A stretch of DNA of 64,000 nt from assembly GCF_004366375.1 (NCBI RefSeq), contig NZ_SOEF01000003.1:62001-126000 (forward strand). The letters run 5' to 3'. This stretch comes from Halanaerobium congolense. Lineage in GTDB: Bacteria; Bacillota; Halanaerobiia; Halanaerobiales; Halanaerobiaceae. Every line of letters starts with the position of its first letter. Within the stretch, counting starts at the first letter, position 1. Below the pieces are notes generated by a model. That model was not told the origin of the DNA. It saw only the letters and a program-made list of their open reading frames with translations, and searched no databases. Position numbers and translations under genes: made by a program. Shown here one piece after another: positions 1 to 64,000 of the stretch.

Positions 1-573
1 TAAAACACTAAGGAATCTCCAGCGATTAACGTTAATTCCAAGTGTATCAGCAGCAGCTGGATGTTCACCAATAGAACGAATTCTAAGCCCCCAATGAGTC
101 TTATAAAAGAAATAATAAACAACTGGTACTAAAATTAATGATACATATGTTAAAACACTAAACCTTACACCAAAAATTCTCATAAAGGGTAAACGCGGAA
201 CTAAAGGAGATGTACCTTTTACGTTAAAGAAAATTTGCAGTAAGAAAATAGTTATACCAGATGCAAAAATATTAATACCCGTACCAATTACAATCTGATC
301 TGCTCGAAATACAATACTAACTATGGCTAAAATTGCGGCAAATAAGACTCCTCCGACCATAGCATAGAGAACTCCCATCCAAGGATTTCCTGTTTGAGCA
401 CTTCCCAAAACAGCAGCAAAAGCACCAAATAACATAATACCTTCTAAAGCAATATTAATAACTCCAGATTTCTCAGAAAAAATTCCTCCAAGTGCAGCCA
501 AAATTAATGGGGTTGCAAATCTAAAACTTGATAAGATTAGAGGAAGTGAGATTAATTCTAATAAAGTATCCAT
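1..573 (-). CDS. ABC transporter permease, BMP/nucleoside type (partial, C-terminus off window)
   Basis: This is an inner-membrane permease subunit of a BMP-family importer, like B. subtilis NupQ. The 191 codons present start MDTLLELISLPLILSSF and contain several hydrophobic helices plus the family's EKSGVINIALEGIML element near residues 32-46. The start ATG (573-571) overlaps the stop of the next permease upstream in a TAATG junction, which indicates translational coupling. The reading frame stays open to base 1, so only the C-terminal part is missing. It pairs with the permease at 573-1685, the ATPase at 1678-3222 and the binding protein at 3329-4417. Nucleoside specificity is inferred from family, not shown. 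Confidence 0.9.
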   Translation of the reverse strand, partial: MDTLLELISLPLILSSFRFATPLILAALGGIFSEKSGVINIALEGIMLFGAFAAVLGSAQTGNPWMGVLYAMVGGVLFAAILAIVSIVFRADQIVIGTGINIFASGITIFLLQIFFNVKGTSPLVPRLPFMRIFGVRFSVLTYVSLILVPVVYYFFYKTHWGLRIRSIGEHPAAADTLGINVNRWRFLSVL

Positions 574-1685
574 TATTCAACCCCCTCTTTTTCTCTTCTA
601 TTTTTCATAAATATTTTTATAATCTGCAAACTAGCAACAAAGAAAATTACCAATGCCTGAATAATATTAACAATCTCCGATGGTACACCAGCAAACTGCA
701 TTTCTAAACCACCCTGATTTAAAGCTCCAAATAAAAGTCCACCAAATATTGCACCAATTGGATGTGATTGTCCAATTAAACCAACGGCAATACCTGTAAA
801 ACCAAAGCCAGCATCCATACCAGCCATAAAGCTTAAATGAGTACCTAAAGTCTCACCAGCACCACCTAATCCAGCAACAGCACCACCAATTAACATTGTC
901 CAAATAATTGTTTTATTAGCATTAATACCACCATATTCAGCTCCATCTGGATTTAAGCCAACAGCTCTGAATTCATAGCCTAGACTGGTTTTGAAAAGTA
1001 AATACCAGAGTATAACTGCAGCTATTAATGCTAAAACAAAGTTCATATGCAGTCTGATTCCTGGGTCTGCAAATACCTCTACAAAAGGAAGTTTAGACCA
1101 GAAAGCACTATCTGCCATTTCCTTAAATCTAGTTAATTTAGCTGACTCCATAATTTGAGGTGTTGCCATTCTTGTTGAAGTTCTTAATTTATTAATACCA
1201 TAATTTATAGTTAAAGCAACAGCAATATGGTTCAACATAATTGTTGAAATAACCTCATTTACTTCCATTTTAGCCTTTAGCCAACCGGCTAAACCTGCCC
1301 ATAAAGCACCTGCAACAACACCGGCTAAAATTGCCAAAGGTAGATGAATAATAGCTGGTAAAGATGTGAAATAATATCCCGCTACACCAGCTGCAAATCC
1401 TCCCATTAAAAATTGTCCCTCTGCTCCAATGTTAATCAATCCCGCTCGATAAGGTAGGGCAAAGGCAAGTCCTGTTAAAATTAAAGGAGTTGATCTCCAG
1501 AGTGTATTTAAAATATTTCTAAAATTACCAAAAGCTCCAAAATAAAGGGCTTCATATGCAGTTGCAGGAGATTCTTCAGTCAGTAATATAAAAAACACTC
1601 CAAATAATAGTGCAACTGTAATAGATAAAACTGAAATTCCTACATCAGTTAGTAAAGATTTAAAATTTTCCATTTTGCTATTCAA
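573..1685 (-). CDS. ABC transporter permease, BMP/nucleoside type
   Basis: This is the second permease of the importer, like B. subtilis NupP. It is a polytopic membrane protein of about 370 residues with the family element NIGAEGQFLMGG in its first third and a glycine-rich segment before the last helices. I place the start at a TTG (1685), because GGAGGTGA (1698-1691) sits 5 bases upstream of it. The longer ATG start at 1703 would contain that Shine-Dalgarno, and the ATG at 1673 is too far from it. The gene overlaps the end of the upstream ATPase by 8 bases and the start of the downstream permease by one base, so all are one operon. Confidence 0.9.
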   Translation of the reverse strand: MNSKMENFKSLLTDVGISVLSITVALLFGVFFILLTEESPATAYEALYFGAFGNFRNILNTLWRSTPLILTGLAFALPYRAGLINIGAEGQFLMGGFAAGVAGYYFTSLPAIIHLPLAILAGVVAGALWAGLAGWLKAKMEVNEVISTIMLNHIAVALTINYGINKLRTSTRMATPQIMESAKLTRFKEMADSAFWSKLPFVEVFADPGIRLHMNFVLALIAAVILWYLLFKTSLGYEFRAVGLNPDGAEYGGINANKTIIWTMLIGGAVAGLGGAGETLGTHLSFMAGMDAGFGFTGIAVGLIGQSHPIGAIFGGLLFGALNQGGLEMQFAGVPSEIVNIIQALVIFFVASLQIIKIFMKNRREKEGVE

Positions 1686-3222
1686 TGGATTCACCTCCTG
1701 CATCAGCTTTTGAACCGGTCATTAAATTACCAAGTTTTCTTTCATCAGCATCTTCTACATCTAAGATATCTACAATTTCACCTTCAAAAATAACTGCAAT
1801 TCTATCACTTAAAGATAAAATCTCACTTAATTCTGCTGAAACTAATAAAACAGCAGCTCCATTATCTCTGCGGTCAATTATCTGTTTATGAATAAACTCA
1901 ATAGAACCAACATCAACACCTCTAGTTGGTTGAGAAGCAATTAACAATTCGGGATCATGCGAAAATTCGCGAGCAACAATAACTTTTTGCTGGTTACCAC
2001 CAGATAAACTTTTCGCATCAGTCGTGACTTCACCACCGCGAACATCAAACTTTTCTAATAATTCTTGGGTATAATTTCTAATATTATTATAATTCATAAT
2101 TCCGTTTTTAGAAAATGGTTCTAAATCATGATAACCTAAAATCATATTCTCTTGTAAATCAAAGTCCATTATTAAACCACGTTTTTGTCTATCTTCAGGA
2201 ATATGAGCTACACCTTCTCTTTTAATTTCACGTGCATTAAATTTAGTAATTTCTTTATCTTTTATTTTAACCTGACCTGATTCAATTTTTCTCAAACCTG
2301 TAATTGCCTCAATTAATTCAGATTGTCCGTTACCTTCAACTCCGGCAATTCCTAGAATTTCACCTTTTTTAACAGTGAGTGAAACTCCATTAACAGCTTG
2401 AATATTTCTATTATTTTTAACCTTCAAATTTTCAATTGTTAAAAAAATTTTACCAGGCTTAGCCTTAGTTTTTTCAACTTCTAACAAAACAGGACGTCCA
2501 ACCATTAATTCAGCAACATCTTCCTCACTAACATTGGCAGTGTCTACTGTATCAATACTTTTACCACCACGTAAAACAGTAATTCTATCAGAAATTTCCT
2601 TAACTTCTTTTAGTTTATGAGTAATGAAAATTATCGTTTTTCCCTGTTCTTTTAAAGATCTAAAAATATCAAATAATTCATCAATTTCCTGTGGGGTTAA
2701 AACAGCTGTTGGTTCATCAAAAATTAATAAATCTGCCCCTCTATATAATGTTTTAATGATTTCAACTCGCTGCTGCATTCCAACAGAGATATCCTGGATT
2801 TTTGCATCTGGATCTACATAAAGCCCATACTTATTAGAAATATTTTCTACTTCTTTTCTGGCCTTTTTTTGGTCAATTTTTAGTCCTTTTCTGGGTTCAT
2901 TACCCAAAATAATATTTTCAGTAACTGTTAGTGGATCAACCAACATGAAGTGCTGGTGCACCATTCCTATTCCTAAATCTATTGCATCCTGAGGCCCATC
3001 TACATTAACTTTATTACCTTCATAAAAAACCTGACCACCTTCAGGATCATATAGACCATACAAAACATTCATTAAAGTAGTTTTGCCGGCACCATTTTCA
3101 CCAACAAGAGCATGGATTTCTCCTTTTTTAATAGATAAATTTACATTATCATTTGCTTTAACACCTGGAAATATTTTAGTTATATTCTGCATATCTAAAA
3201 TATAATTATCTTCCCTGGCCAT
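1678..3222 (-). CDS. Nucleoside/BMP-type ABC transporter, double ATP-binding protein
   Basis: This cytoplasmic ATPase has two fused nucleotide-binding domains, like NupO and RbsA. Domain 1 has Walker A GENGAGKTT (41-49), signature ISVGMQQR (145-152) and Walker B LLIFDEP (165-171). Domain 2 has the degenerate loop GVEGNGQSE (294-302), lacking the usual lysine, as is normal in this family, and a good LSGGNQQK signature near residue 409. It has 514 aa, which is typical length. The ATG is preceded by GGGAGGAA. It lies 106 bases behind the binding-protein gene and is followed by the two permeases. Confidence 0.95.
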   Translation of the reverse strand: MAREDNYILDMQNITKIFPGVKANDNVNLSIKKGEIHALVGENGAGKTTLMNVLYGLYDPEGGQVFYEGNKVNVDGPQDAIDLGIGMVHQHFMLVDPLTVTENIILGNEPRKGLKIDQKKARKEVENISNKYGLYVDPDAKIQDISVGMQQRVEIIKTLYRGADLLIFDEPTAVLTPQEIDELFDIFRSLKEQGKTIIFITHKLKEVKEISDRITVLRGGKSIDTVDTANVSEEDVAELMVGRPVLLEVEKTKAKPGKIFLTIENLKVKNNRNIQAVNGVSLTVKKGEILGIAGVEGNGQSELIEAITGLRKIESGQVKIKDKEITKFNAREIKREGVAHIPEDRQKRGLIMDFDLQENMILGYHDLEPFSKNGIMNYNNIRNYTQELLEKFDVRGGEVTTDAKSLSGGNQQKVIVAREFSHDPELLIASQPTRGVDVGSIEFIHKQIIDRRDNGAAVLLVSAELSEILSLSDRIAVIFEGEIVDILDVEDADERKLGNLMTGSKADAGGESIE

Positions 3223-3258
3223 TTTTATTCCTCCCTGGAATGATTTACAATTTAATAG

Positions 3259-3283
3259 AGGCTCTGCATAACTAGCAGAGCCT
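3259..3283 (-). other. Intercistronic hairpin between binding protein and ATPase
   Basis: A 9-bp perfect stem (AGGCTCTGC / GCAGAGCCT) with a 7-base loop lies between the binding-protein stop and the ATPase start. There is no good U-tract on the minus strand, so it is more likely a transcript-stability or partial-attenuation hairpin than a full terminator. Such hairpins often help keep the binding protein more abundant than the rest of the importer; that role is inferred. Confidence 0.5.
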
Positions 3284-3290
3284 CCTTAAA

Positions 3291-3328
3291 TTTAAATACT
3301 ATAATTTAAATACTATAATTTAAATAAT
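3291..3328. repeat. 14-bp tandem repeat in intercistronic region
   Basis: TTTAAATACTATAA occurs twice in direct tandem (3291-3304 and 3305-3318), followed by a partial third copy. It fills the gap between the hairpin at 3259 and the stop codon of the binding-protein gene. It is an AT-rich short tandem repeat of unknown role. Confidence 0.75.
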
Positions 3329-4417
3329 TTACTCTAGATTTTCAGGTCTGCCTGTAACTCCCCAGTTCTCTACTTTTATTTCGCCATTGATAATTCCTTC
3401 TTTAATTTCGGCTATTTTATCAGCGTGAGGAGCAGTAACTTTTTCTTTCATAGTTCTAATAGTTTCTAATTCTTCATCAGTAATTAAACCAGATTCGTGA
3501 GCATCTAATACTGGCTGTCCTACTTCAGTTAAACTGGTTAAATCGATTCCACCGTCTTCAAGAGTAAAATAAAGGTTTTGTCCACCTTCATAAGTTCCTT
3601 CATCAACAGCTTTAACTATATCAAATACTGCCTTGTCAACTTTTTTTAACATACTAGCAATTACGTGGCCCGGCTCAACATAGTTCTGGTTGGAGTCAAC
3701 ACCAATTGCATAAACATCTTCTTCTCCAGCAGCCTGGAATACCCCACTACCTGTACCACCAGCAGCATGATAAATAACATCTGCGCCATCATCAATCATA
3801 CCAAGGGCAATTTCTCTACCTCTTGCTGGATCACCAAAGGAGTCAGCATATCTTCTGTTAACTTCAATATCAGGATTTATATACTTAGCACCCTGATAGA
3901 ATCCACCTTCAAAACGCTGAATTAATGAAGAATCAACTCCTCCTACATAACCTACAACTCCAGTATCACTAACTAAAGCTGCAAGGGCACCTGCTAAGAA
4001 AGAACCCTCCCACTCAGCAAAGTTTAGGGAAACAACATTATCTAAAATATCTTCTCCAAAGTCCTGATCAACATGGGCAAATTTAACGTTAGGATAGTCT
4101 TGAGCTACTAGCTCTAAAGTATCTGACATTTGAAATCCTACACCAATTACTAGATCAAAACCTCTGTTAGCAAATCTTCTTAAAGCTGTCTCATCTTCAG
4201 ATGGATCAGCTGGCTCGATATACTGAAATTCGATTCCTAATTCTTCTTCAGCACGCTGTAAACCGCGGTATGCTGCATCATTAAAAGAAAGATCTCCAAG
4301 TCCACCAGTAGAAAGAACGATACCTACTCTAGTGTCTTGTGCTGCAGCTGGAACTGCTGCAAAAATTACCATCATTACAAAGGTAAAAATAATCGCTAAA
4401 CTTAAAACTTTTTTCAA
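3329..4417 (-). CDS. BMP family (PnrA-like) substrate-binding protein
   Basis: This is the extracytoplasmic binding protein of the adjacent importer. It has a classical signal peptide of about 26 residues ending AVPAAAQ, with no lipobox cysteine. In a monoderm this would be released, so it fits a periplasmic protein of a diderm Firmicute. The mature part shows family features: GIVLSTGGLGDLSFND near the N-terminus and ADVIYHAAGGTGSGVFQAA in the second lobe. The 362 aa are full length. The start is TTG (4417-4415) behind GAGGGGG. The gene has its own promoter at 4478-4506 and lies downstream of gntR. The ligand is probably a purine nucleoside by family, but this is not provable here. Confidence 0.92.
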   Translation of the reverse strand: MKKVLSLAIIFTFVMMVIFAAVPAAAQDTRVGIVLSTGGLGDLSFNDAAYRGLQRAEEELGIEFQYIEPADPSEDETALRRFANRGFDLVIGVGFQMSDTLELVAQDYPNVKFAHVDQDFGEDILDNVVSLNFAEWEGSFLAGALAALVSDTGVVGYVGGVDSSLIQRFEGGFYQGAKYINPDIEVNRRYADSFGDPARGREIALGMIDDGADVIYHAAGGTGSGVFQAAGEEDVYAIGVDSNQNYVEPGHVIASMLKKVDKAVFDIVKAVDEGTYEGGQNLYFTLEDGGIDLTSLTEVGQPVLDAHESGLITDEELETIRTMKEKVTAPHADKIAEIKEGIINGEIKVENWGVTGRPENLE

Positions 4418-4470
4418 AATAATGACCCCCTCATATATTTTTTTTGAATGATACCAAAATTTGTGAATTA

Positions 4471-4506
4471 CAAATATAATATAACATTTTTATATTATAT
4501 TTGCAA
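4471..4506 (-). promoter_or_regulatory. Promoter of the BMP importer operon, overlapped by a 14-bp inverted repeat
   Basis: The minus strand reads TTGCAA (4506-4501), 17 bases, TATATT (4483-4478), giving a start near 4471. A perfect 14-bp inverted repeat (4471-4484 and 4490-4503, arms CAAATATAATATAA and TTATATTATATTTG, 5-base centre) spans the -10 element, the spacer and half of the -35. A repressor bound here would block polymerase. No riboswitch fits in the leader of about 55 bases. Confidence 0.6.
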
Positions 4507-4562
4507 CATAAAACCACTTAATCAAGCTAAATTGTGCGAATATTATTTAAATTAAAAAAATC

Positions 4563-5300
4563 TTACTTTTTTCTGCTGCGAAGCACTTTGAATTGAAATT
4601 GATCACTTCTAAAATAATTTTTTGAATATAAAAATAAACGCTCCTGTTCATCATAGTGCATCTGTTCTAAGAGCAAAATAGCTGCATTTTTTTTCACTTC
4701 TAACTTTTCCACCAATTTTTTCTTTGCGGTAACCGGAATAATTTCTGTTACAGCATACTTTATTTTTAACTTATACTTATTTTCCAGCAGATCAAAAAGT
4801 GAATTACTGAAGTCCTCATTAATTTTTATTGGAAATAGATTTGTATTTAAATAATCAATACAAAAAACTACCGGCTTGTCATCAGCAGTTCTAACCCGCT
4901 GCAATTTTAAAATATCTTCATTTTGATCAATATTCATTTTAAAAGCAAGCTGTTTATCAACTTTTACATTTTTAATTTCTAAATCTTTCGTTCCCGGGGT
5001 AAAACCTTCATTTTTAATAGTATCTGTAACACTAAATAATTCTTCAATTCCTCTCTTAAAGCGAGGAATAGGTTTTGCAACAAAAGTTCCAACTCCCTGA
5101 CTTTTAATGATTTTACCTTCTTTTTCTAAAACACGAAGTGCCTCACGCAAACTAGCTCTACTGACATCCAGTTTTTTAGCAAAAGCTGTCTCGGAGGGCA
5201 GTTTGTCACCTGCTTCATAAATATCTTGGTCAATTAAATTTTCAATGTGTTCTTTAATTTTCAGATATAATGGTCTTTTATCTTGTTTTAATATCTCCAA
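4563..5300 (-). CDS. GntR family transcriptional regulator (HutC/UTRA type)
   Basis: This is a cytoplasmic DNA-binding regulator of 245 aa. The N-terminal winged helix-turn-helix (about 10-75) includes LPSETAFAKKLDVSRASLREALRVL. The C-terminal UTRA ligand domain (about 95-235) ends with the usual LFLYSKNYFRSDQFQF. The start is TTG (5300) behind AAAGGAGGG. It sits just upstream of the importer's binding-protein gene, so it plausibly responds to the imported compound or a product of it. A dyad at 5322-5342 inside its own promoter region suggests autoregulation. Confidence 0.9.
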   Translation of the reverse strand: MEILKQDKRPLYLKIKEHIENLIDQDIYEAGDKLPSETAFAKKLDVSRASLREALRVLEKEGKIIKSQGVGTFVAKPIPRFKRGIEELFSVTDTIKNEGFTPGTKDLEIKNVKVDKQLAFKMNIDQNEDILKLQRVRTADDKPVVFCIDYLNTNLFPIKINEDFSNSLFDLLENKYKLKIKYAVTEIIPVTAKKKLVEKLEVKKNAAILLLEQMHYDEQERLFLYSKNYFRSDQFQFKVLRSRKK

Positions 5301-5321
5301 GTCCGATTACCCTCCTTTCTT

Positions 5322-5384
5322 AGACAGACGTCTTACCTGTCTGACAACTAACTAAATAGTATCACAATTCAATTTTTTTGTCAA
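5322..5384 (-). promoter_or_regulatory. gntR promoter with downstream dyad operator
   Basis: The minus strand carries TTGACA (5384-5379), exactly 17 bases, then TACTAT (5361-5356), a near-consensus promoter starting near 5349. Immediately downstream lies AGACAG (5322-5327) - 9 bases - CTGTCT (5337-5342), a dyad placed where a GntR repressor would block elongation or initiation. Assigning it to this GntR protein is inference from position. Confidence 0.65.
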
Positions 5385-5388
5385 GATT

Positions 5389-7731
5389 TTAACTATTTTG
5401 AGTATTATTTTTTTCTTCAGCCTCAGCTTCATTATCATACTCACCATTTAGAATTGCTTCTAAATCATCTTCTTCTACCAAAACCTGGCGTGGTTTACTG
5501 CCAGCATAAGGACCTACTATCCCATCTTCTTCCATACTGTCAATTAATCTTGCAGCGCGAGAGTGCCCAATATGCAGCCTCCGCTGCAGCATTGAAATCG
5601 AGGCTCGGTATTTAACTACCAGTTTAACAGCTTCTTCATATAATTCATCCTGCTCATCATCTATTATTGATAACTCTACTTCTTTTATGTCATCTTTTTC
5701 AATTTTATATTCAGCAGTTGCTTGGTCTTTGACAAAAGCAGTAATATCAGAAATTTCTTTGTCTGTTAAAAAAGCTCCCTGGATTCTCTGCGGTTTCTGC
5801 ATTCCCACAGGTGCAAAAAGCATATCTCCTTTTCCTAATAACTTTTCAGCTCCACCCATATCTAAAATTGTTCTTGAATCTGTGGCCGAGGACACCGCAA
5901 AAGAAATTCGACTAGGGATATTTGCTTTAATTAAACCAGTAATTACATCGACTGAAGGTCTTTGAGTTGCGATAATCAAGTGAATTCCTGCAGCTCTAGA
6001 CATCTGTGCCAGTCTACAAATATTATCTTCAACTTCATTTGCTGCGACCATCATTAGATCAGATAGCTCATCGATGATTACCACTATATATGGCATTTTA
6101 TCTTCAGGATCATCTAACTTTTCATTATATGATTCTATCCCTCTACTTCCGGTATCGGAAAATAAGTCATAGCGGTTTTCCATTTCCTCTACTACCAGTT
6201 TTAAAACATTAGCTGCTTTTTTAGAATCGGTCACTACAGGTGTAATTAGGTGTGGTAAACCCTGATAAATATTCAATTCTACTTTTTTAGGATCTATCAG
6301 CAGCAGTTTAACTTCCTCAGGAGTAGCCCGATAAAGAATACTGCTAATTAAGGTATTTATACAAACACTTTTTCCAGATCCTGTGGCACCTGCAACAAGC
6401 AAATGAGGCATTTTAGCCAGATTAAAAACTGCTGTATCACCGTCAATTCCCTTACCTAAAGCCAGAGTCAGCTTATCCTCAGCTTTTTGAAATTCTTCTG
6501 AGACTATAACATCTCTAAAGGAGACTGTTATGTCATTGCCGTGCGGAACCTCGATGCCAACAGCAGCTTTGCCGGGAATTGGGGCTTCTATTCTCACATC
6601 ACGAGCTGCTAAAGCAAGGGCAATATCATCTGATAAATTAACAATCTTACTTACTTTGACCCCAGTTGCTGGTTGTATTTCATAACGGGTAATTGTTGGA
6701 CCATGATTAACATTAATCACCTTGGCTTCAACCCCAAAACTGTTGAGTGTTTCCTCTAATAACTCACTTTTATTTGCTAATTTTACCTTCTTTTTGCCCG
6801 AATCATTTAAAAGTGAGATTCCGGGTAAAGTATAATCCCCGTGTTTTTCTCCCTGGCCTTTAATATCCTTAGATTGATCTTTACTGATATCAAAGTCTTC
6901 GGTTATTTCTTTATTTTTCTCTTCTTCAATTTCTTTTTTTGTTCTGCTTGATTTTTTATTTTTATTCTTTTTGTCTTTCATTTTAGCTGTTTTAGAGCTC
7001 TTATTATTCTTTGCATTTTCAACTTGAACTTCAGTGCTGCCTCCAGTATTTTTCTCTTCAACAATATTTTTAGATTCAAGCTCTGGCTTATTTAAATCAT
7101 TCTTCTTTTTTTCTTTTTTCTGTTTTCTGTTTTCTTTTAATTTAGCAAATATATTGAATCTCCCCAAAGTTAAACTGCTGAAAAATGAAATAATATTTTC
7201 CTTTAAATTTCTAAGCAATTGATTAAAACTAGAGATAACAGCCTTAGTTTTTCTAAAAATATTATGTAAAAATAAATCAAATAAAAGTAAAATTCCGATT
7301 AATAATAGGACAGAAAGAATGATATAGGCACCATTAACTGCAAATAGCTCTACTAAAAAATAGGTAATTGCTCCTCCAATTACTCCACCAGCTGCATTTT
7401 GAGGTGTGTTTAAAAATAAATTTCCGCCTTCATTTAAATTAATAATAGATATAATAGCTATAAAAGAAATTATCAGTCCTAAAAATTGAGCTGAAAATTT
7501 AATTGTCTTTGATCTGATTAATTGTATTCCCCAGTAAACAAATAAAAGAGGCAAAATATAACTGCCGCTTCCAACTAAAAAATAATAGCCTCTACTCATA
7601 TAATCCCCTAATAAACCTGCAGAATTACTAAAAATTGCAAAATAACTGATTGCAGCAAAGGTAATTAAAAACAGTCCTAAAATCTCATTTTTTCTCCTTT
7701 CAATTTTAGGATCATTTTTTTGATCACTCAT
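5389..7731 (-). CDS. ftsK: DNA translocase FtsK/SpoIIIE
   Basis: This septal DNA pump moves chromosome ends into daughter cells. It has four or five N-terminal membrane helices (residues 15-170), then a lysine- and glutamate-rich linker (about 200-300), a motor domain with Walker [10 protein letters not shown] and Walker [13 protein letters not shown], and a C-terminal gamma winged helix with [17 protein letters not shown]. Its 780 aa are typical of Firmicute SpoIIIE/SftA-size proteins. The ATG follows GGAGGGG. It is the last gene after uppP. Whether it works in division or sporulation cannot be told from sequence. Confidence 0.95.
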
Positions 7732-7777
7732 TTCTGCCCCTCCTTAAGATTATCCCGTTACGTCAAATCTAATAGTT

Positions 7778-8554
7778 TTAAATCAAATTTATAAAAATAA
7801 CCACTGCAGCTACAAACCAGCAGTAATAACTAAAATAATTCAGTTTTTTCTCAGCCAAAACCTTTAGTAAAATCTTAATCGCTAAATAACCGGAAATAAC
7901 AGCTGCTAAAAAACCAAATAGAACTATCTTTAATTCCAGATTAAAAGCATCAGTTTCAACAACTTTTAAAAATTGTAAAAAACCTGCTCCCCCAATTACC
8001 GGAATAGACATTAAAAAAGAAAATCTAGCTGCTGCTTCTCGATTTAAGCCCTGGAATAAAGAAGCTGCAATTGTTGAACCTGATCTTGAGATACCAGGTA
8101 TAATAGCTGCCCCCTGTGCCAAACCAACTATTAAAGGCTGCCAGAATTTTAATTCTTCAACTTCTTTGACTCCACTTTCAATTTTTTCGGTAATATATAA
8201 AATTAAACCGGTTACTATCAGCATTAAAGCAGTTAAATATGCATTTGCAAAAAGTTTTTCAAAAAAATCTTCAAATAAGACTCCGATAATTCCGGTTGGT
8301 ATAATTGCAAGTAAAATATAAAAAGTTTCTTTTCTTTTTTCTTTTTTAAGTAAAATCATATCTTTAATATCCTGCCAGAATATAATAAAAATAGGAATTA
8401 AAGTACCAATATGTAAAATAACATTAAATAATATCTGATCTTCTTTAATATTTAAAAAGCTCTGCACAATTACCAAGTGCCCAGAACTGCTGACAGGTAT
8501 AAATTCAGTTAATCCCTGAATCAATCCTAAAAATACAGCCTGAAAACTATTCAA
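7778..8554 (-). CDS. uppP: Undecaprenyl-diphosphatase UppP (BacA)
   Basis: This integral membrane enzyme removes a phosphate from undecaprenyl diphosphate to recycle the cell-wall lipid carrier. Family motifs are GLIQGLTEFIPVSSSGHL near residues 11-28 and GISRSGSTIAASL in the middle. It has 258 aa with about eight membrane helices, the usual size. The start is TTG (8554) behind GGAGGAA. It has its own strong promoter (8576-8605) directly behind the rnj terminator, and ftsK follows after 46 bases. Confidence 0.95.
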   Translation of the reverse strand: MNSFQAVFLGLIQGLTEFIPVSSSGHLVIVQSFLNIKEDQILFNVILHIGTLIPIFIIFWQDIKDMILLKKEKRKETFYILLAIIPTGIIGVLFEDFFEKLFANAYLTALMLIVTGLILYITEKIESGVKEVEELKFWQPLIVGLAQGAAIIPGISRSGSTIAASLFQGLNREAAARFSFLMSIPVIGGAGFLQFLKVVETDAFNLELKIVLFGFLAAVISGYLAIKILLKVLAEKKLNYFSYYCWFVAAVVIFINLI

Positions 8555-8575
8555 TTTTTATTCCTCCTTCTAATT

Positions 8576-8605
8576 ATTATAGCACATCTAGAAACATATG
8601 TTCAA
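8576..8605 (-). promoter_or_regulatory. uppP-ftsK promoter (extended -10)
   Basis: The minus strand reads TTGAAC (8605-8600), 18 bases, TATAAT (8581-8576), with TGC just before the -10 giving an extended -10 element. It abuts the U-tract of the rnj terminator. Confidence 0.65.
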
Positions 8606-8637
8606 ATTTAAAACCAGCTGCTTTTACACAGCTGGTT
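8605..8637 (-). terminator. Rho-independent terminator of rnj
   Basis: The stem AACCAGCTG / CAGCTGGTT (8612-8620 and 8629-8637) has an 8-base loop. On the minus strand it is followed by a T-rich run. It lies 16 bases after the rnj stop. Confidence 0.8.
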
Positions 8638-8652
8638 AATTGAATTTAGTTT

Positions 8653-10329
8653 CTATACCTCCATAATTACAGGTAAAATCATTGGATTCCTTTTTATTTT
8701 TTGATAAATATAATTATTAAGTGAGTTGCGAATAGTGTTTTTAAGAACTGACCATTCAGTTATATTATTTTCTTCACAGTCTTTAAGTGCATCTTCAACA
8801 CGCTGAGTAGCTGCTTCAATTAATTCTTCAGATTCTCTAATATAAACAAATCCGCGGGTGATAATATCTGGGCCAACCAGAATATTACCGTGTTTGTCAA
8901 TTGTAACAACAACAATAATTATACCATCCTCAGATAATAATTTTCTATCTCTTAAAACAATATTACCTACATCACCAACACCTAAACCATCAATTAGTAC
9001 ATCACCTGACTGGACATTATAATCCTTGCTGACTTTTTCGTCAGAAAAGTTGATCTTATCTCCCACATCAGCAATATAAATATTAGCACGTGGAACACCA
9101 ACTTTTTCTGCCAGGTCCGCATGTTTATAAAGATGTCTATATTCTCCATGTACAGGCACAAAGTATTTTGGCTTAACCAGATTTAGCATTAACTTTAATT
9201 CTTCCTGACTGGCATGACCGGAAACATGAACACCGGAAACATCTTCATAAATTACATTAGCTCCTCTGCGGTAAAGTTTATTAATGGTTTCACCAATTAA
9301 TTTTTCATTACCTGGAATAGCAGAAGCAGATATCATTACTGTATCGCCTTCTTTAATGTTAATATGGTAATGATCTCCTCGGGCCATCCTTGTTAGAGCA
9401 GCATAGGGCTCTCCCTGACTACCTGTTGTCAGTAAAGTTACTTTACTGTCAGAAAGGTCTCCAATATCTCTGATGTCAACTATCATATCATCCGGTATCC
9501 GCAGATAACCCAGTCGACGTGCTATGTCAACATTATTAAGCATACTACGACCAGAAAAAGCAATTTTCCTGTTGTATTTAAAGGCAGCATCTACAATCTG
9601 CTGAACCCTGTGAATATTTGAAGCAAAGGTAGCAATAATTACTCTTTCCCTTGCTCCTCTAAGTATTTCATCCACAGTTTCTCCTACAACTTTTTCAGAT
9701 AATGTATAGCCTTCTCTTTCTACATTTGTACTGTCAGAGAATAAAGCTAAAACACCTTCTTTGCTATCTCCAATCTCTGCCAATCTGTGAAAATCTGCAA
9801 CTTCTCCATCAATTGGAGTCTGATCAAATTTAAAGTCACTAGCATAAACAATAGTTCCCAGTGGAGTTTCAATAGCAAGTGCACAGGTGTCAGCAATACT
9901 GTGATTTACTCTTAGAAATTCAACTCCGAAATTACCTACCTGGTACTGTTTGCCGGGATGAACCACTTTTAATCTTGTATCATTTAGTAGTCGATGTTCT
10001 TTTAAGTTCCCCTCTAAGAGCCCCAGAGTTAATTTAGTTCCATAAATAGGAACATTAATCTCTTTTAATAAATAAGGTAGGCCTCCAATATGATCTAAGT
10101 GACCATGTGTTAAAACAATTCCGTTAATTTTATCCTTGTTCTTAATCACATATTCATAGTCAGGAATTACAAGGTCAATTCCTAATAGATCATTTTCCGG
10201 AAATTTAACTCCCGAATCAATTATCAACATCTCATCGCCAATTTCCAGGACCCACATATTCTTACCTATTTCTCCTACTCCACCAAGTGTAGTCATCGAA
10301 ACATTTTTTATTTTATTGTTATCATTCAT
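8653..10329 (-). CDS. rnj: Ribonuclease J
   Basis: This is a metallo-beta-lactamase/beta-CASP ribonuclease with 5'-3' exonuclease and endonuclease activity, central to mRNA decay and rRNA maturation in Firmicutes. The metal-binding motif is HGHLDHIG (75-82). Later motifs include SGHASQEELKLML of the beta-CASP part and a C-terminal domain. Its 558 aa are standard length. The ATG (10329) is 13 bases from GGAGGTG, rather far. It is transcribed from a promoter about 185 bases upstream, so it has a long leader. Confidence 0.95.
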   Translation of the reverse strand: MNDNNKIKNVSMTTLGGVGEIGKNMWVLEIGDEMLIIDSGVKFPENDLLGIDLVIPDYEYVIKNKDKINGIVLTHGHLDHIGGLPYLLKEINVPIYGTKLTLGLLEGNLKEHRLLNDTRLKVVHPGKQYQVGNFGVEFLRVNHSIADTCALAIETPLGTIVYASDFKFDQTPIDGEVADFHRLAEIGDSKEGVLALFSDSTNVEREGYTLSEKVVGETVDEILRGARERVIIATFASNIHRVQQIVDAAFKYNRKIAFSGRSMLNNVDIARRLGYLRIPDDMIVDIRDIGDLSDSKVTLLTTGSQGEPYAALTRMARGDHYHINIKEGDTVMISASAIPGNEKLIGETINKLYRRGANVIYEDVSGVHVSGHASQEELKLMLNLVKPKYFVPVHGEYRHLYKHADLAEKVGVPRANIYIADVGDKINFSDEKVSKDYNVQSGDVLIDGLGVGDVGNIVLRDRKLLSEDGIIIVVVTIDKHGNILVGPDIITRGFVYIRESEELIEAATQRVEDALKDCEENNITEWSVLKNTIRNSLNNYIYQKIKRNPMILPVIMEV

Positions 10330-10513
10330 TTAAAAAACAAAACACCTCCATAATATTTTAAAACCAAAGTTAAATCGTCAACTTTCAAATTTCATTGTCG
10401 TTATTCTAAATTTAAACTTTATAATAATCATACAAATATTAAATTTAAACATAAAAAAATTCTTAATTCTGCCTGTAATTTTTAAAAAAAATAAGAAACC
10501 CGTCCAAAACGTT

Positions 10514-10548
10514 AATACTATTATACATAGTATTGAAATAAAAAACAA
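10514..10548 (-). promoter_or_regulatory. Candidate rnj promoter overlapping an inverted repeat
   Basis: The minus strand reads TTGTTT (10548-10543), 17 bases, TATAAT (10525-10520). An 8-bp inverted repeat AATACTAT / ATAGTATT (10514-10521 and 10527-10534) surrounds the -10. The start near 10513 leaves about 185 bases of leader before rnj, with AT-rich sequence and no gene in it. Confidence 0.5.
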
Positions 10549-10566
10549 GCAGAATCAAGCTTTTAT
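10541..10566 (-). terminator. Weak terminator candidate behind asd
   Basis: A short AAGC...GCTT stem is followed on the minus strand by TGTTTTTTATTT, six bases past the asd stop. The stem is only 4 bp, so termination is uncertain. Confidence 0.3.
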
Positions 10567-10571
10567 AATTT

Positions 10572-11585
10572 TTAGACCAAATTATTTTCTATTAAATATT
10601 CCGCAATCTGAACTGCATTTAAAGCAGCACCTTTTCTCAGATTATTTGCAGTTAACCAGAGGTTAACCCCATTTTCAACTGAATTATCTCTTCTTATTCT
10701 TCCCACTAAAACATTATCATTATTTTCTGTATCTATCTGCAGCGGATATTTTTCTTGAGCTGGATCATCCACCACTTCTACATTCTTGGTTTCATTAAAC
10801 AATTTCTTTATTTCTTCAATCCTATAATCATTTTTCAATTCAATATTTAATGATTCCCCATGCCCAAAGACAACTGGTATCCGAACACAGGTTGCTGTTA
10901 TAGGAAGTTCTGGATCATGTAAAATCTTATGAGTCTCATTAACCATCTTCATCTCTTCTTTTGTATAATCATTCTCTAAAAAGACATCAATCTGTGGAAT
11001 TGCATTAAAAGCAATCTGATGCTTAAATTTATCGTTTTTGATTTCTTCTTTATTCAGATAAGCTTTTGTCTGCTCCATTAACTCATCAACTGCTTTTTTT
11101 CCGGCACCTGACACTGCCTGATAGGTATTAATTACCAATCTTTTTAAACCATATTTTTCTGCCAGAGGTTTTAGGAGCATTACCATCTGAATGGTTGAAC
11201 AGTTTGGATTTGCAATTATCTGCTGATGTTTCTTTAAATCTTCGCCATTTACTTCTGGTACTACTAGAGGAGCCTCGGGATCCATTCTAAAAGCATTGCT
11301 GTTATCTATTACTATCCCTCCTGCTTTTTTTACCTGAGGTGCTACCTTTTTTGACACACCACTACCTGCAGAGAATAAGGCAATATCAACCCCTGCAAAA
11401 GTTCCCTCTTTTACAGACTCTACTGTTAACTCTTTATCGTTAAATTGAATTTTTTTTCCTTCAGAACGCTCAGATGCTATAACCTTAAGCTCATCAATCG
11501 GGAAATTTCTCTGGCTTAAAGTTTTAAGCATTTCTCTCCCCACTAAACCTGTTGCACCTACTACTGCTACATTATACTTTTTCAT
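10572..11585 (-). CDS. asd: Aspartate-semialdehyde dehydrogenase
   Basis: This enzyme reduces aspartyl phosphate to aspartate semialdehyde with NADPH, feeding lysine, diaminopimelate, threonine and methionine synthesis. It has the nucleotide-binding loop GATGLVG (10-16) and active-site Cys129 in NPNCSTIQM. Its 337 aa are full length. It overlaps the upstream EamA transporter gene by 14 bases, so the two are coupled. The aspartokinase of the same pathway is 16 kb away at 27132. Confidence 0.97.
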   Translation of the reverse strand: MKKYNVAVVGATGLVGREMLKTLSQRNFPIDELKVIASERSEGKKIQFNDKELTVESVKEGTFAGVDIALFSAGSGVSKKVAPQVKKAGGIVIDNSNAFRMDPEAPLVVPEVNGEDLKKHQQIIANPNCSTIQMVMLLKPLAEKYGLKRLVINTYQAVSGAGKKAVDELMEQTKAYLNKEEIKNDKFKHQIAFNAIPQIDVFLENDYTKEEMKMVNETHKILHDPELPITATCVRIPVVFGHGESLNIELKNDYRIEEIKKLFNETKNVEVVDDPAQEKYPLQIDTENNDNVLVGRIRRDNSVENGVNLWLTANNLRKGAALNAVQIAEYLIENNLV

Positions 11586-12507
11586 AAATTTTTTCTCCTT
11601 CCTCGACTACGGGGCGTCCAAAGTAATTTGTTCCCCAGACACCAATTATTATTAAGACTGCTCCAACTACTTGAAATTTAAAAAAGGGCTCATTTCTAAA
11701 AACTACTCCAGCGGCTATAGAAACAACAGTAGTTAAATTTGCAAAGACTGCTGATTCAGCTGCTGTAATTTTAGATAAAGTATAATTCATCATAAAAAAA
11801 GCTACTACTGATGAAAATAATCCTAAGTAAAGAACAGTAATCAGAACGACCCTATTTGTTAATAAATTAAAATAACTGCTTAAGTCAAAATTATTTTGAG
11901 ATAGTGCAATTGTATTGAATAAAAAAGCACCAAAACCCATCATTACATATGTAATCTCAACCGGCTTAAATTCTAAAGAGAGCTGTCTGGAAATAATATT
12001 ATAAAATCCAGCTGCAATTACTGCTCCTCCTAAGAGTAATAAACCTAAATAATTACCCTCTATCGGTGAGGCTCCTCTGTTAAAAATAATAAAAAAGACT
12101 CCTCCCACAGATAGAGCAACAAAAATGCTCTGTATAAAGGTAGGTCTTTCATTTAAAATCAAAGCTGCTAAGATAGTAACAGCTACCGGAATCAGAGCAA
12201 TCATCATTCCCGCTTCAGATGATGTTGTATATAACATACCTGTAGTTTCACAGATAAAATAAATTCCCGGTTGAAATAACGCTAAAAGAAACAGCTTCTT
12301 TAAATTTTTTGATTTCAAATTGATATTTATTATACCAATAAATCTTAAAATACTCAAGGCAATAAAAGCGATTGCAAAACGAAAACCAAGCAGGTGGAAA
12401 GGAGTCATCAGCTCCAACCCCTCCTTGGTAAATAAAAATGAAAAGCCAAATATTGAACTAAAGATCAAACCGGCCAGATAAGGAAAATACTTTCTAAATC
12501 TAAGCAT
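11572..12507 (-). CDS. EamA/DMT family transporter
   Basis: This membrane protein of 311 aa has about ten hydrophobic helices made of two EamA repeats, beginning YLAGLIFSSIFGFSFLFTKEGL. Members export amino acids or other metabolites; the substrate here is unknown. Coupling with asd hints at an amino acid of the aspartate family, but that is only inference from position. The Shine-Dalgarno is weak (GAGTGAG). It sits 10 bases after the RNA methyltransferase stop. Confidence 0.85.
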   Translation of the reverse strand: MLRFRKYFPYLAGLIFSSIFGFSFLFTKEGLELMTPFHLLGFRFAIAFIALSILRFIGIININLKSKNLKKLFLLALFQPGIYFICETTGMLYTTSSEAGMMIALIPVAVTILAALILNERPTFIQSIFVALSVGGVFFIIFNRGASPIEGNYLGLLLLGGAVIAAGFYNIISRQLSLEFKPVEITYVMMGFGAFLFNTIALSQNNFDLSSYFNLLTNRVVLITVLYLGLFSSVVAFFMMNYTLSKITAAESAVFANLTTVVSIAAGVVFRNEPFFKFQVVGAVLIIIGVWGTNYFGRPVVEEGEKIYEKV

Positions 12508-12517
12508 TTTCGCTCAC

Positions 12518-13657
12518 TCAATTCTTTGGCGGCCAGGGACCATAGTACTGATAATATTGAGTCTCTACACCACCGTTATATAATTTTCGCCTTTTGCTTG
12601 CCTCTTTTCCAAAAATTTCTTCGAATTTAGAATGAGAAGTAATAATATAGTAAGACCAGGTCTCAAGTTCTAAAAACTTTTCCCCCATTGCTCTATACAA
12701 TTCTTCTACTTCTTCTTTTTCTCCCATTCTCTGACCATATGGAGGGTTAGTAATTATATAACCATACTTACGATTAGTTGAAAAATCTTTGAACTCCTGT
12801 TCCTGAAAATGAATTATATCTTCTACCCCTGCCTGTTTGGCATGGTAACGGGCAATGCTGATTGCTTCTGGATCATGATCATAACCCATTATTAAACGAG
12901 GCTCAACATTAATCTTTTTTGACTTTTTTGCCTCAACTCGAGCTCTGGGCCATTCGAAGTCATCAAATATTGGCCACTTTTCTGAATTAAACTTTCTTTT
13001 TAGTCCAGGTGCCTGATTTTTGGCCATCATAGCTGCCTCAATCAAAATTGTACCAGAACCACAAAAAGGATCGATTAATATTCTATTCTGATCCCAGCGG
13101 CTTAAATAAACCATGCCGGCTGCAGTAGTTTCCTGAATAGGTGCTGTAACTGATAAATCTCTATAACCTCTTTTATGCAGGCCAGTACCTGAACTATCAA
13201 TTGTTAAAATTGCTCGATTCTTATATAAAGCTAGTTCTATCGGATAAAGCGGACCATTTTCATCAAACCAATCGGTTCCATATTCTTCTTTCAGCCTATC
13301 AACAACAGCTTTTTTAGTTACCGATTGACAGGTAGGAACACTGCTTAATTTAGAATCTATCGATTTAGCACTAACAGGAAACTCTGCATTTTCGGGCAGC
13401 CACTGGGGCCAGTTTAAAGCCTTAACTCCATCATAAAGTTGGTCAAAGTCATCTGCCTTAAAATCCCCTATTTTCACCAAAACTCTTTCTGCAGTTCTGA
13501 GCCACAAATTTGCTCTGGCCACCGCCTGCAGATCACCTAAAAAAGTAATCCTGCCGTTTTTAACCTCGGTAATTTCATATCCTAAATCGTTTATTTCTTT
13601 TTTTACTAAAGCTTCCATACCAAAGGTACTAGTTGCCATTAACTCTATTTTTTCCAA
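12518..13657 (-). CDS. THUMP-domain class I RNA methyltransferase (RlmL/YpsC family)
   Basis: This is an RNA guanine-N2-type methyltransferase by family. An N-terminal ferredoxin-like part and THUMP RNA-binding domain (about 60-155) precede the SAM domain with DPFCGSGT (196-203) and catalytic NPPYGQR near residue 305. Its 379 aa match B. subtilis YpsC. The start is TTG (13657), about 10 bases from GGAG; an internal ATG six codons later is an alternative. It follows a nicotinamidase remnant and acyP, in one operon. The exact rRNA target is not deducible. Confidence 0.9.
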   Translation of the reverse strand: MEKIELMATSTFGMEALVKKEINDLGYEITEVKNGRITFLGDLQAVARANLWLRTAERVLVKIGDFKADDFDQLYDGVKALNWPQWLPENAEFPVSAKSIDSKLSSVPTCQSVTKKAVVDRLKEEYGTDWFDENGPLYPIELALYKNRAILTIDSSGTGLHKRGYRDLSVTAPIQETTAAGMVYLSRWDQNRILIDPFCGSGTILIEAAMMAKNQAPGLKRKFNSEKWPIFDDFEWPRARVEAKKSKKINVEPRLIMGYDHDPEAISIARYHAKQAGVEDIIHFQEQEFKDFSTNRKYGYIITNPPYGQRMGEKEEVEELYRAMGEKFLELETWSYYIITSHSKFEEIFGKEASKRRKLYNGGVETQYYQYYGPWPPKN

Positions 13658-13696
13658 AAAAATTCTCTCCTTTTATTTTCCAACTTCTATTTTCTA

Positions 13697-13856
13697 TTAT
13701 TTGAAATTGACTCCAGCTGCTTTTAAATCAGCATAATCTTCTGACCTTTAATAGTTGATTAACAGTTTCAATAATTTCCGATACATTTGGGACTGCTAAA
13801 ACTCCCTCTTCAGAAAAATCATTCTGTAAATCTACAACAATTAAAGCAGCTGCCAT
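13697..13856 (-). pseudogene. Nicotinamidase/isochorismatase-family remnant with internal deletion
   Basis: From the ATG at 13856 the frame gives MAAALIVVDLQNDFSEEG then VLAVPNVSEIIETVNQLL, a clear nicotinamidase N-terminus with the catalytic Asp of VVDLQNDF. The frame stops at 13728 after 42 codons. In the -1/+1 shifted frame, directly after, comes RSEDYADLKAAGVNFK and a stop at 13697, which resembles a nicotinamidase C-terminus. About 120-150 central codons, including the catalytic Lys and Cys, are missing. I infer an internal deletion that left both ends out of frame. It lies 11 bases after acyP. Confidence 0.7.
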
Positions 13857-13867
13857 AAGATTACCCC

Positions 13868-14149
13868 TTAAAACTTTATCTTAAAATCACTGAAATCAGT
13901 GGGTTCTTCGTCATTAATTTTTAAATTTTTTACTTTGGCAAAAGAAGGTCCTTCTCTAAGCTTTGCAATCATCTGGGACACTTTGTCTTTATTTCCCTGA
14001 ATAACAACCTCTACTCTACCATCCACTAAATTCTTAGCCCAGCCTTTTATATTCAAAACAGCTGCCTCTCTTCTAATAAAAGCTCTAAATCCTACTCCCT
14101 GTACTCTTCCAGAAATGAAAATATGCTTCTGTACTTTTTCTACAGCCAT
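13868..14149 (-). CDS. acyP: Acylphosphatase
   Basis: This small cytoplasmic enzyme hydrolyses acyl phosphates such as carbamoyl or acetyl phosphate. Catalytic Arg22 lies in GRVQGVGFRAFIRR and catalytic Asn40 in GWAKNLVDGRVEV. Its 93 aa are the usual length. GGAGGTG precedes the ATG. It is the first gene of an operon (acyP, nicotinamidase remnant, methyltransferase, EamA, asd) with its own promoter at 14178-14206. Confidence 0.95.
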   Translation of the reverse strand: MAVEKVQKHIFISGRVQGVGFRAFIRREAAVLNIKGWAKNLVDGRVEVVIQGNKDKVSQMIAKLREGPSFAKVKNLKINDEEPTDFSDFKIKF

Positions 14150-14177
14150 TTATCAACACCTCCGCTTGTTTACATTC

Positions 14178-14206
14178 ATTATACATAGTTATCTAATATC
14201 TAGCAA
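14178..14206 (-). promoter_or_regulatory. acyP operon promoter
   Basis: The minus strand reads TTGCTA (14206-14201), exactly 17 bases, TATAAT (14183-14178). The start falls near 14171, about 20 bases before the acyP ATG. Confidence 0.65.
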
Positions 14207-14210
14207 ATTA

Positions 14211-15398
14211 TCAGCCTAAATATTGATTAACTCTTAAGGCTGCCTTTGCTCCTTCAGCTGCTGAGATTATAATTTGTTTATCTATTATATCTGTCACGTC
14301 ACCTGCTGCCCAGATTCTTTCTACACCAGTTTCATTTTTTTCATTAATTATAATTTCCTTTTGTTTATTTGTTTCAACCAGATCACTGACAAAATCACTA
14401 TTTGCAATTAGACCAATTTCTATAAATAAACCATTGACATTAAGTTTTTGAGTAGAATCATCTTTTATATTTTTAATTATAACTGATTCTAATTTATCTT
14501 TACCATTAATCTCATCGACTGTAGTTGATGTATAAACAGTTATATTTTCATTATTATTAACTCTATCCTGCAGGTATTTATCTCCCATCAGTCTGTCTTG
14601 AAATTCGATTAAATTTACTTTACAATCAATGTTGGCTAAATCTAGTGCAGCTTCCAGGCCTGAATTACCTCCACCAACAACTGCAACCGGCTGGCCCTTG
14701 TAAAGAAAGGCGTCACAACTGGCACAGTAATGAACTCCTTTACCGGTTAGAACATATTCCTGTTTCATGCCAAGATGACGTTTTTGAGCACCAGTTGCTA
14801 TAATTACTGATGCTGTTAAATATTGCTTGCCATTATCTGTTTTAATAACTTTTTTATTTTCTCGGTCTTCTATCCCTACAGCTTCTTCTCCGATAACAGT
14901 TTCTACCTTATATTTTGCTATATGATCCCAGAAATCATAAATTAAATCTGCCCCTGTGGTGTCAGCTTTGCCTAAATAATTATCAATTTCGTTGGTATTA
15001 ATAACCTGACCTCCAATATCTTTGGTTAAAAGCAGAAGGTCAATTCCTTTTCGAGCCCCATAAAGAGCAGCATTTAAAGCGGCTGGTCCGGCTCCTAAAA
15101 TTACAAGTTCCCACTCTTTAGTAGATAAATCTTTTACTTCTTTGCCAATTAATTTATTAAACTGCCCCTCATTTTCTAAGGCAATTAGATCATCATAGCC
15201 CCCAAGACTTTGATCATTAATTATGATCTGAGGTACAGTTTTATTACCAGTTCTCTCCTGCATTACCTCATAATTATTTTCTTCTTCAATATCAATCTCT
15301 TCAAATTTTAAGCCCTTACTTTTTAAAAATGCCTTCGCCTTTTTACAATATGGACACCAATCTTTAGAATATACTTCAATTTTTAAGTTATTTGACAT
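14211..15398 (-). CDS. Glutaredoxin domain fused to AhpF/TrxB-like flavoprotein disulfide reductase
   Basis: This is a self-contained thiol-disulfide reductase. Residues 5-85 are a glutaredoxin fold with CPYC (15-18) and the cis-proline TVPQ. Residues 95-395 are a thioredoxin-reductase-type flavoprotein: FAD loop LGAGPA (101-106), redox pair CASC (225-228), NAD(P) loop GGGNSG (242-247) and C-terminal AAGDVTD. The NADPH-binding HRR triplet of TrxB is replaced by IEFQDR (264-269), as in AhpF, so NADH is the likely donor. GGGGGAA precedes the ATG. It is divergent from ylbF. It probably reduces a peroxiredoxin or other thiols; no partner is adjacent. Confidence 0.92.
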   Translation of the reverse strand: MSNNLKIEVYSKDWCPYCKKAKAFLKSKGLKFEEIDIEEENNYEVMQERTGNKTVPQIIINDQSLGGYDDLIALENEGQFNKLIGKEVKDLSTKEWELVILGAGPAALNAALYGARKGIDLLLLTKDIGGQVINTNEIDNYLGKADTTGADLIYDFWDHIAKYKVETVIGEEAVGIEDRENKKVIKTDNGKQYLTASVIIATGAQKRHLGMKQEYVLTGKGVHYCASCDAFLYKGQPVAVVGGGNSGLEAALDLANIDCKVNLIEFQDRLMGDKYLQDRVNNNENITVYTSTTVDEINGKDKLESVIIKNIKDDSTQKLNVNGLFIEIGLIANSDFVSDLVETNKQKEIIINEKNETGVERIWAAGDVTDIIDKQIIISAAEGAKAALRVNQYLG

Positions 15399-15415
15399 GA
15401 TAAATTCCCCCTATT

Positions 15416-15460
15416 TGATTATCATTCTTATTTGACATCAGTTCTACTTGATGTTAACAT
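15416..15460 (+). promoter_or_regulatory. ylbF promoter and Fur/PerR-like box in the divergent region
   Basis: The plus strand reads TTGACA (15432-15437), 17 bases, TAACAT (15455-15460), a likely ylbF promoter. An inverted repeat ACATCA / TGATGT (15435-15440 and 15449-15454) lies within it. At 15416-15430 the minus strand reads TAAGAATGATAATCA, which matches 11 of 14 defined positions of the Fur 7-1-7 consensus and 10 of 14 of the PerR one. The box is just upstream of the redox gene at 14211, so metal or peroxide control is plausible but unproven. Confidence 0.4.
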
Positions 15461-15517
15461 AAATATGGTTATTAGAAAACAAAATAAATCTAAATAATTT
15501 AATTGAGGTGAAATTAA

Positions 15518-15865
15518 ATGGCAACAGTTATGGAATATGCGGAAGATCTTGCAGAAGCAATTGTTGATTCACAAGAATTTCAGGATTTAAGAGAGAAAGA
15601 AGAAAAAATGGTTGAAGATGAAGATGCAAAAACAATGCTTGATGAATTAAATGCTAAGTATCAGCAGGCACAAATGATGCAGCAGAATGGTCAGCAAATG
15701 TCTGATGAACAAAAGCAGGAATTACAGGTAATGGAGCAAAAAATGAAGCAGAATGATAAGATTGCTGAATTTTATGAAGCTCAAAACCATTTCAATCAGT
15801 TAATGAACTCTGTAAATCAAGTAATTACACAAAAGCTTCAGGGTCAAGAAGAAGACGCTGAGTAA
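15518..15865 (+). CDS. YlbF/YmcA family protein
   Basis: This is a small helical cytoplasmic protein (115 aa) of the YlbF/YmcA family. In B. subtilis, relatives form the Y-complex that modulates RNase Y-dependent RNA processing. The sequence is almost all charged and glutamine-rich helix, with the family's ELNAKYQQAQMMQQ and a C-terminal FNQLMNSVNQVI. GAGGTGA precedes the ATG. It is monocistronic, between its promoter and a strong terminator. The specific paralogue cannot be told from sequence. Confidence 0.85.
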   Translation: MATVMEYAEDLAEAIVDSQEFQDLREKEEKMVEDEDAKTMLDELNAKYQQAQMMQQNGQQMSDEQKQELQVMEQKMKQNDKIAEFYEAQNHFNQLMNSVNQVITQKLQGQEEDAE

Positions 15866-15892
15866 TTAATAATATAATCAAATTCTGAACAG

Positions 15893-15925
15893 AACCGCAG
15901 TCAGCTGGCTGCGGTTTTTCTTTAT
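15893..15925 (+). terminator. Rho-independent terminator of ylbF
   Basis: The stem AACCGCAG / CTGCGGTT (15893-15900 and 15909-15916) with an 8-base loop is followed by TTTCTTTATTT on the plus strand. It lies 28 bases after the ylbF stop and before the convergent gene at 15948. Confidence 0.9.
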
Positions 15926-15947
15926 TTATTTTAAATTTTTTCAACTC

Positions 15948-17168
15948 TTAATTTAAATTATTTCCTGCTTTAAAACCCGTTGCAAAAGCAATCTGTAAAT
16001 TATAACCACCTGTCATTGCTGCCACATCAATTATTTCTCCGGCAAAATATAAGTTATTAATCAGCTTTGATTCCATAGTTTTAGGATCAATTTCTTCAGT
16101 ATTAATTCCACCTCTGGTAACAATTGCCCTCTCAAATCCTTTTTTAGCTTTTAAATTTAGTTTCAAATTCTTAAATAAGTGTACCAATTCTTTCCTTTCT
16201 GCTGCAGTAATCTGGTTTACTGTCTTATTATAATCAATTGAAGAAAGCTGCAGAAAAATAGGAATCACTTTTTGGGGTAATAAATCATCGAGACTGTTGC
16301 CAAAATATTTGTTGCTGTATTTTTCGAAATCCCTTAAAATTCTTCTGTCCAGACTCTGATGATCAAGGGCAGGTTTTAAATCGATTTCAAGCTGATAATT
16401 TTTGGGATCAGAATCAATAAACATTGAGGCAGAAATAATCAAGGGGCCATCCAGATAATCATTTCTAATTTCTAAATCTCCGAAATCCCTATAAATCTCT
16501 TCTCCAGCTTTGATTAATTTTAAGTCTACATATTTTAATTTTAAACCCTGAGCTTGATAGATCCAACTTTCTTTAGTCTTAAGACCACATAATCCCGGTT
16601 CCGGTTCAATTACTTGGTGGCCTAAGCTTTGCACAAGTTTAAAGCCGCTGCCATCAGATCCGGTTTGTGGGTAGGAGCTGCCGCCGGCTGCTAAAATTAT
16701 CTTGTCGGCTTGAAGCTGGCCCTGATATTTTAATCCAAGCCCAGTAATTTTCTGCTCATCTTTGTAAATTTCAACTGCCTGATCCTGTATTATTTCAACA
16801 TCATGTTTAAATAATTCCTTCTGCAGTACTTTTAAAACATCCTGAGAACGGTTAGATTTTGGGAAAACCCGGTCTCCTCTTTCGATTTTTAAGGAGAGTC
16901 CCAAACCCTCAAAAAAATAATAAAGCCGGTAGGCATCAAATTCAGCTAAAGAACTATACATAAATTCCGGATTATCAATTATATTCTTTATATGCTGATT
17001 TAAAGGCGAATAATTGGTTAAATTACAGCGGCCTTTACCTGTTATTAATAATTTTTTGCCTAAATTTTTATTCCTCTCGATTAAAATAACCTTATTTCCA
17101 TTCTCAGCAGCCTGCAGAGCTGCCATCATTCCTGCAGGACCACCACCAATAACAACTACTTTAGTCAA
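15948..17168 (-). CDS. HI0933/BaiN-family NAD(P)/FAD-dependent oxidoreductase
   Basis: This is a flavoprotein of the HI0933-like (YhiN/BaiN) family, whose cellular role is poorly known. It has the FAD dinucleotide loop GGGPAGMMAA (8-17), the family's LLITGKGRCNLTN near residue 45, and C-terminal FAGEIIDVAAMTGGYNLQ. Its 406 aa are normal. The start is TTG (17168) behind GGAAG. It follows the PatB-like gene by 48 bases, probably in the same transcript. Confidence 0.88.
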   Translation of the reverse strand: MTKVVVIGGGPAGMMAALQAAENGNKVILIERNKNLGKKLLITGKGRCNLTNYSPLNQHIKNIIDNPEFMYSSLAEFDAYRLYYFFEGLGLSLKIERGDRVFPKSNRSQDVLKVLQKELFKHDVEIIQDQAVEIYKDEQKITGLGLKYQGQLQADKIILAAGGSSYPQTGSDGSGFKLVQSLGHQVIEPEPGLCGLKTKESWIYQAQGLKLKYVDLKLIKAGEEIYRDFGDLEIRNDYLDGPLIISASMFIDSDPKNYQLEIDLKPALDHQSLDRRILRDFEKYSNKYFGNSLDDLLPQKVIPIFLQLSSIDYNKTVNQITAAERKELVHLFKNLKLNLKAKKGFERAIVTRGGINTEEIDPKTMESKLINNLYFAGEIIDVAAMTGGYNLQIAFATGFKAGNNLN

Positions 17169-17216
17169 AATAGAACTTCCTTTCTTTTCTTTAAATATAA
17201 TAAGTCAGCTTATTTT

Positions 17217-18428
17217 CTATAAATTTTCAACTGCATTTTTTATTCTAGTTAATCCTTTTTCTAAGCGCTGCCTTGGACAGGCTAAATTTAAGCGCATATA
17301 CATTGAACCTGCATCTCCAAACCAGCGTCCAGGATTGAGGCCAACTTCAGCTTTTTGATTCATAAATTCGATGAGCTCTGCATCAGTTTCAAATCCCAGC
17401 TGGCTGCAGTCTAACCAGGCTAAGTAAGTCCCTTCTGCCTTAATTAATTTCATTTGCGGTATTTCAGCCGCTAAAAATTCCTTAAGAAAATCATAATTTC
17501 CCTTTAAATATTTCAGCTGTGCCTGCAGCCATTCCTCTCCCTTATTATAAGCGGTTTTTAGTCCTATAAGACCAAAGGGGCTGTTCCCGGTGCCAAAACC
17601 GTCTTTTGCTGCATTATAAGCTGCACGCAGCTCTTTTGATTCAATAATGGTGTATGATGTATGTAAGCCTGCAATATTAAAGGTTTTACTGGCTGCCATA
17701 TATGAAATTACCTTTTGTCGGTATTCTTTAAATTCCTCTCCTGCTAAAAGAAGTTTTAAAACAGGCTGATGTTTGATACCAGGATAAACTAAATCCGAAT
17801 GTATTTCGTCACTTAAAAGATAAATATCTTCTTTTTTTAACAAACGCAGCAGCTTAAGCAATTCAGATTTTTCCCAAACTCTGCCCACAGGATTATGGGG
17901 ACTGCAAAAAATCATTGCTCTGACATTTTTTCCTTGTGCTTTAGCTGTTTCTATCTGATTTTCTAAATCATTTAAATCCATTTGATAATAACCATCTTTA
18001 TTTATTAATTCATTTTTTATAAGCTGACAGTTATTATTTTTTACCGCTAAAAAAAACGGACGATAAACAGGGGGCTGAATTATTACGGCATCATCCTCTT
18101 TACAGATTGTCTTTAAAGTAAAGTTGATAGCAGGAACAACACCTGTATCAAAAATAAGCCAGTCCTTCTTTATTTCTAAATTAAATCTTTTTTGAAGCCA
18201 ATTTAGTACAGCTTCTTCTACACTTTGATCGGCAAAACTATAGCCAAATATTCCCTCTTCAGCTCTTTTTAATAAACTTTCTTTAACTGCAGGGGCTGTC
18301 TGCCAATCCGAATCGGCAACCCACAGTGGTAAAACATTTTCATTATTAAATATTTCTTTTCTTTTATCCCATTTTGCAGACATTGTATTAGTTCTGTTTT
18401 CTAATTTTGAAAAGTCAAATTTTTCCAC
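17217..18428 (-). CDS. PatB/MalY family PLP-dependent C-S lyase (cystathionine beta-lyase)
   Basis: This is a class I/II aminotransferase-fold enzyme of the MalY/PatB group, which cleaves C-S bonds of cystathionine or cysteine. The PLP lysine is Lys248 in MAASKTFNIAG, the PLP-binding Asp is in LLSDEIHSDL, and the phosphate-binding region is intact. It has 403 aa. A good Shine-Dalgarno (AGGAGGA) precedes the ATG. Its promoter is at 18460-18488. The substrate may be cystathionine in methionine synthesis, or it may act as an aminotransferase; both exist in the family. Confidence 0.88.
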   Translation of the reverse strand: MEKFDFSKLENRTNTMSAKWDKRKEIFNNENVLPLWVADSDWQTAPAVKESLLKRAEEGIFGYSFADQSVEEAVLNWLQKRFNLEIKKDWLIFDTGVVPAINFTLKTICKEDDAVIIQPPVYRPFFLAVKNNNCQLIKNELINKDGYYQMDLNDLENQIETAKAQGKNVRAMIFCSPHNPVGRVWEKSELLKLLRLLKKEDIYLLSDEIHSDLVYPGIKHQPVLKLLLAGEEFKEYRQKVISYMAASKTFNIAGLHTSYTIIESKELRAAYNAAKDGFGTGNSPFGLIGLKTAYNKGEEWLQAQLKYLKGNYDFLKEFLAAEIPQMKLIKAEGTYLAWLDCSQLGFETDAELIEFMNQKAEVGLNPGRWFGDAGSMYMRLNLACPRQRLEKGLTRIKNAVENL

Positions 18429-18456
18429 TCTAATTCCTCCTAGAATAAATTAGCAC

Positions 18457-18488
18457 AGTATTACAATACTCTATTACAGATTGTCCAA
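18457..18488 (-). promoter_or_regulatory. patB-like gene promoter with palindrome over the -10
   Basis: The minus strand reads TTGGAC (18488-18483), 17 bases, TGTAAT (18465-18460). A palindrome AGTATT-AC-AATACT (18457-18470) is centred on the -10 and could be an operator. Confidence 0.45.
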
Positions 18489-18516
18489 AGGACATTTTGT
18501 TCTAATTGGGTCAGGC

Positions 18517-18626
18517 TTAATCTTTAAAGTCTGCCTGCTGCAGCTCTTTTTTTATTCAGTTCCCGCATGAAAAGCAGTTAGAGAACTATTAAGAAAGTCT
18601 AACAGTTCTTCAGCTTTATTATTCAT
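18517..18626 (-). pseudogene. M18 aminopeptidase N-terminal remnant
   Basis: Overlapping the end of pepV, an ATG at 18626 starts MNNKAEELLDFLNSSLTAFH followed by AGTE and a stop at 18552. LLDFLNSSLTAFHA matches the conserved N-terminus of M18 (aminopeptidase I) proteins. Shifting by one base continues with IKKELQQADFKD to a stop at 18517, again as expected for this family (helix before the GF element). The rest of the roughly 430-codon gene is absent. I read it as a truncated, frameshifted remnant; a real 24-residue peptide is the alternative. Confidence 0.6.
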
Positions 18627-20028
18627 TATCCTTCACCCCTGCAATATCAATTATTGCTTTAGCATAAATAGCAGCACTTCTAACAAGATCATCTATTTCA
18701 ATAAACTCATCTTTTTGATGGGCAAGTTCTGGCTGTCCCGGAAACAGGGGTCCAAAAGCAACACCCTTATCAACCAGACGGGCATAAGTTCCTCCACCAA
18801 TGGCAATTGGTCCACTTTTATCACCTGTAAATTCCTGATAAGCAGTCATCAGCTTCTGAATAAACGGGTCATTTTTTGCAGCATATAAAGGTTCAACATC
18901 ATTTAATATTTCAACATTGATTAAATCACTATCAAGATTATTCCTGATATCAGAAACTACTTTTTCCGCCTTAGATTTTACAGGGTAGCGAATATTAACA
19001 ATAAATTCAACCTTATTTTGGTCTCCTTTCATCACACCTGTATTAAAAGTTAAAGCTGTTGGTACATCATCCTGATCTTTACAGCCTATTGAAGCTCCAT
19101 CATATTCAATTCCAATTTTACTGCTGTAAAAATTCAAAAATTCCCGCACCTTAGTTTTAGCAAATGGCAGCTCAGATAAAATCTTAATTAAATAAGAGAT
19201 TGCATTTTTTCCGTCTTCAGGCAGACTACCATGGGCTGAAATACCGTTATAGGATATTTTAAATTCATCCTCGACAGCTTCTAAGCTTAAGTCAGCTTCC
19301 TCATAATCAATTTTTTCTAAGAGTTTTTCTAATTCTTCTTTATTAATTCCACTTAAAACTGCTTCTGCATAATCGGGAACCATATTGGCAGCATTTCCAC
19401 CTTCAATTTTTTCTAGTTTTAAGCCTTCCTTATTTTCTTCTTTTAAATTAGCTGAGAATTTTAAATCTAGAATTCCCTTTTCAGCGTGAATTGCTGGAAA
19501 TGTTGCATCAGGGCTAAAGGCTAACTCCGGCATTTTTTCTTTTTTAAAATAATAATTTAAAGATGCCATACCTGACTCTTCATTGGTACCTAAAATTAAT
19601 CTAACTCTTTTATTTAATTTAATATTTAAATCTTTTACTATTTTCATTGCATATAAAGCTGCCACAGCAGGACCTTTATCGTCAATTGTCCCCCTGCCAA
19701 AAATTTTATTATCATGAACTTCAGCTGCATAAGGAGGATAAGTCCAGCCGCTTCCCTCTGGTACCACATCCACATGACAGAGCAGAGCTAAAATTTCTTC
19801 TCCCTCTCCCATTTCAACATGAGCAGCCTGGTTATCAATATTTTTAGTTTTAAAGCCCATATTTTCAGAAATTTCTACAGCCTTAGCTAAAGCTTTATAT
19901 ACCTCTACACCATAGGGATATTCCCCTGCTGCTTCAGCTTCTACACTAGGGATTCTAACTAATTCCTGGGTACTTAAAATCATATTATCTCTTAAGTTTT
20001 CTGCTGTTTCTATAATTTTATCTTTCAT
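18619..20028 (-). CDS. pepV: M20 dipeptidase, PepV family
   Basis: This is a zinc-dependent cytoplasmic dipeptidase. Metal ligands are visible as His85 in LCHVDVVPEG, Asp117 in GRGTIDDKGP and Glu150/Glu151 in GTNEESGM. Residues roughly 190-370 form the lid domain with the GISAHGSLPEDG element. Its 469 aa are typical of PepV. The start ATG (20028) is fixed by homology and by an in-frame stop 18 bases upstream. The only Shine-Dalgarno (GGAGG, 20067-20063) is 34 bases away, separated by a 26-bp perfect palindrome. Its 3' end overlaps the M18 remnant. Confidence 0.93.
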   Translation of the reverse strand: MKDKIIETAENLRDNMILSTQELVRIPSVEAEAAGEYPYGVEVYKALAKAVEISENMGFKTKNIDNQAAHVEMGEGEEILALLCHVDVVPEGSGWTYPPYAAEVHDNKIFGRGTIDDKGPAVAALYAMKIVKDLNIKLNKRVRLILGTNEESGMASLNYYFKKEKMPELAFSPDATFPAIHAEKGILDLKFSANLKEENKEGLKLEKIEGGNAANMVPDYAEAVLSGINKEELEKLLEKIDYEEADLSLEAVEDEFKISYNGISAHGSLPEDGKNAISYLIKILSELPFAKTKVREFLNFYSSKIGIEYDGASIGCKDQDDVPTALTFNTGVMKGDQNKVEFIVNIRYPVKSKAEKVVSDIRNNLDSDLINVEILNDVEPLYAAKNDPFIQKLMTAYQEFTGDKSGPIAIGGGTYARLVDKGVAFGPLFPGQPELAHQKDEFIEIDDLVRSAAIYAKAIIDIAGVKDNE

Positions 20029-20096
20029 ATTTAGTTTAATAGTTTAAACTATTAAACTTTCACCTCCTAATGTTTTTATATATTTGTTTTTGTCAA
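20029..20096 (-). promoter_or_regulatory. pepV translation initiation region: SD, 26-bp palindrome, start codon
   Basis: On the minus strand the order is TTGACA (20096-20091, possible -35 without a clear -10), GGAGG (20067-20063), TGAA, a 26-bp perfect palindrome (20058-20033, half-site AGTTTAATAGTTT), AAAT, ATG. If the palindrome folds in the mRNA, the Shine-Dalgarno to start distance drops from 34 to 8 bases, the optimum. The palindrome could instead, or also, be a DNA operator. Confidence 0.6.
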
Positions 20097-20201
20097 GTGA
20101 AATTTAACCCCTTTTATTAATTATCTAGATATTATTCTATCACTTTTAGTTATAAATTTAAAATATAATATATTACAATTTCATGACAATTTGAATCTCC
20201 T

Positions 20202-20230
20202 TTGAATTAAAGTAATTCTTATAGTAAAAT
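20202..20230 (+). promoter_or_regulatory. Promoter of alpha/beta hydrolase gene
   Basis: The plus strand reads TTGAAT (20202-20207), 17 bases, TAAAAT (20225-20230), placing the start about 20 bases before the ATG at 20257. Confidence 0.55.
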
Positions 20231-20256
20231 AGATAAAAGATAAGGGTGATCAAATA

Positions 20257-21051
20257 ATGAAATTAAATCAAATAGAAAGTTCAACTAAAATTAATCCTCT
20301 GGGTAGAGAAATAAAAATTGGCTTTGAAGATGAAAATATTAAGAAGGCTGTTTTGCTTTTGCATGGTTATGGTGGTAAAAGTACTAATTGGCTTTATGCT
20401 GCTGAAAAAATCAATGAAAATTTAGAAATTCCCGTATACATTCCCCGACTACCTGGACATGCTACTAATATTAGTGACTTTTTAAATAGTAATGCTGATC
20501 AATGGCTGCGGAAAGCTGTAGACAGTTATTTAGAATTAAACACTAAATTCCAGGAAATTTATGTGGCAGGCCTTTCAATGGGTGGATTACTTGCAGCTTT
20601 AGTGGCTGCTCAATTTAAAGTAAAAAAATTATCATTAGTTGCTCCTGCTTTTTTTACCAAAAATAAAAATATTATTTTTACACCTTATATCAGATATTTT
20701 ATCAAAAAATTAGATACTGGCTTTGAATTGGATTCTGAAAACTCAACCGCTGCTGAAATTGATTTTCATCAAAATTACAGCTTTAATTATTATACTTCAA
20801 CTCTGGCCGAATTATATAAATTGATCAAAAAGGGAAGAAAGGCTGCTGCTGAAATAGATACTGAAACACAGCTTATCTTATCTACCAACGATGATCAAGT
20901 TGAAAACAAAAAAATAAAAGCTTTTTTAAATGAAAAAATGGGACAATTTTTAGTAGATCAAAAGATCTATCAAAAATCATCCCATGTGATAACAAATGAT
21001 GTTGAAAAAGAAAGATGTGTCCAGGATATAATTAATTTTTTTAAAGAATAA
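20257..21051 (+). CDS. Alpha/beta hydrolase (carboxylesterase/monoacylglycerol-lipase type)
   Basis: This is a cytoplasmic esterase-like protein of 264 aa. It has an oxyanion-hole region LLHGYGGKSTNW (34-45), nucleophile Ser107 in GLSMGG, and a catalytic His in SSHVITND near residue 244. The architecture matches Est30-type esterases and monoacylglycerol lipases. GGGTGAT precedes the ATG. It is one of only two plus-strand genes, monocistronic, and converges on pepF. The natural substrate is unknown. Confidence 0.87.
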   Translation: MKLNQIESSTKINPLGREIKIGFEDENIKKAVLLLHGYGGKSTNWLYAAEKINENLEIPVYIPRLPGHATNISDFLNSNADQWLRKAVDSYLELNTKFQEIYVAGLSMGGLLAALVAAQFKVKKLSLVAPAFFTKNKNIIFTPYIRYFIKKLDTGFELDSENSTAAEIDFHQNYSFNYYTSTLAELYKLIKKGRKAAAEIDTETQLILSTNDDQVENKKIKAFLNEKMGQFLVDQKIYQKSSHVITNDVEKERCVQDIINFFKE

Positions 21052-21112
21052 TTAATTTCTATATTTATTACTCTAAAACTAGATTTCTAATATTTAAGCC
21101 TTTATTATATAC

Positions 21113-22909
21113 TTAAATTAATTCCTGCAGCTGTTTTAAGTAATTTTTAAACTTAGCGGCTGCATTTTCTATAGGCTTAGCTTTTTTCATATCTACTCCG
21201 GCCTTCCTTAAAATATTAAGCGGATAATCACTGCCTCCAGCCTTTAGAAATTCTAAATATTTTGCAGCTGCCTCAGGACCATCATTTTGTATTTTATCTG
21301 CCAGAGCTGCTGCTGCAGAATAACCAGTAGCATATTTATAAACATAAAAATTATAATAAAAATGGGGAATTCTGGCCCATTCATAATCTAATTTTTCATC
21401 AATTACTAAAGCCTCACCAAAATATTTTTGATTTAACTTTCTGTACATTTTCTGCATAGCCTGGGAAGTTAAACTTTCGCCAGCCTCCACACTTTCATGA
21501 ATCATTTTTTCAAATTCAGCAAACATTGTCTGTCTGTAAACCGTGCCCCTAAATCCTTCTAAAAAATAATTTAATAAATATAGTTTTTCTTCTCTGCTTT
21601 TTGCATTTTCCAGCATATAATCAAGCAGCAGATTTTCATTTAAAGTTGAAGCAACCTCTGCCACAAAAATCTTATAATTAGAATACAAATAAGGCTGATT
21701 CTTATTAGAATAATAGCTGTGCATTGCATGTCCCATTTCATGAATTAAGGTAAATAAATTGCTGATATCCTGAGTATAATTCATTAAAATATATGGATGC
21801 ACCCCGTAACAGCCGCTGGAATAAGCTCCAGAACGCTTACCTTTATTTTCATAAACATCTATCCAGCCGGAGTGGAATCCTTTTTCTACTACTTGAATAT
21901 AATCATTACCTAGAGGTTTTACTGCGTTTTTGATTATTTCCTTTGTTTCTTCATATTTAAATTTTAAATCAACCTCTTCAATTAAAGGTTTATAAGTGTC
22001 ATAAATATGAAGCTCATCTAAATTAAGCAGTTCTTTTTTAAGTTTCATATATTGATGCAGAGGTTCTAAGTTATTGGAAACGGTATCAATTAGATTATTA
22101 TAAACATCTGTAGAAATATTATCACTATCAAGAGCTGATTCCAGAGCACTATCATATTTTCTAGCTCTGGCATAAAAAACATCACCTTTAACAGAACTGT
22201 CAAGTACAGCTGCAAAAGTATTTTCTAATTTTTGATATTCACCGTGCATCCCCTCAAAGGCATCCTGTCTAACCCGACGGTCCTCATTTTTTAATAAGTC
22301 AATATACCTACCGTGAGTTAGACGAATTTCTTCTTCTTTTTCATCTTTAATTAATGGAAATTCAAGATCAGCATTATTTAACATACTAAAAATATTTTCA
22401 GAACTCTGGGTAACTTCACCTGCCAAAGCCAGAATTTTTTCTTCTTCAGCAGATAAGTAATGATCTTTTTGGCGTAATATATCATCAAAAAAATGATTAT
22501 AAAACTCAAGTTCTACCTCGACTTCTTTAAATTTATTTAATTTTTTCTCACCCAGCTGTATAATTGCCGGCACCATAAATGAAGTGGAATTTGAAAGCTT
22601 GTTATAACACATCACAGCCTTGTTTTTATAATTTTGATATTTTTCATTTTGAGTGTTCTGGTCATACTTCATATGGGCATAAGCATACAATTTAGAAGTC
22701 TGTTCTTCAATCGTAATAATCTTATTTAAAGCAGCTAATAAATTATCAGCACCTGCGGTAAAATCATCTTTTAATTTGCTAATATTTTTAACTTCTTTTA
22801 AAACTTTTTCTAATTCTGATTCAAAACTCTGATCATCAGGATAAATATCATTTAAATTCCATTTATATTTCTCTTTAATTTCTTCTCTAGTTTTTAATTC
22901 TTTAGACAA
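21113..22909 (-). CDS. pepF: Oligoendopeptidase F (M3B)
   Basis: This zinc metallopeptidase cleaves short peptides in the cytoplasm. The catalytic HEMGH is at 390-394, with the third ligand in the following helix region FVAEVASTLNE. The N-terminal helical part (about 1-200) and C-terminal RIPHFYYNFYVYKYATG match the family. Its 598 aa are standard. The start is TTG (22909) behind AAAGGAAG. It overlaps the upstream ogt gene by 8 bases, so they are co-transcribed. Confidence 0.95.
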   Translation of the reverse strand: MSKELKTREEIKEKYKWNLNDIYPDDQSFESELEKVLKEVKNISKLKDDFTAGADNLLAALNKIITIEEQTSKLYAYAHMKYDQNTQNEKYQNYKNKAVMCYNKLSNSTSFMVPAIIQLGEKKLNKFKEVEVELEFYNHFFDDILRQKDHYLSAEEEKILALAGEVTQSSENIFSMLNNADLEFPLIKDEKEEEIRLTHGRYIDLLKNEDRRVRQDAFEGMHGEYQKLENTFAAVLDSSVKGDVFYARARKYDSALESALDSDNISTDVYNNLIDTVSNNLEPLHQYMKLKKELLNLDELHIYDTYKPLIEEVDLKFKYEETKEIIKNAVKPLGNDYIQVVEKGFHSGWIDVYENKGKRSGAYSSGCYGVHPYILMNYTQDISNLFTLIHEMGHAMHSYYSNKNQPYLYSNYKIFVAEVASTLNENLLLDYMLENAKSREEKLYLLNYFLEGFRGTVYRQTMFAEFEKMIHESVEAGESLTSQAMQKMYRKLNQKYFGEALVIDEKLDYEWARIPHFYYNFYVYKYATGYSAAAALADKIQNDGPEAAAKYLEFLKAGGSDYPLNILRKAGVDMKKAKPIENAAAKFKNYLKQLQELI

Positions 22910-23435
22910 AAGATATCTTCCTTTCTATGTTTTTACTTTTATTATTTTCATGATTTAAAAGCCATCTTTTTCTCCAGATGCCACCTGAATAGCCATTAAT
23001 GCTGCCATCAGCTGAGATTACTCGATGACAGGGAATAATTATTGAGATTGGATTACGAGAATTAGCCTGTCCTACAGCTCGAGCGGCACCAGATTTTCCA
23101 ATATCAGCAGCTAATTCAGCATAAGAATATGTTTTGCCATAAGGAATATTTTTTAGCTGATTCCAGACTTTCAATTCAAATGAACTACCTTCTAACTGTA
23201 GAGGGATTCCAAAAGAATTTCTTTTTCCTAAAAAATACTGATTCAGCTGATCAAAAATCAGATTATATATTTTTAATATTTTTTTATCTTCATAAAAGTT
23301 TTTTTGACAGTTATTTTTCACTTCCCGCAGATGATCATCAAATTCAATTTTCAATAAAGCTTCTTTATTAAACTCAATCTTTAAAATACCTATCGGTGAG
23401 GGATAATATGTATAATAGCTGTTTTGATTAGTCAA
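22902..23435 (-). CDS. ogt: Methylated-DNA--[protein]-cysteine S-methyltransferase
   Basis: This suicide repair enzyme transfers the methyl group from O6-methylguanine to its own cysteine. The acceptor Cys (about residue 136) is in IIPCHRVISADG, and the DNA-binding helix includes ARAVGQANSRNP. It has about 177 aa. I favour the TTG at 23435 because AGGGG lies 8 bases upstream; a GTG at 23444 would abut that site. It overlaps the end of the upstream flavoprotein gene and the start of pepF. Confidence 0.93.
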   Translation of the reverse strand: MTNQNSYYTYYPSPIGILKIEFNKEALLKIEFDDHLREVKNNCQKNFYEDKKILKIYNLIFDQLNQYFLGKRNSFGIPLQLEGSSFELKVWNQLKNIPYGKTYSYAELAADIGKSGAARAVGQANSRNPISIIIPCHRVISADGSINGYSGGIWRKRWLLNHENNKSKNIERKISFV

Positions 23436-25278
23436 AATATTCACCCCTAATAGCTTTTAAGTCAGATGGAGTTTCAAAACGGTCCAAATAATGAGCTGCT
23501 AAAATAATCATCTCTTTCCGGTTCATTACTCTCTTTTTTGTCAGAACTACTATCAATTTATCGGGAACCAAATCCATTTCCAGAGCTTTGTTAAAATATT
23601 GATCTTCATTCATTTCTAAGACCCGCTGGCTTTCCGCTGCCAGCAGCAATTTTAAAGCATTTGTAGTAGTTAGTTTTTTATTTGAACTGAGAGTCTCCAA
23701 ACTACCTGGAACCCATTCGTAAAGATTATCAGCTTCTTTTTTCTGCATAATTTTTAAAATTATTGCTGTAAATTCTTTTTCATTAGGTACTGTATCTAAC
23801 TTAAAATTATTATTATAACCTCCGATTGTGATTCCCCAGGAAAGTAATCTTTCCAGACTTCCTAAAAGCTGAGGATCATCAATGATTGGTGCTTCTGCAG
23901 GATAATTATTAAGATTAATCTTCAAAGCTGAACGAATTTTTTTAAGACTTTCTTCATCTTCGACGATTTCAAGCAGACTTTTATTTTTATTTACTGCTTC
24001 TGAAACAGCAATACCTGCTGCTTCAGCAGTATTCATTGCTGGTGGCAAAACTCTTGCACTTGCAGCTGCTAAAGAACTATAACCACTGCTGCGGCCAACA
24101 ATCAGTAAATTATCATTTTTTCTGGCAATTAAAGTTCTTAAGGGTATGCCGTAATACTCAGGATTAAATAAAACAAAGCCTGGATAATCTTGAGCTGCCG
24201 CTTGATAATCTAAAGGATAGGAAGCTAAAGTTATTGTATCTTTAAATATTTTTTGCCTAAATAAATCCTGGGTTTTTAATTGATACTCTGTCAGAAAGTG
24301 TCTGCTTTCTCTGCGGTATAGCTCTTGTGGCAGATCATTTAACTCTGCCTTTTCAAAGCCCTCTAAATTAGCCTGTAGATATTTTAATATTAATTCAGCT
24401 TCTACAGCTGCACTTTTTTTAGCTTCTGCAGCAGATTTTTCAGATAAAGGATCTACATTAAATAACAGTAGGGCATTAATATATGCATCATAACCACCGT
24501 TATTTTCAATAAAAACTATATTTAGCCCCCTTAAGCGAAGATTGTCATTTTGAGACTGATAACTTTTTCCAAAATTAGAAAATCCCCAGGCGTGATCATT
24601 TCTAAAATGACTGCCATAATATTTATTATTTCTCACTGCTTTTTTTAATTTTTGCGGATTAACATTAGAAAATTTTAAAATTTGAGTAGAAGCCATCCAG
24701 CTATTTTTTAAATTTATATCGGCTGTACCAATAAAATAATCTTCTCCAGCTGCTGCAGCTAAATCACCATCCTGTGAAGCATCAAGATAAAAATCAGCAG
24801 TTAATCTATAGCTTTTATTATTTTTTTCAGCTTCTAAATAATAAATTTTACCAGCTTTAACTTTTACTGATTTAAGTTCAGCCAAATTAATAATTGTTAT
24901 ATTTTCTTCTGCAGCAAGCATTTCCTCAAAAACAGTTTCTGCTTTTTTAGGAGAAAAAGAAATAGAGGAACCTAGTTTCTGGTGCCACTCTGAAAAAATA
25001 CCATGATTAATATTTCTGGATTTATTATCATAATTTAAATCTAAAAAGTTTAAAGCAGCATAAGTCATTAAGCCACCTGGTTTTTCCCTGGACATTAAAA
25101 GTATTACATTTTTACCTTCCCGAGCTGCAGCGACCGCAGCGGTAACTCCTTCAGGTTCACCAGAAAATACAATTAAATCACTGTTTATTTCTTCTACAGC
25201 TAAAGTGTTTGAGGTCAAACTGCAGATTAAGATTATTGTTAATACCATGATTGAAACTAAGGTCTCTCTATTCAGCAT
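23428..25278 (-). CDS. Secreted FAD-dependent oxidoreductase with SLH-like C-terminal repeats
   Basis: This is a predicted extracytoplasmic flavoprotein (616 aa). Residues 1-27 form a Sec signal peptide (LVSIMVLTIILICSL core, TLA cut). A FAD domain follows, with VFSGEPEGVTAAVAAAREGK (36-55) and YLDASQDGDLAAAAG (187-201), as in the FAD-dependent-oxidoreductase family PF12831. The last 150 residues contain two stretches resembling surface-layer-homology repeats, one around LLSWGITIGGYNNNF and one around FNKALEMDLVPDKL with NRKEM. Anchoring to the wall or outer envelope is inferred. Its reaction is unknown. GAGGAG precedes the ATG, and it overlaps ogt. Confidence 0.75.
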   Translation of the reverse strand: MLNRETLVSIMVLTIILICSLTSNTLAVEEINSDLIVFSGEPEGVTAAVAAAREGKNVILLMSREKPGGLMTYAALNFLDLNYDNKSRNINHGIFSEWHQKLGSSISFSPKKAETVFEEMLAAEENITIINLAELKSVKVKAGKIYYLEAEKNNKSYRLTADFYLDASQDGDLAAAAGEDYFIGTADINLKNSWMASTQILKFSNVNPQKLKKAVRNNKYYGSHFRNDHAWGFSNFGKSYQSQNDNLRLRGLNIVFIENNGGYDAYINALLLFNVDPLSEKSAAEAKKSAAVEAELILKYLQANLEGFEKAELNDLPQELYRRESRHFLTEYQLKTQDLFRQKIFKDTITLASYPLDYQAAAQDYPGFVLFNPEYYGIPLRTLIARKNDNLLIVGRSSGYSSLAAASARVLPPAMNTAEAAGIAVSEAVNKNKSLLEIVEDEESLKKIRSALKINLNNYPAEAPIIDDPQLLGSLERLLSWGITIGGYNNNFKLDTVPNEKEFTAIILKIMQKKEADNLYEWVPGSLETLSSNKKLTTTNALKLLLAAESQRVLEMNEDQYFNKALEMDLVPDKLIVVLTKKRVMNRKEMIILAAHYLDRFETPSDLKAIRGEYFD

Positions 25279-25306
25279 CTATTTTCTCCTCTTAAATATA
25301 TTTTTA

Positions 25307-26698
25307 TTAAAATTTAGCACTACCAGGAGTACGAGGGAAAGAGATAACATCTCTAATATTCTGCATTCCTGATAAATACATTAATAATCTTTCAAATCCT
25401 AGACCAAAACCAGAATGAGGTACAGAACCATATTTTCTAATATCTAAAAACCACTCATATTTTTCTAAATCCATATTTAACTCTTCCATCCTATTTTTTA
25501 GCTCTTCATATCTTTCCTCACGCTGACTACCACCAATGATTTCTCCAACTCCAGGAACCAGACAATCTACCGCCGCTACAGTTTTCCTGTCATCATTTTG
25601 GCGCATATAAAAAGCCTTAATCTCCTTTGGATAATTATAAACCATTATTGGTTTTTGGAAATGTTTTTCTGTTAAATATCTCTCATGTTCAGACTGAAGA
25701 TCAATACCCCATTTTACAGGGAATTCAAAATCGTGGTCACTATTTTCCAGAATTTCTATAGCTTCTGTATAAGTCACGCGGCCAAAATCTGACTCAATAA
25801 TGTTTTTGATCATATCTCTACGTCCCTCATCAATCCACTTATTAAAGAAGTCCATTTCTTCTTCTGCTTCTTCAACAGCAAATTTAAATAAATTTTTAAT
25901 AAAATCTTCCATAAGGGTCATCATCTCTTCTAAATTGCAAAAAGCCATTTCAGGTTCAATCATCCAAAATTCTGAAGCGTGGCGAGATGTGTTAGAGTTT
26001 TCGGCTCTAAAAGTTGGGCCAAAGGTATAAACATCTCCAAGAGCTGTTGCCAGCAGTTCGGCTTCCAACTGACCACTAACAGTAAGACCTGTTTCTTCAG
26101 CAAAAAAATCCTGATTGTAGTCAATTTGGCCTGCATCTGTTAGGGGAAGATTGTCAAAATCAAGTGTGGTAACTTTAAATACTTCTCCTGCACCTTCGGC
26201 ATCACCTGAGGTAATAATTGGTGTGTGAATATATTTGAAATCTTTGTTATAAAAATATTCATGAACAGCATACGACATTTTACTGCGGAAGCGGTTAACT
26301 ACACCAAAGGTATTTGTTCTAGCTCTTAGGTGAGCAATTTCTCTTAAAAATTCAAAGCTGTGTCTTTTTTTCTGTAGAATAAAATCTTCCGGTGCTTCTC
26401 CGATAATTTCTATTTCTTCAGCTTTCATTTCTACATCCTGTTCCCTACCTTCAACCTTATCCAGATAACCTTTTACTTTAATACTGGCTCCCCTATTAAT
26501 TTCTGCTAGTGGATGCTCATCCGGACTTAAAATAACCAGCTGCAGGTTTTTAAGAGTACTGCCATCATTAATCTCTATAAAGGCAATATTTTTTGAGACT
26601 CTTTTTGTTCTTACCCATCCCATAACAATAACGTCTTTATAGTTATCAATTTTATCTTCTAAAATATCCTTTATTTTTTTCTTTTCAAAATAATTCAT
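25307..26698 (-). CDS. asnS: Asparagine--tRNA ligase
   Basis: This class IIb synthetase charges tRNA-Asn. The N-terminal OB anticodon-binding domain (about 15-110) has DVIVMGWVRTKR, and the catalytic core has motif 2 around FRAENSNTSRHASEFWMIEPE and motif 3 GLGFERLLMYLSGMQNIRD. Those residues favour AsnRS over AspRS. Its 463 aa are normal. GGGAGGA precedes the ATG. A TATAAT at 26784-26779 may be its -10. The secreted flavoprotein gene follows after 28 bases. Confidence 0.96.
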   Translation of the reverse strand: MNYFEKKKIKDILEDKIDNYKDVIVMGWVRTKRVSKNIAFIEINDGSTLKNLQLVILSPDEHPLAEINRGASIKVKGYLDKVEGREQDVEMKAEEIEIIGEAPEDFILQKKRHSFEFLREIAHLRARTNTFGVVNRFRSKMSYAVHEYFYNKDFKYIHTPIITSGDAEGAGEVFKVTTLDFDNLPLTDAGQIDYNQDFFAEETGLTVSGQLEAELLATALGDVYTFGPTFRAENSNTSRHASEFWMIEPEMAFCNLEEMMTLMEDFIKNLFKFAVEEAEEEMDFFNKWIDEGRRDMIKNIIESDFGRVTYTEAIEILENSDHDFEFPVKWGIDLQSEHERYLTEKHFQKPIMVYNYPKEIKAFYMRQNDDRKTVAAVDCLVPGVGEIIGGSQREERYEELKNRMEELNMDLEKYEWFLDIRKYGSVPHSGFGLGFERLLMYLSGMQNIRDVISFPRTPGSAKF

Positions 26699-26860
26699 TT
26701 TATAAATTTCCTCCCAGAGCTTTATTTAATTTAATTTTAGATAAATCAAATTCGAAAATCAAATTTAGAACTTTTTCTATTATAATAACTTCTCGCAAGC
26801 AGAGAAAAATCCTTTAAGAAATACATACAAATTATTTATTTATTTTGCTTTAAGCATTTA

Positions 26861-26886
26861 AAAGCCCGGAGCGTAAACCCCGGGTT
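26861..26886 (-). terminator. Terminator behind desulforedoxin gene
   Basis: A GC-rich stem CCCGG / CCGGG (26865-26869 and 26880-26884) with a 10-base loop is followed on the minus strand by CTTTTAAA. It lies 20 bases past the small gene's stop. Confidence 0.6.
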
Positions 26887-26905
26887 GTAATAGATTTTTT
26901 AAAGT

Positions 26906-27028
26906 TTATTCTTCTAACTTCATTGGCTCACCACAGCAAACCAATTCTCCCCCACCAACTTCTTTTACCTCAACTACATTACCACAAATTTCACAGCGAT
27001 AAACTTCTCCTTTTTTCTTTACATTCAT
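26906..27028 (-). CDS. Desulforedoxin (40 aa)
   Basis: This tiny redox iron protein reads [20 protein letters not shown] and continues to [11 protein letters not shown]. The CxxC...CC spacing is that of desulforedoxin and of the N-terminal domain of desulfoferrodoxin, with four cysteines binding one Fe. The length (40 aa) matches free-standing desulforedoxin. GGAGG lies 7 bases before the ATG, and a terminator follows. It probably donates electrons in oxygen or superoxide detoxification; that role is inferred. It lies between the threonine operon and asnS. Confidence 0.88.
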
Positions 27029-27053
27029 ACTTTAGCCTCCTCTAATTATAATT

Positions 27054-27083
27054 TTAAAAATTACAGCAGCTGCTTTAACTGCT
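27054..27083 (-). terminator. Candidate terminator of the threonine operon
   Basis: A 5-bp stem AGCAG / CTGCT (27065-27069 and 27079-27083) is followed on the minus strand by GTAATTTTTA. It lies about 50 bases past the aspartokinase stop. The stem is short, so strength is uncertain. Confidence 0.35.
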
Positions 27084-27131
27084 AAAATTACCTAAATCAA
27101 TTATATGTTAAAAATAAAGAGTTTGCAATAT

Positions 27132-28355
27132 TTACTCATTAATTTTATCTAATTTAAATTCTTGATGCAGAACATTAAGAGCTTTATTAGCATCATTTTT
27201 TTTGATTAAACAGGAAATTTTAATTTCAGAGGTAGTAATCATCCCAATATTAATATTATTTTCACCTAAAGAGGTAAACATTCTAGCTGCTATACCAGGT
27301 GTAGACTGCATTCCAGCACCAACAATTGAAATTTTAGCTACATCGCGATCAATACTATAATTATTAAATCTAATTTCAGATTTAATATTTTCCAGTACTT
27401 TAAGTGCTAATCTTTCCTGATCCTGATTTATGGTAAAGGTAATATCATTAAGCTCATCCCGCTGCAGGTTCTGAATAATCATATCAACATTAACTGCATT
27501 ATCAGCCAGAGATCTAAACATTTTACCAGCTATCCCTGGTTCATCAGGTACCCTTTCTACAGTAATTTTGATTTCTCCTAAATCACTTGCTACTCCAACT
27601 ACATTTTTTTTACCTTCCATTTTTTCATCTCCCCTAACAATTGTACCAGTAGTCTTATTAAAACTAGATGCTATATATAATTTTAAATCATAGGTTTTTG
27701 CCAGCTCTACTGCTCGTGGATGTAAAACATTAGCTCCTAAATTAGCCAGCTCTAACATTTCTTCATATGAAATATGATCTAATTTGCTTGCACTTCTTAC
27801 AACCCTTGGGTCTGCCGTATAAACACCATCAACATCAGAATAAATTTCACAGCGATCTGCATTTATGGCAGCTGCAACAGCAACTGTAGTTGTGTCAGAG
27901 CCACCTCTACCTAAGGTTGTGAAATCCTGATTTTCATTAACCCCCTGGAAACCAGCAACTATAACTATTTTATTCTCCGCTAATTCTTTTTTTAAACGGG
28001 TAGTATCAATGTCAGTAATCATCGCCTGATTATGTTTTTCATTTGTTTTGATTTTCATTTGACTTCCGGTTAATGAAATTGCTGGATACCCCAAAGCATG
28101 AATTGCCATAGTTAAAAGTGCTATTGAAACCTGTTCCCCGGTTGTTAAAAGCATATCTACTTCTCTTGGATCTGGATCATCAGTAATATCCTCCATTAAT
28201 TCAATTAGATGGTCTGTGGTATCTCCCATTGCAGAGACTACTACAATCATTTGATTGCCTTCCTCATATCCCTCAATTACTCTTTTGGCAACATTCTTAA
28301 TCAGGTCTGCATTTGCTACTGAACTTCCTCCATATTTTTGTACAATTAATGACAA
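27132..28355 (-). CDS. Aspartokinase
   Basis: This enzyme phosphorylates aspartate, the first step to lysine, threonine and methionine. It has the kinase motif VQKYGGSSVAN at the N-terminus, TTLGRGGSDTTTVA and YSDVDGVYTADPR, then two ACT domains (about 265-405) for feedback control. It has about 407 aa, lysC type. I place the start at the TTG 28355, 8 bases after GGAAGG, which gives the family N-terminus; a GTG at 28364 directly abuts that site. It ends the dut-thrB-hom-like-ask operon, which suggests threonine-linked regulation. Confidence 0.93.
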   Translation of the reverse strand: MSLIVQKYGGSSVANADLIKNVAKRVIEGYEEGNQMIVVVSAMGDTTDHLIELMEDITDDPDPREVDMLLTTGEQVSIALLTMAIHALGYPAISLTGSQMKIKTNEKHNQAMITDIDTTRLKKELAENKIVIVAGFQGVNENQDFTTLGRGGSDTTTVAVAAAINADRCEIYSDVDGVYTADPRVVRSASKLDHISYEEMLELANLGANVLHPRAVELAKTYDLKLYIASSFNKTTGTIVRGDEKMEGKKNVVGVASDLGEIKITVERVPDEPGIAGKMFRSLADNAVNVDMIIQNLQRDELNDITFTINQDQERLALKVLENIKSEIRFNNYSIDRDVAKISIVGAGMQSTPGIAARMFTSLGENNINIGMITTSEIKISCLIKKNDANKALNVLHQEFKLDKINE

Positions 28356-28385
28356 TTGTTTCACCTTCCTGTTGTTATAAAGTTA

Positions 28386-29672
28386 TTATTCTGCTTTAAC
28401 TGGTATAATATTATTAACAGTTAATACTCCTTTAAGTTTCTCGACTTCTTGCAGTATTATTTCCAAATCTTTTTCTGTGATTTTCTTAGTTATGATTATT
28501 ACCGGCAGCAGTGGTGTTTCAGTTAAATTATCCTGTAAAATCAAATCTGCCAGATTTTTTTCTGAAAAGATATTTTTTATTTCTTCAATAATTTTTTCAT
28601 CCTTTTCCAGCTGCAGTCTAATATAAAATACTCTTTTTTGATTATGATACAAATCAAAGATATTTTCAATCTCTGTTTCTAAATCAAAATTAATTTTATT
28701 CTTATTATTATTTTTAACTGCATTAATCAAATCTAAAATCAGCAGATTTTCAAGTGCTAAATCAGTATTTTTTGCTTTGAAATTAGTTTTGGAATTATAA
28801 CTTGAAACAAATTCAACAGCATTACTGTTTTCATTAACTGAAGCTAAAAAGTTATTTTTTCTAATTAAATTTGGTCTAACTCCTATGTAAAGATTTTCAT
28901 TTTCTTTTTTTATTGATGTTAATAGTTTTATTTTATAACCAAGTTCTGCAGCATAAATTAAATCATAACTGGTAATCCCTTTAATGCCTTTTACTTTAAC
29001 CAGTTCAGGATCTACATTTACATTATAAAATAAATTTGCTAATAAAACAATTTCATATAAACTATCTAAGCCTCCCAAATCTAATTCTGGATTTTCTTCA
29101 ATGTAACTTGATTCTTTAGCCTGCTCCAGTGTTTCTTTCATAGAAATAGTGTTTTTTTCCATTTCAGTTAAAATGAAATTGGTTGTTGCATTTAAAATAG
29201 CATTCATTTCTGTAATTTCATCTAAGGCAAAAAAATTATCAGTTAAAGTCTTTAAAGGCAGTGGAGAAAAAGCGGCAGAATAATATATTTTAGCCTGATG
29301 CTTTTCTTCAAGTCTTTTAAATTTACTAAAGTTTTCAGCCAGCATTTTTTTATTTGAAGTTATAACATTTTTTTTATTTTTTAAACTTTGAATAATATAA
29401 TCTTTTACATCTTCATTCTGACTTAAGTCTATAATTATATCGATTTTAGAATTCGAAAGCAGATCCTTAAACTTATTTACTACTTTTATTGAATTCATGG
29501 TGTTTAAGTCCAGCTTTTCAAAATTAATATCTTTTTCTGAAGAATAATTATAGATAAATTCTAATTCTATTTTTTCTCCTGCTAATTTTTCTATTTTATT
29601 TTTATTTTTAGCAAAAAATCGCATAAATGAATTAAAAGATTCCTGCTTAGCCATTAAAGCTGCTTTAGCCAT
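28386..29672 (-). CDS. Homoserine dehydrogenase homologue with degenerate cofactor and catalytic motifs
   Basis: Overall the 428 aa align with homoserine dehydrogenase: ITSNKK (104-109), ILNATTNFILT (159-169), the YIEENP...D..G.D run (190-203) and a C-terminal ACT domain (about 350-428). Key features are changed. The glycine-rich GxGxxG loop near residue 10 reads MAKQESFN. The GGGIP-type loop reads AAFSPLPLKTL (133-143). The second catalytic lysine (K223 in yeast) is Glu207. The PGAG element near residue 300 is absent. The gene has a good Shine-Dalgarno and overlaps thrB, so it is not obviously a pseudogene. It may be inactive, regulatory, or altered in cofactor use. Confidence 0.8.
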   Translation of the reverse strand: MAKAALMAKQESFNSFMRFFAKNKNKIEKLAGEKIELEFIYNYSSEKDINFEKLDLNTMNSIKVVNKFKDLLSNSKIDIIIDLSQNEDVKDYIIQSLKNKKNVITSNKKMLAENFSKFKRLEEKHQAKIYYSAAFSPLPLKTLTDNFFALDEITEMNAILNATTNFILTEMEKNTISMKETLEQAKESSYIEENPELDLGGLDSLYEIVLLANLFYNVNVDPELVKVKGIKGITSYDLIYAAELGYKIKLLTSIKKENENLYIGVRPNLIRKNNFLASVNENSNAVEFVSSYNSKTNFKAKNTDLALENLLILDLINAVKNNNKNKINFDLETEIENIFDLYHNQKRVFYIRLQLEKDEKIIEEIKNIFSEKNLADLILQDNLTETPLLPVIIITKKITEKDLEIILQEVEKLKGVLTVNNIIPVKAE

Positions 29673-30594
29673 TTTTTAATATCTCCTCTTTTAGACTCTG
29701 ATATAAACTTTTATTATAGGCTTTAATTATATAAAAACTTGAATCAATTGCAAGTGAATCGTAATTTTTTTTCATTTCTGCTGCAATTATTTTTTCATTT
29801 TCAACTGCCAACGCTAAAATTGTTGGCCCGGCTCCACTTAAAGCTGCACCGACAGCACCATTAATATAGGCTGTCTCTATAATCTTATCAAAACCTTTTA
29901 TTAACTGCTTGCGGTATGGCTGATGGAGCTGATCATCCATCGCAATTTTTAATAATTGATAATCGCGGTTGATAAAAGCTGCAGTTAAAAGACTAATTCG
30001 ACTTAAATTTGAAATAACAGCAGGATAGTTTATCTGATCAGGTAAAACCTGACGCAATTTTTCTGTTTTTAGCTCATAATCAGGCACTAATAAAATGCAG
30101 TTTAAATTTTGATCCACATCTATTTTATAATAATCATAGTTATCACTGCAATTAAAATTTACTGTTAAACCTCCAACTAAAGCAGGCACAACATTATCTG
30201 GATGTTTTTCCAGCTCAACTGCAAGCTGAATAAAATCTTTTTCCGTTATTAATTGTCCAGAAACTACTGCAGCAGCTGCAAGTCCCCCAATGATAGCCGA
30301 AGCACTACTTCCTAAACCTCGAGCCAGCGGGCTGTTCATCTCTTCGACAATTTCAGCCCCAATAATATCTTTTTTTAAAAACTTGAAATATCTCTGGTAA
30401 GCCTGTGCAATTAGATTATCTGAGGCAGCTATTTTAATTTCTTGCTCTTTATTTTGATCAATAACCTTAATTTTAAGCTTTTGGTCAGCTCTTTTTTTTA
30501 TTTTAAAATTATTAAATAAAGTCAAAGCCAAACCTAAAGTATCATAACCCGGACCAAGATTTGCTGATGTTGCAGGAACTTTAATTTCAGTCAT
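29665..30594 (-). CDS. thrB: Homoserine kinase
   Basis: This GHMP-family kinase phosphorylates homoserine for threonine synthesis. It has an N-terminal VPATSANLGPGYDTLGLAL, ATP-binding PLARGLGSSASAIIGGLAAA and a C-terminal GAALSGAGPTILAL; all are intact. Its 309 aa are normal. It overlaps both dut (8 bases) and the homoserine dehydrogenase homologue (8 bases). Its intact state shows the operon still expects homoserine, so a working dehydrogenase should exist elsewhere if the neighbour is dead. Confidence 0.96.
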   Translation of the reverse strand: MTEIKVPATSANLGPGYDTLGLALTLFNNFKIKKRADQKLKIKVIDQNKEQEIKIAASDNLIAQAYQRYFKFLKKDIIGAEIVEEMNSPLARGLGSSASAIIGGLAAAAVVSGQLITEKDFIQLAVELEKHPDNVVPALVGGLTVNFNCSDNYDYYKIDVDQNLNCILLVPDYELKTEKLRQVLPDQINYPAVISNLSRISLLTAAFINRDYQLLKIAMDDQLHQPYRKQLIKGFDKIIETAYINGAVGAALSGAGPTILALAVENEKIIAAEMKKNYDSLAIDSSFYIIKAYNKSLYQSLKEEILKNG

Positions 30595-31048
30595 TTAGAT
30601 TTTCCTTTCTTAGTTTTTTTACTCCTGTGTGACCAAAGCCGCCTTCTCCACGCTGACTTTTGCTTAAACTTTCCACTTCATTCCACTCAATAATATTAAT
30701 TTTTTGAATTATTAATTGAGCAATACGATCATTAAAATTAATCTTAAAGTCTTCTGGACCGTGGTTGATTAAAATTACCCCAACCTCACCTCTGTAACCA
30801 GAGTCTATGACTCCATCTGCATTTAAGACAGTTACCCCTTTTTTCAAAGCCAGTCCGCTGCGGGGATAAACAAAGGCCGCATAACCTTTGGGAACAGCTA
30901 TTTTTAAACCAGTTTTTATTAATTTATATTCACCGCTTTTAATAGTTAGTTCTTCTGCTGCATGAAGATCCAGCCCGGCGTCTTCACCATAATGTTGATA
31001 TTGAGGTAATTCTATCTTTTTATTCAGTCTTTCTACCTTAATTTCCAT
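30587..31048 (-). CDS. dut: dUTP diphosphatase
   Basis: This trimeric enzyme hydrolyses dUTP to dUMP, protecting DNA from uracil. All five family motifs are present, among them AGLDLHA, PRSGLALKKG, NADGVIDSGYRGE and the C-terminal RGEGGFGHTG. It has about 153 aa. I choose the ATG at 31048, which lies 8 bases after AAAGGA; the two earlier ATGs overlap that site. It is the promoter-proximal gene of the threonine operon, an unusual partner. The promoter is at 31107-31135. Confidence 0.96.
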   Translation of the reverse strand: MEIKVERLNKKIELPQYQHYGEDAGLDLHAAEELTIKSGEYKLIKTGLKIAVPKGYAAFVYPRSGLALKKGVTVLNADGVIDSGYRGEVGVILINHGPEDFKINFNDRIAQLIIQKINIIEWNEVESLSKSQRGEGGFGHTGVKKLRKENLND

Positions 31049-31106
31049 TACCATCATCCTTTATTTTAATTTGCAGACCAGTTAGAGAATTAATCTGATA
31101 GTTATT

Positions 31107-31135
31107 ATTATAAAATAGATCTTCAATTTTGACAA
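31107..31135 (-). promoter_or_regulatory. Promoter of dut-thrB-hom-like-ask operon
   Basis: The minus strand reads TTGTCA (31135-31130), 17 bases, TATAAT (31112-31107). The leader of about 50 bases has no evident riboswitch or T-box. The stretch 31136-31236 shows nothing else recognisable. Confidence 0.65.
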
Positions 31136-31236
31136 ATTCACATTTTTTTCAGCCAGATTCCGGCAAGGAAAAAAGAAACCTGAATATCTTAAGGAACAAA
31201 AATTATAGAACTAAAAATACAGATAAATATTAGAAT

Positions 31237-31269
31237 AAAAAAAGAAGCCAGCTTTAAATTAAAAGCTGG
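31237..31269 (-). terminator. Terminator of sleB-like gene
   Basis: The stem CCAGCTTT / AAAGCTGG (31248-31255 and 31262-31269) with a 6-base loop is followed on the minus strand by CTTCTTTTTTT. It closes the long transcript that includes the helicase and cell-wall hydrolase. Confidence 0.85.
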
Positions 31270-31306
31270 GAAGTTTAATTTGTTCTATTATCCAAGCACT
31301 TCACCT

Positions 31307-32239
31307 CTATTCTATAAAGACATGATCACCGATCTTTGTAATAACTCTTCTTCCTCTAAAGAAACTAACTCTAGTTGCAGTTTTAGGATTATAAAAATAA
31401 AGAGCTCCATTTGTTGGATCACTGCCATTTAAGGCGTCCCTTGCCGCTCTATATGCTGTCTGATTTGGGGTTAAATTAATCTGCCCATCACTGACAGCAG
31501 AAAACTGTCCTCCCTGATAAATAACCTGAGCAAATGTGTTGGGGAACTTACGACTAAGAACACGATTTATAATAACTGCAGCTACAGCTACCTGACCTAA
31601 ATAAGGCTCACCTCTGGATTCACCGTAGATTGCTCTTGCTAAAAGATTAAGCTCCTGTTTGCTGACTCTTTTATTTAAAATTTGATGTGAAGTTAAATTA
31701 TGGACCGGTAAACGAATTTTTTCACCGCTTCTTAAAAAACTATTTTTCTTATCATTTAATGCTAAAATAGTACCAATTGTAGTGCTGAAATCGCGGGCTA
31801 AATCATAAAGTGTGTCCCCTGGACCTACATAATAATCAATAATTTTATTCTTTGGTATTTTATCAATGTTAGGTGCCTGATGATCCGGATTAATTCTGGC
31901 AGCATAATGGGTATTTATTGAAAAAGAAACCGTTTCTTTTTCAGATTTAAAATTACTAAAAATTTTTCTATCCTGCTGATTGGAATCTTTTACTGCAGTT
32001 TTTGGCTGTGGAATTACTAATTCATCTCCCATTTTTATACTGGCTTCATTTATTATTTTATTTTCTGCCTTCAGCCGCTCTAAACCGATACCATAATCAG
32101 CTGCTATTTCAGAAAGTGTATCTCCCTGCTGAATCACATAGATCAAGCTCAGACTGGGAGCGGCATAAATAGCTGTAGAAAACAGAAGCAGCACTGAAAA
32201 TATAAGAATTGTCGGTAAGAATAATTTTTTGTTTATCAT
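31307..32239 (-). CDS. LysM and SleB-type cell wall hydrolase
   Basis: This is a secreted peptidoglycan hydrolase. After a signal peptide (about 1-27, ending IYA) come two LysM modules (about 34-77 and 136-178) that bind glycan, and a C-terminal Hydrolase_2 (SleB/CwlJ) domain from about 195 with LLARAIYGESRGEPYLGQVA, where the Glu is catalytic. It has 310 aa. I take the ATG at 32239, 7 bases after GGAG; a TTG two codons earlier is less likely. SleB is a spore cortex lytic enzyme in Bacillus. Here a vegetative wall-remodelling role is equally possible. Confidence 0.9.
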   Translation of the reverse strand: MINKKLFLPTILIFSVLLLFSTAIYAAPSLSLIYVIQQGDTLSEIAADYGIGLERLKAENKIINEASIKMGDELVIPQPKTAVKDSNQQDRKIFSNFKSEKETVSFSINTHYAARINPDHQAPNIDKIPKNKIIDYYVGPGDTLYDLARDFSTTIGTILALNDKKNSFLRSGEKIRLPVHNLTSHQILNKRVSKQELNLLARAIYGESRGEPYLGQVAVAAVIINRVLSRKFPNTFAQVIYQGGQFSAVSDGQINLTPNQTAYRAARDALNGSDPTNGALYFYNPKTATRVSFFRGRRVITKIGDHVFIE

Positions 32240-32241
32240 AT

Positions 32242-34692
32242 TCAAGCTCCATTTTCATCGATTTTTTCAACCAACTTATTACAATTAAGTTCTACAACAG
32301 GGCAGCCTTCCGGCAGAGAATCTAAAAATTTATGACCATAAGATCTGCTTTTAACCCTGCGGTCAAATAAAATTATAAGGCCCTTATCTTTTTTTGATCG
32401 AATTAAACGACCAAAACCCTGGCGGAATTTAATTACCGCCTGTGGTAAGGCAAGATTATAGAAGGGGTTTAGACCCTCTGCTTTTAACAAATCCTCTTTT
32501 GCCTGATATAATGGCTCGCCAGGCACCGGAAAAGGTAGTTTAACCATTACTAAATACTTTAAAATATCTCCAGGTAAATCTACCCCCTCCCAAAAACTTG
32601 AGGTCCCAAAAATAACTGTATTATACTCAGCTCTAAATTCCTGCATAATATAATTACGTGACAATCTAGACTGAGATAAAATTCTGATTCCTAATTCTTC
32701 TAATTCATCCTTCAGATTATTATAGCAATAACTCAGCATTCGATAAGAGGTAAATAAAACCATTGTTGAGCCTCGGCTTTTAGAAATTATCTTTTTCAAA
32801 TTGATTACAAGTTCTTTTAAAAAGTTTTTATTACCCGGATCAGGAAAATCAAGTGGAATCAACAATTCTGCCTGTTTAGAATAGTCAAAAGGTGACTCAA
32901 CCTTTAATTCTTCAGCAGTTTTTATACCTGTTTCTCGATAAAAATAATCAAACGAGTTAGCAGCAGTTATGGTAGCAGAAGTAAAGATTATATTTGTTAA
33001 TTTTGACCAGAGCATATCTGGCAAAAATTTACCGGCATCTATCGGAGCAGATTTTTGAACTATCTGTTCAGAGCCTCGATAATAACTTGATTCCAGCCAA
33101 AAAACATAATCATCATCTGCTGCTTCTAAATTAAATTCTATTCTTTTAATCAAATCATGACAGCGGTTAATGCTTGATTTGATTTTCATTTCACTTTCAT
33201 CAGTCTCAGCTTCTAAGCCGAGATATAAATTTTCATATATAATCTGCAGAAAAGAAAAATTATTTTTTAAATAAGCAGCTAAATCTTGGGCGGTTTGATA
33301 AAACTCCTGCCACTTCATCTCTGACTGCAGTTTTTGATTAACCGTAATCTTTTTATCTCGATAATCTGCAATTAAATCTTTTAATTCATTAAAATACTGA
33401 GGAATTAAGTCTCTTATTTTTTGAGTTGTTGGAATTATTTTTTTATCTAAAATATCTCTCAATCTTTTCTGATCACTATCAACAGCCAAGGCTATATCCT
33501 CTCTAATTTCCGATAAAAGAGAGTTTTTATCACCACTTAATCTTTTCAACCAGTTATCAAGCAGAGGCTGATATAAGGGGTGACCTAAATGATCTGTTGC
33601 AATTTCTCCAATATTATGAGCTTCATCGATAATTAAATGATTAAAGTTAGGTAAAATACCGCGATCAGCAGAACCAGCATCATCTTTAACTCTAGCATCA
33701 GATAAAAGAAGATGATGATTAACTATCAAAATATCAGCTTTATAGATTGCTTTCCTGGCCTGCATGAAATAACAATTTGAATAAAAGGGACAGGAAGTTT
33801 TTAAACAGAGATCACTTTCAGCTGCAATTTGATTCCAAATTAATTTTTTTAACTGAAAATTTATTTCGGATTTTTCTCCAGCTTCAGTCTGTTTTTTCCA
33901 ATCATTTAATTCATGGAAAAGCTCTGCTTTTATTTTTAAATCATCGTTCTCAAAATTCTTTTTAAAATTTTTGAATTTACGCAGACAGAGATAATTATTT
34001 CTGCCTTTAACTAAGACAGCATTAAAATCAAAATCTAAAACCCGCTTTAAAGTCACTAGATCTTTATTTATCAGCTGTTCCTGTAAATTTATCGTATTTG
34101 TTGACACTACAATTCTTGCCTGATTTAAATTATTATAAAAAAGAGCTGGTATTAAATAAGCAAATGATTTACCAGTACCTGTACCCGCCTCAATAAAATC
34201 AAATTGATGTTGATTAAAGGAGTTAATAATTTTTTCGGCTGTTAAAAGCTGTTCTTTTCTTTCTGAAAAATTATCAATTTCTTGAGCTAGTTTACCCTCT
34301 TTTTTAAAATAACTTAAAATTTCTTCTTTATCCAATTTTTTATTTTCTTTTTTGCTGCCGGCCTCAACTACTACATAAATTTGATCAGCCTGATTATTTA
34401 CTATGGCAAAACCAATTCCTCTTTCTGCCATTTTAGCAGCCAGTCTAATATCAGCAGCCGATGGTGTTAAGTCACCAGAAGGATGGTTGTGAATAATCAT
34501 TTCGCCAGCCATTAAATTATTGATTACAGCTGGTGCAGAATAACTATTACCTCTTGCCAGTACTTCAATATCTTCAATGATATTTTTATTATTTAATTGA
34601 GCTCTCATAAATATTTCATTACCAGAAGCTGCTTCAATTTCATTTTCTATTATATTTCCAACTTCTAATAACATTTCAGCACTAGCAGACAA
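32242..34692 (-). CDS. RadC-type JAMM domain fused to DinG/XPD-family helicase
   Basis: This is a two-part DNA metabolism protein of 816 aa. Residues 1-110 resemble the RadC JAMM domain, with HNHPSG (68-73) and Asp81 forming the metal site together with an upstream Glu. Residues 140-816 are a DinG/XPD superfamily 2 helicase: Walker A EAGTGTGKS (168-176), four cysteines likely holding an Fe-S cluster (236, 296, 301, 307), DEAH (356-359), and C-terminal GFGRLIRSKKDKG. The start is TTG behind GGGAGGA. Helicase activity is well supported; the role of the JAMM part is unknown. It lies between nfo and the sleB-like gene. Confidence 0.88.
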   Translation of the reverse strand: MSASAEMLLEVGNIIENEIEAASGNEIFMRAQLNNKNIIEDIEVLARGNSYSAPAVINNLMAGEMIIHNHPSGDLTPSAADIRLAAKMAERGIGFAIVNNQADQIYVVVEAGSKKENKKLDKEEILSYFKKEGKLAQEIDNFSERKEQLLTAEKIINSFNQHQFDFIEAGTGTGKSFAYLIPALFYNNLNQARIVVSTNTINLQEQLINKDLVTLKRVLDFDFNAVLVKGRNNYLCLRKFKNFKKNFENDDLKIKAELFHELNDWKKQTEAGEKSEINFQLKKLIWNQIAAESDLCLKTSCPFYSNCYFMQARKAIYKADILIVNHHLLLSDARVKDDAGSADRGILPNFNHLIIDEAHNIGEIATDHLGHPLYQPLLDNWLKRLSGDKNSLLSEIREDIALAVDSDQKRLRDILDKKIIPTTQKIRDLIPQYFNELKDLIADYRDKKITVNQKLQSEMKWQEFYQTAQDLAAYLKNNFSFLQIIYENLYLGLEAETDESEMKIKSSINRCHDLIKRIEFNLEAADDDYVFWLESSYYRGSEQIVQKSAPIDAGKFLPDMLWSKLTNIIFTSATITAANSFDYFYRETGIKTAEELKVESPFDYSKQAELLIPLDFPDPGNKNFLKELVINLKKIISKSRGSTMVLFTSYRMLSYCYNNLKDELEELGIRILSQSRLSRNYIMQEFRAEYNTVIFGTSSFWEGVDLPGDILKYLVMVKLPFPVPGEPLYQAKEDLLKAEGLNPFYNLALPQAVIKFRQGFGRLIRSKKDKGLIILFDRRVKSRSYGHKFLDSLPEGCPVVELNCNKLVEKIDENGA

Positions 34693-34694
34693 CT

Positions 34695-35534
34695 TTAGTC
34701 CTCCCTTAACTTTTTTAATAATATAACATCATCATCTTTTTGTTTTTCAAATTGAGGTGTTTCTAAAATAAAAATTTTATCCTTTAACTGAGGATGATTA
34801 ATCACCCTTTTAAAAGCCTGACTCCCAATTTTCCCTTCTCCTAGATGAGCATGTTCATCTTTATTTGTACAACAGTCATATTTCGAATCATTAAGGTGAA
34901 TAACTTTTAAATGTTCTAGACCAATAATTTCATCAAAATCAGTTATTAATTTTTCTAAACCTTCTGCTTCTGCTAGATTGTATTTAGCAGCAAAAGCATG
35001 ACAGCTGTCAATACAGATACCAAGTCGTTCAGGAAGGTCTACAGCTTCCAAAATAGATTTAAGCTGTGAAAATTCTTCCCCAATACTTGTACCAGCACCA
35101 GCAGTGTTTTCTAAAAGAATCATAGTCTCACTGTCAACTTCAGCTAAAATTTCATTTAAAGCCTCTGCTATTCTTCGAATACCACTTTCTAAACCAGAAC
35201 CAGTATGGCTGCCTGGATGAAAAATCAGGTATTCAGCTCCGAGCCTGTCACAGCGCTGGTATTCAGACTTAAGAGCTGAAATTGATTTCCCCCACAATTC
35301 ATCTTTAGGAGACGCCAGATTAATCAGGTAAGCAGCATGTACTACAACTGGATCAATCTCATATTTTTTTCTTGCTGCCCTGAATTTTTCTGCTTCTTCT
35401 GCTTTAACCTCACGCATTTTCCAGCCGCGTGGATTTTTGACAAAGATCTGCATTGAATTACAGCCAATATCAGCTGCTCTTTTAAAGGACTTATCAAGGC
35501 CGCCAGCTATAGAAACATGTTTACCCAAAATCAT
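34695..35534 (-). CDS. nfo: Endonuclease IV
   Basis: This is an AP endonuclease of base excision repair with a trinuclear zinc site. It has N-terminal GKHVSIAGGLDKSF, central RLGICIDSCHAFAA and C-terminal HLNDSKYDCCTNKDEH with HAHLGEG, all carrying metal ligands. It has about 279 aa. I choose the ATG at 35534, since GGAG lies directly against the earlier ATG at 35546. It is 2 bases ahead of the helicase gene, so DNA repair functions are grouped. Confidence 0.95.
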   Translation of the reverse strand: MILGKHVSIAGGLDKSFKRAADIGCNSMQIFVKNPRGWKMREVKAEEAEKFRAARKKYEIDPVVVHAAYLINLASPKDELWGKSISALKSEYQRCDRLGAEYLIFHPGSHTGSGLESGIRRIAEALNEILAEVDSETMILLENTAGAGTSIGEEFSQLKSILEAVDLPERLGICIDSCHAFAAKYNLAEAEGLEKLITDFDEIIGLEHLKVIHLNDSKYDCCTNKDEHAHLGEGKIGSQAFKRVINHPQLKDKIFILETPQFEKQKDDDVILLKKLRED

Positions 35535-35566
35535 TTTAGAATCCATCTCCAGTTAACTATATTCTC

Positions 35567-35595
35567 GATCAGTTTGAGGATTATTCAAACCGATC
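35567..35595 (-). other. Hairpin between pnp and nfo
   Basis: An 11-bp stem with one mismatch (GATCAGTTTGA at 35567-35577 and TCAAACCGATC at 35585-35595) with a 7-base loop lies 11 bases past the pnp stop. It lacks a U-tract, so it is more likely a processing or stability element than a terminator. Confidence 0.5.
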
Positions 35596-35605
35596 AAATC
35601 TTAAA

Positions 35606-37696
35606 TTATTCTTTATCTTCTAATTCTTTTTTTGCATCTTTCAAGGATAAATTAATTCTGTCCTGGTTATCTATTTCAATTACTTTTACAGGAATTTCAT
35701 CTCCTACAGAAACAACGTCACCAACTTCTTTAACATGATGATCAGCTAATTTAGAAATATGAACAAGACCTTCTTTATTTGGTAGAATTTCTACAAAGGC
35801 ACCAAAGTTCATGATTCTCTTTACCTTACCCTGATAGATTTTGCCAACTTCTACCTCTTCAGTCAAGCGCTCAATCATTTCTTTTGCTCTCTGTCCACCT
35901 TCTTGATCATCAGTCAAGATCTTAACCAGACCGTCATCTTCGATATCAATATCGGCTCCAGTTTCATCAATAATCTTATTGATCATCTTACCACCAGGTC
36001 CAATAACAAATCTGATTTTTTCGGGATCAATATTCATGGTAATGATTGCAGGTGCATTTGCCGATAATTCTGGACGAGGTTCAGGAATAACATCCAGCAT
36101 TTTATCCATAATATGCATTCTACCTTTTTTAGCTTTATTTAAAGCCTCTTCTAAAACATCATATGATAGACCTTTAAGCTTCATATCCATCTGTAGGGCT
36201 GTAATACCATCTTTGGTACCAGCAACTTTAAAGTCCATATCACCATGGAAATCTTCAAAACCCTGAATATCAGATAAAACAACTATCTCATCATCTTTTT
36301 TCATTAAGCCCATTGCAATACCAGCCACAGGTGCTTTAATTGGTACTCCAGCAGCCATTAGGGCTAAGGTACTACCACAGATACTTGCCTGAGAAGAAGA
36401 TCCATTTGATTCTAAGACCTCAGATACAATTCTAATTGTATAGGGAAAATCTTCTTCAGATGGAATAACAGGTAATAAGGCTTTTTCACCCAGGGTACCA
36501 TGTCCAATTTCTCTTCTACCCGGTGAACGCATTGGAGAAGTTTCACCAACACAGAAAGATGGGAAATTATAGTGGTGCATATAACGCTTAGTTTCTTTTT
36601 CTCCCAGACCAAATAAGATCTGCTCATCTCTGGCTGATCCTAAAGTTAAAACACTTAGAGCCTGAGTTTCACCTCTGGTAAAAATTCCTGACCCATGAGC
36701 TCTAGGCACAAAATCAACCTCTGCCCAGATAGGTCTAACCTCATCATAATTTCTGCCATCAGGACGAGTACCATCTTCAATAATTAAACTCTTAACAGAT
36801 TTTTTGAGCATTTTTTCAAATGCCAGTCCAAGCTGTCCCTGAATATCTTCGTCTTCTTCTGGATTTATTTTTTCTTTCAACTCAGCCTTAAGTTCGTCCA
36901 ATCTTTCATTACGAGACTGCTTATTCTGAATTTGAATTGCCTCTTTCATTGCACCTTCCAAAATTTCGTCTACCTGTTTCTGAATTTCCTGATCTACAGT
37001 TGGAGATTCAAAAGGAACTTTTTCTATTCCAGCTTCTGCTCTCATTTCTTCCTGAAGAGCAATAATTTTTTTAATCTCAGCATGGGCAATTTTCATTGCC
37101 TCTAGGATTTTAGCTTCACTTACCTCATTAGCACTGGCTTCTACCATCATGATTGCATCTTTACTTCCAGCTACTACAAGATCAAGATCACTATTTTCTC
37201 TTTCTTCTTCATTTGGATTAATAATGATTTCTTCCTCTACTATTCCTACCTTGACACCACCGATTGGACCGGCAAAAGGAATGTCAGATAGAGTTAAGGC
37301 TGCAGAAGCACCATTTAAGGCAGCTACTTCAGGGTCGTGATCATCATCAACAGATAAAATTGTAGCTACAATTTGTACATCCTGTCTGTAGCCATCTGGA
37401 AACAGTGGTCTTATTGATCTGTCAATTACTCTAGCAGCAAGTGTTGCTTCATCTCTGGGCCTACCTTCTCTTCTTAAAACACCACCAGGAATTTGTCCGA
37501 TCGCATAAACTCTTTCCTCATAATTAACCATCAGTGGGAAATAGTTCATTCCTGGTCTTGGTTCATCCATAGTTGCTGTAACTAAAACCTGAGTATCTCC
37601 ACAGCGGACTACTACAGAACCATTGGCCTGTTTAGCCACTTTGCCGGTCGAAAAATTAAATTCATCTCCGGCATAATCAATTGTCCATTCATTCAT
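35606..37696 (-). CDS. pnp: Polyribonucleotide nucleotidyltransferase (PNPase)
   Basis: This is a phosphorolytic 3'-5' exoribonuclease of the degradosome. It has two RNase PH domains (about 1-210 and 300-530), a KH domain (about 555-615, [20 protein letters not shown]) and an S1 domain (about 620-690, [20 protein letters not shown]). Its 696 aa are standard. GGAGGAAA precedes the ATG. It follows rpsO after a strong hairpin, the classical arrangement. RNase J (8653) is its likely functional partner. Confidence 0.98.
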
Positions 37697-37719
37697 GTTT
37701 TTTCCTCCTCATTCAAATA

Positions 37720-37743
37720 AAGAGCGGGGATTGCCCCGCTCTT
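37720..37743 (-). terminator. Strong hairpin between rpsO and pnp
   Basis: A 10-bp GC-rich stem AAGAGCGGGG / CCCCGCTCTT (37720-37729 and 37734-37743) has a 4-base loop. On the minus strand TATTT follows. It probably terminates part of the rpsO transcripts or is an RNase processing site, leaving pnp expressed by readthrough. Confidence 0.75.
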
Positions 37744-37756
37744 TTAGTGTGCATTA

Positions 37757-38023
37757 TTAACCGCGAAGTCCTAATTTAGAAATAAGTTCACGATAACGCA
37801 GAACATCATTATTTTGTAAATATCTTAATAACTTTCTTCTAGTACCAACCATTTTTAAAAGACCTCTTCTTGAATGATGATCATTCTTATGATCTTTTAA
37901 ATGTTCAGTTAATTCAGCAATTCTTGCTGTTAAAAGTGCTACCTGTACTTCAGTTGAGCCAGTATCGCCTTCTTCTAACTGATATTCTTTTATAATTTCT
38001 TGCTTTTTCTCTTTACTTAACAT
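37757..38023 (-). CDS. rpsO: 30S ribosomal protein S15
   Basis: This primary 16S rRNA-binding protein of the 30S platform has 88 aa. It contains [23 protein letters not shown] and the conserved [21 protein letters not shown] with the rRNA-contacting residues. GGAGGTG precedes the ATG. It has a likely private promoter (38120-38148) inside the end of ribF and a leader of about 90 bases that could bind S15. Confidence 0.99.
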
Positions 38024-38148
38024 ATTAAATTCACCTCCTGTAAAACTAATTCGCCATAAGCCAAGATAACGTCGGAGTTTCGTAATCCTAGCAAATGGTA
38101 ATTTAAAACTTTCCTTATAATTTTAACACAAAAGCTTACGTGTGTAAA
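38024..38148 (-). promoter_or_regulatory. rpsO promoter and candidate S15 autoregulatory leader
   Basis: The minus strand reads TTTACA (38148-38143), 17 bases, TAAAAT (38125-38120), starting near 38113. The leader can fold with CTA-ATT pairing to AAT-TAG (38084-38091 with 38046-38051) around an inner stem CGTTAT / ATGGCG containing two adjacent G-U pairs. Tandem G-U pairs near a junction resemble known S15-binding sites, so feedback by S15 is plausible. Confidence 0.4.
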
Positions 38149-39046
38149 GAACATCTTGCTCCATCTGGGCAATTAATTCTTCTTTAGTATTGAAATCTTT
38201 TTCATCTCGAATAAATTCGATAATATCTACACATACTCTTTTATCATAAAGATCATCCTCAAAATCTAGAATATAGACTTCAAAAGAAATATCTTGATTA
38301 TTAAAAGTTGGGTTATAACCTAAATTTGCCGCAGCTATATATTCTCTGCCATCAAATTTTACTTGAGCTGCATAAACCCCTTCTGGTGGCAGAGCATAAT
38401 TAGTTTCCAACTTCAAATTTGCGGTTGGAAAACCTAGCTTTCTTCCAATTTTCTTCCCATGTACGACTTTTCCACACATTTGGTATGGCCTGCCCAGCAA
38501 TTTTTTAGCTTTTTTTATTTTGCCGTGTTTTAAAAGATTTCTGATTCGGGTACTAGAAATCCGATCATCACTAGCATGAAGTTGGGAAATGATTTTAGTT
38601 TGATAGCCGTGGAGGCTTCCCATTTCTTTTAATATTTCGACATTACCTTCATTTTTATGGGCAAAACGAAAATCATCACCCACTACAACTGTATTTATTC
38701 TGATCTTTCCTATTAAAATTTCGTTAATAAATTCTTCAGCTCTTAAAGCTGCAAATTCTTGATTAAATTCCTGTTCAAAATAATAATCTACTCCCATTTC
38801 CTGCAGAATGGAAATTTTTTGTCTGCGGGAAACAATTGAAGGTGGGGGGGGGTTTCCAGGAATGATTTCTAAGGGGTGAGGATGAAAAGATAAAACTGCA
38901 GCTGGATAATTATTTTCGCTAGCTTCTTTTATTGCCTCATTAATAATTAATTGATGACCTTTATGTAGGCCATCAAAAGCCCCTATTGCAAGACAGGTAT
39001 TGCTTTTTCTATATTTATTATATTCTTTGCTTGTTATAATCTGCAT
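38123..39046 (-). CDS. ribF: Bifunctional riboflavin kinase/FMN adenylyltransferase
   Basis: This enzyme makes FMN and FAD from riboflavin. The N-terminal adenylyltransferase domain has AIGAFDGLHKGHQ near residue 20 and the SSTRIRNLL motif. The C-terminal kinase domain (about 180-300) has GRKLGFPTANL. It has 307 aa from the chosen ATG (39046), which lies 7 bases after GGAGG; the open frame extends 19 codons further without a site. A run of nine C residues lies in the coding strand (38844-38852) giving NPPPPS. It follows truB in the conserved infB cluster. Confidence 0.96.
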   Translation of the reverse strand: MQIITSKEYNKYRKSNTCLAIGAFDGLHKGHQLIINEAIKEASENNYPAAVLSFHPHPLEIIPGNPPPPSIVSRRQKISILQEMGVDYYFEQEFNQEFAALRAEEFINEILIGKIRINTVVVGDDFRFAHKNEGNVEILKEMGSLHGYQTKIISQLHASDDRISSTRIRNLLKHGKIKKAKKLLGRPYQMCGKVVHGKKIGRKLGFPTANLKLETNYALPPEGVYAAQVKFDGREYIAAANLGYNPTFNNQDISFEVYILDFEDDLYDKRVCVDIIEFIRDEKDFNTKEELIAQMEQDVLYTRKLLC

Positions 39047-39062
39047 ATCATTTCCTCCAGCA

Positions 39063-39956
39063 TTAAATAAAAACCTTATGTGGTTGATAGATTGGATAAT
39101 CATCTACAATTTGATGTTGACTAATAGCTAAAAATTCTCCCGATTCTGAAAAGAGAAGAAAATAATCATTAACTTCTAAATCAATTTCAGATTCTACAAG
39201 ATTATCTTTGATTAAATAATTACCATTTGCTGCCCTCTGATATTCTTCAGTTTTAATAGTGTAATGTGGTAGATCTAAAATTTCATGACTTTCCTGTAGA
39301 ATGGTTCCACCATGTTTTTCAACCTCTTCAAAACTAATAGCTTCTTCAAGTTTAAAAGGGCCTGATTTAGTCCGCAGTAGAAAAGTCATAACTGCATTTG
39401 TATTTAGATTTTTTCCAATATCTCTAACCAGAGATCGAATATAAGTACCTCTGGAAACTTCAGCTCGAAAACGAATTAAAGGGAGGTTAATATCTAAAAC
39501 TTCAATCTCAAAAATTTCTATATTTCTGTTCTGACGCTCAACTTCAATTCCCCGTCGGGCTAACTGATAGAGACGTGATCCTTGATAATGCAGAGCAGAA
39601 TACATTGGGGGGATCTGCTGCTGTTTACCCTGAAATTTATGAATAACACTTTCAACCTCTGCTGCTGTTAAACTGTTCCAGTTTAGATCTTCTTTTATGG
39701 TTTCGCCTTCTAAATCCAAAGTGTCTGTTTTAAAACCTAATTTCATTTCACAAATATATTCTTTGCGGCTGTCATCTAAAAAGGGAATAATCTTAGTTGC
39801 TTTACCAAAGCAAACTCCCAAAACTCCTGCTGCTGCTGGATCTAGAGTACCTGTATGACCTGCTTTTTTTTCACCTAAAATCCCTCTTAATTTCTTGATT
39901 AGAGCAAAAGAAGAAATTCCAGGTGGTTTTAAAATATTTGCTGTTCCATTAAACAT
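39063..39956 (-). CDS. truB: tRNA pseudouridine(55) synthase
   Basis: This enzyme makes the universal pseudouridine 55 in tRNA. It has the N-terminal ILKPPGISSF, catalytic Asp in AGHTGTLDPAAAGVLG and RGTYIRSLVRDIG, all family hallmarks. It has 297 aa from the ATG at 39956. GGAGG lies 12 bases upstream; a TTG at 39977 lies before that site and is unlikely. The gene overlaps the end of nrnA by 8 bases. Confidence 0.97.
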   Translation of the reverse strand: MFNGTANILKPPGISSFALIKKLRGILGEKKAGHTGTLDPAAAGVLGVCFGKATKIIPFLDDSRKEYICEMKLGFKTDTLDLEGETIKEDLNWNSLTAAEVESVIHKFQGKQQQIPPMYSALHYQGSRLYQLARRGIEVERQNRNIEIFEIEVLDINLPLIRFRAEVSRGTYIRSLVRDIGKNLNTNAVMTFLLRTKSGPFKLEEAISFEEVEKHGGTILQESHEILDLPHYTIKTEEYQRAANGNYLIKDNLVESEIDLEVNDYFLLFSESGEFLAISQHQIVDDYPIYQPHKVFI

Positions 39957-40926
39957 ATTTTTTTGCAGCCTCCACAACTAAATTAATTGTTTCCTCCAGA
40001 GTCTTTTCAACAGTAGCACCCGCTGCTCTAGGGTGTCCACCACCATTAAATTCTGCAGCCAGCTCATTAACTTCTGCGTAAAAATTAGAGCGCAGACTGA
40101 CCTTAATTTCGGCTTCTTCCTCTTCTGTAAAAAGAATTCCAATCTCAACATCTTCAATATCTCTGGCCATACTAACTAAACCTTCAGTATAATCAGTCTC
40201 TGCTTCGTGCATCATCTGACGGCTGACATATAGCCAGGCTATTTTACCATTTGCACTTCTTTCAAGAGTAGCCAGGGCCAGCCCCTTTAAGATTAATGCT
40301 TTATAACTAATGCTGCCAAAAATCTTCTTGTTAATTTTGTAGATATCCACTCCAACATCCATCAAATCAGCCAAAATTCTGAGCACTCGAGAAGTAGTAT
40401 TTTCATAACGCAGAGCACCAGTATCTGTAATAATAGCTGTTGCCAGAGGTTCAGCTACCTGCATGGGAATGTCTATGCCAATCATTTCTACAGCAAAATT
40501 ATAAATTATTTCACCAACAGCTGCTCGATCAGATCCAACTAAATTAATTTTACCAAAATGACTATTATCGGCATGATGATCAATATTAATTATAAACTCT
40601 GCCCCTGCTGTTATTTCCGCCTCTAAATCAACCCGTTCTAAATTCCCTGAATCAAGAGTTATTAAAATATAATTTTCTGCTGCAAGATCTTTCTTCAACT
40701 TTTTAGAATCCGTATAAAACTCCTCACCCTCGGTCTCTAAAAAAGAAAAAGGAGCCAGAGTATCTCGATTAAGATAGGCTCTGACCTTTTTGTTTTTAAT
40801 TCTTAACAGACGAGTAAAAGCAGTTACTGATCCAATGCTGTCACCATCTGAACCAACATGGCCAACAATTAAAAAATTGTCATTTTTATTTATTAATTTA
40901 ATGATTTCTTTAATTTTTTTCTGCAT
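39949..40926 (-). CDS. nrnA: DHH/DHHA1 family nanoRNase (NrnA-type)
   Basis: This oligoribonuclease and pAp phosphatase family protein finishes RNA decay by hydrolysing very short RNAs. It has metal motifs GHVGSDGDSIGS near residue 22, TLDSG and DHHADN (about 120), and the C-terminal DHHA1 GGGHPRAAGA. Its 325 aa are normal. It lies between rbfA and truB, its usual place, overlapping rbfA by 17 bases. Confidence 0.95.
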   Translation of the reverse strand: MQKKIKEIIKLINKNDNFLIVGHVGSDGDSIGSVTAFTRLLRIKNKKVRAYLNRDTLAPFSFLETEGEEFYTDSKKLKKDLAAENYILITLDSGNLERVDLEAEITAGAEFIINIDHHADNSHFGKINLVGSDRAAVGEIIYNFAVEMIGIDIPMQVAEPLATAIITDTGALRYENTTSRVLRILADLMDVGVDIYKINKKIFGSISYKALILKGLALATLERSANGKIAWLYVSRQMMHEAETDYTEGLVSMARDIEDVEIGILFTEEEEAEIKVSLRSNFYAEVNELAAEFNGGGHPRAAGATVEKTLEETINLVVEAAKKYV

Positions 40927-41293
40927 CAGAGTCAGACTCCTTTATCTCTCCTGATTCTTTTAGATCTTTTATTATTTCGGAAATATGAACTCCATTTTCT
41001 ATAGAATCATCATAACGGAAAATAATCTCCGGTGTATGATGAATTTTTACTCTTTCTCCAACAAGCTTGCGAACAAATCCCTGAGCCTGCTGTAAACCTT
41101 CCATAGTTTCTTCTTTTTCTTTATCAGTTCCATAAACACTGATAAACACCTTAGCGTGTCTTAAGTCTCCACTGACTTCCACATCAGTTACAGAAACAAA
41201 ACCAATTCTAGGATCTTTCATTTCTCTTAATACGATTTGGCTTATTTCTTCTTTCAATAATTCTCCAACTCTTATTGCACGTTTGTTTGACAT
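40910..41293 (-). CDS. rbfA: Ribosome-binding factor A
   Basis: This 30S maturation factor acts on the 5' end of 16S rRNA. It has the KH-type fold with EISQIVLREMKDPRIGFVSVTDVEVS and AKVFISVYG. It has 127 aa, slightly long through an acidic C-terminal tail. It lies 12 bases after infB, with GAGGTGA as ribosome binding site. Confidence 0.97.
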   Translation of the reverse strand: MSNKRAIRVGELLKEEISQIVLREMKDPRIGFVSVTDVEVSGDLRHAKVFISVYGTDKEKEETMEGLQQAQGFVRKLVGERVKIHHTPEIIFRYDDSIENGVHISEIIKDLKESGEIKESDSDAEKN

Positions 41294-41305
41294 TTTACCT
41301 CACCT

Positions 41306-43312
41306 CTATAAGGACCTTTTAATCTCCTTATAAGTATAGAATTCGATGATATCTCCAACTTTGATATCATTATAATTTTCAATTCCAATTCCACATTCAT
41401 AACCAGATTTTACTTCTCTTACATCATTTTCGAATCTTTTTAGAGAAGAGATTGTTCCTTCATGAATCACAACTCCATCTCTAATTAAACGGGCATCATA
41501 ATTACGATTGACATGACCGTCAGTAATATAGGCACCAGCAATAATTCCTACCTCAGGAACCTTAAATGTATCTCTAACTTCAGCTCTCCCTGTTACCTGC
41601 TCTCTTAATTCAGGATCCAAGAGACCTGCCATCGCATCTTTGATGTCTTCAATAGCTTTATAAATAACCCTATAAGTTCTAATATCTACTTTTTCTTTTT
41701 CCGCAGCTTTAATTGCATTATTATCAGGACGTACATTAAAACCAATAATAATTGCATTTGAAGCACTTGCCAGATTAACATCAGTTTCATTTACTCCACC
41801 AACACCAGTGTGAATAACATTAACTGTGACCTCATCTGTACCTAACCTTAATAGTGAAGCTTTTAAAGCCTCAATAGAACCTTGAACATCAGCTTTAATA
41901 ATAATATTGAGTTCCTTAACTTCACCTTCCTGAATCTGCTTATAAAGGTCATCTAAAGAAACCTTTGCATCTGACTGCAGTTCAGACTGTCTTCTTTCTG
42001 CCTGACGATCAGAAGCTACATCTCTCGCCTGTCTTTCATCTTCTAAAACCTGCACAAAATCTCCAGCAGCTGGAACATTATTAAAACCAAGCACCTCAAC
42101 AGCTGCTGCTGGTCCAGCTTCATCTAGTGAATCACCGTATTCGTTAAACATAGCTCTAACTCGACCAGAAGTAAGTCCAGCTAAGACTGGGTCGCCTATT
42201 TTTAAAGTTCCGTTCTTAACTAAGATAGTTGCAACTGGACCTCTACCTTTATCGAGCTCAGCCTCAATTACAATACCTTCTGCCAAACGGTCAGGATTTG
42301 CCTTTAATTCTTCCATTTCGGAAACCAAGATAATCATTTCTAAAAGTTCATCAATATTTTGCTCCTGCAGTGCAGAAACATTAACACAAATAGTATTTCC
42401 ACCCCAGTCTTCTGGAACTAAACCATATTCGGTTAATTCCTGTTTTACTCTTTCCGGCTGGGCATTAGCTTTATCGATTTTATTAATAGCAACAATAATA
42501 GGAATACCTGCAGCTTTAGCATGGTTAATTGCCTCTTCAGTTTGAGGCATAATTCCATCATCTGCAGCTACAACTAAAATTGCTATATCAGTTAATTGGG
42601 CACCACGTGCTCTCATTGCTGTAAAAGCTTCGTGACCTGGTGTATCAATAAAAGTTATTAATTTTCCATTAACTTCTGCCTGATATGCACCTATATGCTG
42701 AGTAATCCCCCCAGCTTCACTTCCGGCAACTTTACTTTTTCTAATTACATCCAGCAGAGTAGTTTTACCGTGATCAACATGACCCATTACTGTTACAATT
42801 GGTGGACGAGCTTTAAGATCTTCTTCTTTATCTTCAATCTCAGGTCCAACCCTCAATTGAACAGTTTCTTCCTCTTCTGATTTAAACTTAATCTTAACTC
42901 CAATTTCTTCAGCTAATAATTCAAGAGTGTCCTCATCAAGACTCTGATTGACATTAGCCATAACTCCCATATTCATTAATTCTACAATTAAATTATTAGG
43001 AGCTTCACCAATCTCTTCGGCAAATTCTTTAACTGTAATTGGTGTTTCTATCAACACAGCATCCTCTGCTTTGTTTTCTTCCTCTTCTTTACTGTTGTCC
43101 GCCTCAGCTTTAACAGCTTCTTTATGAGCTTCTTCATTTTCTACTGCAGTATTATCACCTGTATACATACCTTTTACAAGTTCTGCTGTTTCGTCAGTTA
43201 TTGTACTCATATGACTTGATACTTCAATATCAAGATCATTTAATATTTCAATTACTTCTTTACTATCCATATCCAGCTCATGAGCTAGATTATATACTCT
43301 AATTTTTGCCAT
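41306..43312 (-). CDS. infB: Translation initiation factor IF-2
   Basis: This GTPase brings initiator tRNA to the ribosome. A short N-terminal IF2_N region (1-50) and acidic linker precede a second IF2_N (about 90-145), then the G domain with GHVDHGKTT near residue 177, DTPGHEAF and NKID, then domains II-IV. At 668 aa it is short compared with enteric IF-2, as in many Firmicutes. GGAGGTG precedes the ATG. The gene follows rnpM directly, without the ylxQ (L7Ae-like) gene usually between them. Confidence 0.98.
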   Translation of the reverse strand: MAKIRVYNLAHELDMDSKEVIEILNDLDIEVSSHMSTITDETAELVKGMYTGDNTAVENEEAHKEAVKAEADNSKEEEENKAEDAVLIETPITVKEFAEEIGEAPNNLIVELMNMGVMANVNQSLDEDTLELLAEEIGVKIKFKSEEEETVQLRVGPEIEDKEEDLKARPPIVTVMGHVDHGKTTLLDVIRKSKVAGSEAGGITQHIGAYQAEVNGKLITFIDTPGHEAFTAMRARGAQLTDIAILVVAADDGIMPQTEEAINHAKAAGIPIIVAINKIDKANAQPERVKQELTEYGLVPEDWGGNTICVNVSALQEQNIDELLEMIILVSEMEELKANPDRLAEGIVIEAELDKGRGPVATILVKNGTLKIGDPVLAGLTSGRVRAMFNEYGDSLDEAGPAAAVEVLGFNNVPAAGDFVQVLEDERQARDVASDRQAERRQSELQSDAKVSLDDLYKQIQEGEVKELNIIIKADVQGSIEALKASLLRLGTDEVTVNVIHTGVGGVNETDVNLASASNAIIIGFNVRPDNNAIKAAEKEKVDIRTYRVIYKAIEDIKDAMAGLLDPELREQVTGRAEVRDTFKVPEVGIIAGAYITDGHVNRNYDARLIRDGVVIHEGTISSLKRFENDVREVKSGYECGIGIENYNDIKVGDIIEFYTYKEIKRSL

Positions 43313-43342
43313 ACTTGCACCTCCAAAATATTCTGCTGTTAG

Positions 43343-43603
43343 TTAATCATGTTTAATCTCCTCCGAAATTTGTTCATAAATTTCATCAGAAATTTCGATC
43401 TTTAATGCTTTTTTTAATGAATTTTTTTCTACTGCTTTATCTAAGCAATCCATATTAGGACAGAGATAAGCACCTCTACCAGGGATTCTACCTCCTGGAT
43501 CAACTAAAATTTCTCCTTTATTATTCACCACTCTTAAAAGTTCAATCTTGTCTCTTCTGGCACCACAACCTACGCATTTACGAATAGGACTTCTGCTCTG
43601 CAA
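43343..43603 (-). CDS. rnpM: YlxR family protein, RNase P modulator RnpM
   Basis: This small basic RNA-binding protein of the nusA-infB operon has been described in B. subtilis as a modulator of RNase P. It has the N-terminal SPIRKCVGCGARRDKIEL and GGRIPGRGAYLCPN, carrying the family cysteines and GRGAYLC motif. It has about 86 aa. I take the second TTG (43603), 7 bases after GGAGG, as start. It lies 47 bases after nusA. Confidence 0.92.
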   Translation of the reverse strand: MQSRSPIRKCVGCGARRDKIELLRVVNNKGEILVDPGGRIPGRGAYLCPNMDCLDKAVEKNSLKKALKIEISDEIYEQISEEIKHD

Positions 43604-43655
43604 TCTCAATCCTCCTTAAGATTTTTTTAGTTATCACAATAAATTCCTTCAAATT

Positions 43656-44912
43656 TTACAATTCATCTTTGCTTTTTTCTAACTTTTCTACTTCATCAGA
43701 GATTTCATCAATTAAATCCTCATTAGCCTCTTCAGCATCAGCATCTGGATCTAATTCTGCTGCAGAAGCTTCTTTTTCAATATCAGTCTCAACTTTACTT
43801 TCTTTTTCTTCGAAATCTTCCAAACTGGCTGTAAGTTCAGAGGCATCTGCTTTAATTTCTTCAATATTATCTGGTTTAACTTCAACTTCAGATTCTTTTT
43901 TGATATCTACTTTCCAGCCGGTTAGCTTGGCTGCAAGTCTGGCATTTTGACCTTCTTTACCAATAGCTAAAGATAATTGAAAGTCTGGTACAACAACTTC
44001 AGCAATCTTATCAGATTTATTAATATCCACGCCAATGACTTCAGCAGGATTTAAAGCATTTGCCACAAAGATTTCTGGATCATCATCCCACTTGACAATA
44101 TCAATTTTTTCATTGTTTAATTGTTCAACAACAGCCTGAACTCTCATACCTTTAGGACCAACACAGGCTCCTACCGGATCAACCTTGCTTTCAGAACTGC
44201 TAACTGCCATTTTAGATCTCTGACCGGCTTCTCTAGCAACTGCTTTAATTTCAACTAACCCCTGAAAAATTTCTGGAACTTCAATTTCAAAAAGTCTTTT
44301 TAATAATCCAGGATGAGTTCTAGAGACTAAAATTCGGGGACCTTTATTAGTTGTACTAACCTCAACTACATAAAGTTTAATTCTTTCACCAATTTCATAC
44401 TTCTCACCAGCAATCTGTTCAGAAGGCGGCAGCAGTGCTTCAGTTTTTCCCATATCAATTAAGATATTATCATTATGAAAACGTTGAATTGTTCCTGTAA
44501 TCAGCTCATCTTCTTTTTCTTTATACTGGTCAAAAATAACATCTCTTTCTGCCTCTCTAATTCTCTGCATCACAACCTGTTTAGCAGTCTGGGCTGCAAT
44601 CCGTCCAAATTTAGCAGGTGTTACCTCAATCTCTACAATATCACCAATTTTATATTTGCTGTCTATTCTTTCAGCTTCAGTTAAAGATATTTCACTATTT
44701 TTATTTTCAACATCTTCTACAACTTCCTTGCGAGAATAGACTTTAACCTCTCCAGCTTCAGCTGAAATTTCAATTCTTACATTATCTTTAGAACCAAAAT
44801 CTTTTTTATAAGCCGAAACTAAAGCGGTTTCAATGGCCTCTAATAATACATCTTTAGATATACCTTTATCTTTTTCTATATCATCCAGGGCCTGAATGAA
44901 TTCTAAATTCAT
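43656..44912 (-). CDS. nusA: Transcription termination/antitermination protein NusA
   Basis: This RNA polymerase-binding factor modulates pausing and termination. It has an N-terminal polymerase-binding domain (1-130), S1 (about 135-200), and KH1/KH2 (about 205-345) with DPVGACVGPKGMRVQ and LSLAIGKEGQNARLAA. The last 70 residues are a strongly acidic tail, without the AR repeats of enteric NusA. It has 418 aa. A run of seven G's provides the ribosome binding site. It follows rimP by 18 bases. Confidence 0.97.
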   Translation of the reverse strand: MNLEFIQALDDIEKDKGISKDVLLEAIETALVSAYKKDFGSKDNVRIEISAEAGEVKVYSRKEVVEDVENKNSEISLTEAERIDSKYKIGDIVEIEVTPAKFGRIAAQTAKQVVMQRIREAERDVIFDQYKEKEDELITGTIQRFHNDNILIDMGKTEALLPPSEQIAGEKYEIGERIKLYVVEVSTTNKGPRILVSRTHPGLLKRLFEIEVPEIFQGLVEIKAVAREAGQRSKMAVSSSESKVDPVGACVGPKGMRVQAVVEQLNNEKIDIVKWDDDPEIFVANALNPAEVIGVDINKSDKIAEVVVPDFQLSLAIGKEGQNARLAAKLTGWKVDIKKESEVEVKPDNIEEIKADASELTASLEDFEEKESKVETDIEKEASAAELDPDADAEEANEDLIDEISDEVEKLEKSKDEL

Positions 44913-44930
44913 ACTTTCCCCCCCTTAATA

Positions 44931-45392
44931 TTAAATTTCAAAAGTTAAATTAGCTCTTGCTACTAAATTATAATCAATAGTTATTTCTTCATTACTTTTA
45001 AGAATCAAAGTTATTTTTTCATTTTTAAACTCTTTTAGAGAACCGATGAATTCTTTTTCACCATCTATTTTCTTAAAAGTTTTGACTGCGATTAATTCTC
45101 CCTGAAAACGTTCGAAATCCTCTTCTGTTTTAAGCGGCCTTTCAATCCCTGGAGAAGAAACTTCTAATATATAGCTCTTATCAATTGGATCTTCCTCATC
45201 TAGAATAATGCTTAAAGATCTACTTACTTTTTCGCATTCTTCAATAGTTAAATCACCATTTTTATTTTCTAAAAAAATACGAAGAACCCAATCACTTCCT
45301 TCTTTAAGAAACTCAACGTCAATCAATGTTAAATTTTCGTTATGGGCAATTGGAAGCACAAAATCGGTTACTGTATCAGCAACTTTTCCCAA
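44931..45392 (-). CDS. rimP: Ribosome maturation factor RimP
   Basis: This protein aids 30S assembly. It shows the two-domain family layout with LTLIDVEFLKEGSDWVLRIFL and SPGIERPLKTEEDFERF. It has about 153 aa. I favour the TTG at 45392, because GGGGTG lies 6 bases upstream and it gives the normal N-terminus; a GTG at 45401 is the alternative. It opens the rimP-nusA-rnpM-infB unit, behind the polC terminator and REP-like element. Confidence 0.95.
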   Translation of the reverse strand: MGKVADTVTDFVLPIAHNENLTLIDVEFLKEGSDWVLRIFLENKNGDLTIEECEKVSRSLSIILDEEDPIDKSYILEVSSPGIERPLKTEEDFERFQGELIAVKTFKKIDGEKEFIGSLKEFKNEKITLILKSNEEITIDYNLVARANLTFEI

Positions 45393-45450
45393 ATAAAACA
45401 CCCCACTTTCTTAAATATTTAATTTTATTTTTAAAATTTTGCTTAAACTA

Positions 45451-45480
45451 TAATAAAAGAGTGGGAAGACATCCCCACTC
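45451..45480 (-). terminator. Terminator between polC and rimP
   Basis: The stem GAGTGGG / CCCACTC (45459-45465 and 45474-45480) with an 8-base loop is followed on the minus strand by TTTTATTA. It separates the uppS-to-polC transcript from rimP-nusA. Confidence 0.85.
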
Positions 45481-45564
45481 CTAAAAATCGACATTAGTAT
45501 TTATCAGAACTCTTTCCTTTATAATTCTATCACAGCTTTTTTAGACTTGCAAGTTTTTTGATAG

Positions 45565-45624
45565 AACCGAACGGTATCAACCGAACGGTACCAGGTACAA
45601 AAACGTGTTTTTGTACCTGGTACC
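45565..45624. repeat. REP-like element: 14-bp tandem repeat plus 38-bp inverted repeat
   Basis: Two tandem 14-bp units beginning AACCGAACGGTA (45565-45578, 45579-45592) lead into a perfect inverted repeat at 45587-45624. Its arms are 18 bases (GGTACCAGGTACAAAAAC and its complement) around a GT centre. It starts 7 bases past the polC stop. It is not a normal terminator, because no U-tract follows, and its G+C is above the surroundings. It looks like a REP/REPIN-type mobile palindrome. Confidence 0.75.
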
Positions 45625-45631
45625 TATCGTT

Positions 45632-48600
45632 TTAAAACAATGACAGCTGATTTCGTTCGGGCATTCCATTTAAAGAGCCGTGTTCTCTTAAAATTTCAAT
45701 TACTGTGGAAGTAAGGGAGGTTCGGTTTGATAATTCTTCAATTGAAGTAAAATCTGATTTTTGTCTTTCAAGGACTACACTTTCAGCAGCACTACCTCCT
45801 AATCCCTGAAGGCTGATTAATGGTGCCAAAAGTTTATTATCCTCTTTTTTGATAAATCTATCAGCTGCCGATTCATAAATATCGACTGGCAAAAATTCAA
45901 TCCCCCTCATCATTGCCTCCAGTACAATTCTCAACACTGTTAGAGTTCCACTTTCTTTAGCAGTCATATCATTACCTAATGCTTCCAGTTCTTCAATTTT
46001 ATTAATTACAGTTTCTTTACCATTACAGGCCAGCTGAGCATCAAAGTCATCAGCTTTAATTGAAAAATAAGAAGTATAAAATGCTGCAGGATGATGAACT
46101 TTGAAATAAGCAATTCTGTAAGCCATTGTTACATAAGCAGCAGCATGAGCTTTAGGAAACATATATTTTATCTTTTTACAGGAATCAATATACCACTCAG
46201 GTACATTGTTTTCCTGCATTATCTTTTCTTCTTCTTCAGTCAAACCTTTACCTTTTCGTACATGTTCCATAATCCAAAAGGCAGTAGAAGGCTCAACTCC
46301 ACGCTGGAGGAGATAATTCATAATATCATCACGCACTGAAATCACCTCTGCCAGCTCGGCTTTTCCTTTTTTAATTAAATTCTGAGCATTGTTTAACCAA
46401 ACATCTGTACCGTGGGAAAGACCACTTATTCGAACCAGTTCGGCAAATGTTGTCGGTCTGGTATCCCTAAGCATCTGCTGAACAAAAGAAGTACCAAATT
46501 CAGGTATTCCCAGGGTTCCAATATCAGTACCAAGTAAGTCAGGATCAACTCCTAATATCTCAGTTCCAGAAAATATACTCATTGTATCCTGATCATCAAG
46601 CGGAATATCTTTAGGCTTAATTCCGGTCATGTCCTGCAGCAGTTTGAGTGATGTAGGATCATCGTGACCGAGTAAATCAAGCTTTAAAATCCTACCACTA
46701 ATTGAGTGGTAATCAAAATGAGTAGTTCTAATATCTGTATCCTGATCATTTGCCGGATGCTGAATCGGACTAAAATCAAATATTTCATTAACTTTTGGAA
46801 CAATCATTAAACCACCTGGATGCTGCCCGGTCGTTCTACGCACACCAGTACAGCCAGCCACCAAACGATCAATTTCTGCCCTTTTAACATCCATCCCTTT
46901 ATCATCGAGATAATTTTTTACAAAGCCAAAGGCTGTTCGATCAGCAATTGTAGAAATCGTACCTGCTTTATAAACATAGTCTCTACCGAAAAATTCTTCA
47001 GTATATTTATGGATTTTCCCTTGGTATTCTCCGGAAAAGTTAAGATCAATATCAGGAACTTTATCACCTTTAAAACCCATAAAAACTTCGAAAGGAATAT
47101 CAAATCCATCTTTAATAAATTCACAGCCACAATCTGGACAAACTTTATCCGGCAAATCAACTCCAGTCCCAATTGAACCATCAGTTATAAATTCATATTT
47201 TGAACATTCAGGACAGCGGTAATGTGGTGGTAAGGGGTTAACTTCAGTTATTTCAGTCATTGTTGCCACAAAAGAAGATCCTACTGATCCCCTCGAACCT
47301 ACTAGATATCCATCTTCCAATGATTTTTTTACAAGTTTATGTGCAATTAAATAAATAACAGCAAAACCATTTTCAATAATTGAAGAAAGTTCTTTTTCCA
47401 GGCGATCAACTACCTGTTTTGGCAGGTTTTCACCATAAAACTCATGTGCACGCTGATAAGACATCTCTCTGATTTCTTCTTCTGCCCCTTCGATTTCAGG
47501 TGTAAAAAGCCCATCCGGAATCGGTTTAATATTTTCAATTTGTTCTAAAATTTGATTTGGATTATCAATTACAATTTTTTCTGCTGTCTCCTCACCAAAA
47601 TAAGCAAATTCTGTCAGCATCTCTTCTGTAGTTCTATAATAAATTGGAGGCTGCTGATCTGCATCATTGAAGCCCTGACCGGTCTGGAGAATTTCTCTAA
47701 AAATGCTGTCTTTCGGGTCTAAAAAATGAGCATCTGAAGTAGCAACAACTGGTTTATTTAGTTCCTGACCCAGCTGGTATATCTTTTTATTAATATCTTT
47801 TAGATCCTCTCTGGAATTAACTTTATCCGGAATCAAAAATTGATTATTACCCAGCGGCTGAAGCTCAAGATAGTCATATAATTTAGCTATTTTTTTTATT
47901 TCATTTCTTGGTCTATTATTGACAAATGCTTTATAAATCTGACCTGCTTCACAGGCAGAACCAATTAGCAGGCCTTCTCGGTGCTGTAATAAGATGCTTT
48001 TTAAAATTCTTGGTTTTTTGTAAAAATTATTTAAATGAGAAATTGAAATTAACTTATATAAATTTTTAAGACCTTTTTTGTTTTTAGCTAAAATAACAGC
48101 ATGGAATGGTCTTAAATCTTTCCAGTCAATCTTAGAGATATAATTGTTGATCTGGTTTAGGTTATCTGTCCCATCAGTTTGAATAAGTGCCAATAAATTG
48201 TTGAGCACCTCAGCTGTTGCTCCAGCATCATCTAAAGCTCGGTGATGATTTTCTAAATCAACATTAAAGTATTTAGCCAATGTATTTAATTTATAATTTT
48301 TAGTATCCTTAACTACTGCTCTAGCCAGCCCCAAAGTATCTAAAACTGTGTAATCATCTTTTTTAATTTCTAATTTTTCTAAAGCAGTTCTAATAAAACC
48401 ATAATCAAAGTCTGCATTATGAGCTACTAAAACTCCATCACCAGCAAATTCAATAAAATCATTAATAACCTCTGCTAATCCAGGTGCATCTTTGACCATT
48501 CGATCATTGATTCCTGTAATTTCAGTTATTTTAGCGGGGATTTTTACTCCCGGGTTAATAAAAGATTTGAACTCATCAATTTTTTCGCCAGCTTTAATTT

Positions 48601-49849
48601 TCACTGCACCAATTTCTATTATTTCATGTTGTGAGGGATTAAGACCGGTGGTCTCTAAATCAAAAACTACAAACTCTGTTTCGTTAACTGCAGCAGAATA
48701 AGGATTGTTGATGATTGGTTCTCCATCATCTACTAGATAGGCTTCAACTCCATAAATAATCTGTACATTATGCTTTTGACCGGCAGCATAAGCATCGGGG
48801 AAGGCCTGAACAACACCATGATCAGTAATTGCTATTGCCTTATGCCCCCAATCACCGGCTCTTTTAACAACATCTTTTACATTAATTACAGAGTCCATCG
48901 CACTCATTTGAGTATGCAAATGAAGTTCAACTCTTTTTTCTTCAGCTTGATCCATTCTTCTTTCTTTTTTTAAAGGCATTAAATCATTAAAAATAATTCC
49001 CCATTCCTTGCTGTAGGGATCAAAAGCTACCTTACCTCTAATTTTAAGATGCTGCCCTTTGCTTAAGCTATCTAAAAAATTATCTTTTTCATCAGTGAAG
49101 CATTTTGCAGAAATGGAGCTGTCATAATCGGTAATCTTTAAGATATATAAATAGCTTCCTTTTCTGGTTTGACGAACATCAATATCAAATAAATCAGCTT
49201 CTACAATTACTGAAGGAATTTCAGTATCCAGTTCTCTTAAACTGTGGGTTTTCTGACCTCTGATCACCCTTCCATAGCGGTCTTTGTTCTTTTTAACTCT
49301 GCTTTTATTTTGAGAAGAATTAGATTTCCCATTTGAATAATTTTGAGAAAGTGGAGCTGTTCTTTCCGAACGCTGTTTGAATTTATTAGGATCAGAATTC
49401 TCTTTAATTTCTGGTAAAAAATCACCATTATGAACTGAAACTTTTTTTATCTCTTTTAAATATTTACCAATATTATTTTCTAAAAAATTAATTACCTTTG
49501 GCTGACCTAATTTTTTTTGAGCCATTTTTGTTTCCAACTTTATGTTCAGTTCCTGCCCTTTCAAAAAAAGCTGAGCTCTTTTCAACCAGTTGGTGCTGAA
49601 GGAAAAGTATGATTCGAAGTTTTTAATTATTTGAGGCCAAATTAAAAACAATTCCTCTTTTAAGCTCAAGTCAGAAATTATTTCTAATTGAAATTTCTGT
49701 TCTGTTAACGATAGTCTTTTATTCAAATCATTTCTTATTTCCGCTTTATTATTAGAATCTGTGATACAATAAACGATTTTTTTCTGCTGATCACAGATTA
49801 AATATTTATATAAGTTGTTTGATTTAATTGAACTTAGTGCCTTTATCAT
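45632..49849 (-). CDS. polC: DNA polymerase III alpha subunit, PolC type
   Basis: This is the Gram-positive-type replicative polymerase with built-in proofreading. In order it has an N-terminal region, an OB fold (about 215-290), a PHP domain starting VELHLHTQMSAMDS (about 307), an inserted DnaQ-type exonuclease with FVVFDLETTGL (about 393), a Zn-binding CPEC...CPDC region, the catalytic PDIDLNFSGEYQ, and C-terminal helix-hairpin-helix parts. Its 1405 aa are typical. GGAAGGAG precedes the ATG. It lies in the conserved proS-polC order. Confidence 0.98.
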   Translation of the reverse strand: MIKALSSIKSNNLYKYLICDQQKKIVYCITDSNNKAEIRNDLNKRLSLTEQKFQLEIISDLSLKEELFLIWPQIIKNFESYFSFSTNWLKRAQLFLKGQELNIKLETKMAQKKLGQPKVINFLENNIGKYLKEIKKVSVHNGDFLPEIKENSDPNKFKQRSERTAPLSQNYSNGKSNSSQNKSRVKKNKDRYGRVIRGQKTHSLRELDTEIPSVIVEADLFDIDVRQTRKGSYLYILKITDYDSSISAKCFTDEKDNFLDSLSKGQHLKIRGKVAFDPYSKEWGIIFNDLMPLKKERRMDQAEEKRVELHLHTQMSAMDSVINVKDVVKRAGDWGHKAIAITDHGVVQAFPDAYAAGQKHNVQIIYGVEAYLVDDGEPIINNPYSAAVNETEFVVFDLETTGLNPSQHEIIEIGAVKIKAGEKIDEFKSFINPGVKIPAKITEITGINDRMVKDAPGLAEVINDFIEFAGDGVLVAHNADFDYGFIRTALEKLEIKKDDYTVLDTLGLARAVVKDTKNYKLNTLAKYFNVDLENHHRALDDAGATAEVLNNLLALIQTDGTDNLNQINNYISKIDWKDLRPFHAVILAKNKKGLKNLYKLISISHLNNFYKKPRILKSILLQHREGLLIGSACEAGQIYKAFVNNRPRNEIKKIAKLYDYLELQPLGNNQFLIPDKVNSREDLKDINKKIYQLGQELNKPVVATSDAHFLDPKDSIFREILQTGQGFNDADQQPPIYYRTTEEMLTEFAYFGEETAEKIVIDNPNQILEQIENIKPIPDGLFTPEIEGAEEEIREMSYQRAHEFYGENLPKQVVDRLEKELSSIIENGFAVIYLIAHKLVKKSLEDGYLVGSRGSVGSSFVATMTEITEVNPLPPHYRCPECSKYEFITDGSIGTGVDLPDKVCPDCGCEFIKDGFDIPFEVFMGFKGDKVPDIDLNFSGEYQGKIHKYTEEFFGRDYVYKAGTISTIADRTAFGFVKNYLDDKGMDVKRAEIDRLVAGCTGVRRTTGQHPGGLMIVPKVNEIFDFSPIQHPANDQDTDIRTTHFDYHSISGRILKLDLLGHDDPTSLKLLQDMTGIKPKDIPLDDQDTMSIFSGTEILGVDPDLLGTDIGTLGIPEFGTSFVQQMLRDTRPTTFAELVRISGLSHGTDVWLNNAQNLIKKGKAELAEVISVRDDIMNYLLQRGVEPSTAFWIMEHVRKGKGLTEEEEKIMQENNVPEWYIDSCKKIKYMFPKAHAAAYVTMAYRIAYFKVHHPAAFYTSYFSIKADDFDAQLACNGKETVINKIEELEALGNDMTAKESGTLTVLRIVLEAMMRGIEFLPVDIYESAADRFIKKEDNKLLAPLISLQGLGGSAAESVVLERQKSDFTSIEELSNRTSLTSTVIEILREHGSLNGMPERNQLSLF

Positions 49850-49889
49850 TAATTACTCCTTCCAGAGAGTTTTTTAAACCCTTTAAACC

Positions 49890-51596
49890 CTAAGAAATCT
49901 CTGCAAATAATTCTTTAACTTTTGCTTCTAAATTATCTAATTTTATTTCCAGTTTTTCATTTGTTGATCTAATCATTGCTTCAACAACACCATTTTCAAG
50001 TGAACGAGAACCAATAGTTAAACGGAGTGGGATTCCGATCAGTTCGGAATCATTAAATTTAACTCCTGCTCTTTCCTGACGATCATCAATAAGGACTTCC
50101 CAGCCCTGATCTTTTAAGCTTTGATAAATTTCTTCAGATTTTTCCTGGACTAGTCTATCATTACCTAAAGGAAGGATAATAACCTGATAAGGAGCAATAG
50201 CTTTAGGCCATTTAATTCCATATTGATCATTATTTTGTTCAATTGCAGCAGCCACTAAACGGGTAATTCCAATTCCGTAACTTCCCATTACAATTGGCTG
50301 TGCTTTTCCATTTTCATCTAAATAATTTGCTCCCATATTTTCACTGTATTTAGTTCCTAATTTAAAAATATGGCCGACTTCTATACCATCTTTGATATTC
50401 AGTTTTCCACTTTCACATTTAGAACAGTTTTCACCCTCTTTAACCGAGCGTAAATCTGTAAAAGCTTCAACTTCAAAGTCTCTACCTGCTTTAACATCTT
50501 TAAAATGATAGTCTATTTCATTAGCCCCAACTACGGCTCCTGACATATTTTGAAGCCTTTTATCAGCCACAACCCTGACCTCATCTAAATTAACAGGACC
50601 AATAAAACCGGGAACACTATTAAATAATTCTTCAAATTCTTCCTCTTCCGCCGCTCTCAGCTCATTTGCCTGCAGATAGTTTATTAATTTAATTTCATTT
50701 AACTCATCTTCACCAGAAACTAAAGCTAAAACAGCCTCTCCATCAGCAACCAGTGCTACTGCTTTAATCATCTTAGCAGCTGGAACCTCTAAATATTCTA
50801 CTAATTGGTCAATAGTTTTAATCTCAGGTGTATGTATTTTTTCAAAATTTGAATCTACCTCAAAGTCAATTTCAACTTTATCTGAAGTTGCTCTCTCCAC
50901 ATTAGCAGCATAATCACAGTGACTGCAGAATGCAATTTCGTCTTCTCCGGAATCAGCTAAAACCATAAATTCGTGCGAATCTTTTCCGCCCATGGCACCT
51001 GTATCTGCTTCAACTGCAACCGCTTCTAGACCACATTCAGCAAAAATACGCTCATAAGCATCGTACATTGCTTGATAACTCTTATCTAATCCCTGATAGT
51101 CAACATCCAGACTGTAAGCATCTTTCATAATAAATTCACGGCCGCGCATTACACCAAAACGGGGTCTGATTTCATCTCTAACCTTAGTCTGAATCTGATA
51201 CAAATTTAAAGGTAAATCTTTATAAGAACGAACTTCATCTCGAACTAAATCAGTTACAACTTCCTCGTGAGTTGGTCCCAAACAATATTCTCGATTTTTA
51301 CGGTCTAAAAATTTAATCATTAAAGGACCAAATTTATCCCAACGTTTAGAATCCTTCCAGATTTCAGATGTCTGCATAACTGGTAGTAAAACTTCCTGAG
51401 CTCCACTATTATCCATATGCTTTCTGGTGATTTTTTCGATCTTTTTAATAATTCTATAACCTAAAGGAAGATAAGAATAAATTCCGGAAGAATGTTTTCT
51501 CATCAATCCCGCTCTCAGCATCAATTTATGACTTGTTACCTCAGCTTCTGCTGGATCTTCTTTTAATGTTGGTAAATATAATTTTGACATGCGCAT
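49890..51596 (-). CDS. proS: Proline--tRNA ligase
   Basis: This bacterial-type class II synthetase charges tRNA-Pro. It has the catalytic core with motif 2 RDEIRPRFGVMRGREFIMKD, an inserted YbaK-like editing domain (about 225-390, with TGAMGGKDSHEF just before), and the C-terminal anticodon-binding domain with GWEVLIDDRQERAGVKFND. Its 568 aa are standard. It lies between ispG and polC, the usual Firmicute order. Confidence 0.98.
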   Translation of the reverse strand: MRMSKLYLPTLKEDPAEAEVTSHKLMLRAGLMRKHSSGIYSYLPLGYRIIKKIEKITRKHMDNSGAQEVLLPVMQTSEIWKDSKRWDKFGPLMIKFLDRKNREYCLGPTHEEVVTDLVRDEVRSYKDLPLNLYQIQTKVRDEIRPRFGVMRGREFIMKDAYSLDVDYQGLDKSYQAMYDAYERIFAECGLEAVAVEADTGAMGGKDSHEFMVLADSGEDEIAFCSHCDYAANVERATSDKVEIDFEVDSNFEKIHTPEIKTIDQLVEYLEVPAAKMIKAVALVADGEAVLALVSGEDELNEIKLINYLQANELRAAEEEEFEELFNSVPGFIGPVNLDEVRVVADKRLQNMSGAVVGANEIDYHFKDVKAGRDFEVEAFTDLRSVKEGENCSKCESGKLNIKDGIEVGHIFKLGTKYSENMGANYLDENGKAQPIVMGSYGIGITRLVAAAIEQNNDQYGIKWPKAIAPYQVIILPLGNDRLVQEKSEEIYQSLKDQGWEVLIDDRQERAGVKFNDSELIGIPLRLTIGSRSLENGVVEAMIRSTNEKLEIKLDNLEAKVKELFAEIS

Positions 51597-51675
51597 TTCA
51601 CACCACTCCTATTTCTGTTCAGATATCTTATTAATATTTTTAGTTGCTGCTGCTTAAAATATTTCTCAGTTAAAC

Positions 51676-52728
51676 TTAAAGTTTTTTAATTTCCTTCAAT
51701 AATTCTTCCAGCAGCTGATCCTCTTTTACTTTTTTAATGATTTCACCAGATTTAAATATTAATCCTTCTTCCATCCCACCAGCAACTCCAATATCAGCTT
51801 CCTTAGCTTCTCCAGGGCCATTAACAGCACATCCCATTACTGCAACTGTAATGTCCTTATCAATTTTCATCAGTTCTTTTTCTATTTTTTCAGCTAAAGC
51901 TATTAAATCGATATTTGTTCTTCCACAGGTGGGGCAGGATATAATTTCTACTCCCTTTTTTCTGAGTTCCAGAGATTTCAGAATCTGCCAACCAACTCTA
52001 ACTTCTTCAACCGGATCACCGGTCAAAGAAACTCTAAGAGTATCTCCAAATCCTTGAGTTAAAAGCGAAGCAATTCCGGCAGCAGATTTAATTGTACCCC
52101 TCCAGGGAGTTCCAGATTCGGTGATCCCAATATGAAAAGGATAATCTACTTTTTCAGCCATTAACCGATAGGCCTTGAGAGTTGTTGAAATATGGCTTGA
52201 TTTTAAGGAAATAACAATATCATAAAAATTATTTTCTTCTAAAACTCTTACATTACGGAGAGCACTTTCGACCATTGCTGCTGCAGTTGGCCCACCATGT
52301 TTAGCTAATAATTCCTTTTCAATTGAACCCGAATTGCTGCCAACTCGGATTGGAATCTTATTATTTTTGCAGGCTAATGCTACCTCTTTTATCCGCTGAT
52401 TACTGCCAATATTCCCAGGGTTAATTCTGAGAGCATCCACTCCATTTTCAACTGCCATTAGAGCAAGCTGATAATCAAAGTGAACATCTGCAACCAGAGG
52501 AATATTTATTCTCTTTTTAATTTGTGAAAGAGCCTGAGCGGCTTTTTTATCCGGCACTGCAACCCTAATAATCTCACAACCTACAGCTTCAAGCTCCTTA
52601 ATCTGCTCAACAGTTGCTTCTATATTTTCTGTTTTAGTATTACACATTGACTGAACAGAAATTGAGGTGTTTCCTCCAACCGGCTGCTCAGCAAAATGAA
52701 CAAGCTTAGTTTGCCTTCTATTATACAT
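51676..52728 (-). CDS. ispG: (E)-4-hydroxy-3-methylbut-2-enyl-diphosphate synthase
   Basis: This iron-sulfur enzyme of the MEP isoprenoid pathway has the N-terminal TIM barrel beginning VGGNTSISVQSMCNTKTEN. Its Fe-S cysteines are in SCPTCGRTNID and VMGCAVNGPGEAKEADIG. It has 350 aa. It works with Dxr (53847) of the same operon, and the product feeds UppS (56893) and the lipid carrier recycled by UppP. Confidence 0.97.
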   Translation of the reverse strand: MYNRRQTKLVHFAEQPVGGNTSISVQSMCNTKTENIEATVEQIKELEAVGCEIIRVAVPDKKAAQALSQIKKRINIPLVADVHFDYQLALMAVENGVDALRINPGNIGSNQRIKEVALACKNNKIPIRVGSNSGSIEKELLAKHGGPTAAAMVESALRNVRVLEENNFYDIVISLKSSHISTTLKAYRLMAEKVDYPFHIGITESGTPWRGTIKSAAGIASLLTQGFGDTLRVSLTGDPVEEVRVGWQILKSLELRKKGVEIISCPTCGRTNIDLIALAEKIEKELMKIDKDITVAVMGCAVNGPGEAKEADIGVAGGMEEGLIFKSGEIIKKVKEDQLLEELLKEIKKL

Positions 52729-52779
52729 AATTCACCTCTATCAATTATTGCCTAAAATAATCGATTAAAATTAATATTT

Positions 52780-53856
52780 TTAGTTAAAAAAAGTTCGCAT
52801 TACATCATTGTAAATTATAAAAACCATTAAGAGCATTAAAATTGCAAAGCCCAGCATATGGACATAACTTTCTTTGCGGGGATCAACAGGCTGACCTCTA
52901 ATTAATTCTACCACAATAAATAAAATTCTTCCCCCATCTAAAGCAGGAAATGGCAGCAAATTAATAATACCTAAGTTAATGCTAATAATCGCCATCCAGT
53001 TTAAAACATTTAAGATCCCAACTCTGGCAGCCTGACCTATGATTGAAGCAATCATAATTGGTCCCCCAACATCTTCGGCAGAACTCTCCCTAAACATCTG
53101 AATAAAACCTAAAATAGTCATTTTAAAAACCCGATAACTTTGTTCTAAACCTAAGGTCAAAGCACTGAATAGAGAAACATCTTCTCGAATTAATTTGGGA
53201 TAAACACCAATGACTCCCCGTTCGCTTTCTTTACTGTACATAGGGGTTACTGTAATTTCTTTTATTTGATTATTACGCTGATAACGAATGAAGATTTTCT
53301 GTTCCGAATTTTCTCGGATCAGCTCTGACATTTCATTCCAGTTATTAACTTCCTGACCATTTATTGAAAGAATTTTATCATTTGCTCTTAAGCCGGCTTC
53401 TGCTGCTGGTTGTTCCGGAATCACCTCACCTAAAATAGCTGCTTCATTAGTAGAAGTAGGTACACCAAAAATAGCAAAGGCTGAGATAAATATTAAAACT
53501 GCCAGCAAAAAATTCATTATTGGTCCCATTAAAATTACAGCCAGCCGTTTTAAAGGAGATTTTTGATTAAATAGCCGCCCCTTTGCTTTAGCTTTATCGT
53601 AAATTTCTCTTTCTTCTGCCGGCATTGAATCATCAGGTGGAAATTCTCCAACCATATTACAAAAACCGCCAAGAGGTATCGCTCTAATAGAATATAGAGT
53701 TTCCCCTACCTGTTTAGAAAGAAGTTTAGGTCCAAATCCTAATGCAAATTCTGAAACCATGATATCAGATTTTTTAGCAGTGATATAATGGCCGAACTCA
53801 TGAATGAAAACTAAAACACCTAAAACAACTATAAATGAAACAATTGTTAGAACCAT
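52780..53856 (-). CDS. rseP: Site-2 protease RseP
   Basis: This intramembrane zinc metalloprotease cuts transmembrane regulators. It has HEFGH (19-23) in the first helix, a PDZ domain (about 120-200), and the second motif NLLPFPALDGGRILF near residue 300. Its 358 aa match the single-PDZ Firmicute form. It overlaps dxr by 10 bases. The substrate, for example an anti-sigma factor, is not in the window. Confidence 0.96.
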   Translation of the reverse strand: MVLTIVSFIVVLGVLVFIHEFGHYITAKKSDIMVSEFALGFGPKLLSKQVGETLYSIRAIPLGGFCNMVGEFPPDDSMPAEEREIYDKAKAKGRLFNQKSPLKRLAVILMGPIMNFLLAVLIFISAFAIFGVPTSTNEAAILGEVIPEQPAAEAGLRANDKILSINGQEVNNWNEMSELIRENSEQKIFIRYQRNNQIKEITVTPMYSKESERGVIGVYPKLIREDVSLFSALTLGLEQSYRVFKMTILGFIQMFRESSAEDVGGPIMIASIIGQAARVGILNVLNWMAIISINLGIINLLPFPALDGGRILFIVVELIRGQPVDPRKESYVHMLGFAILMLLMVFIIYNDVMRTFFN

Positions 53857-54995
53857 TCTTTAATTACCTCCAGGGCTAAACGCCGAGCCTCTTGATCAGC
53901 ATTTAAAACTGCTTCTAAACTTGGATCCACAGTGTTTTGATGCTGATCTAAGACAGCTGCAACAACTCTACTTAAAGCTAAAAACGGAATCTCACCTTTT
54001 AAAAAACTATAAACTGCAATTTCGTTAGCTGCATTTAAAACAGCAGGATAAGTTCCTCCTACCTTACCTGCAGTATAAGCATATTTTAAATTAGGAAACT
54101 TTTCTGTGTCTGCCTGAAAAAATTCTAAAGCTGCTATTTTATCCAACTCCAGTTTAGCACCCAAAGATTGTTTTCTTTCGGGATAGGTTAAACAATATTG
54201 AATCGGCATTCTCATATCTGCAGAACCCATTTCAGCTAAAACTGTACCATCTATTAAACTAATCATTGAATGCACAATACTTTGAGGATGAATAAGCACT
54301 TTAATATTTTCATAATCACAATTAAACAACCAGTGAGCTTCAATAACTTCCAGCCCTTTATTCATCAATGAAGCTGAGTCAATTGTTATTTTACTCCCCA
54401 TCTCCCAATTCGGATGATTTAAAGCATCTTCTACTGATACTCCTGCTAGCTCATCTTTAGAATAAGAAAAAAATGGACCACCTGAAGCAGTTAAAAGAAT
54501 CTGATCTAATTCCTCTCTGTGCCCCTTTAATAGCTGAAATATTGCATTATGCTCACTGTCTACTGGTAATAATTTTATACCTTTTTTTCTAACCAAATCA
54601 GTTAAAATTGAACCACCACTAACTAAACTTTCTTTATTAGCTAAGGCAATATCATTACCAGCATTAGCTGCAGCAATAGAAGGCTCTAAACCTGCAAAAC
54701 CAACGACTGCATTTAAAAGCAGATCCACCTCGACGGAAGCGGCTGTTTTTAGACTTTCTTTACCGCTTAAAACTTCTGTCTTTTTATTTTTTAAGTTAGT
54801 TTTTAAAGCTGCCGCTGCTTTTTCATCAACAACAACTACAAATTCCGGCTGATATTTTTCTATTTGTTGACTAAGGAAGTCAATATTTTTATAAGCTGTT
54901 AGAGCTTTAACCTCCCATTCATCTAAATTATCTATTACTTCTAAAGTCTGGCATCCGATTGAACCTGTAGAGCCAAGAATAGTTATCTTTTTCAT
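53847..54995 (-). CDS. dxr: 1-deoxy-D-xylulose-5-phosphate reductoisomerase
   Basis: This is the second enzyme of the MEP pathway, NADPH- and metal-dependent. It has the NADPH loop GSTGSIG (8-14), ALANKESLVSGG, PVDSEHNAIFQLL with the metal ligands, and the SALDG-type substrate region SASLMNKGLEVIEAHWLF. It has 382 aa. It sits between an AI-2E family permease and rseP. Confidence 0.97.
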   Translation of the reverse strand: MKKITILGSTGSIGCQTLEVIDNLDEWEVKALTAYKNIDFLSQQIEKYQPEFVVVVDEKAAAALKTNLKNKKTEVLSGKESLKTAASVEVDLLLNAVVGFAGLEPSIAAANAGNDIALANKESLVSGGSILTDLVRKKGIKLLPVDSEHNAIFQLLKGHREELDQILLTASGGPFFSYSKDELAGVSVEDALNHPNWEMGSKITIDSASLMNKGLEVIEAHWLFNCDYENIKVLIHPQSIVHSMISLIDGTVLAEMGSADMRMPIQYCLTYPERKQSLGAKLELDKIAALEFFQADTEKFPNLKYAYTAGKVGGTYPAVLNAANEIAVYSFLKGEIPFLALSRVVAAVLDQHQNTVDPSLEAVLNADQEARRLALEVIKEWF

Positions 54996-55023
54996 TTTGT
55001 CACCTCTAAAAATTACTTAATTT

Positions 55024-56085
55024 TTATTTTTTGATATCAATTAGATCTGAATCAACTATTGCCTTAATTATAACTAAAAAAGTTGGCCCTACTACAAATC
55101 CAATAGCGCCTAAAATTCTATAACCAGAAAAAAGAGCTGTCATAGTTGCTAAAGGATGAAGGCCTAAGTTTTTCCCCATAATTTTACCTTCTGAAGCCGA
55201 ACGAACTCCGGCTAAAAATAGATGGAGCAAAAAGAGTGAAAAGGCCTGAGAAAAGTTGCCAAAAATAAGTGCCACTGCAATCCAGGGATAGAATAATAAG
55301 GCAGGTCCTATAATAGGAATTAAATCCAAAATAGCCGCTGCAGCTCCAACAACCAGGGCATATTGATTACCCATTAACTTTACTCCGATTCCAGCTACAA
55401 GACCACTAATTGTGATCAAAATCAGCATTGCTCTAATATAACCAACTGCTGATCTATTTAATTGGGTAAATACATTGGCGATTTTAGGCTGTATATCATC
55501 GGGAAAAATGTTTATTAAAAACTCTTTAATTTTATCTCGATCTCTGCTGATGAAAAATGCGGCAATAAAAGCAATAAAAAGAATCATCAGCATGCGAGGT
55601 AACTTAGTTAAAAAATCTAAAATTGAGTTGATTACAGAAACTAATGCATCTCTTATCCCATTATACAACAGCTGTAAATTGCCGTTAATTGCATCTTTAA
55701 CCGGATCTGATATTTCCCAGTTTTCCATAAAATTTTGCAGCTGCTGATTCTGCTCAGAAAACCATTTTATTTGAGAATCAATCGAACGATAATCAGGTAA
55801 ATTTTTCAGAAGTCTATTTAATTCTAAATAGCCCTGAGCTCCACCGATAATTATCATAGTCACTAAAATTACTATTACTAAAATTAAAACAATAAAAACA
55901 ACAAAGCCTCTATGAATCGGTATTCTCTTATCTAAATAATCTACCACAGGATTGATTAAACTGGCAATTACTGCAGCAATAATAAAAGGGGTGAAATATA
56001 TAAAAACATGCTCCAAAACAACTAAACTGATCAACAAAAATAGAAACATCAAAAAGTATTTAATATACCATTTATCGATTGACAT
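55024..56085 (-). CDS. AI-2E family transporter (PerM/YtvI type)
   Basis: This membrane protein of 353 aa has about eight helices, with the family's long amphipathic central region (about 95-150) and the C-terminal ALLFYPWIAVALIFG and GLHPLATMTALFSGYRILGA. Family members include autoinducer-2 exporters and Na+/H+ antiporters; in a halophile the latter is attractive but unproven. Its place between cdsA and dxr, which are usually adjacent, is unusual. It starts 5 bases past cdsA. Confidence 0.85.
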   Translation of the reverse strand: MSIDKWYIKYFLMFLFLLISLVVLEHVFIYFTPFIIAAVIASLINPVVDYLDKRIPIHRGFVVFIVLILVIVILVTMIIIGGAQGYLELNRLLKNLPDYRSIDSQIKWFSEQNQQLQNFMENWEISDPVKDAINGNLQLLYNGIRDALVSVINSILDFLTKLPRMLMILFIAFIAAFFISRDRDKIKEFLINIFPDDIQPKIANVFTQLNRSAVGYIRAMLILITISGLVAGIGVKLMGNQYALVVGAAAAILDLIPIIGPALLFYPWIAVALIFGNFSQAFSLFLLHLFLAGVRSASEGKIMGKNLGLHPLATMTALFSGYRILGAIGFVVGPTFLVIIKAIVDSDLIDIKK

Positions 56086-56090
56086 CTAAT

Positions 56091-56900
56091 TCACCCCAAA
56101 AATAATATAATGAAATAATATGTAAAAGGTGCCGTAAAAATAAAACTGTCAAACCTATCTAAAATTCCACCATGCCCAGGAATAATTGTTCCCGTATCTT
56201 TTACCTTAAAATTTCTTTTAATACACGATTCAAATAAATCTCCTAAAATTGCTACGCCTGGAAACAGAAAAGCAAAAATTACATAATAAATATTTAGAAT
56301 TTCTAAAATATGAGCAGCAGTGATTATAAAAACAGCAGTTATCAAAACTCCGCCAACCGCACCAGCTATAGTTTTGTTTGGACTTATAATTGGAGCCATT
56401 GATTTTTTACCAAATTTTTTGCCTACAAAATAAGCTCCAGAATCAGTTAGCCAGGTAGCAATCAACACCAACCATAAAGCAGTAGTATTTATAAATGGAT
56501 CAGTATTAATATCTCTTAAAAAAACTGCAAAAGATAATCCACCACCTATATAAATTATTGCAAAAACTTGATAACTAATATTTTTGATAAAATTATTTTC
56601 TTCATAATTATACAAATGAAAAATATAGAGGCTAAATATAATAATAAAAAATATAATTCCATATGGTAAAAAGTTAAAATTATTAGATATTTGATATGCA
56701 TTAAAAACAATCAAAACTGCATTTAATCCCAGTAAAGCTAACAATGATTTTGATTTGATTTCAAGCATCCGACTATATTCTCGAACAGCCAGTACAGTAA
56801 TGATACTGACTGTAATGAAAAATGGCAGTGAACCAGCAAACACTAAAAATATTAATAATGAAATTCCAATAATAGCACTAATAACTCTTTTTTTAAGCAT
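56091..56900 (-). CDS. cdsA: Phosphatidate cytidylyltransferase
   Basis: This membrane enzyme makes CDP-diacylglycerol for phospholipid synthesis. It has several hydrophobic helices and the family signature KRNFKVKDTGTIIPGHGGILDRFDS in the C-terminal third. It has about 269 aa. I take the ATG at 56900, since GGTGGTGA lies 5 bases upstream; the open frame extends five codons more. The start overlaps the uppS stop. Confidence 0.95.
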   Translation of the reverse strand: MLKKRVISAIIGISLLIFLVFAGSLPFFITVSIITVLAVREYSRMLEIKSKSLLALLGLNAVLIVFNAYQISNNFNFLPYGIIFFIIIFSLYIFHLYNYEENNFIKNISYQVFAIIYIGGGLSFAVFLRDINTDPFINTTALWLVLIATWLTDSGAYFVGKKFGKKSMAPIISPNKTIAGAVGGVLITAVFIITAAHILEILNIYYVIFAFLFPGVAILGDLFESCIKRNFKVKDTGTIIPGHGGILDRFDSFIFTAPFTYYFIILFLG

Positions 56901-57612
56901 CATTCTCACCACCATTTAAGCCACCAAATCTTCTTTCTCGCTGCTTAAATTCTTTAATGGCTTTGATTAAATCTTCTGCTTCAAAATCAGGCCAAAATTT
57001 ATCAGTAAAGTATAACTCAGCGTAGGCAGACTGCCAAAGCAAAAAATTGCTCAAACGCATATCTCCACCTGTTCTAATTAAAAGCTCTACATCCTGCAGC
57101 TGACGGTTATATAAAAAATTAGAAAAATTGTTTTCGTCTAACTGATCAAGTTTGATTTCATTATTTTTATAGGCCTCAGCAATTTTTTTTGCAGAATCAA
57201 TAATTTCTGCTCGTCCTCCATAGTTAAAGGCAATATTTAAAGTTAATTTTTTATTTTTTAGTGAGTGCTTTTCAATATGATCAATTTCATTAATCAAATT
57301 TTCCGATAACTCATCTTTTCTGCCAATAAAATTAACCTTAACTCCATTTTGAAGCAGTTCTTCTACTTCATTCCGCATAGTTCTCCTCATGAGAGTTAAT
57401 AGAAAATCAACTTCTGCTTTTGGTCTTTTCCAATTTTCTGTTGAAAAAGCATACACAGTCAATGACTCAACCTTTAAATCAGCTGCAGCTTTTACTATTT
57501 TTTTTAAGGTTTTAACACCCTCTTTATGGCCCGCACTTCTATTTTTATTCTGTTTTTGAGCCCAGCGACCATTACCATCCATAATTATTGCAATGTTTTT
57601 AGGGGTATTCAT
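56893..57612 (-). CDS. uppS: Isoprenyl transferase (undecaprenyl diphosphate synthase)
   Basis: This cis-prenyltransferase makes the C55 lipid carrier for cell-wall synthesis. It has the motif IIMDGNGRWAQKQNKNRSAGH (9-29, catalytic Asp12), TVYAFSTENWKRP, and a C-terminal RTGGDMRLSNFLLWQ and E-rich end. Its 239 aa are normal. It depends on the MEP pathway genes ispG and dxr in the same cluster. Confidence 0.97.
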   Translation of the reverse strand: MNTPKNIAIIMDGNGRWAQKQNKNRSAGHKEGVKTLKKIVKAAADLKVESLTVYAFSTENWKRPKAEVDFLLTLMRRTMRNEVEELLQNGVKVNFIGRKDELSENLINEIDHIEKHSLKNKKLTLNIAFNYGGRAEIIDSAKKIAEAYKNNEIKLDQLDENNFSNFLYNRQLQDVELLIRTGGDMRLSNFLLWQSAYAELYFTDKFWPDFEAEDLIKAIKEFKQRERRFGGLNGGENDA

Positions 57613-57640
57613 TAAATCATCCCTTCCAATTAGTTAATTA

Positions 57641-57656
57641 CCCCCTAAAAAGGGGG
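57641..57656 (-). other. GC-rich hairpin between small orf and uppS
   Basis: CCCCCT-AAAA-AGGGGG (57641-57646, 57651-57656) can form a 6-bp stem with a 4-base loop. Only TAATTAA follows on the minus strand. It may tune uppS expression. Confidence 0.45.
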
Positions 57657-57662
57657 CATAAA

Positions 57663-57881
57663 TTAGCTGTTGTATTGAAAAGACCAGGTTATTAAATAAA
57701 GATCATTATCAACATCTTTTTCGATTTTCAGTACTCTTTTAGTTCCAAATTTTTTAAGATTATCCTTATTTTTGTATGGAGGTGTAATCTTTTTCAATCT
57801 ATAATCAAGCTGTTCAGTTTCTAAAAAATTGACTGCTTTTTCCAGTGGAGAAGCTAAAAATTTATTTAATTTCAATTTCAT
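57663..57881 (-). CDS. Small conserved-looking protein between frr and uppS (72 aa)
   Basis: I do not recognise a named family. The 72 residues include LEKAVNFLETEQLDYRLKKI, a TPPY element and RVLKIEKDVDNDLYLITWSF. The pattern (a helix, then a strand with P-P-Y, then a basic turn and RVL strand) looks like a compact alpha/beta domain, with no signal or membrane segment. Its start abuts the frr stop by 3 bases, so it is translated with the cluster, and its codon use is like its neighbours'. Small unnamed genes occur at this position in some Clostridia, from memory; that is not verified. Confidence 0.75.
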   Translation of the reverse strand: MKLKLNKFLASPLEKAVNFLETEQLDYRLKKITPPYKNKDNLKKFGTKRVLKIEKDVDNDLYLITWSFQYNS

Positions 57882-57884
57882 GAC

Positions 57885-58442
57885 TTAGACTTCCATTATC
57901 TCTTCTTCTTTTTTCTCAACAATGTCATTTAATTTACTAATATATTCATCAGTTAATTCCTGGACATTGTCCAATCCGCGGTGCATGTTATCTTCAGAGA
58001 TTTCGCCTTCATCTTCTAGCATTTCTAATTCTTCGTTAGATTCTCGCCTAATAGCACGAATAGCAATTCTACCTTTTTCTGCTTTTTCATGCAGGATCTT
58101 TACAAGTTCTTTTCTTCTTTCTTCTGTTAACTGGGGAATGTTAATTCTAATAACACTACCATCATTACTCGGGTTAAGACCTAAGTTCTCCTGCATAATA
58201 GCTTTTTCAATAGCTTCAATATTATTTTTATCCCAGGGCTCAATTACGATCTGTCTTGCCTCTGGAGCAAAAACCTTTGCCATCTGCTGAATCGGAGTTG
58301 CTACACCATAGTTATTAGCTTTAATATTTTCTACTAATGAAGGTCTAGCCCTACCAGTTCTAATGGTATTTAAATCTTTTTTTGTATTTTCTAATGTTTT
58401 CTGCATCCTTTTTTCTGTCTCTTTCATTACTTCTCTAAACAT
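57885..58442 (-). CDS. frr: Ribosome recycling factor
   Basis: This factor splits post-termination ribosomes together with EF-G. It has the three-helix bundle with TIRTGRARPSLVENIKANNYG near residues 26-46, and PQLTEERRKELVKILHEKAEKG. Its 185 aa are standard. GAGGAGG precedes the ATG. It lies 26 bases after pyrH, the conserved order. Confidence 0.98.
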   Translation of the reverse strand: MFREVMKETEKRMQKTLENTKKDLNTIRTGRARPSLVENIKANNYGVATPIQQMAKVFAPEARQIVIEPWDKNNIEAIEKAIMQENLGLNPSNDGSVIRINIPQLTEERRKELVKILHEKAEKGRIAIRAIRRESNEELEMLEDEGEISEDNMHRGLDNVQELTDEYISKLNDIVEKKEEEIMEV

Positions 58443-58468
58443 AAATTTGACCTCCTCAGATTTAATTA

Positions 58469-59188
58469 TTAACTAACAGAAGTTCCAATATCTTCGCCAA
58501 GTAATACCCGCTTAATATTACCTTCTTTTTTAACTGCAAATACTTTTAAAGGTATTTTATTATCCATACATAATGAAACAGCTGTGAAATCCATAACTCT
58601 CAGAGAGTTATTTAACAAATCAATGTAGGATAGAGCCTCATGTTTCTGCGCATTTTCATTAACTGCAGGATCAGAATCATAAATACCATCTACATTTTTA
58701 GCCATTAAAATTGCATCAGCAGAAATTTCAGCTGCTCTGAGTGCTGCTGTGGTGTCAGTTGAGAAAAATGGATTTCCTGTCCCGGCAGCAAAGATAACCA
58801 CTCTTCCTTTCTCTAAGTGTCTAATTGCACGACGACGAATATATGGTTCTGCAATTTGACGCATTTCAATTGCTGACTGAACTCTGGTTTCGATATCAAA
58901 TTTTTCTACAGCATCCTGCAGTGCCAACGCATTGATTACAGTTGCCAACATCCCCATGTAATCTGCTGTACCTCTGTCCATACCTTTTGCACTACCTGCA
59001 ATACCTCTAAATATGTTACCACCACCAACTACAACTGCCATTTCAACATTTGTAGATTTTACAACATCACTAATTTCTGCAGCAATTTTTTTGATCATTT
59101 CCGGGTCAATACCAAAGCCATTATCACCGGCAAGTGCTTCCCCACTAATTTTAAGCAGTATTCTTGAATAAACTGGTTTTTCTGTCAT
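58469..59188 (-). CDS. pyrH: UMP kinase
   Basis: This hexameric bacterial UMP kinase makes UDP. It has the N-terminal [28 protein letters not shown] and C-terminal [10 protein letters not shown]. It has 239 aa from the ATG at 59188, which lies 11 bases after GGAGG; an ATG at 59206 contains that site. It follows the tsf terminator, so part of its transcription depends on readthrough or another promoter. Confidence 0.97.
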
Positions 59189-59260
59189 TATATAATTAAC
59201 CTCCATTAAATATTATTCTTCAATTTTTAGCTAATTCCTTTTTTAAAAGCAAATTTACTT

Positions 59261-59292
59261 AAAAAAAGAGAACACTCTCTCTAAGTGCTCTC
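59261..59292 (-). terminator. Terminator between tsf and pyrH
   Basis: A 9-bp stem with one G-U pair (59268-59276 and 59284-59292, 7-base loop) is followed on the minus strand by seven T's. Confidence 0.85.
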
Positions 59293-59304
59293 CTTTTTTA
59301 ATTA

Positions 59305-60204
59305 TTATTGATTTTTTGTCATAGCAGCAACTTCAGCGGCAAAGTCTTCTTCTTTTTTTTCAATACCTTCACCAATTTCGAAGCGTGTAAACTGTTTAAC
59401 TTCCATATCATTTTCTTCTAATACTTCTGCAACAGTTTTATCATCATCTCTAACAAAAGGCTGCTCTAAAAGACAAACCTGAGTAAAGTACTTATTGATT
59501 TTACCTTCAATAATTTGATCAAGAATATGCTCTGGTTTACCTTCATTTAACATCTGTTCTCTATAAATTTTCTTTTCTTTTTCAATTGATTCTGCATTTA
59601 CAGAATCACGATCTAAGAATTCTGGATTAATTGCTGCAATATGCATTGCAACATCTTTAGCAGTTTTTGCTTTTGAATCATCAAATTCATTAGCAAATTC
59701 TACTAAAACACCAATTTTTCCACCTAAATGAATATATCCAAATAAATATCCATCAGTTTCTACTTTCTTAAATCTTCTCAAATTGATGTTTTCACCAATG
59801 CTGGCAATAGCAGCTTTGATTACGTCATTAACTGTCTGGCTCTCATCTTTGAACCATTTCTCATTTTCAACAGCCTCCACAGCTTCTGCATCACTCTGCA
59901 TGATATGCTCTGAAATATCAGCTACCAGATTCTGGAACTGATCATTTTTAGCAACAAAGTCAGTTTCAGAGTTAACTTCAACTAAAATACCTTTTTTGCG
60001 GTCATCAGTAATATTTAAACTTACTAATCCCTCAGCGGCAACACGACCTGCTTTTTTAGCAGCAGCTGCCATTCCTTTTTCTCTTAAATATTCGACAGCA
60101 GCTTCAATATCGCCGTCAACTTCGTTTAATGCCTTTTTGCAGTCAAGAACACCTGCACCAGTACGGGAACGAAGTTCCTTAATATCTTTCATTGTAACTC
60201 CCAT
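59305..60204 (-). CDS. tsf: Elongation factor Ts
   Basis: This nucleotide exchange factor acts on EF-Tu. It has an N-terminal UBA-like domain with IKELRSRTGAGVLDCKKAL and two dimerisation-type core repeats, including VEVNSETDFVAKNDQF. Its 299 aa are typical. The ATG at 60204 lies 10 bases after GGAGG and aligns with the family start; an ATG four codons later also has a usable site. It lies between rpsB and pyrH. Confidence 0.98.
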   Translation of the reverse strand: MGVTMKDIKELRSRTGAGVLDCKKALNEVDGDIEAAVEYLREKGMAAAAKKAGRVAAEGLVSLNITDDRKKGILVEVNSETDFVAKNDQFQNLVADISEHIMQSDAEAVEAVENEKWFKDESQTVNDVIKAAIASIGENINLRRFKKVETDGYLFGYIHLGGKIGVLVEFANEFDDSKAKTAKDVAMHIAAINPEFLDRDSVNAESIEKEKKIYREQMLNEGKPEHILDQIIEGKINKYFTQVCLLEQPFVRDDDKTVAEVLEENDMEVKQFTRFEIGEGIEKKEEDFAAEVAAMTKNQ

Positions 60205-60324
60205 TTATTAATAACCTCCTTATAGTAACTTATAAAACTTCAATTAAAGATTCTTTATTCGAGATTCGAGCTATTTAAAATTATAATTTAATAATTTATA
60301 TTTATATAATTACAATTATGCTAG

Positions 60325-60365
60325 AAAAAAGCGCTGCAAAGCTAAAAACTTCACCAGCGCTTTTT
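60325..60365 (-). terminator. Terminator between rpsB and tsf
   Basis: The stem AAAGCGCTG / CAGCGCTTT has an 18-base loop (GCGCTG at 60331-60336, CAGCGC at 60355-60360) and is followed on the minus strand by six T's. It may make tsf expression lower than rpsB. Confidence 0.7.
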
Positions 60366-60377
60366 ATAAATTCTTAA

Positions 60378-61133
60378 TTATTCAGCAGTATTTTCTTCAG
60401 CTTCAGCTTTTTCTTCAGCTTCAGCTTTTTGTTTAACTTCAGCTTCTTGTTTACCCTGCTTCCCAGCAAGTACTGCATCAGAAATAACACTGGTAATCAA
60501 TTTGACAGCTCTAATAGCATCATCATTACCAGGAATGACATAATCTATCAGATCTGGATCACAGTTCGTATCTAAGATTGATACAATTGGGATATCCAGT
60601 TTTCTAGCTTCAGAAACTGCAATATCTTCTTTTCTTGCATCTGTGATAAAGATTAAATCTGGTAAACCATTCATATCTCTAATCCCACCGAGAAATCTCT
60701 CAAGCTTATCGTGTTCTTTGTTTAATTCGATAACCTCTTTTTTAGGAAGAACTTCAAAAACACCTTCTTCTTCCATCTGCTCGATTTCTTCTAAACGGTC
60801 AATACGCTTTTTGATAGTATTATAATTAGTTAACATACCACCTAACCAACGCTGATTAACATAAGGCATTCCGCATCTTTCAGCTTCTTTTTTAACAGTT
60901 TCCTGTGCTTGACGTTTAGTTCCAACGAACAGTACATTTTTACCTTTAGCAGCTTCATCTTTAACGAAATTATATGCATCGTCAATTAACTTAACTGTCT
61001 GCTGTAGGTCAATAATGTAAATTCCATTTCTTTCGGTGAAAATATATGGTTTCATCTTTGGGTTCCATCTTTTAGTCTGATGACCAAAATGAACACCCGA
61101 TTCGAGGAGTTGTTTCATATTTACAACTGACAT
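60378..61133 (-). CDS. rpsB: 30S ribosomal protein S2
   Basis: This 30S protein has 251 aa. It shows [24 protein letters not shown] at the N-terminus, [16 protein letters not shown] and [10 protein letters not shown]. The C-terminal tail (from about 226) is a charged low-complexity extension [18 protein letters not shown] coded by 18-bp repeats. GGAGGTG precedes the ATG. Its promoter and a structured leader lie at 61134-61277. Confidence 0.99.
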
Positions 61134-61277
61134 AACTCCTGCACCTCCTTTCTGGTTTTAGCCTCCGACAGCATCAACTCTAAACACAACTGTATGAAAT
61201 ACAGCACCAGCATTTAGATCAACTGTCGTGTGTATTTTGCCACAAAAAAGTATACCATAGGCTTGAACTTTAATCAA
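61134..61277 (-). promoter_or_regulatory. rpsB promoter and structured leader (candidate S2 autoregulatory RNA)
   Basis: The minus strand reads TTGATT (61277-61272), 17 bases, TATACT (61254-61249), starting near 61242. The leader of about 109 bases folds into three nested stems: CGACAG / CTGTCG (61223-61228 with 61166-61171), CTAAA / TTTAG (61213-61217 with 61180-61184) and an apical CTGTAT / ATACAG with a 3-base loop (61190-61204). No gene lies here. Feedback by S2 is inferred by analogy with other rpsB operons. Confidence 0.6.
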
Positions 61278-61310
61278 GTCTTTTTTTAAAAATAATTTTT
61301 CTCTAGCAGG

Positions 61311-61339
61311 AAAAAGACTCCTCATTAAATTGAGAAGCC
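61311..61339 (-). terminator. Terminator of codY
   Basis: A 9-bp stem with two G-U pairs (61316-61324 and 61331-61339, 6-base loop) is followed on the minus strand by TTTTTCC. It lies about 20 bases past the codY stop. Confidence 0.8.
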
Positions 61340-61361
61340 TATTAAATCAGTAATACTCATT

Positions 61362-62144
61362 TTATGCTTTTAGTTTTTCTAATTCGTCTAATAAATTATC
61401 ATTAAGAACTTTAATATATGTTCCCTTCATTCCTAATGAGCGGGATTCAATTACCCCAGCACTTTCAAATTTACGCAAAGCATTAACAATAACAGATCTG
61501 GTAATTCCAACTCTATCTGCTACTTTACTTGCTACTAGCAATCCTTCTTCTCCATCTAATTCTTCAAAAATATGTTCAATTGCTTCTAATTCAGAATAAG
61601 AAAGGGTGTCAATTGCAATTTGAACTGCTGCTTTTTTACGAGCCTCTTTTTCTATTCTTTCACTGCGGGAACGTAAAATCTCCATCCCTACAACTGCAGC
61701 TCCATATTCTGCTAAAATTAAGTCTTCATCATTAAAGGCAGAACCATAACGAGCAAGGACTAAGGTCCCTAATCTATCTCCACCACCAACAACTGGTACA
61801 ATTGTTGTTAACTTATCTTCGAATAAGCAGTCGTCACCTTCAGTAAATACACACTTGCCATCTTTTTGCTCAATATTTGATTTTGTTTCTCTAATTCTCA
61901 ATAAACCTTTATTATAGTCTTCAGGAAATTCTCCCTGATCAATAACTGCTTCTTCCATAATATCACATTCAAAGTCGTCTAAGAGGCTGTAACCTAAAAT
62001 CTTTCCTTTTTTACTTGTTACATAAATATTACACTGTACAGCTTCTTTTAAAACATAAGCCATATCCGAAAAGTCAACTGCATTGCCACCTGTTCTCTGT
62101 AATAATCGGTTAATTTTTCTGCTTTTTTCTAATAAACTACCCAT
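61362..62144 (-). CDS. codY: Global regulator CodY
   Basis: This GTP- and branched-chain-amino-acid-responsive repressor of Firmicutes represses nutrient scavenging genes. It has an N-terminal GAF domain (about 1-155) and a C-terminal winged helix-turn-helix with [39 protein letters not shown]. It has 260 aa from the ATG at 62144, 8 bases after GGAGG; an ATG at 62159 contains that site. It follows hslU, the usual hslVU-codY order. The peptidases and importer of this window are plausible targets. Confidence 0.98.
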
Positions 62145-62172
62145 TGTTATCTCCTCCATTTTCAGTTTTAAA

Positions 62173-63570
62173 TTATAAAATATATTTACTTAAGTCTTTA
62201 TTTGCAACAACATCTTTCAACTTATCATTTACATAGTCAACATTTATTTCTATTTCTTCTCGTCCCATACCTGGAGCTTCAAAAGAAAGATCTTCTAACA
62301 GTTTTTCCATAATTGTATGCAGCCTTCTGGCTCCAATATTTTCTGTTTCTTCATTGATATCGTAAGCAAAACTTGATATTTCTTCAACCGCATCTTCAGT
62401 AAAGTTAATAGTTATGCCTTCAGTCTCTAATAAAGCCTTGTACTGTTTGACTAAAGAGTTTTGCGGGAGAAGTAGTATATCCTTGAAATTTTCCCGGCTA
62501 AGGCTGTCTAAATTAACCCTCAGCGGAAATCTACCCTGTAGTTCAGGTATTAGATCTGCTGGTGAAGAAACATGAAAGGCACCGGCAGCAATGAAAAGAA
62601 TATGATCAGTTTTAACTGAACCATGTTTGGTGCTCACAGTTGAACCTTCTACAATTGGCAGAATATCTCTCTGTACACCCTGTCTTGAAACTTCAGGGCC
62701 AGAATTTGATTCTCTACCGGCTATCTTATCAATCTCATCTAAAAAAATAATCCCATCTTCTTCAACTTTTTCAATTGCTTCAGCTTTAACCTGATCCATA
62801 TCTATTAATTTTTGAGCTTCTTCATCTTTGAGTATTTCTTTAGCCTGAGCAATAGTAATTTTTTTCTTCTGTTTTTTATTAGGAAATATATTGCCCAACA
62901 TATCCTGAAAGTTAATACCCATCTCTTCTACACCTGAGCCAGAAAAGACTTCCATCATCTGAGTATTACTTTCTTCAACCTCTATTTCTATTTTTTGGTC
63001 ATCAAGCTTGCCTTCTTTTATTCTGTCATACATTCTTTTTCTTCTAGCAGCAATTCTTTCATCTACATTTTCATTATTTTTTTTAACGTCATCAACTAAA
63101 TTAGAATAGTAATCATCCTGTTTTTTGCTTTTACCAGGCAGCATTTTATTTACAATCCTTTGAATAGCCTGTTTTTCGGCTTCAATTTCAACTTCTTCCA
63201 TTTTTTCTTCTCTGACCATTCTAATTGCTGATTCTGTCAGATCTCTAATCATTGATTCGACATCACGACCTACATAACCGACTTCAGTAAATTTAGTAAC
63301 TTCTATTTTAATAAAGGGCGCTCTGGCAATTTTAGCAAGTCTACGGGCAATCTCTGTTTTACCAACACCAGTCGGTCCAATCATTAAAATGTTTTTCGGA
63401 ATAATTTCATCCTTCATATCATCTTTTACCAATTTTCGTCTATATCTATTTCTTAAAGCTATTGCCACTGATTTTTTAGCCTTATTCTGTCCAATTATAT
63501 ATTTATCTAATTCAGCAACGATTTCTTTGGGTGTTAGTTGATTATTCACCTGCTTTAGACTCACCTCCAT
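62173..63570 (-). CDS. hslU: ATP-dependent protease ATPase subunit HslU (ClpY)
   Basis: This AAA+ unfoldase feeds substrates to HslV. It has an N-terminal [17 protein letters not shown], Walker [10 protein letters not shown] (about 69-77), an inserted I-domain (about 110-235), Walker B IIFLDEID and the sensor/C-terminal region with [16 protein letters not shown] ending SKYIL, which docks into HslV. Its 465 aa are standard. The ATG (63570) follows GAGGAG and overlaps the hslV end. Confidence 0.98.
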
Positions 63571-64000
63571 TTAACTCCTCTAAAGTAATATTTTCATTAG
63601 TATAAATACAAATAGAAGCCGCTATTTTGAGTGCTTCACTGGCTATATCCCCCGCATTCAGGTCTTGAGCATGGTTTAATAGTGCTGTAGCAGCCGCTCT
63701 TGCATAAGGGCCACCAGAACCAATAGCAGAAATATCGCCATCAGGTTCAATCACATCACCATTACCTGAAATAATAAGGATTTCATCCAGATCTGCAACA
63801 ATTAGCAAAGCTTCAAGTTTTCTCAAAATTTTATCTGTCCGCCATTCTTTGGCCAGCTCAACTGCTGCCCGCTGTAGACTTCCGTGATATTCCTCTAATT
63901 TCCCCTCAAATTTCTCAAAAAGGGTAAAGGCATCCGCAGATGTTCCGGCAAATCCAGCTAAAATTTTACCATTATATAATCTTCTGACTTTTCTGGCTGT
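63542..64000 (-). CDS. hslV: ATP-dependent protease subunit HslV (ClpQ), partial
   Basis: This is the proteolytic chamber of HslUV, a threonine protease. The frame is open to the window edge, so the N-terminus with the catalytic residue is missing. About 152 codons remain, including [30 protein letters not shown] and [15 protein letters not shown], all typical of HslV. The 3' end overlaps hslU by 29 bases. Reading from an internal TTG at 63826 would give only a fragment; the real gene continues upstream. Confidence 0.96.

Follow-up and report, generated by a model that had tools for sequence, protein, structure and literature searches.

Dead paralogues acting as regulators are known in amino-acid synthesis; HisZ, for example, is an inactive paralogue that regulates HisG. 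In a limited search of the open-access literature, no such regulator was found described for homoserine dehydrogenase (HSD), nor was any HSD pseudoenzyme. HomB, a protein encoded in the threonine operon of Halanaerobium congolense, a member of a genus of salt-loving bacteria, resembles HisZ in being a predicted dead paralogue of a biosynthetic enzyme that has been kept in the gene cluster of its pathway. The two differ in that HisZ regulates its own paralogue-like enzyme, whereas the enzyme encoded next to HomB is an aspartokinase. A physical partnership of aspartokinase and HSD is found in ThrA and MetL, which are aspartokinase-homoserine dehydrogenase fusions. For HomB such a partnership is a candidate only and, unlike in ThrA/MetL, the two proteins are encoded by separate genes and the HSD part appears to be inactive. 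HomB shares its full-length fold, domain order and thr-operon position with monofunctional HSDs that carry a C-terminal ACT domain (3mtj, 6dzs, 4pg4), but differs from them in that the GxGxxG, ELIGG, GGGIP and GAG loops are lost and the ACT region has neither a PG loop nor a Pfam ACT match. HomB is probably a pseudoenzyme that has been retained because of a structural or regulatory function, with the aspartokinase LysC as the leading candidate partner.

The homB locus

Within the window, i.e., the whole 64,000-nucleotide stretch of DNA that was analysed, homB lies in a run of genes ordered dut - thrB - homB - lysC:

30587..31057, minus strand: dut, dUTPase, upstream in the same gene run (ORF, NCBIfam)
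29665..30594, minus strand: thrB, homoserine kinase, intact, overlapping homB by 8 nt (ORF, NCBIfam)
29683..29688, minus strand: GAGGAG ribosome-binding site of homB, within the 3' end of thrB (sequence)
28386..29672, minus strand: homB, degenerate homoserine dehydrogenase of 428 aa with an ATG start (ORF, Pfam/NCBIfam, structure model, fold match)
27132..28364, minus strand: lysC, sole aspartokinase gene in this genome (ORF, NCBIfam, family search)

An earlier note on this DNA had described an intact homB with a good ribosome-binding site between thrB and an aspartokinase gene, and this description holds: the 428-aa frame is open and is preceded by GAGGAG at 29688-29683. A Shine-Dalgarno match of at least five bases is present upstream of each HomB orthologue, and lysC starts 21-30 nt downstream of homB. 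For lysC itself, a TTG start at 28355, with an AGGAAGG site upstream, is likelier than the listed GTG at 28364; translation from the TTG gives 407 aa, the length also listed for the LysC proteins of genomes G004 and G009. RNA elements of note were not found in the homB operon, where the search returned one sub-threshold match.

The surroundings of the operon vary among genomes. In the window, an 816-aa protein (32242-34692, minus strand) combines a RadC/JAB domain (PF04002, residues 11-91) with a DinG-type helicase (PF13307) and is 74-91% identical to its counterparts in other Halanaerobium genomes. In several relatives, a polysaccharide deacetylase-family gene (L025 7472-8323; PF01522, tested in L025 alone) lies between a LysM hydrolase gene and dut; it occupies the same place in G002 and G006-G009 and is absent from the window. 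An IF-2B family gene, likely an mtnA-type isomerase (PF01008, tested in L033 alone), lies between dut and thrB in G001, G003 and G013 (L033 8682-9725, L032 5040-6095 and L035 9997-11037) and is absent from that position in species with eroded HomB.

Fold of HomB and loss of the cofactor loops

The family scaffold had been reported as kept, and both profile and structure comparisons agree. HomB matches Homoserine_dh (PF00742), the catalytic/dimerisation domain, with an E value of 3e-37, whereas its NAD_binding_3 match is partial and begins at profile position 18, past the glycine loop. An AlphaFold2 model built from 26 sequences (mean pLDDT 88.6, pTM 0.89) has the HSD fold and matches the full-length structures 3mtj (Thiobacillus HSD) and 6dzs (mycobacterial ThrA) with TM scores of 0.88-0.90 over approx. 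438 columns (Foldseek). Because the match extends over the full length, the missing loops have not been relocated; the glycine-rich loop and the other elements are not recovered elsewhere in the chain, and the motif loss thus survives structural alignment.

Full-length HomB orthologues without internal stops were found in 11 Halanaerobium genomes and in G013, from a neighbouring genus. All four loops have been lost in nine Halanaerobium species, including this one; the orthologues of these species are referred to below as eroded. They were compared with 13 intact HSDs, namely nine HomA paralogues (see below) and the operonic HSDs of G001, G003 and G013 (all HomB) and of G012. The features recognised in HomB of this genome are the following (the former loops by alignment against the 13 intact HSDs, the residues and the conserved segment by alignment, the C-terminal domain by model and alignment):

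29628..29651, minus strand: AKQESFNS in place of the GxGxxG dinucleotide-binding loop, residues 8-15
29415..29429, minus strand: DLSQN in place of the ELIGG cofactor-contact loop, residues 82-86
29349..29351, minus strand: K108, corresponding to yeast K117, shared with G005 and gone in the seven other eroded orthologues
29256..29270, minus strand: F-SPLP in place of the GGGIP loop, shorter by one residue, residues 135-139
29097..29099, minus strand: E192, yeast E208 equivalent, kept in seven of the nine eroded orthologues
29064..29066, minus strand: D203, yeast D219 equivalent, kept in seven of the nine eroded orthologues
29052..29054, minus strand: E207, found in this genome only, at the position of the catalytic lysine (corresponding to yeast K223)
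28923..28988, minus strand: GIKGITSYDLIYAxELGYKIKL, the most conserved HomB segment, residues 229-250
28761..28769, minus strand: former GAG cofactor element, now NTD, residues 302-304
28389..28637, minus strand: ACT-like domain at the C terminus (residues 346-428), lacking the PG loop and strongly conserved among HomBs

The claim that the GxGxxG, GGGIP and PGAG elements are gone is borne out by this alignment, in which HomB reads AKQESF, F-SPLP and, opposite GAGxxP, NTD-LA. The full GxGxxG motif is missing in all nine eroded orthologues, and G009 retains only GxG. Among 82 positions invariant in the intact HSDs, 24 are kept in every eroded orthologue and 20 are altered in every one. Most of the latter fall within the cofactor and substrate loops or directly beside them, and they include one glycine of GxGxxG and the glycines of ELIGG, GGGIP and GAG.

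The catalytic residues, whose yeast equivalents we presume to be K117, E208, D219 and K223, present a more variable picture: none of the four (K108, E192, D203, K207) is conserved in all nine eroded orthologues. The earlier note was right that the lysine of ITSNKK (K108) is kept and that Glu207 replaces a lysine, as E207 lies opposite the lysine of the solved HSD 4pg4. Both are nonetheless poor markers: K108 survives in two of nine, and position 207 is K in seven of the other eroded orthologues and R in one (G009). E192 and D203 are indeed retained in HomB of this genome and are lost in G004 and G009.

Most eroded orthologues retain the substrate-side residues E192, D203 and K/R207, so that ligand binding, or even some remaining chemistry, would be possible. 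In one explicit version, the cofactor half was discarded and the old substrate pocket still holds a ligand (homoserine, aspartate semialdehyde or threonine) whose presence is signalled to a partner or to the control of expression. The retention of N161, T164, N165, D198 and G201 in all nine eroded orthologues, together with the complete loss of the cofactor loops, is in keeping with such a sensor. On the other hand, E192 and D203 are gone in two genomes, the GGGIP substrate loop is altered in all nine, and the conserved residues may be structural, so we regard this explanation as quite unlikely.

The C-terminal region of the model has the topology strand-helix-strand-strand-helix-strand, which is the ACT order. 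It reads EKDEKII where the ACT effector loop has DxPGV, and the PG loop is missing in all 12 HomBs, intact ones included, whereas HomA has it. Likewise, no Pfam ACT match is listed at E<=0.1 for any of the 12 HomBs, and HomA has one. The absence of the PG loop even from intact HomBs makes threonine sensing through this region doubtful. Thus, of the regulatory ACT role proposed earlier, the fold stands (in the model) and threonine sensing is not indicated. Invariant positions make up 47% of the ACT region in the eroded set vs. 7% of the N domain. An assembly surface is, we infer, more likely than a canonical threonine sensor.

Distribution and history of homB

Intact HomB is carried by the basal genomes G001 and G003 and by G013. 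The nine eroded orthologues form one clade with support of 100 in the HSD gene tree, and a species tree built from LysC, AsnS, DinG and Dut agrees with this clade (support 92 at the node where G009 joins the others). The simplest reading of these sequences would be that erosion of HomB began once. That the loss is common to nine genomes rules out a sequencing or assembly artefact. In all 12 genomes with the locus, homB lies just upstream of lysC, and no homB-bearing genome has an aspartokinase other than LysC that passes the family cutoff. No HomB match was found in G011 (75% complete).

In a survey of 249 genomes of the phylum, HomB-like scores (580-652 bits) occurred only in Halanaerobiaceae among the matches listed, the others reaching at most approx. 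300 bits. A single-protein scan of GTDB contigs for HomB gave no match, and an alignment-based scan of these contigs returned Halanaerobium HomB orthologues and ordinary HSDs; the HomB-bearing matches include H. kushneri, strains of H. saccharolyticum, H. polyolivorans (with intact HomB) and H. salsuginis. It should be noted that PF00742 proteins are altogether missing from six other genomes of the order (G014 and G024-G028), of which four reach a completeness of 90% or more; this suggests that the threonine branch has been lost repeatedly in the order.

Selection acting on homB

Estimates of dN/dS were obtained by a counting method and are rough for those pairs in which dS exceeds 1. For the intact pair G001-G003, HomB gave 0.057 overall, similar to LysC (0.039) and HomA (0.042). 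Eroded pairs, except the very close G007-G010, gave 0.19-0.25 overall for HomB, and the contrast between its domains is clear: 0.24-0.51 in the N domain, 0.10-0.14 in the core and 0.09-0.13 in the ACT region. The neutrality and relaxation tests treat substitutions as independent and are based on ratios that are approximate where dS saturates, as it does for some pairs. In these tests, neutrality was rejected for core and ACT in G006-G008 and G000-G005 (p 6e-7 to 2e-15). For the same two pairs, the whole gene was relaxed in comparison with the intact pair (p 6e-7 and 2e-11), and relaxation was stronger in the N domain than in core plus ACT (p 5e-5 and 4e-8). HomA and LysC showed no relaxation comparable to that of HomB. 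A pseudogene restricted to a single genome is ruled out by these ratios and by the open frames.

Two rival explanations are affected by this pattern. Decay of homB, or its retention only as a translated spacer that couples thrB to lysC expression, would be compatible with the fast evolution of the N domain and linker, with the overlapping and closely spaced genes and with the possibly recent loss of the pathway in G004. It is hard to reconcile with dN/dS of approx. 0.1 in the core and ACT region, with a full-length homB in nine of nine genomes and with the near-invariant 229-250 segment (of its 22 positions, 21 do not vary among the nine eroded orthologues and 19 do not vary among all twelve HomBs), and it is therefore considered very unlikely. 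That HomB is still an enzyme, with an unusual cofactor mode or a different chemistry, appears similarly far-fetched. The fold and several substrate-side residues are kept, and NCBIfam calls HomB a homoserine dehydrogenase (NF004976, 222.6 bits vs. a cutoff of 205). Against this, the four cofactor loops are lost in every eroded orthologue, the N domain is relaxed and the catalytic residues are not uniformly conserved. In the relaxed N-terminal domain of the eroded orthologues, no new motif has become conserved in place of the lost loops, and the different cofactor offered earlier as an option thus finds no support. The other option offered, a pseudoenzyme, agrees with the loss of the cofactor loops in nine of nine orthologues and with an open gene under purifying selection. 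A selected, non-catalytic HomB is, at the level of sequence, well supported.

HomA and the supply of homoserine

If HomB is dead, another dehydrogenase must supply homoserine, as had been pointed out, and a search of the genome found one. The genome encodes exactly two PF00742 proteins, HomB and HomA, the latter on a different contig (G000:C7:67875-69146). HomA aligns end to end with solved HSDs, keeps all motifs and groups among the canonical HSDs of the order (tree support 100%). Homoserine supply is thus covered, which rules out a genome devoid of it. HomA resembles HomB in family and domain order, with approx. 29% identity, but differs in that all catalytic and cofactor residues are kept, the ACT domain is recognised by Pfam and dN/dS is 0.03-0.07. 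The two proteins are old separate lineages rather than products of a recent duplication.

The presence of HomA allows another role to be considered, in which HomB is a regulatory subunit of HomA in mixed oligomers, the dead paralogue carrying allosteric control as HisZ does for HisG. HSDs are oligomers, and all eroded HomBs found belong to the genus in which HomA is present as well, while G013, which lacks HomA, has an intact HomB. The low identity and long separation of the two lineages speak against mixed oligomers, as do an ACT-like domain without a PG loop and the presence of homB without homA in G004, although that loss may be recent. Overall, this role is unlikely, though together with the ligand sensor it is an alternative still to be reckoned with.

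A homB gene without the threonine branch

G004 has no second HSD, even by permissive search, no thrC above cutoff, no intact thrB and no lysA at 1e-10. It keeps dapA and lysC, and its homB, located between dut and lysC, is open. A remnant of thrB is still visible there:

L031 6935-7089: thrB scar between dut and homB in G004, in which 48 nt match G006 thrB at 46 positions (approx. 96%)

HomB of G004 has lost K108, E192 and D203 and has kept the 229-250 segment. The persistence of homB without homA, above-cutoff thrC or intact thrB weakens the case for tying it to the threonine operon. This is suggestive, and only suggestive, of a function unrelated to threonine synthesis, in a setting in which aspartokinase still supplies the route to diaminopimelate. 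The high similarity of the scar to G006 thrB implies that thrB was lost recently, in which case homB may simply have lacked the time to decay.

Proposed role of HomB and significance

The preferred reading, that HomB is a pseudoenzyme with a structural or regulatory role, can be outlined as follows. HomB would descend from a working operonic homoserine dehydrogenase of Halanaerobiaceae. In a genus that possesses a second, canonical HSD (HomA), one clade, as the sequences show, has lost every cofactor loop of HomB, while the folded core and C-terminal ACT-like domain stayed under purifying selection. HomB thus probably works without catalysing the dehydrogenase reaction and most likely serves the aspartate pathway as a structural or regulatory subunit. 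The leading candidate partner is the adjacent, sole aspartokinase LysC, for which the core and ACT-like domain of HomB would form the interaction surface. The HomB-LysC partnership is suggested by constant adjacency, by the status of LysC as the only aspartokinase and by G004; gene order of this kind is expected from an operon anyway, and the partnership is put forward tentatively, as somewhat less than an even chance. A more specific proposal, in which a former HSD now serves a stand-alone aspartokinase solely as its non-catalytic regulatory subunit and the pair is a two-protein, dead-HSD counterpart of the fused ThrA/MetL, is more doubtful still.

With a score above the NF004976 cutoff, HomB would be named homoserine dehydrogenase by automatic pipelines. 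This is an annotation trap, as a species can be predicted to possess a pathway step that homB probably cannot carry out. Halanaerobium offers a graded series, from an intact enzyme, through an eroded enzyme accompanied by a canonical second copy, to an eroded copy without the threonine branch, and this series makes the change from enzyme to non-enzyme testable by ordinary biochemistry. If the subunit reading is true, intact and eroded stages would both be alive in one genus.
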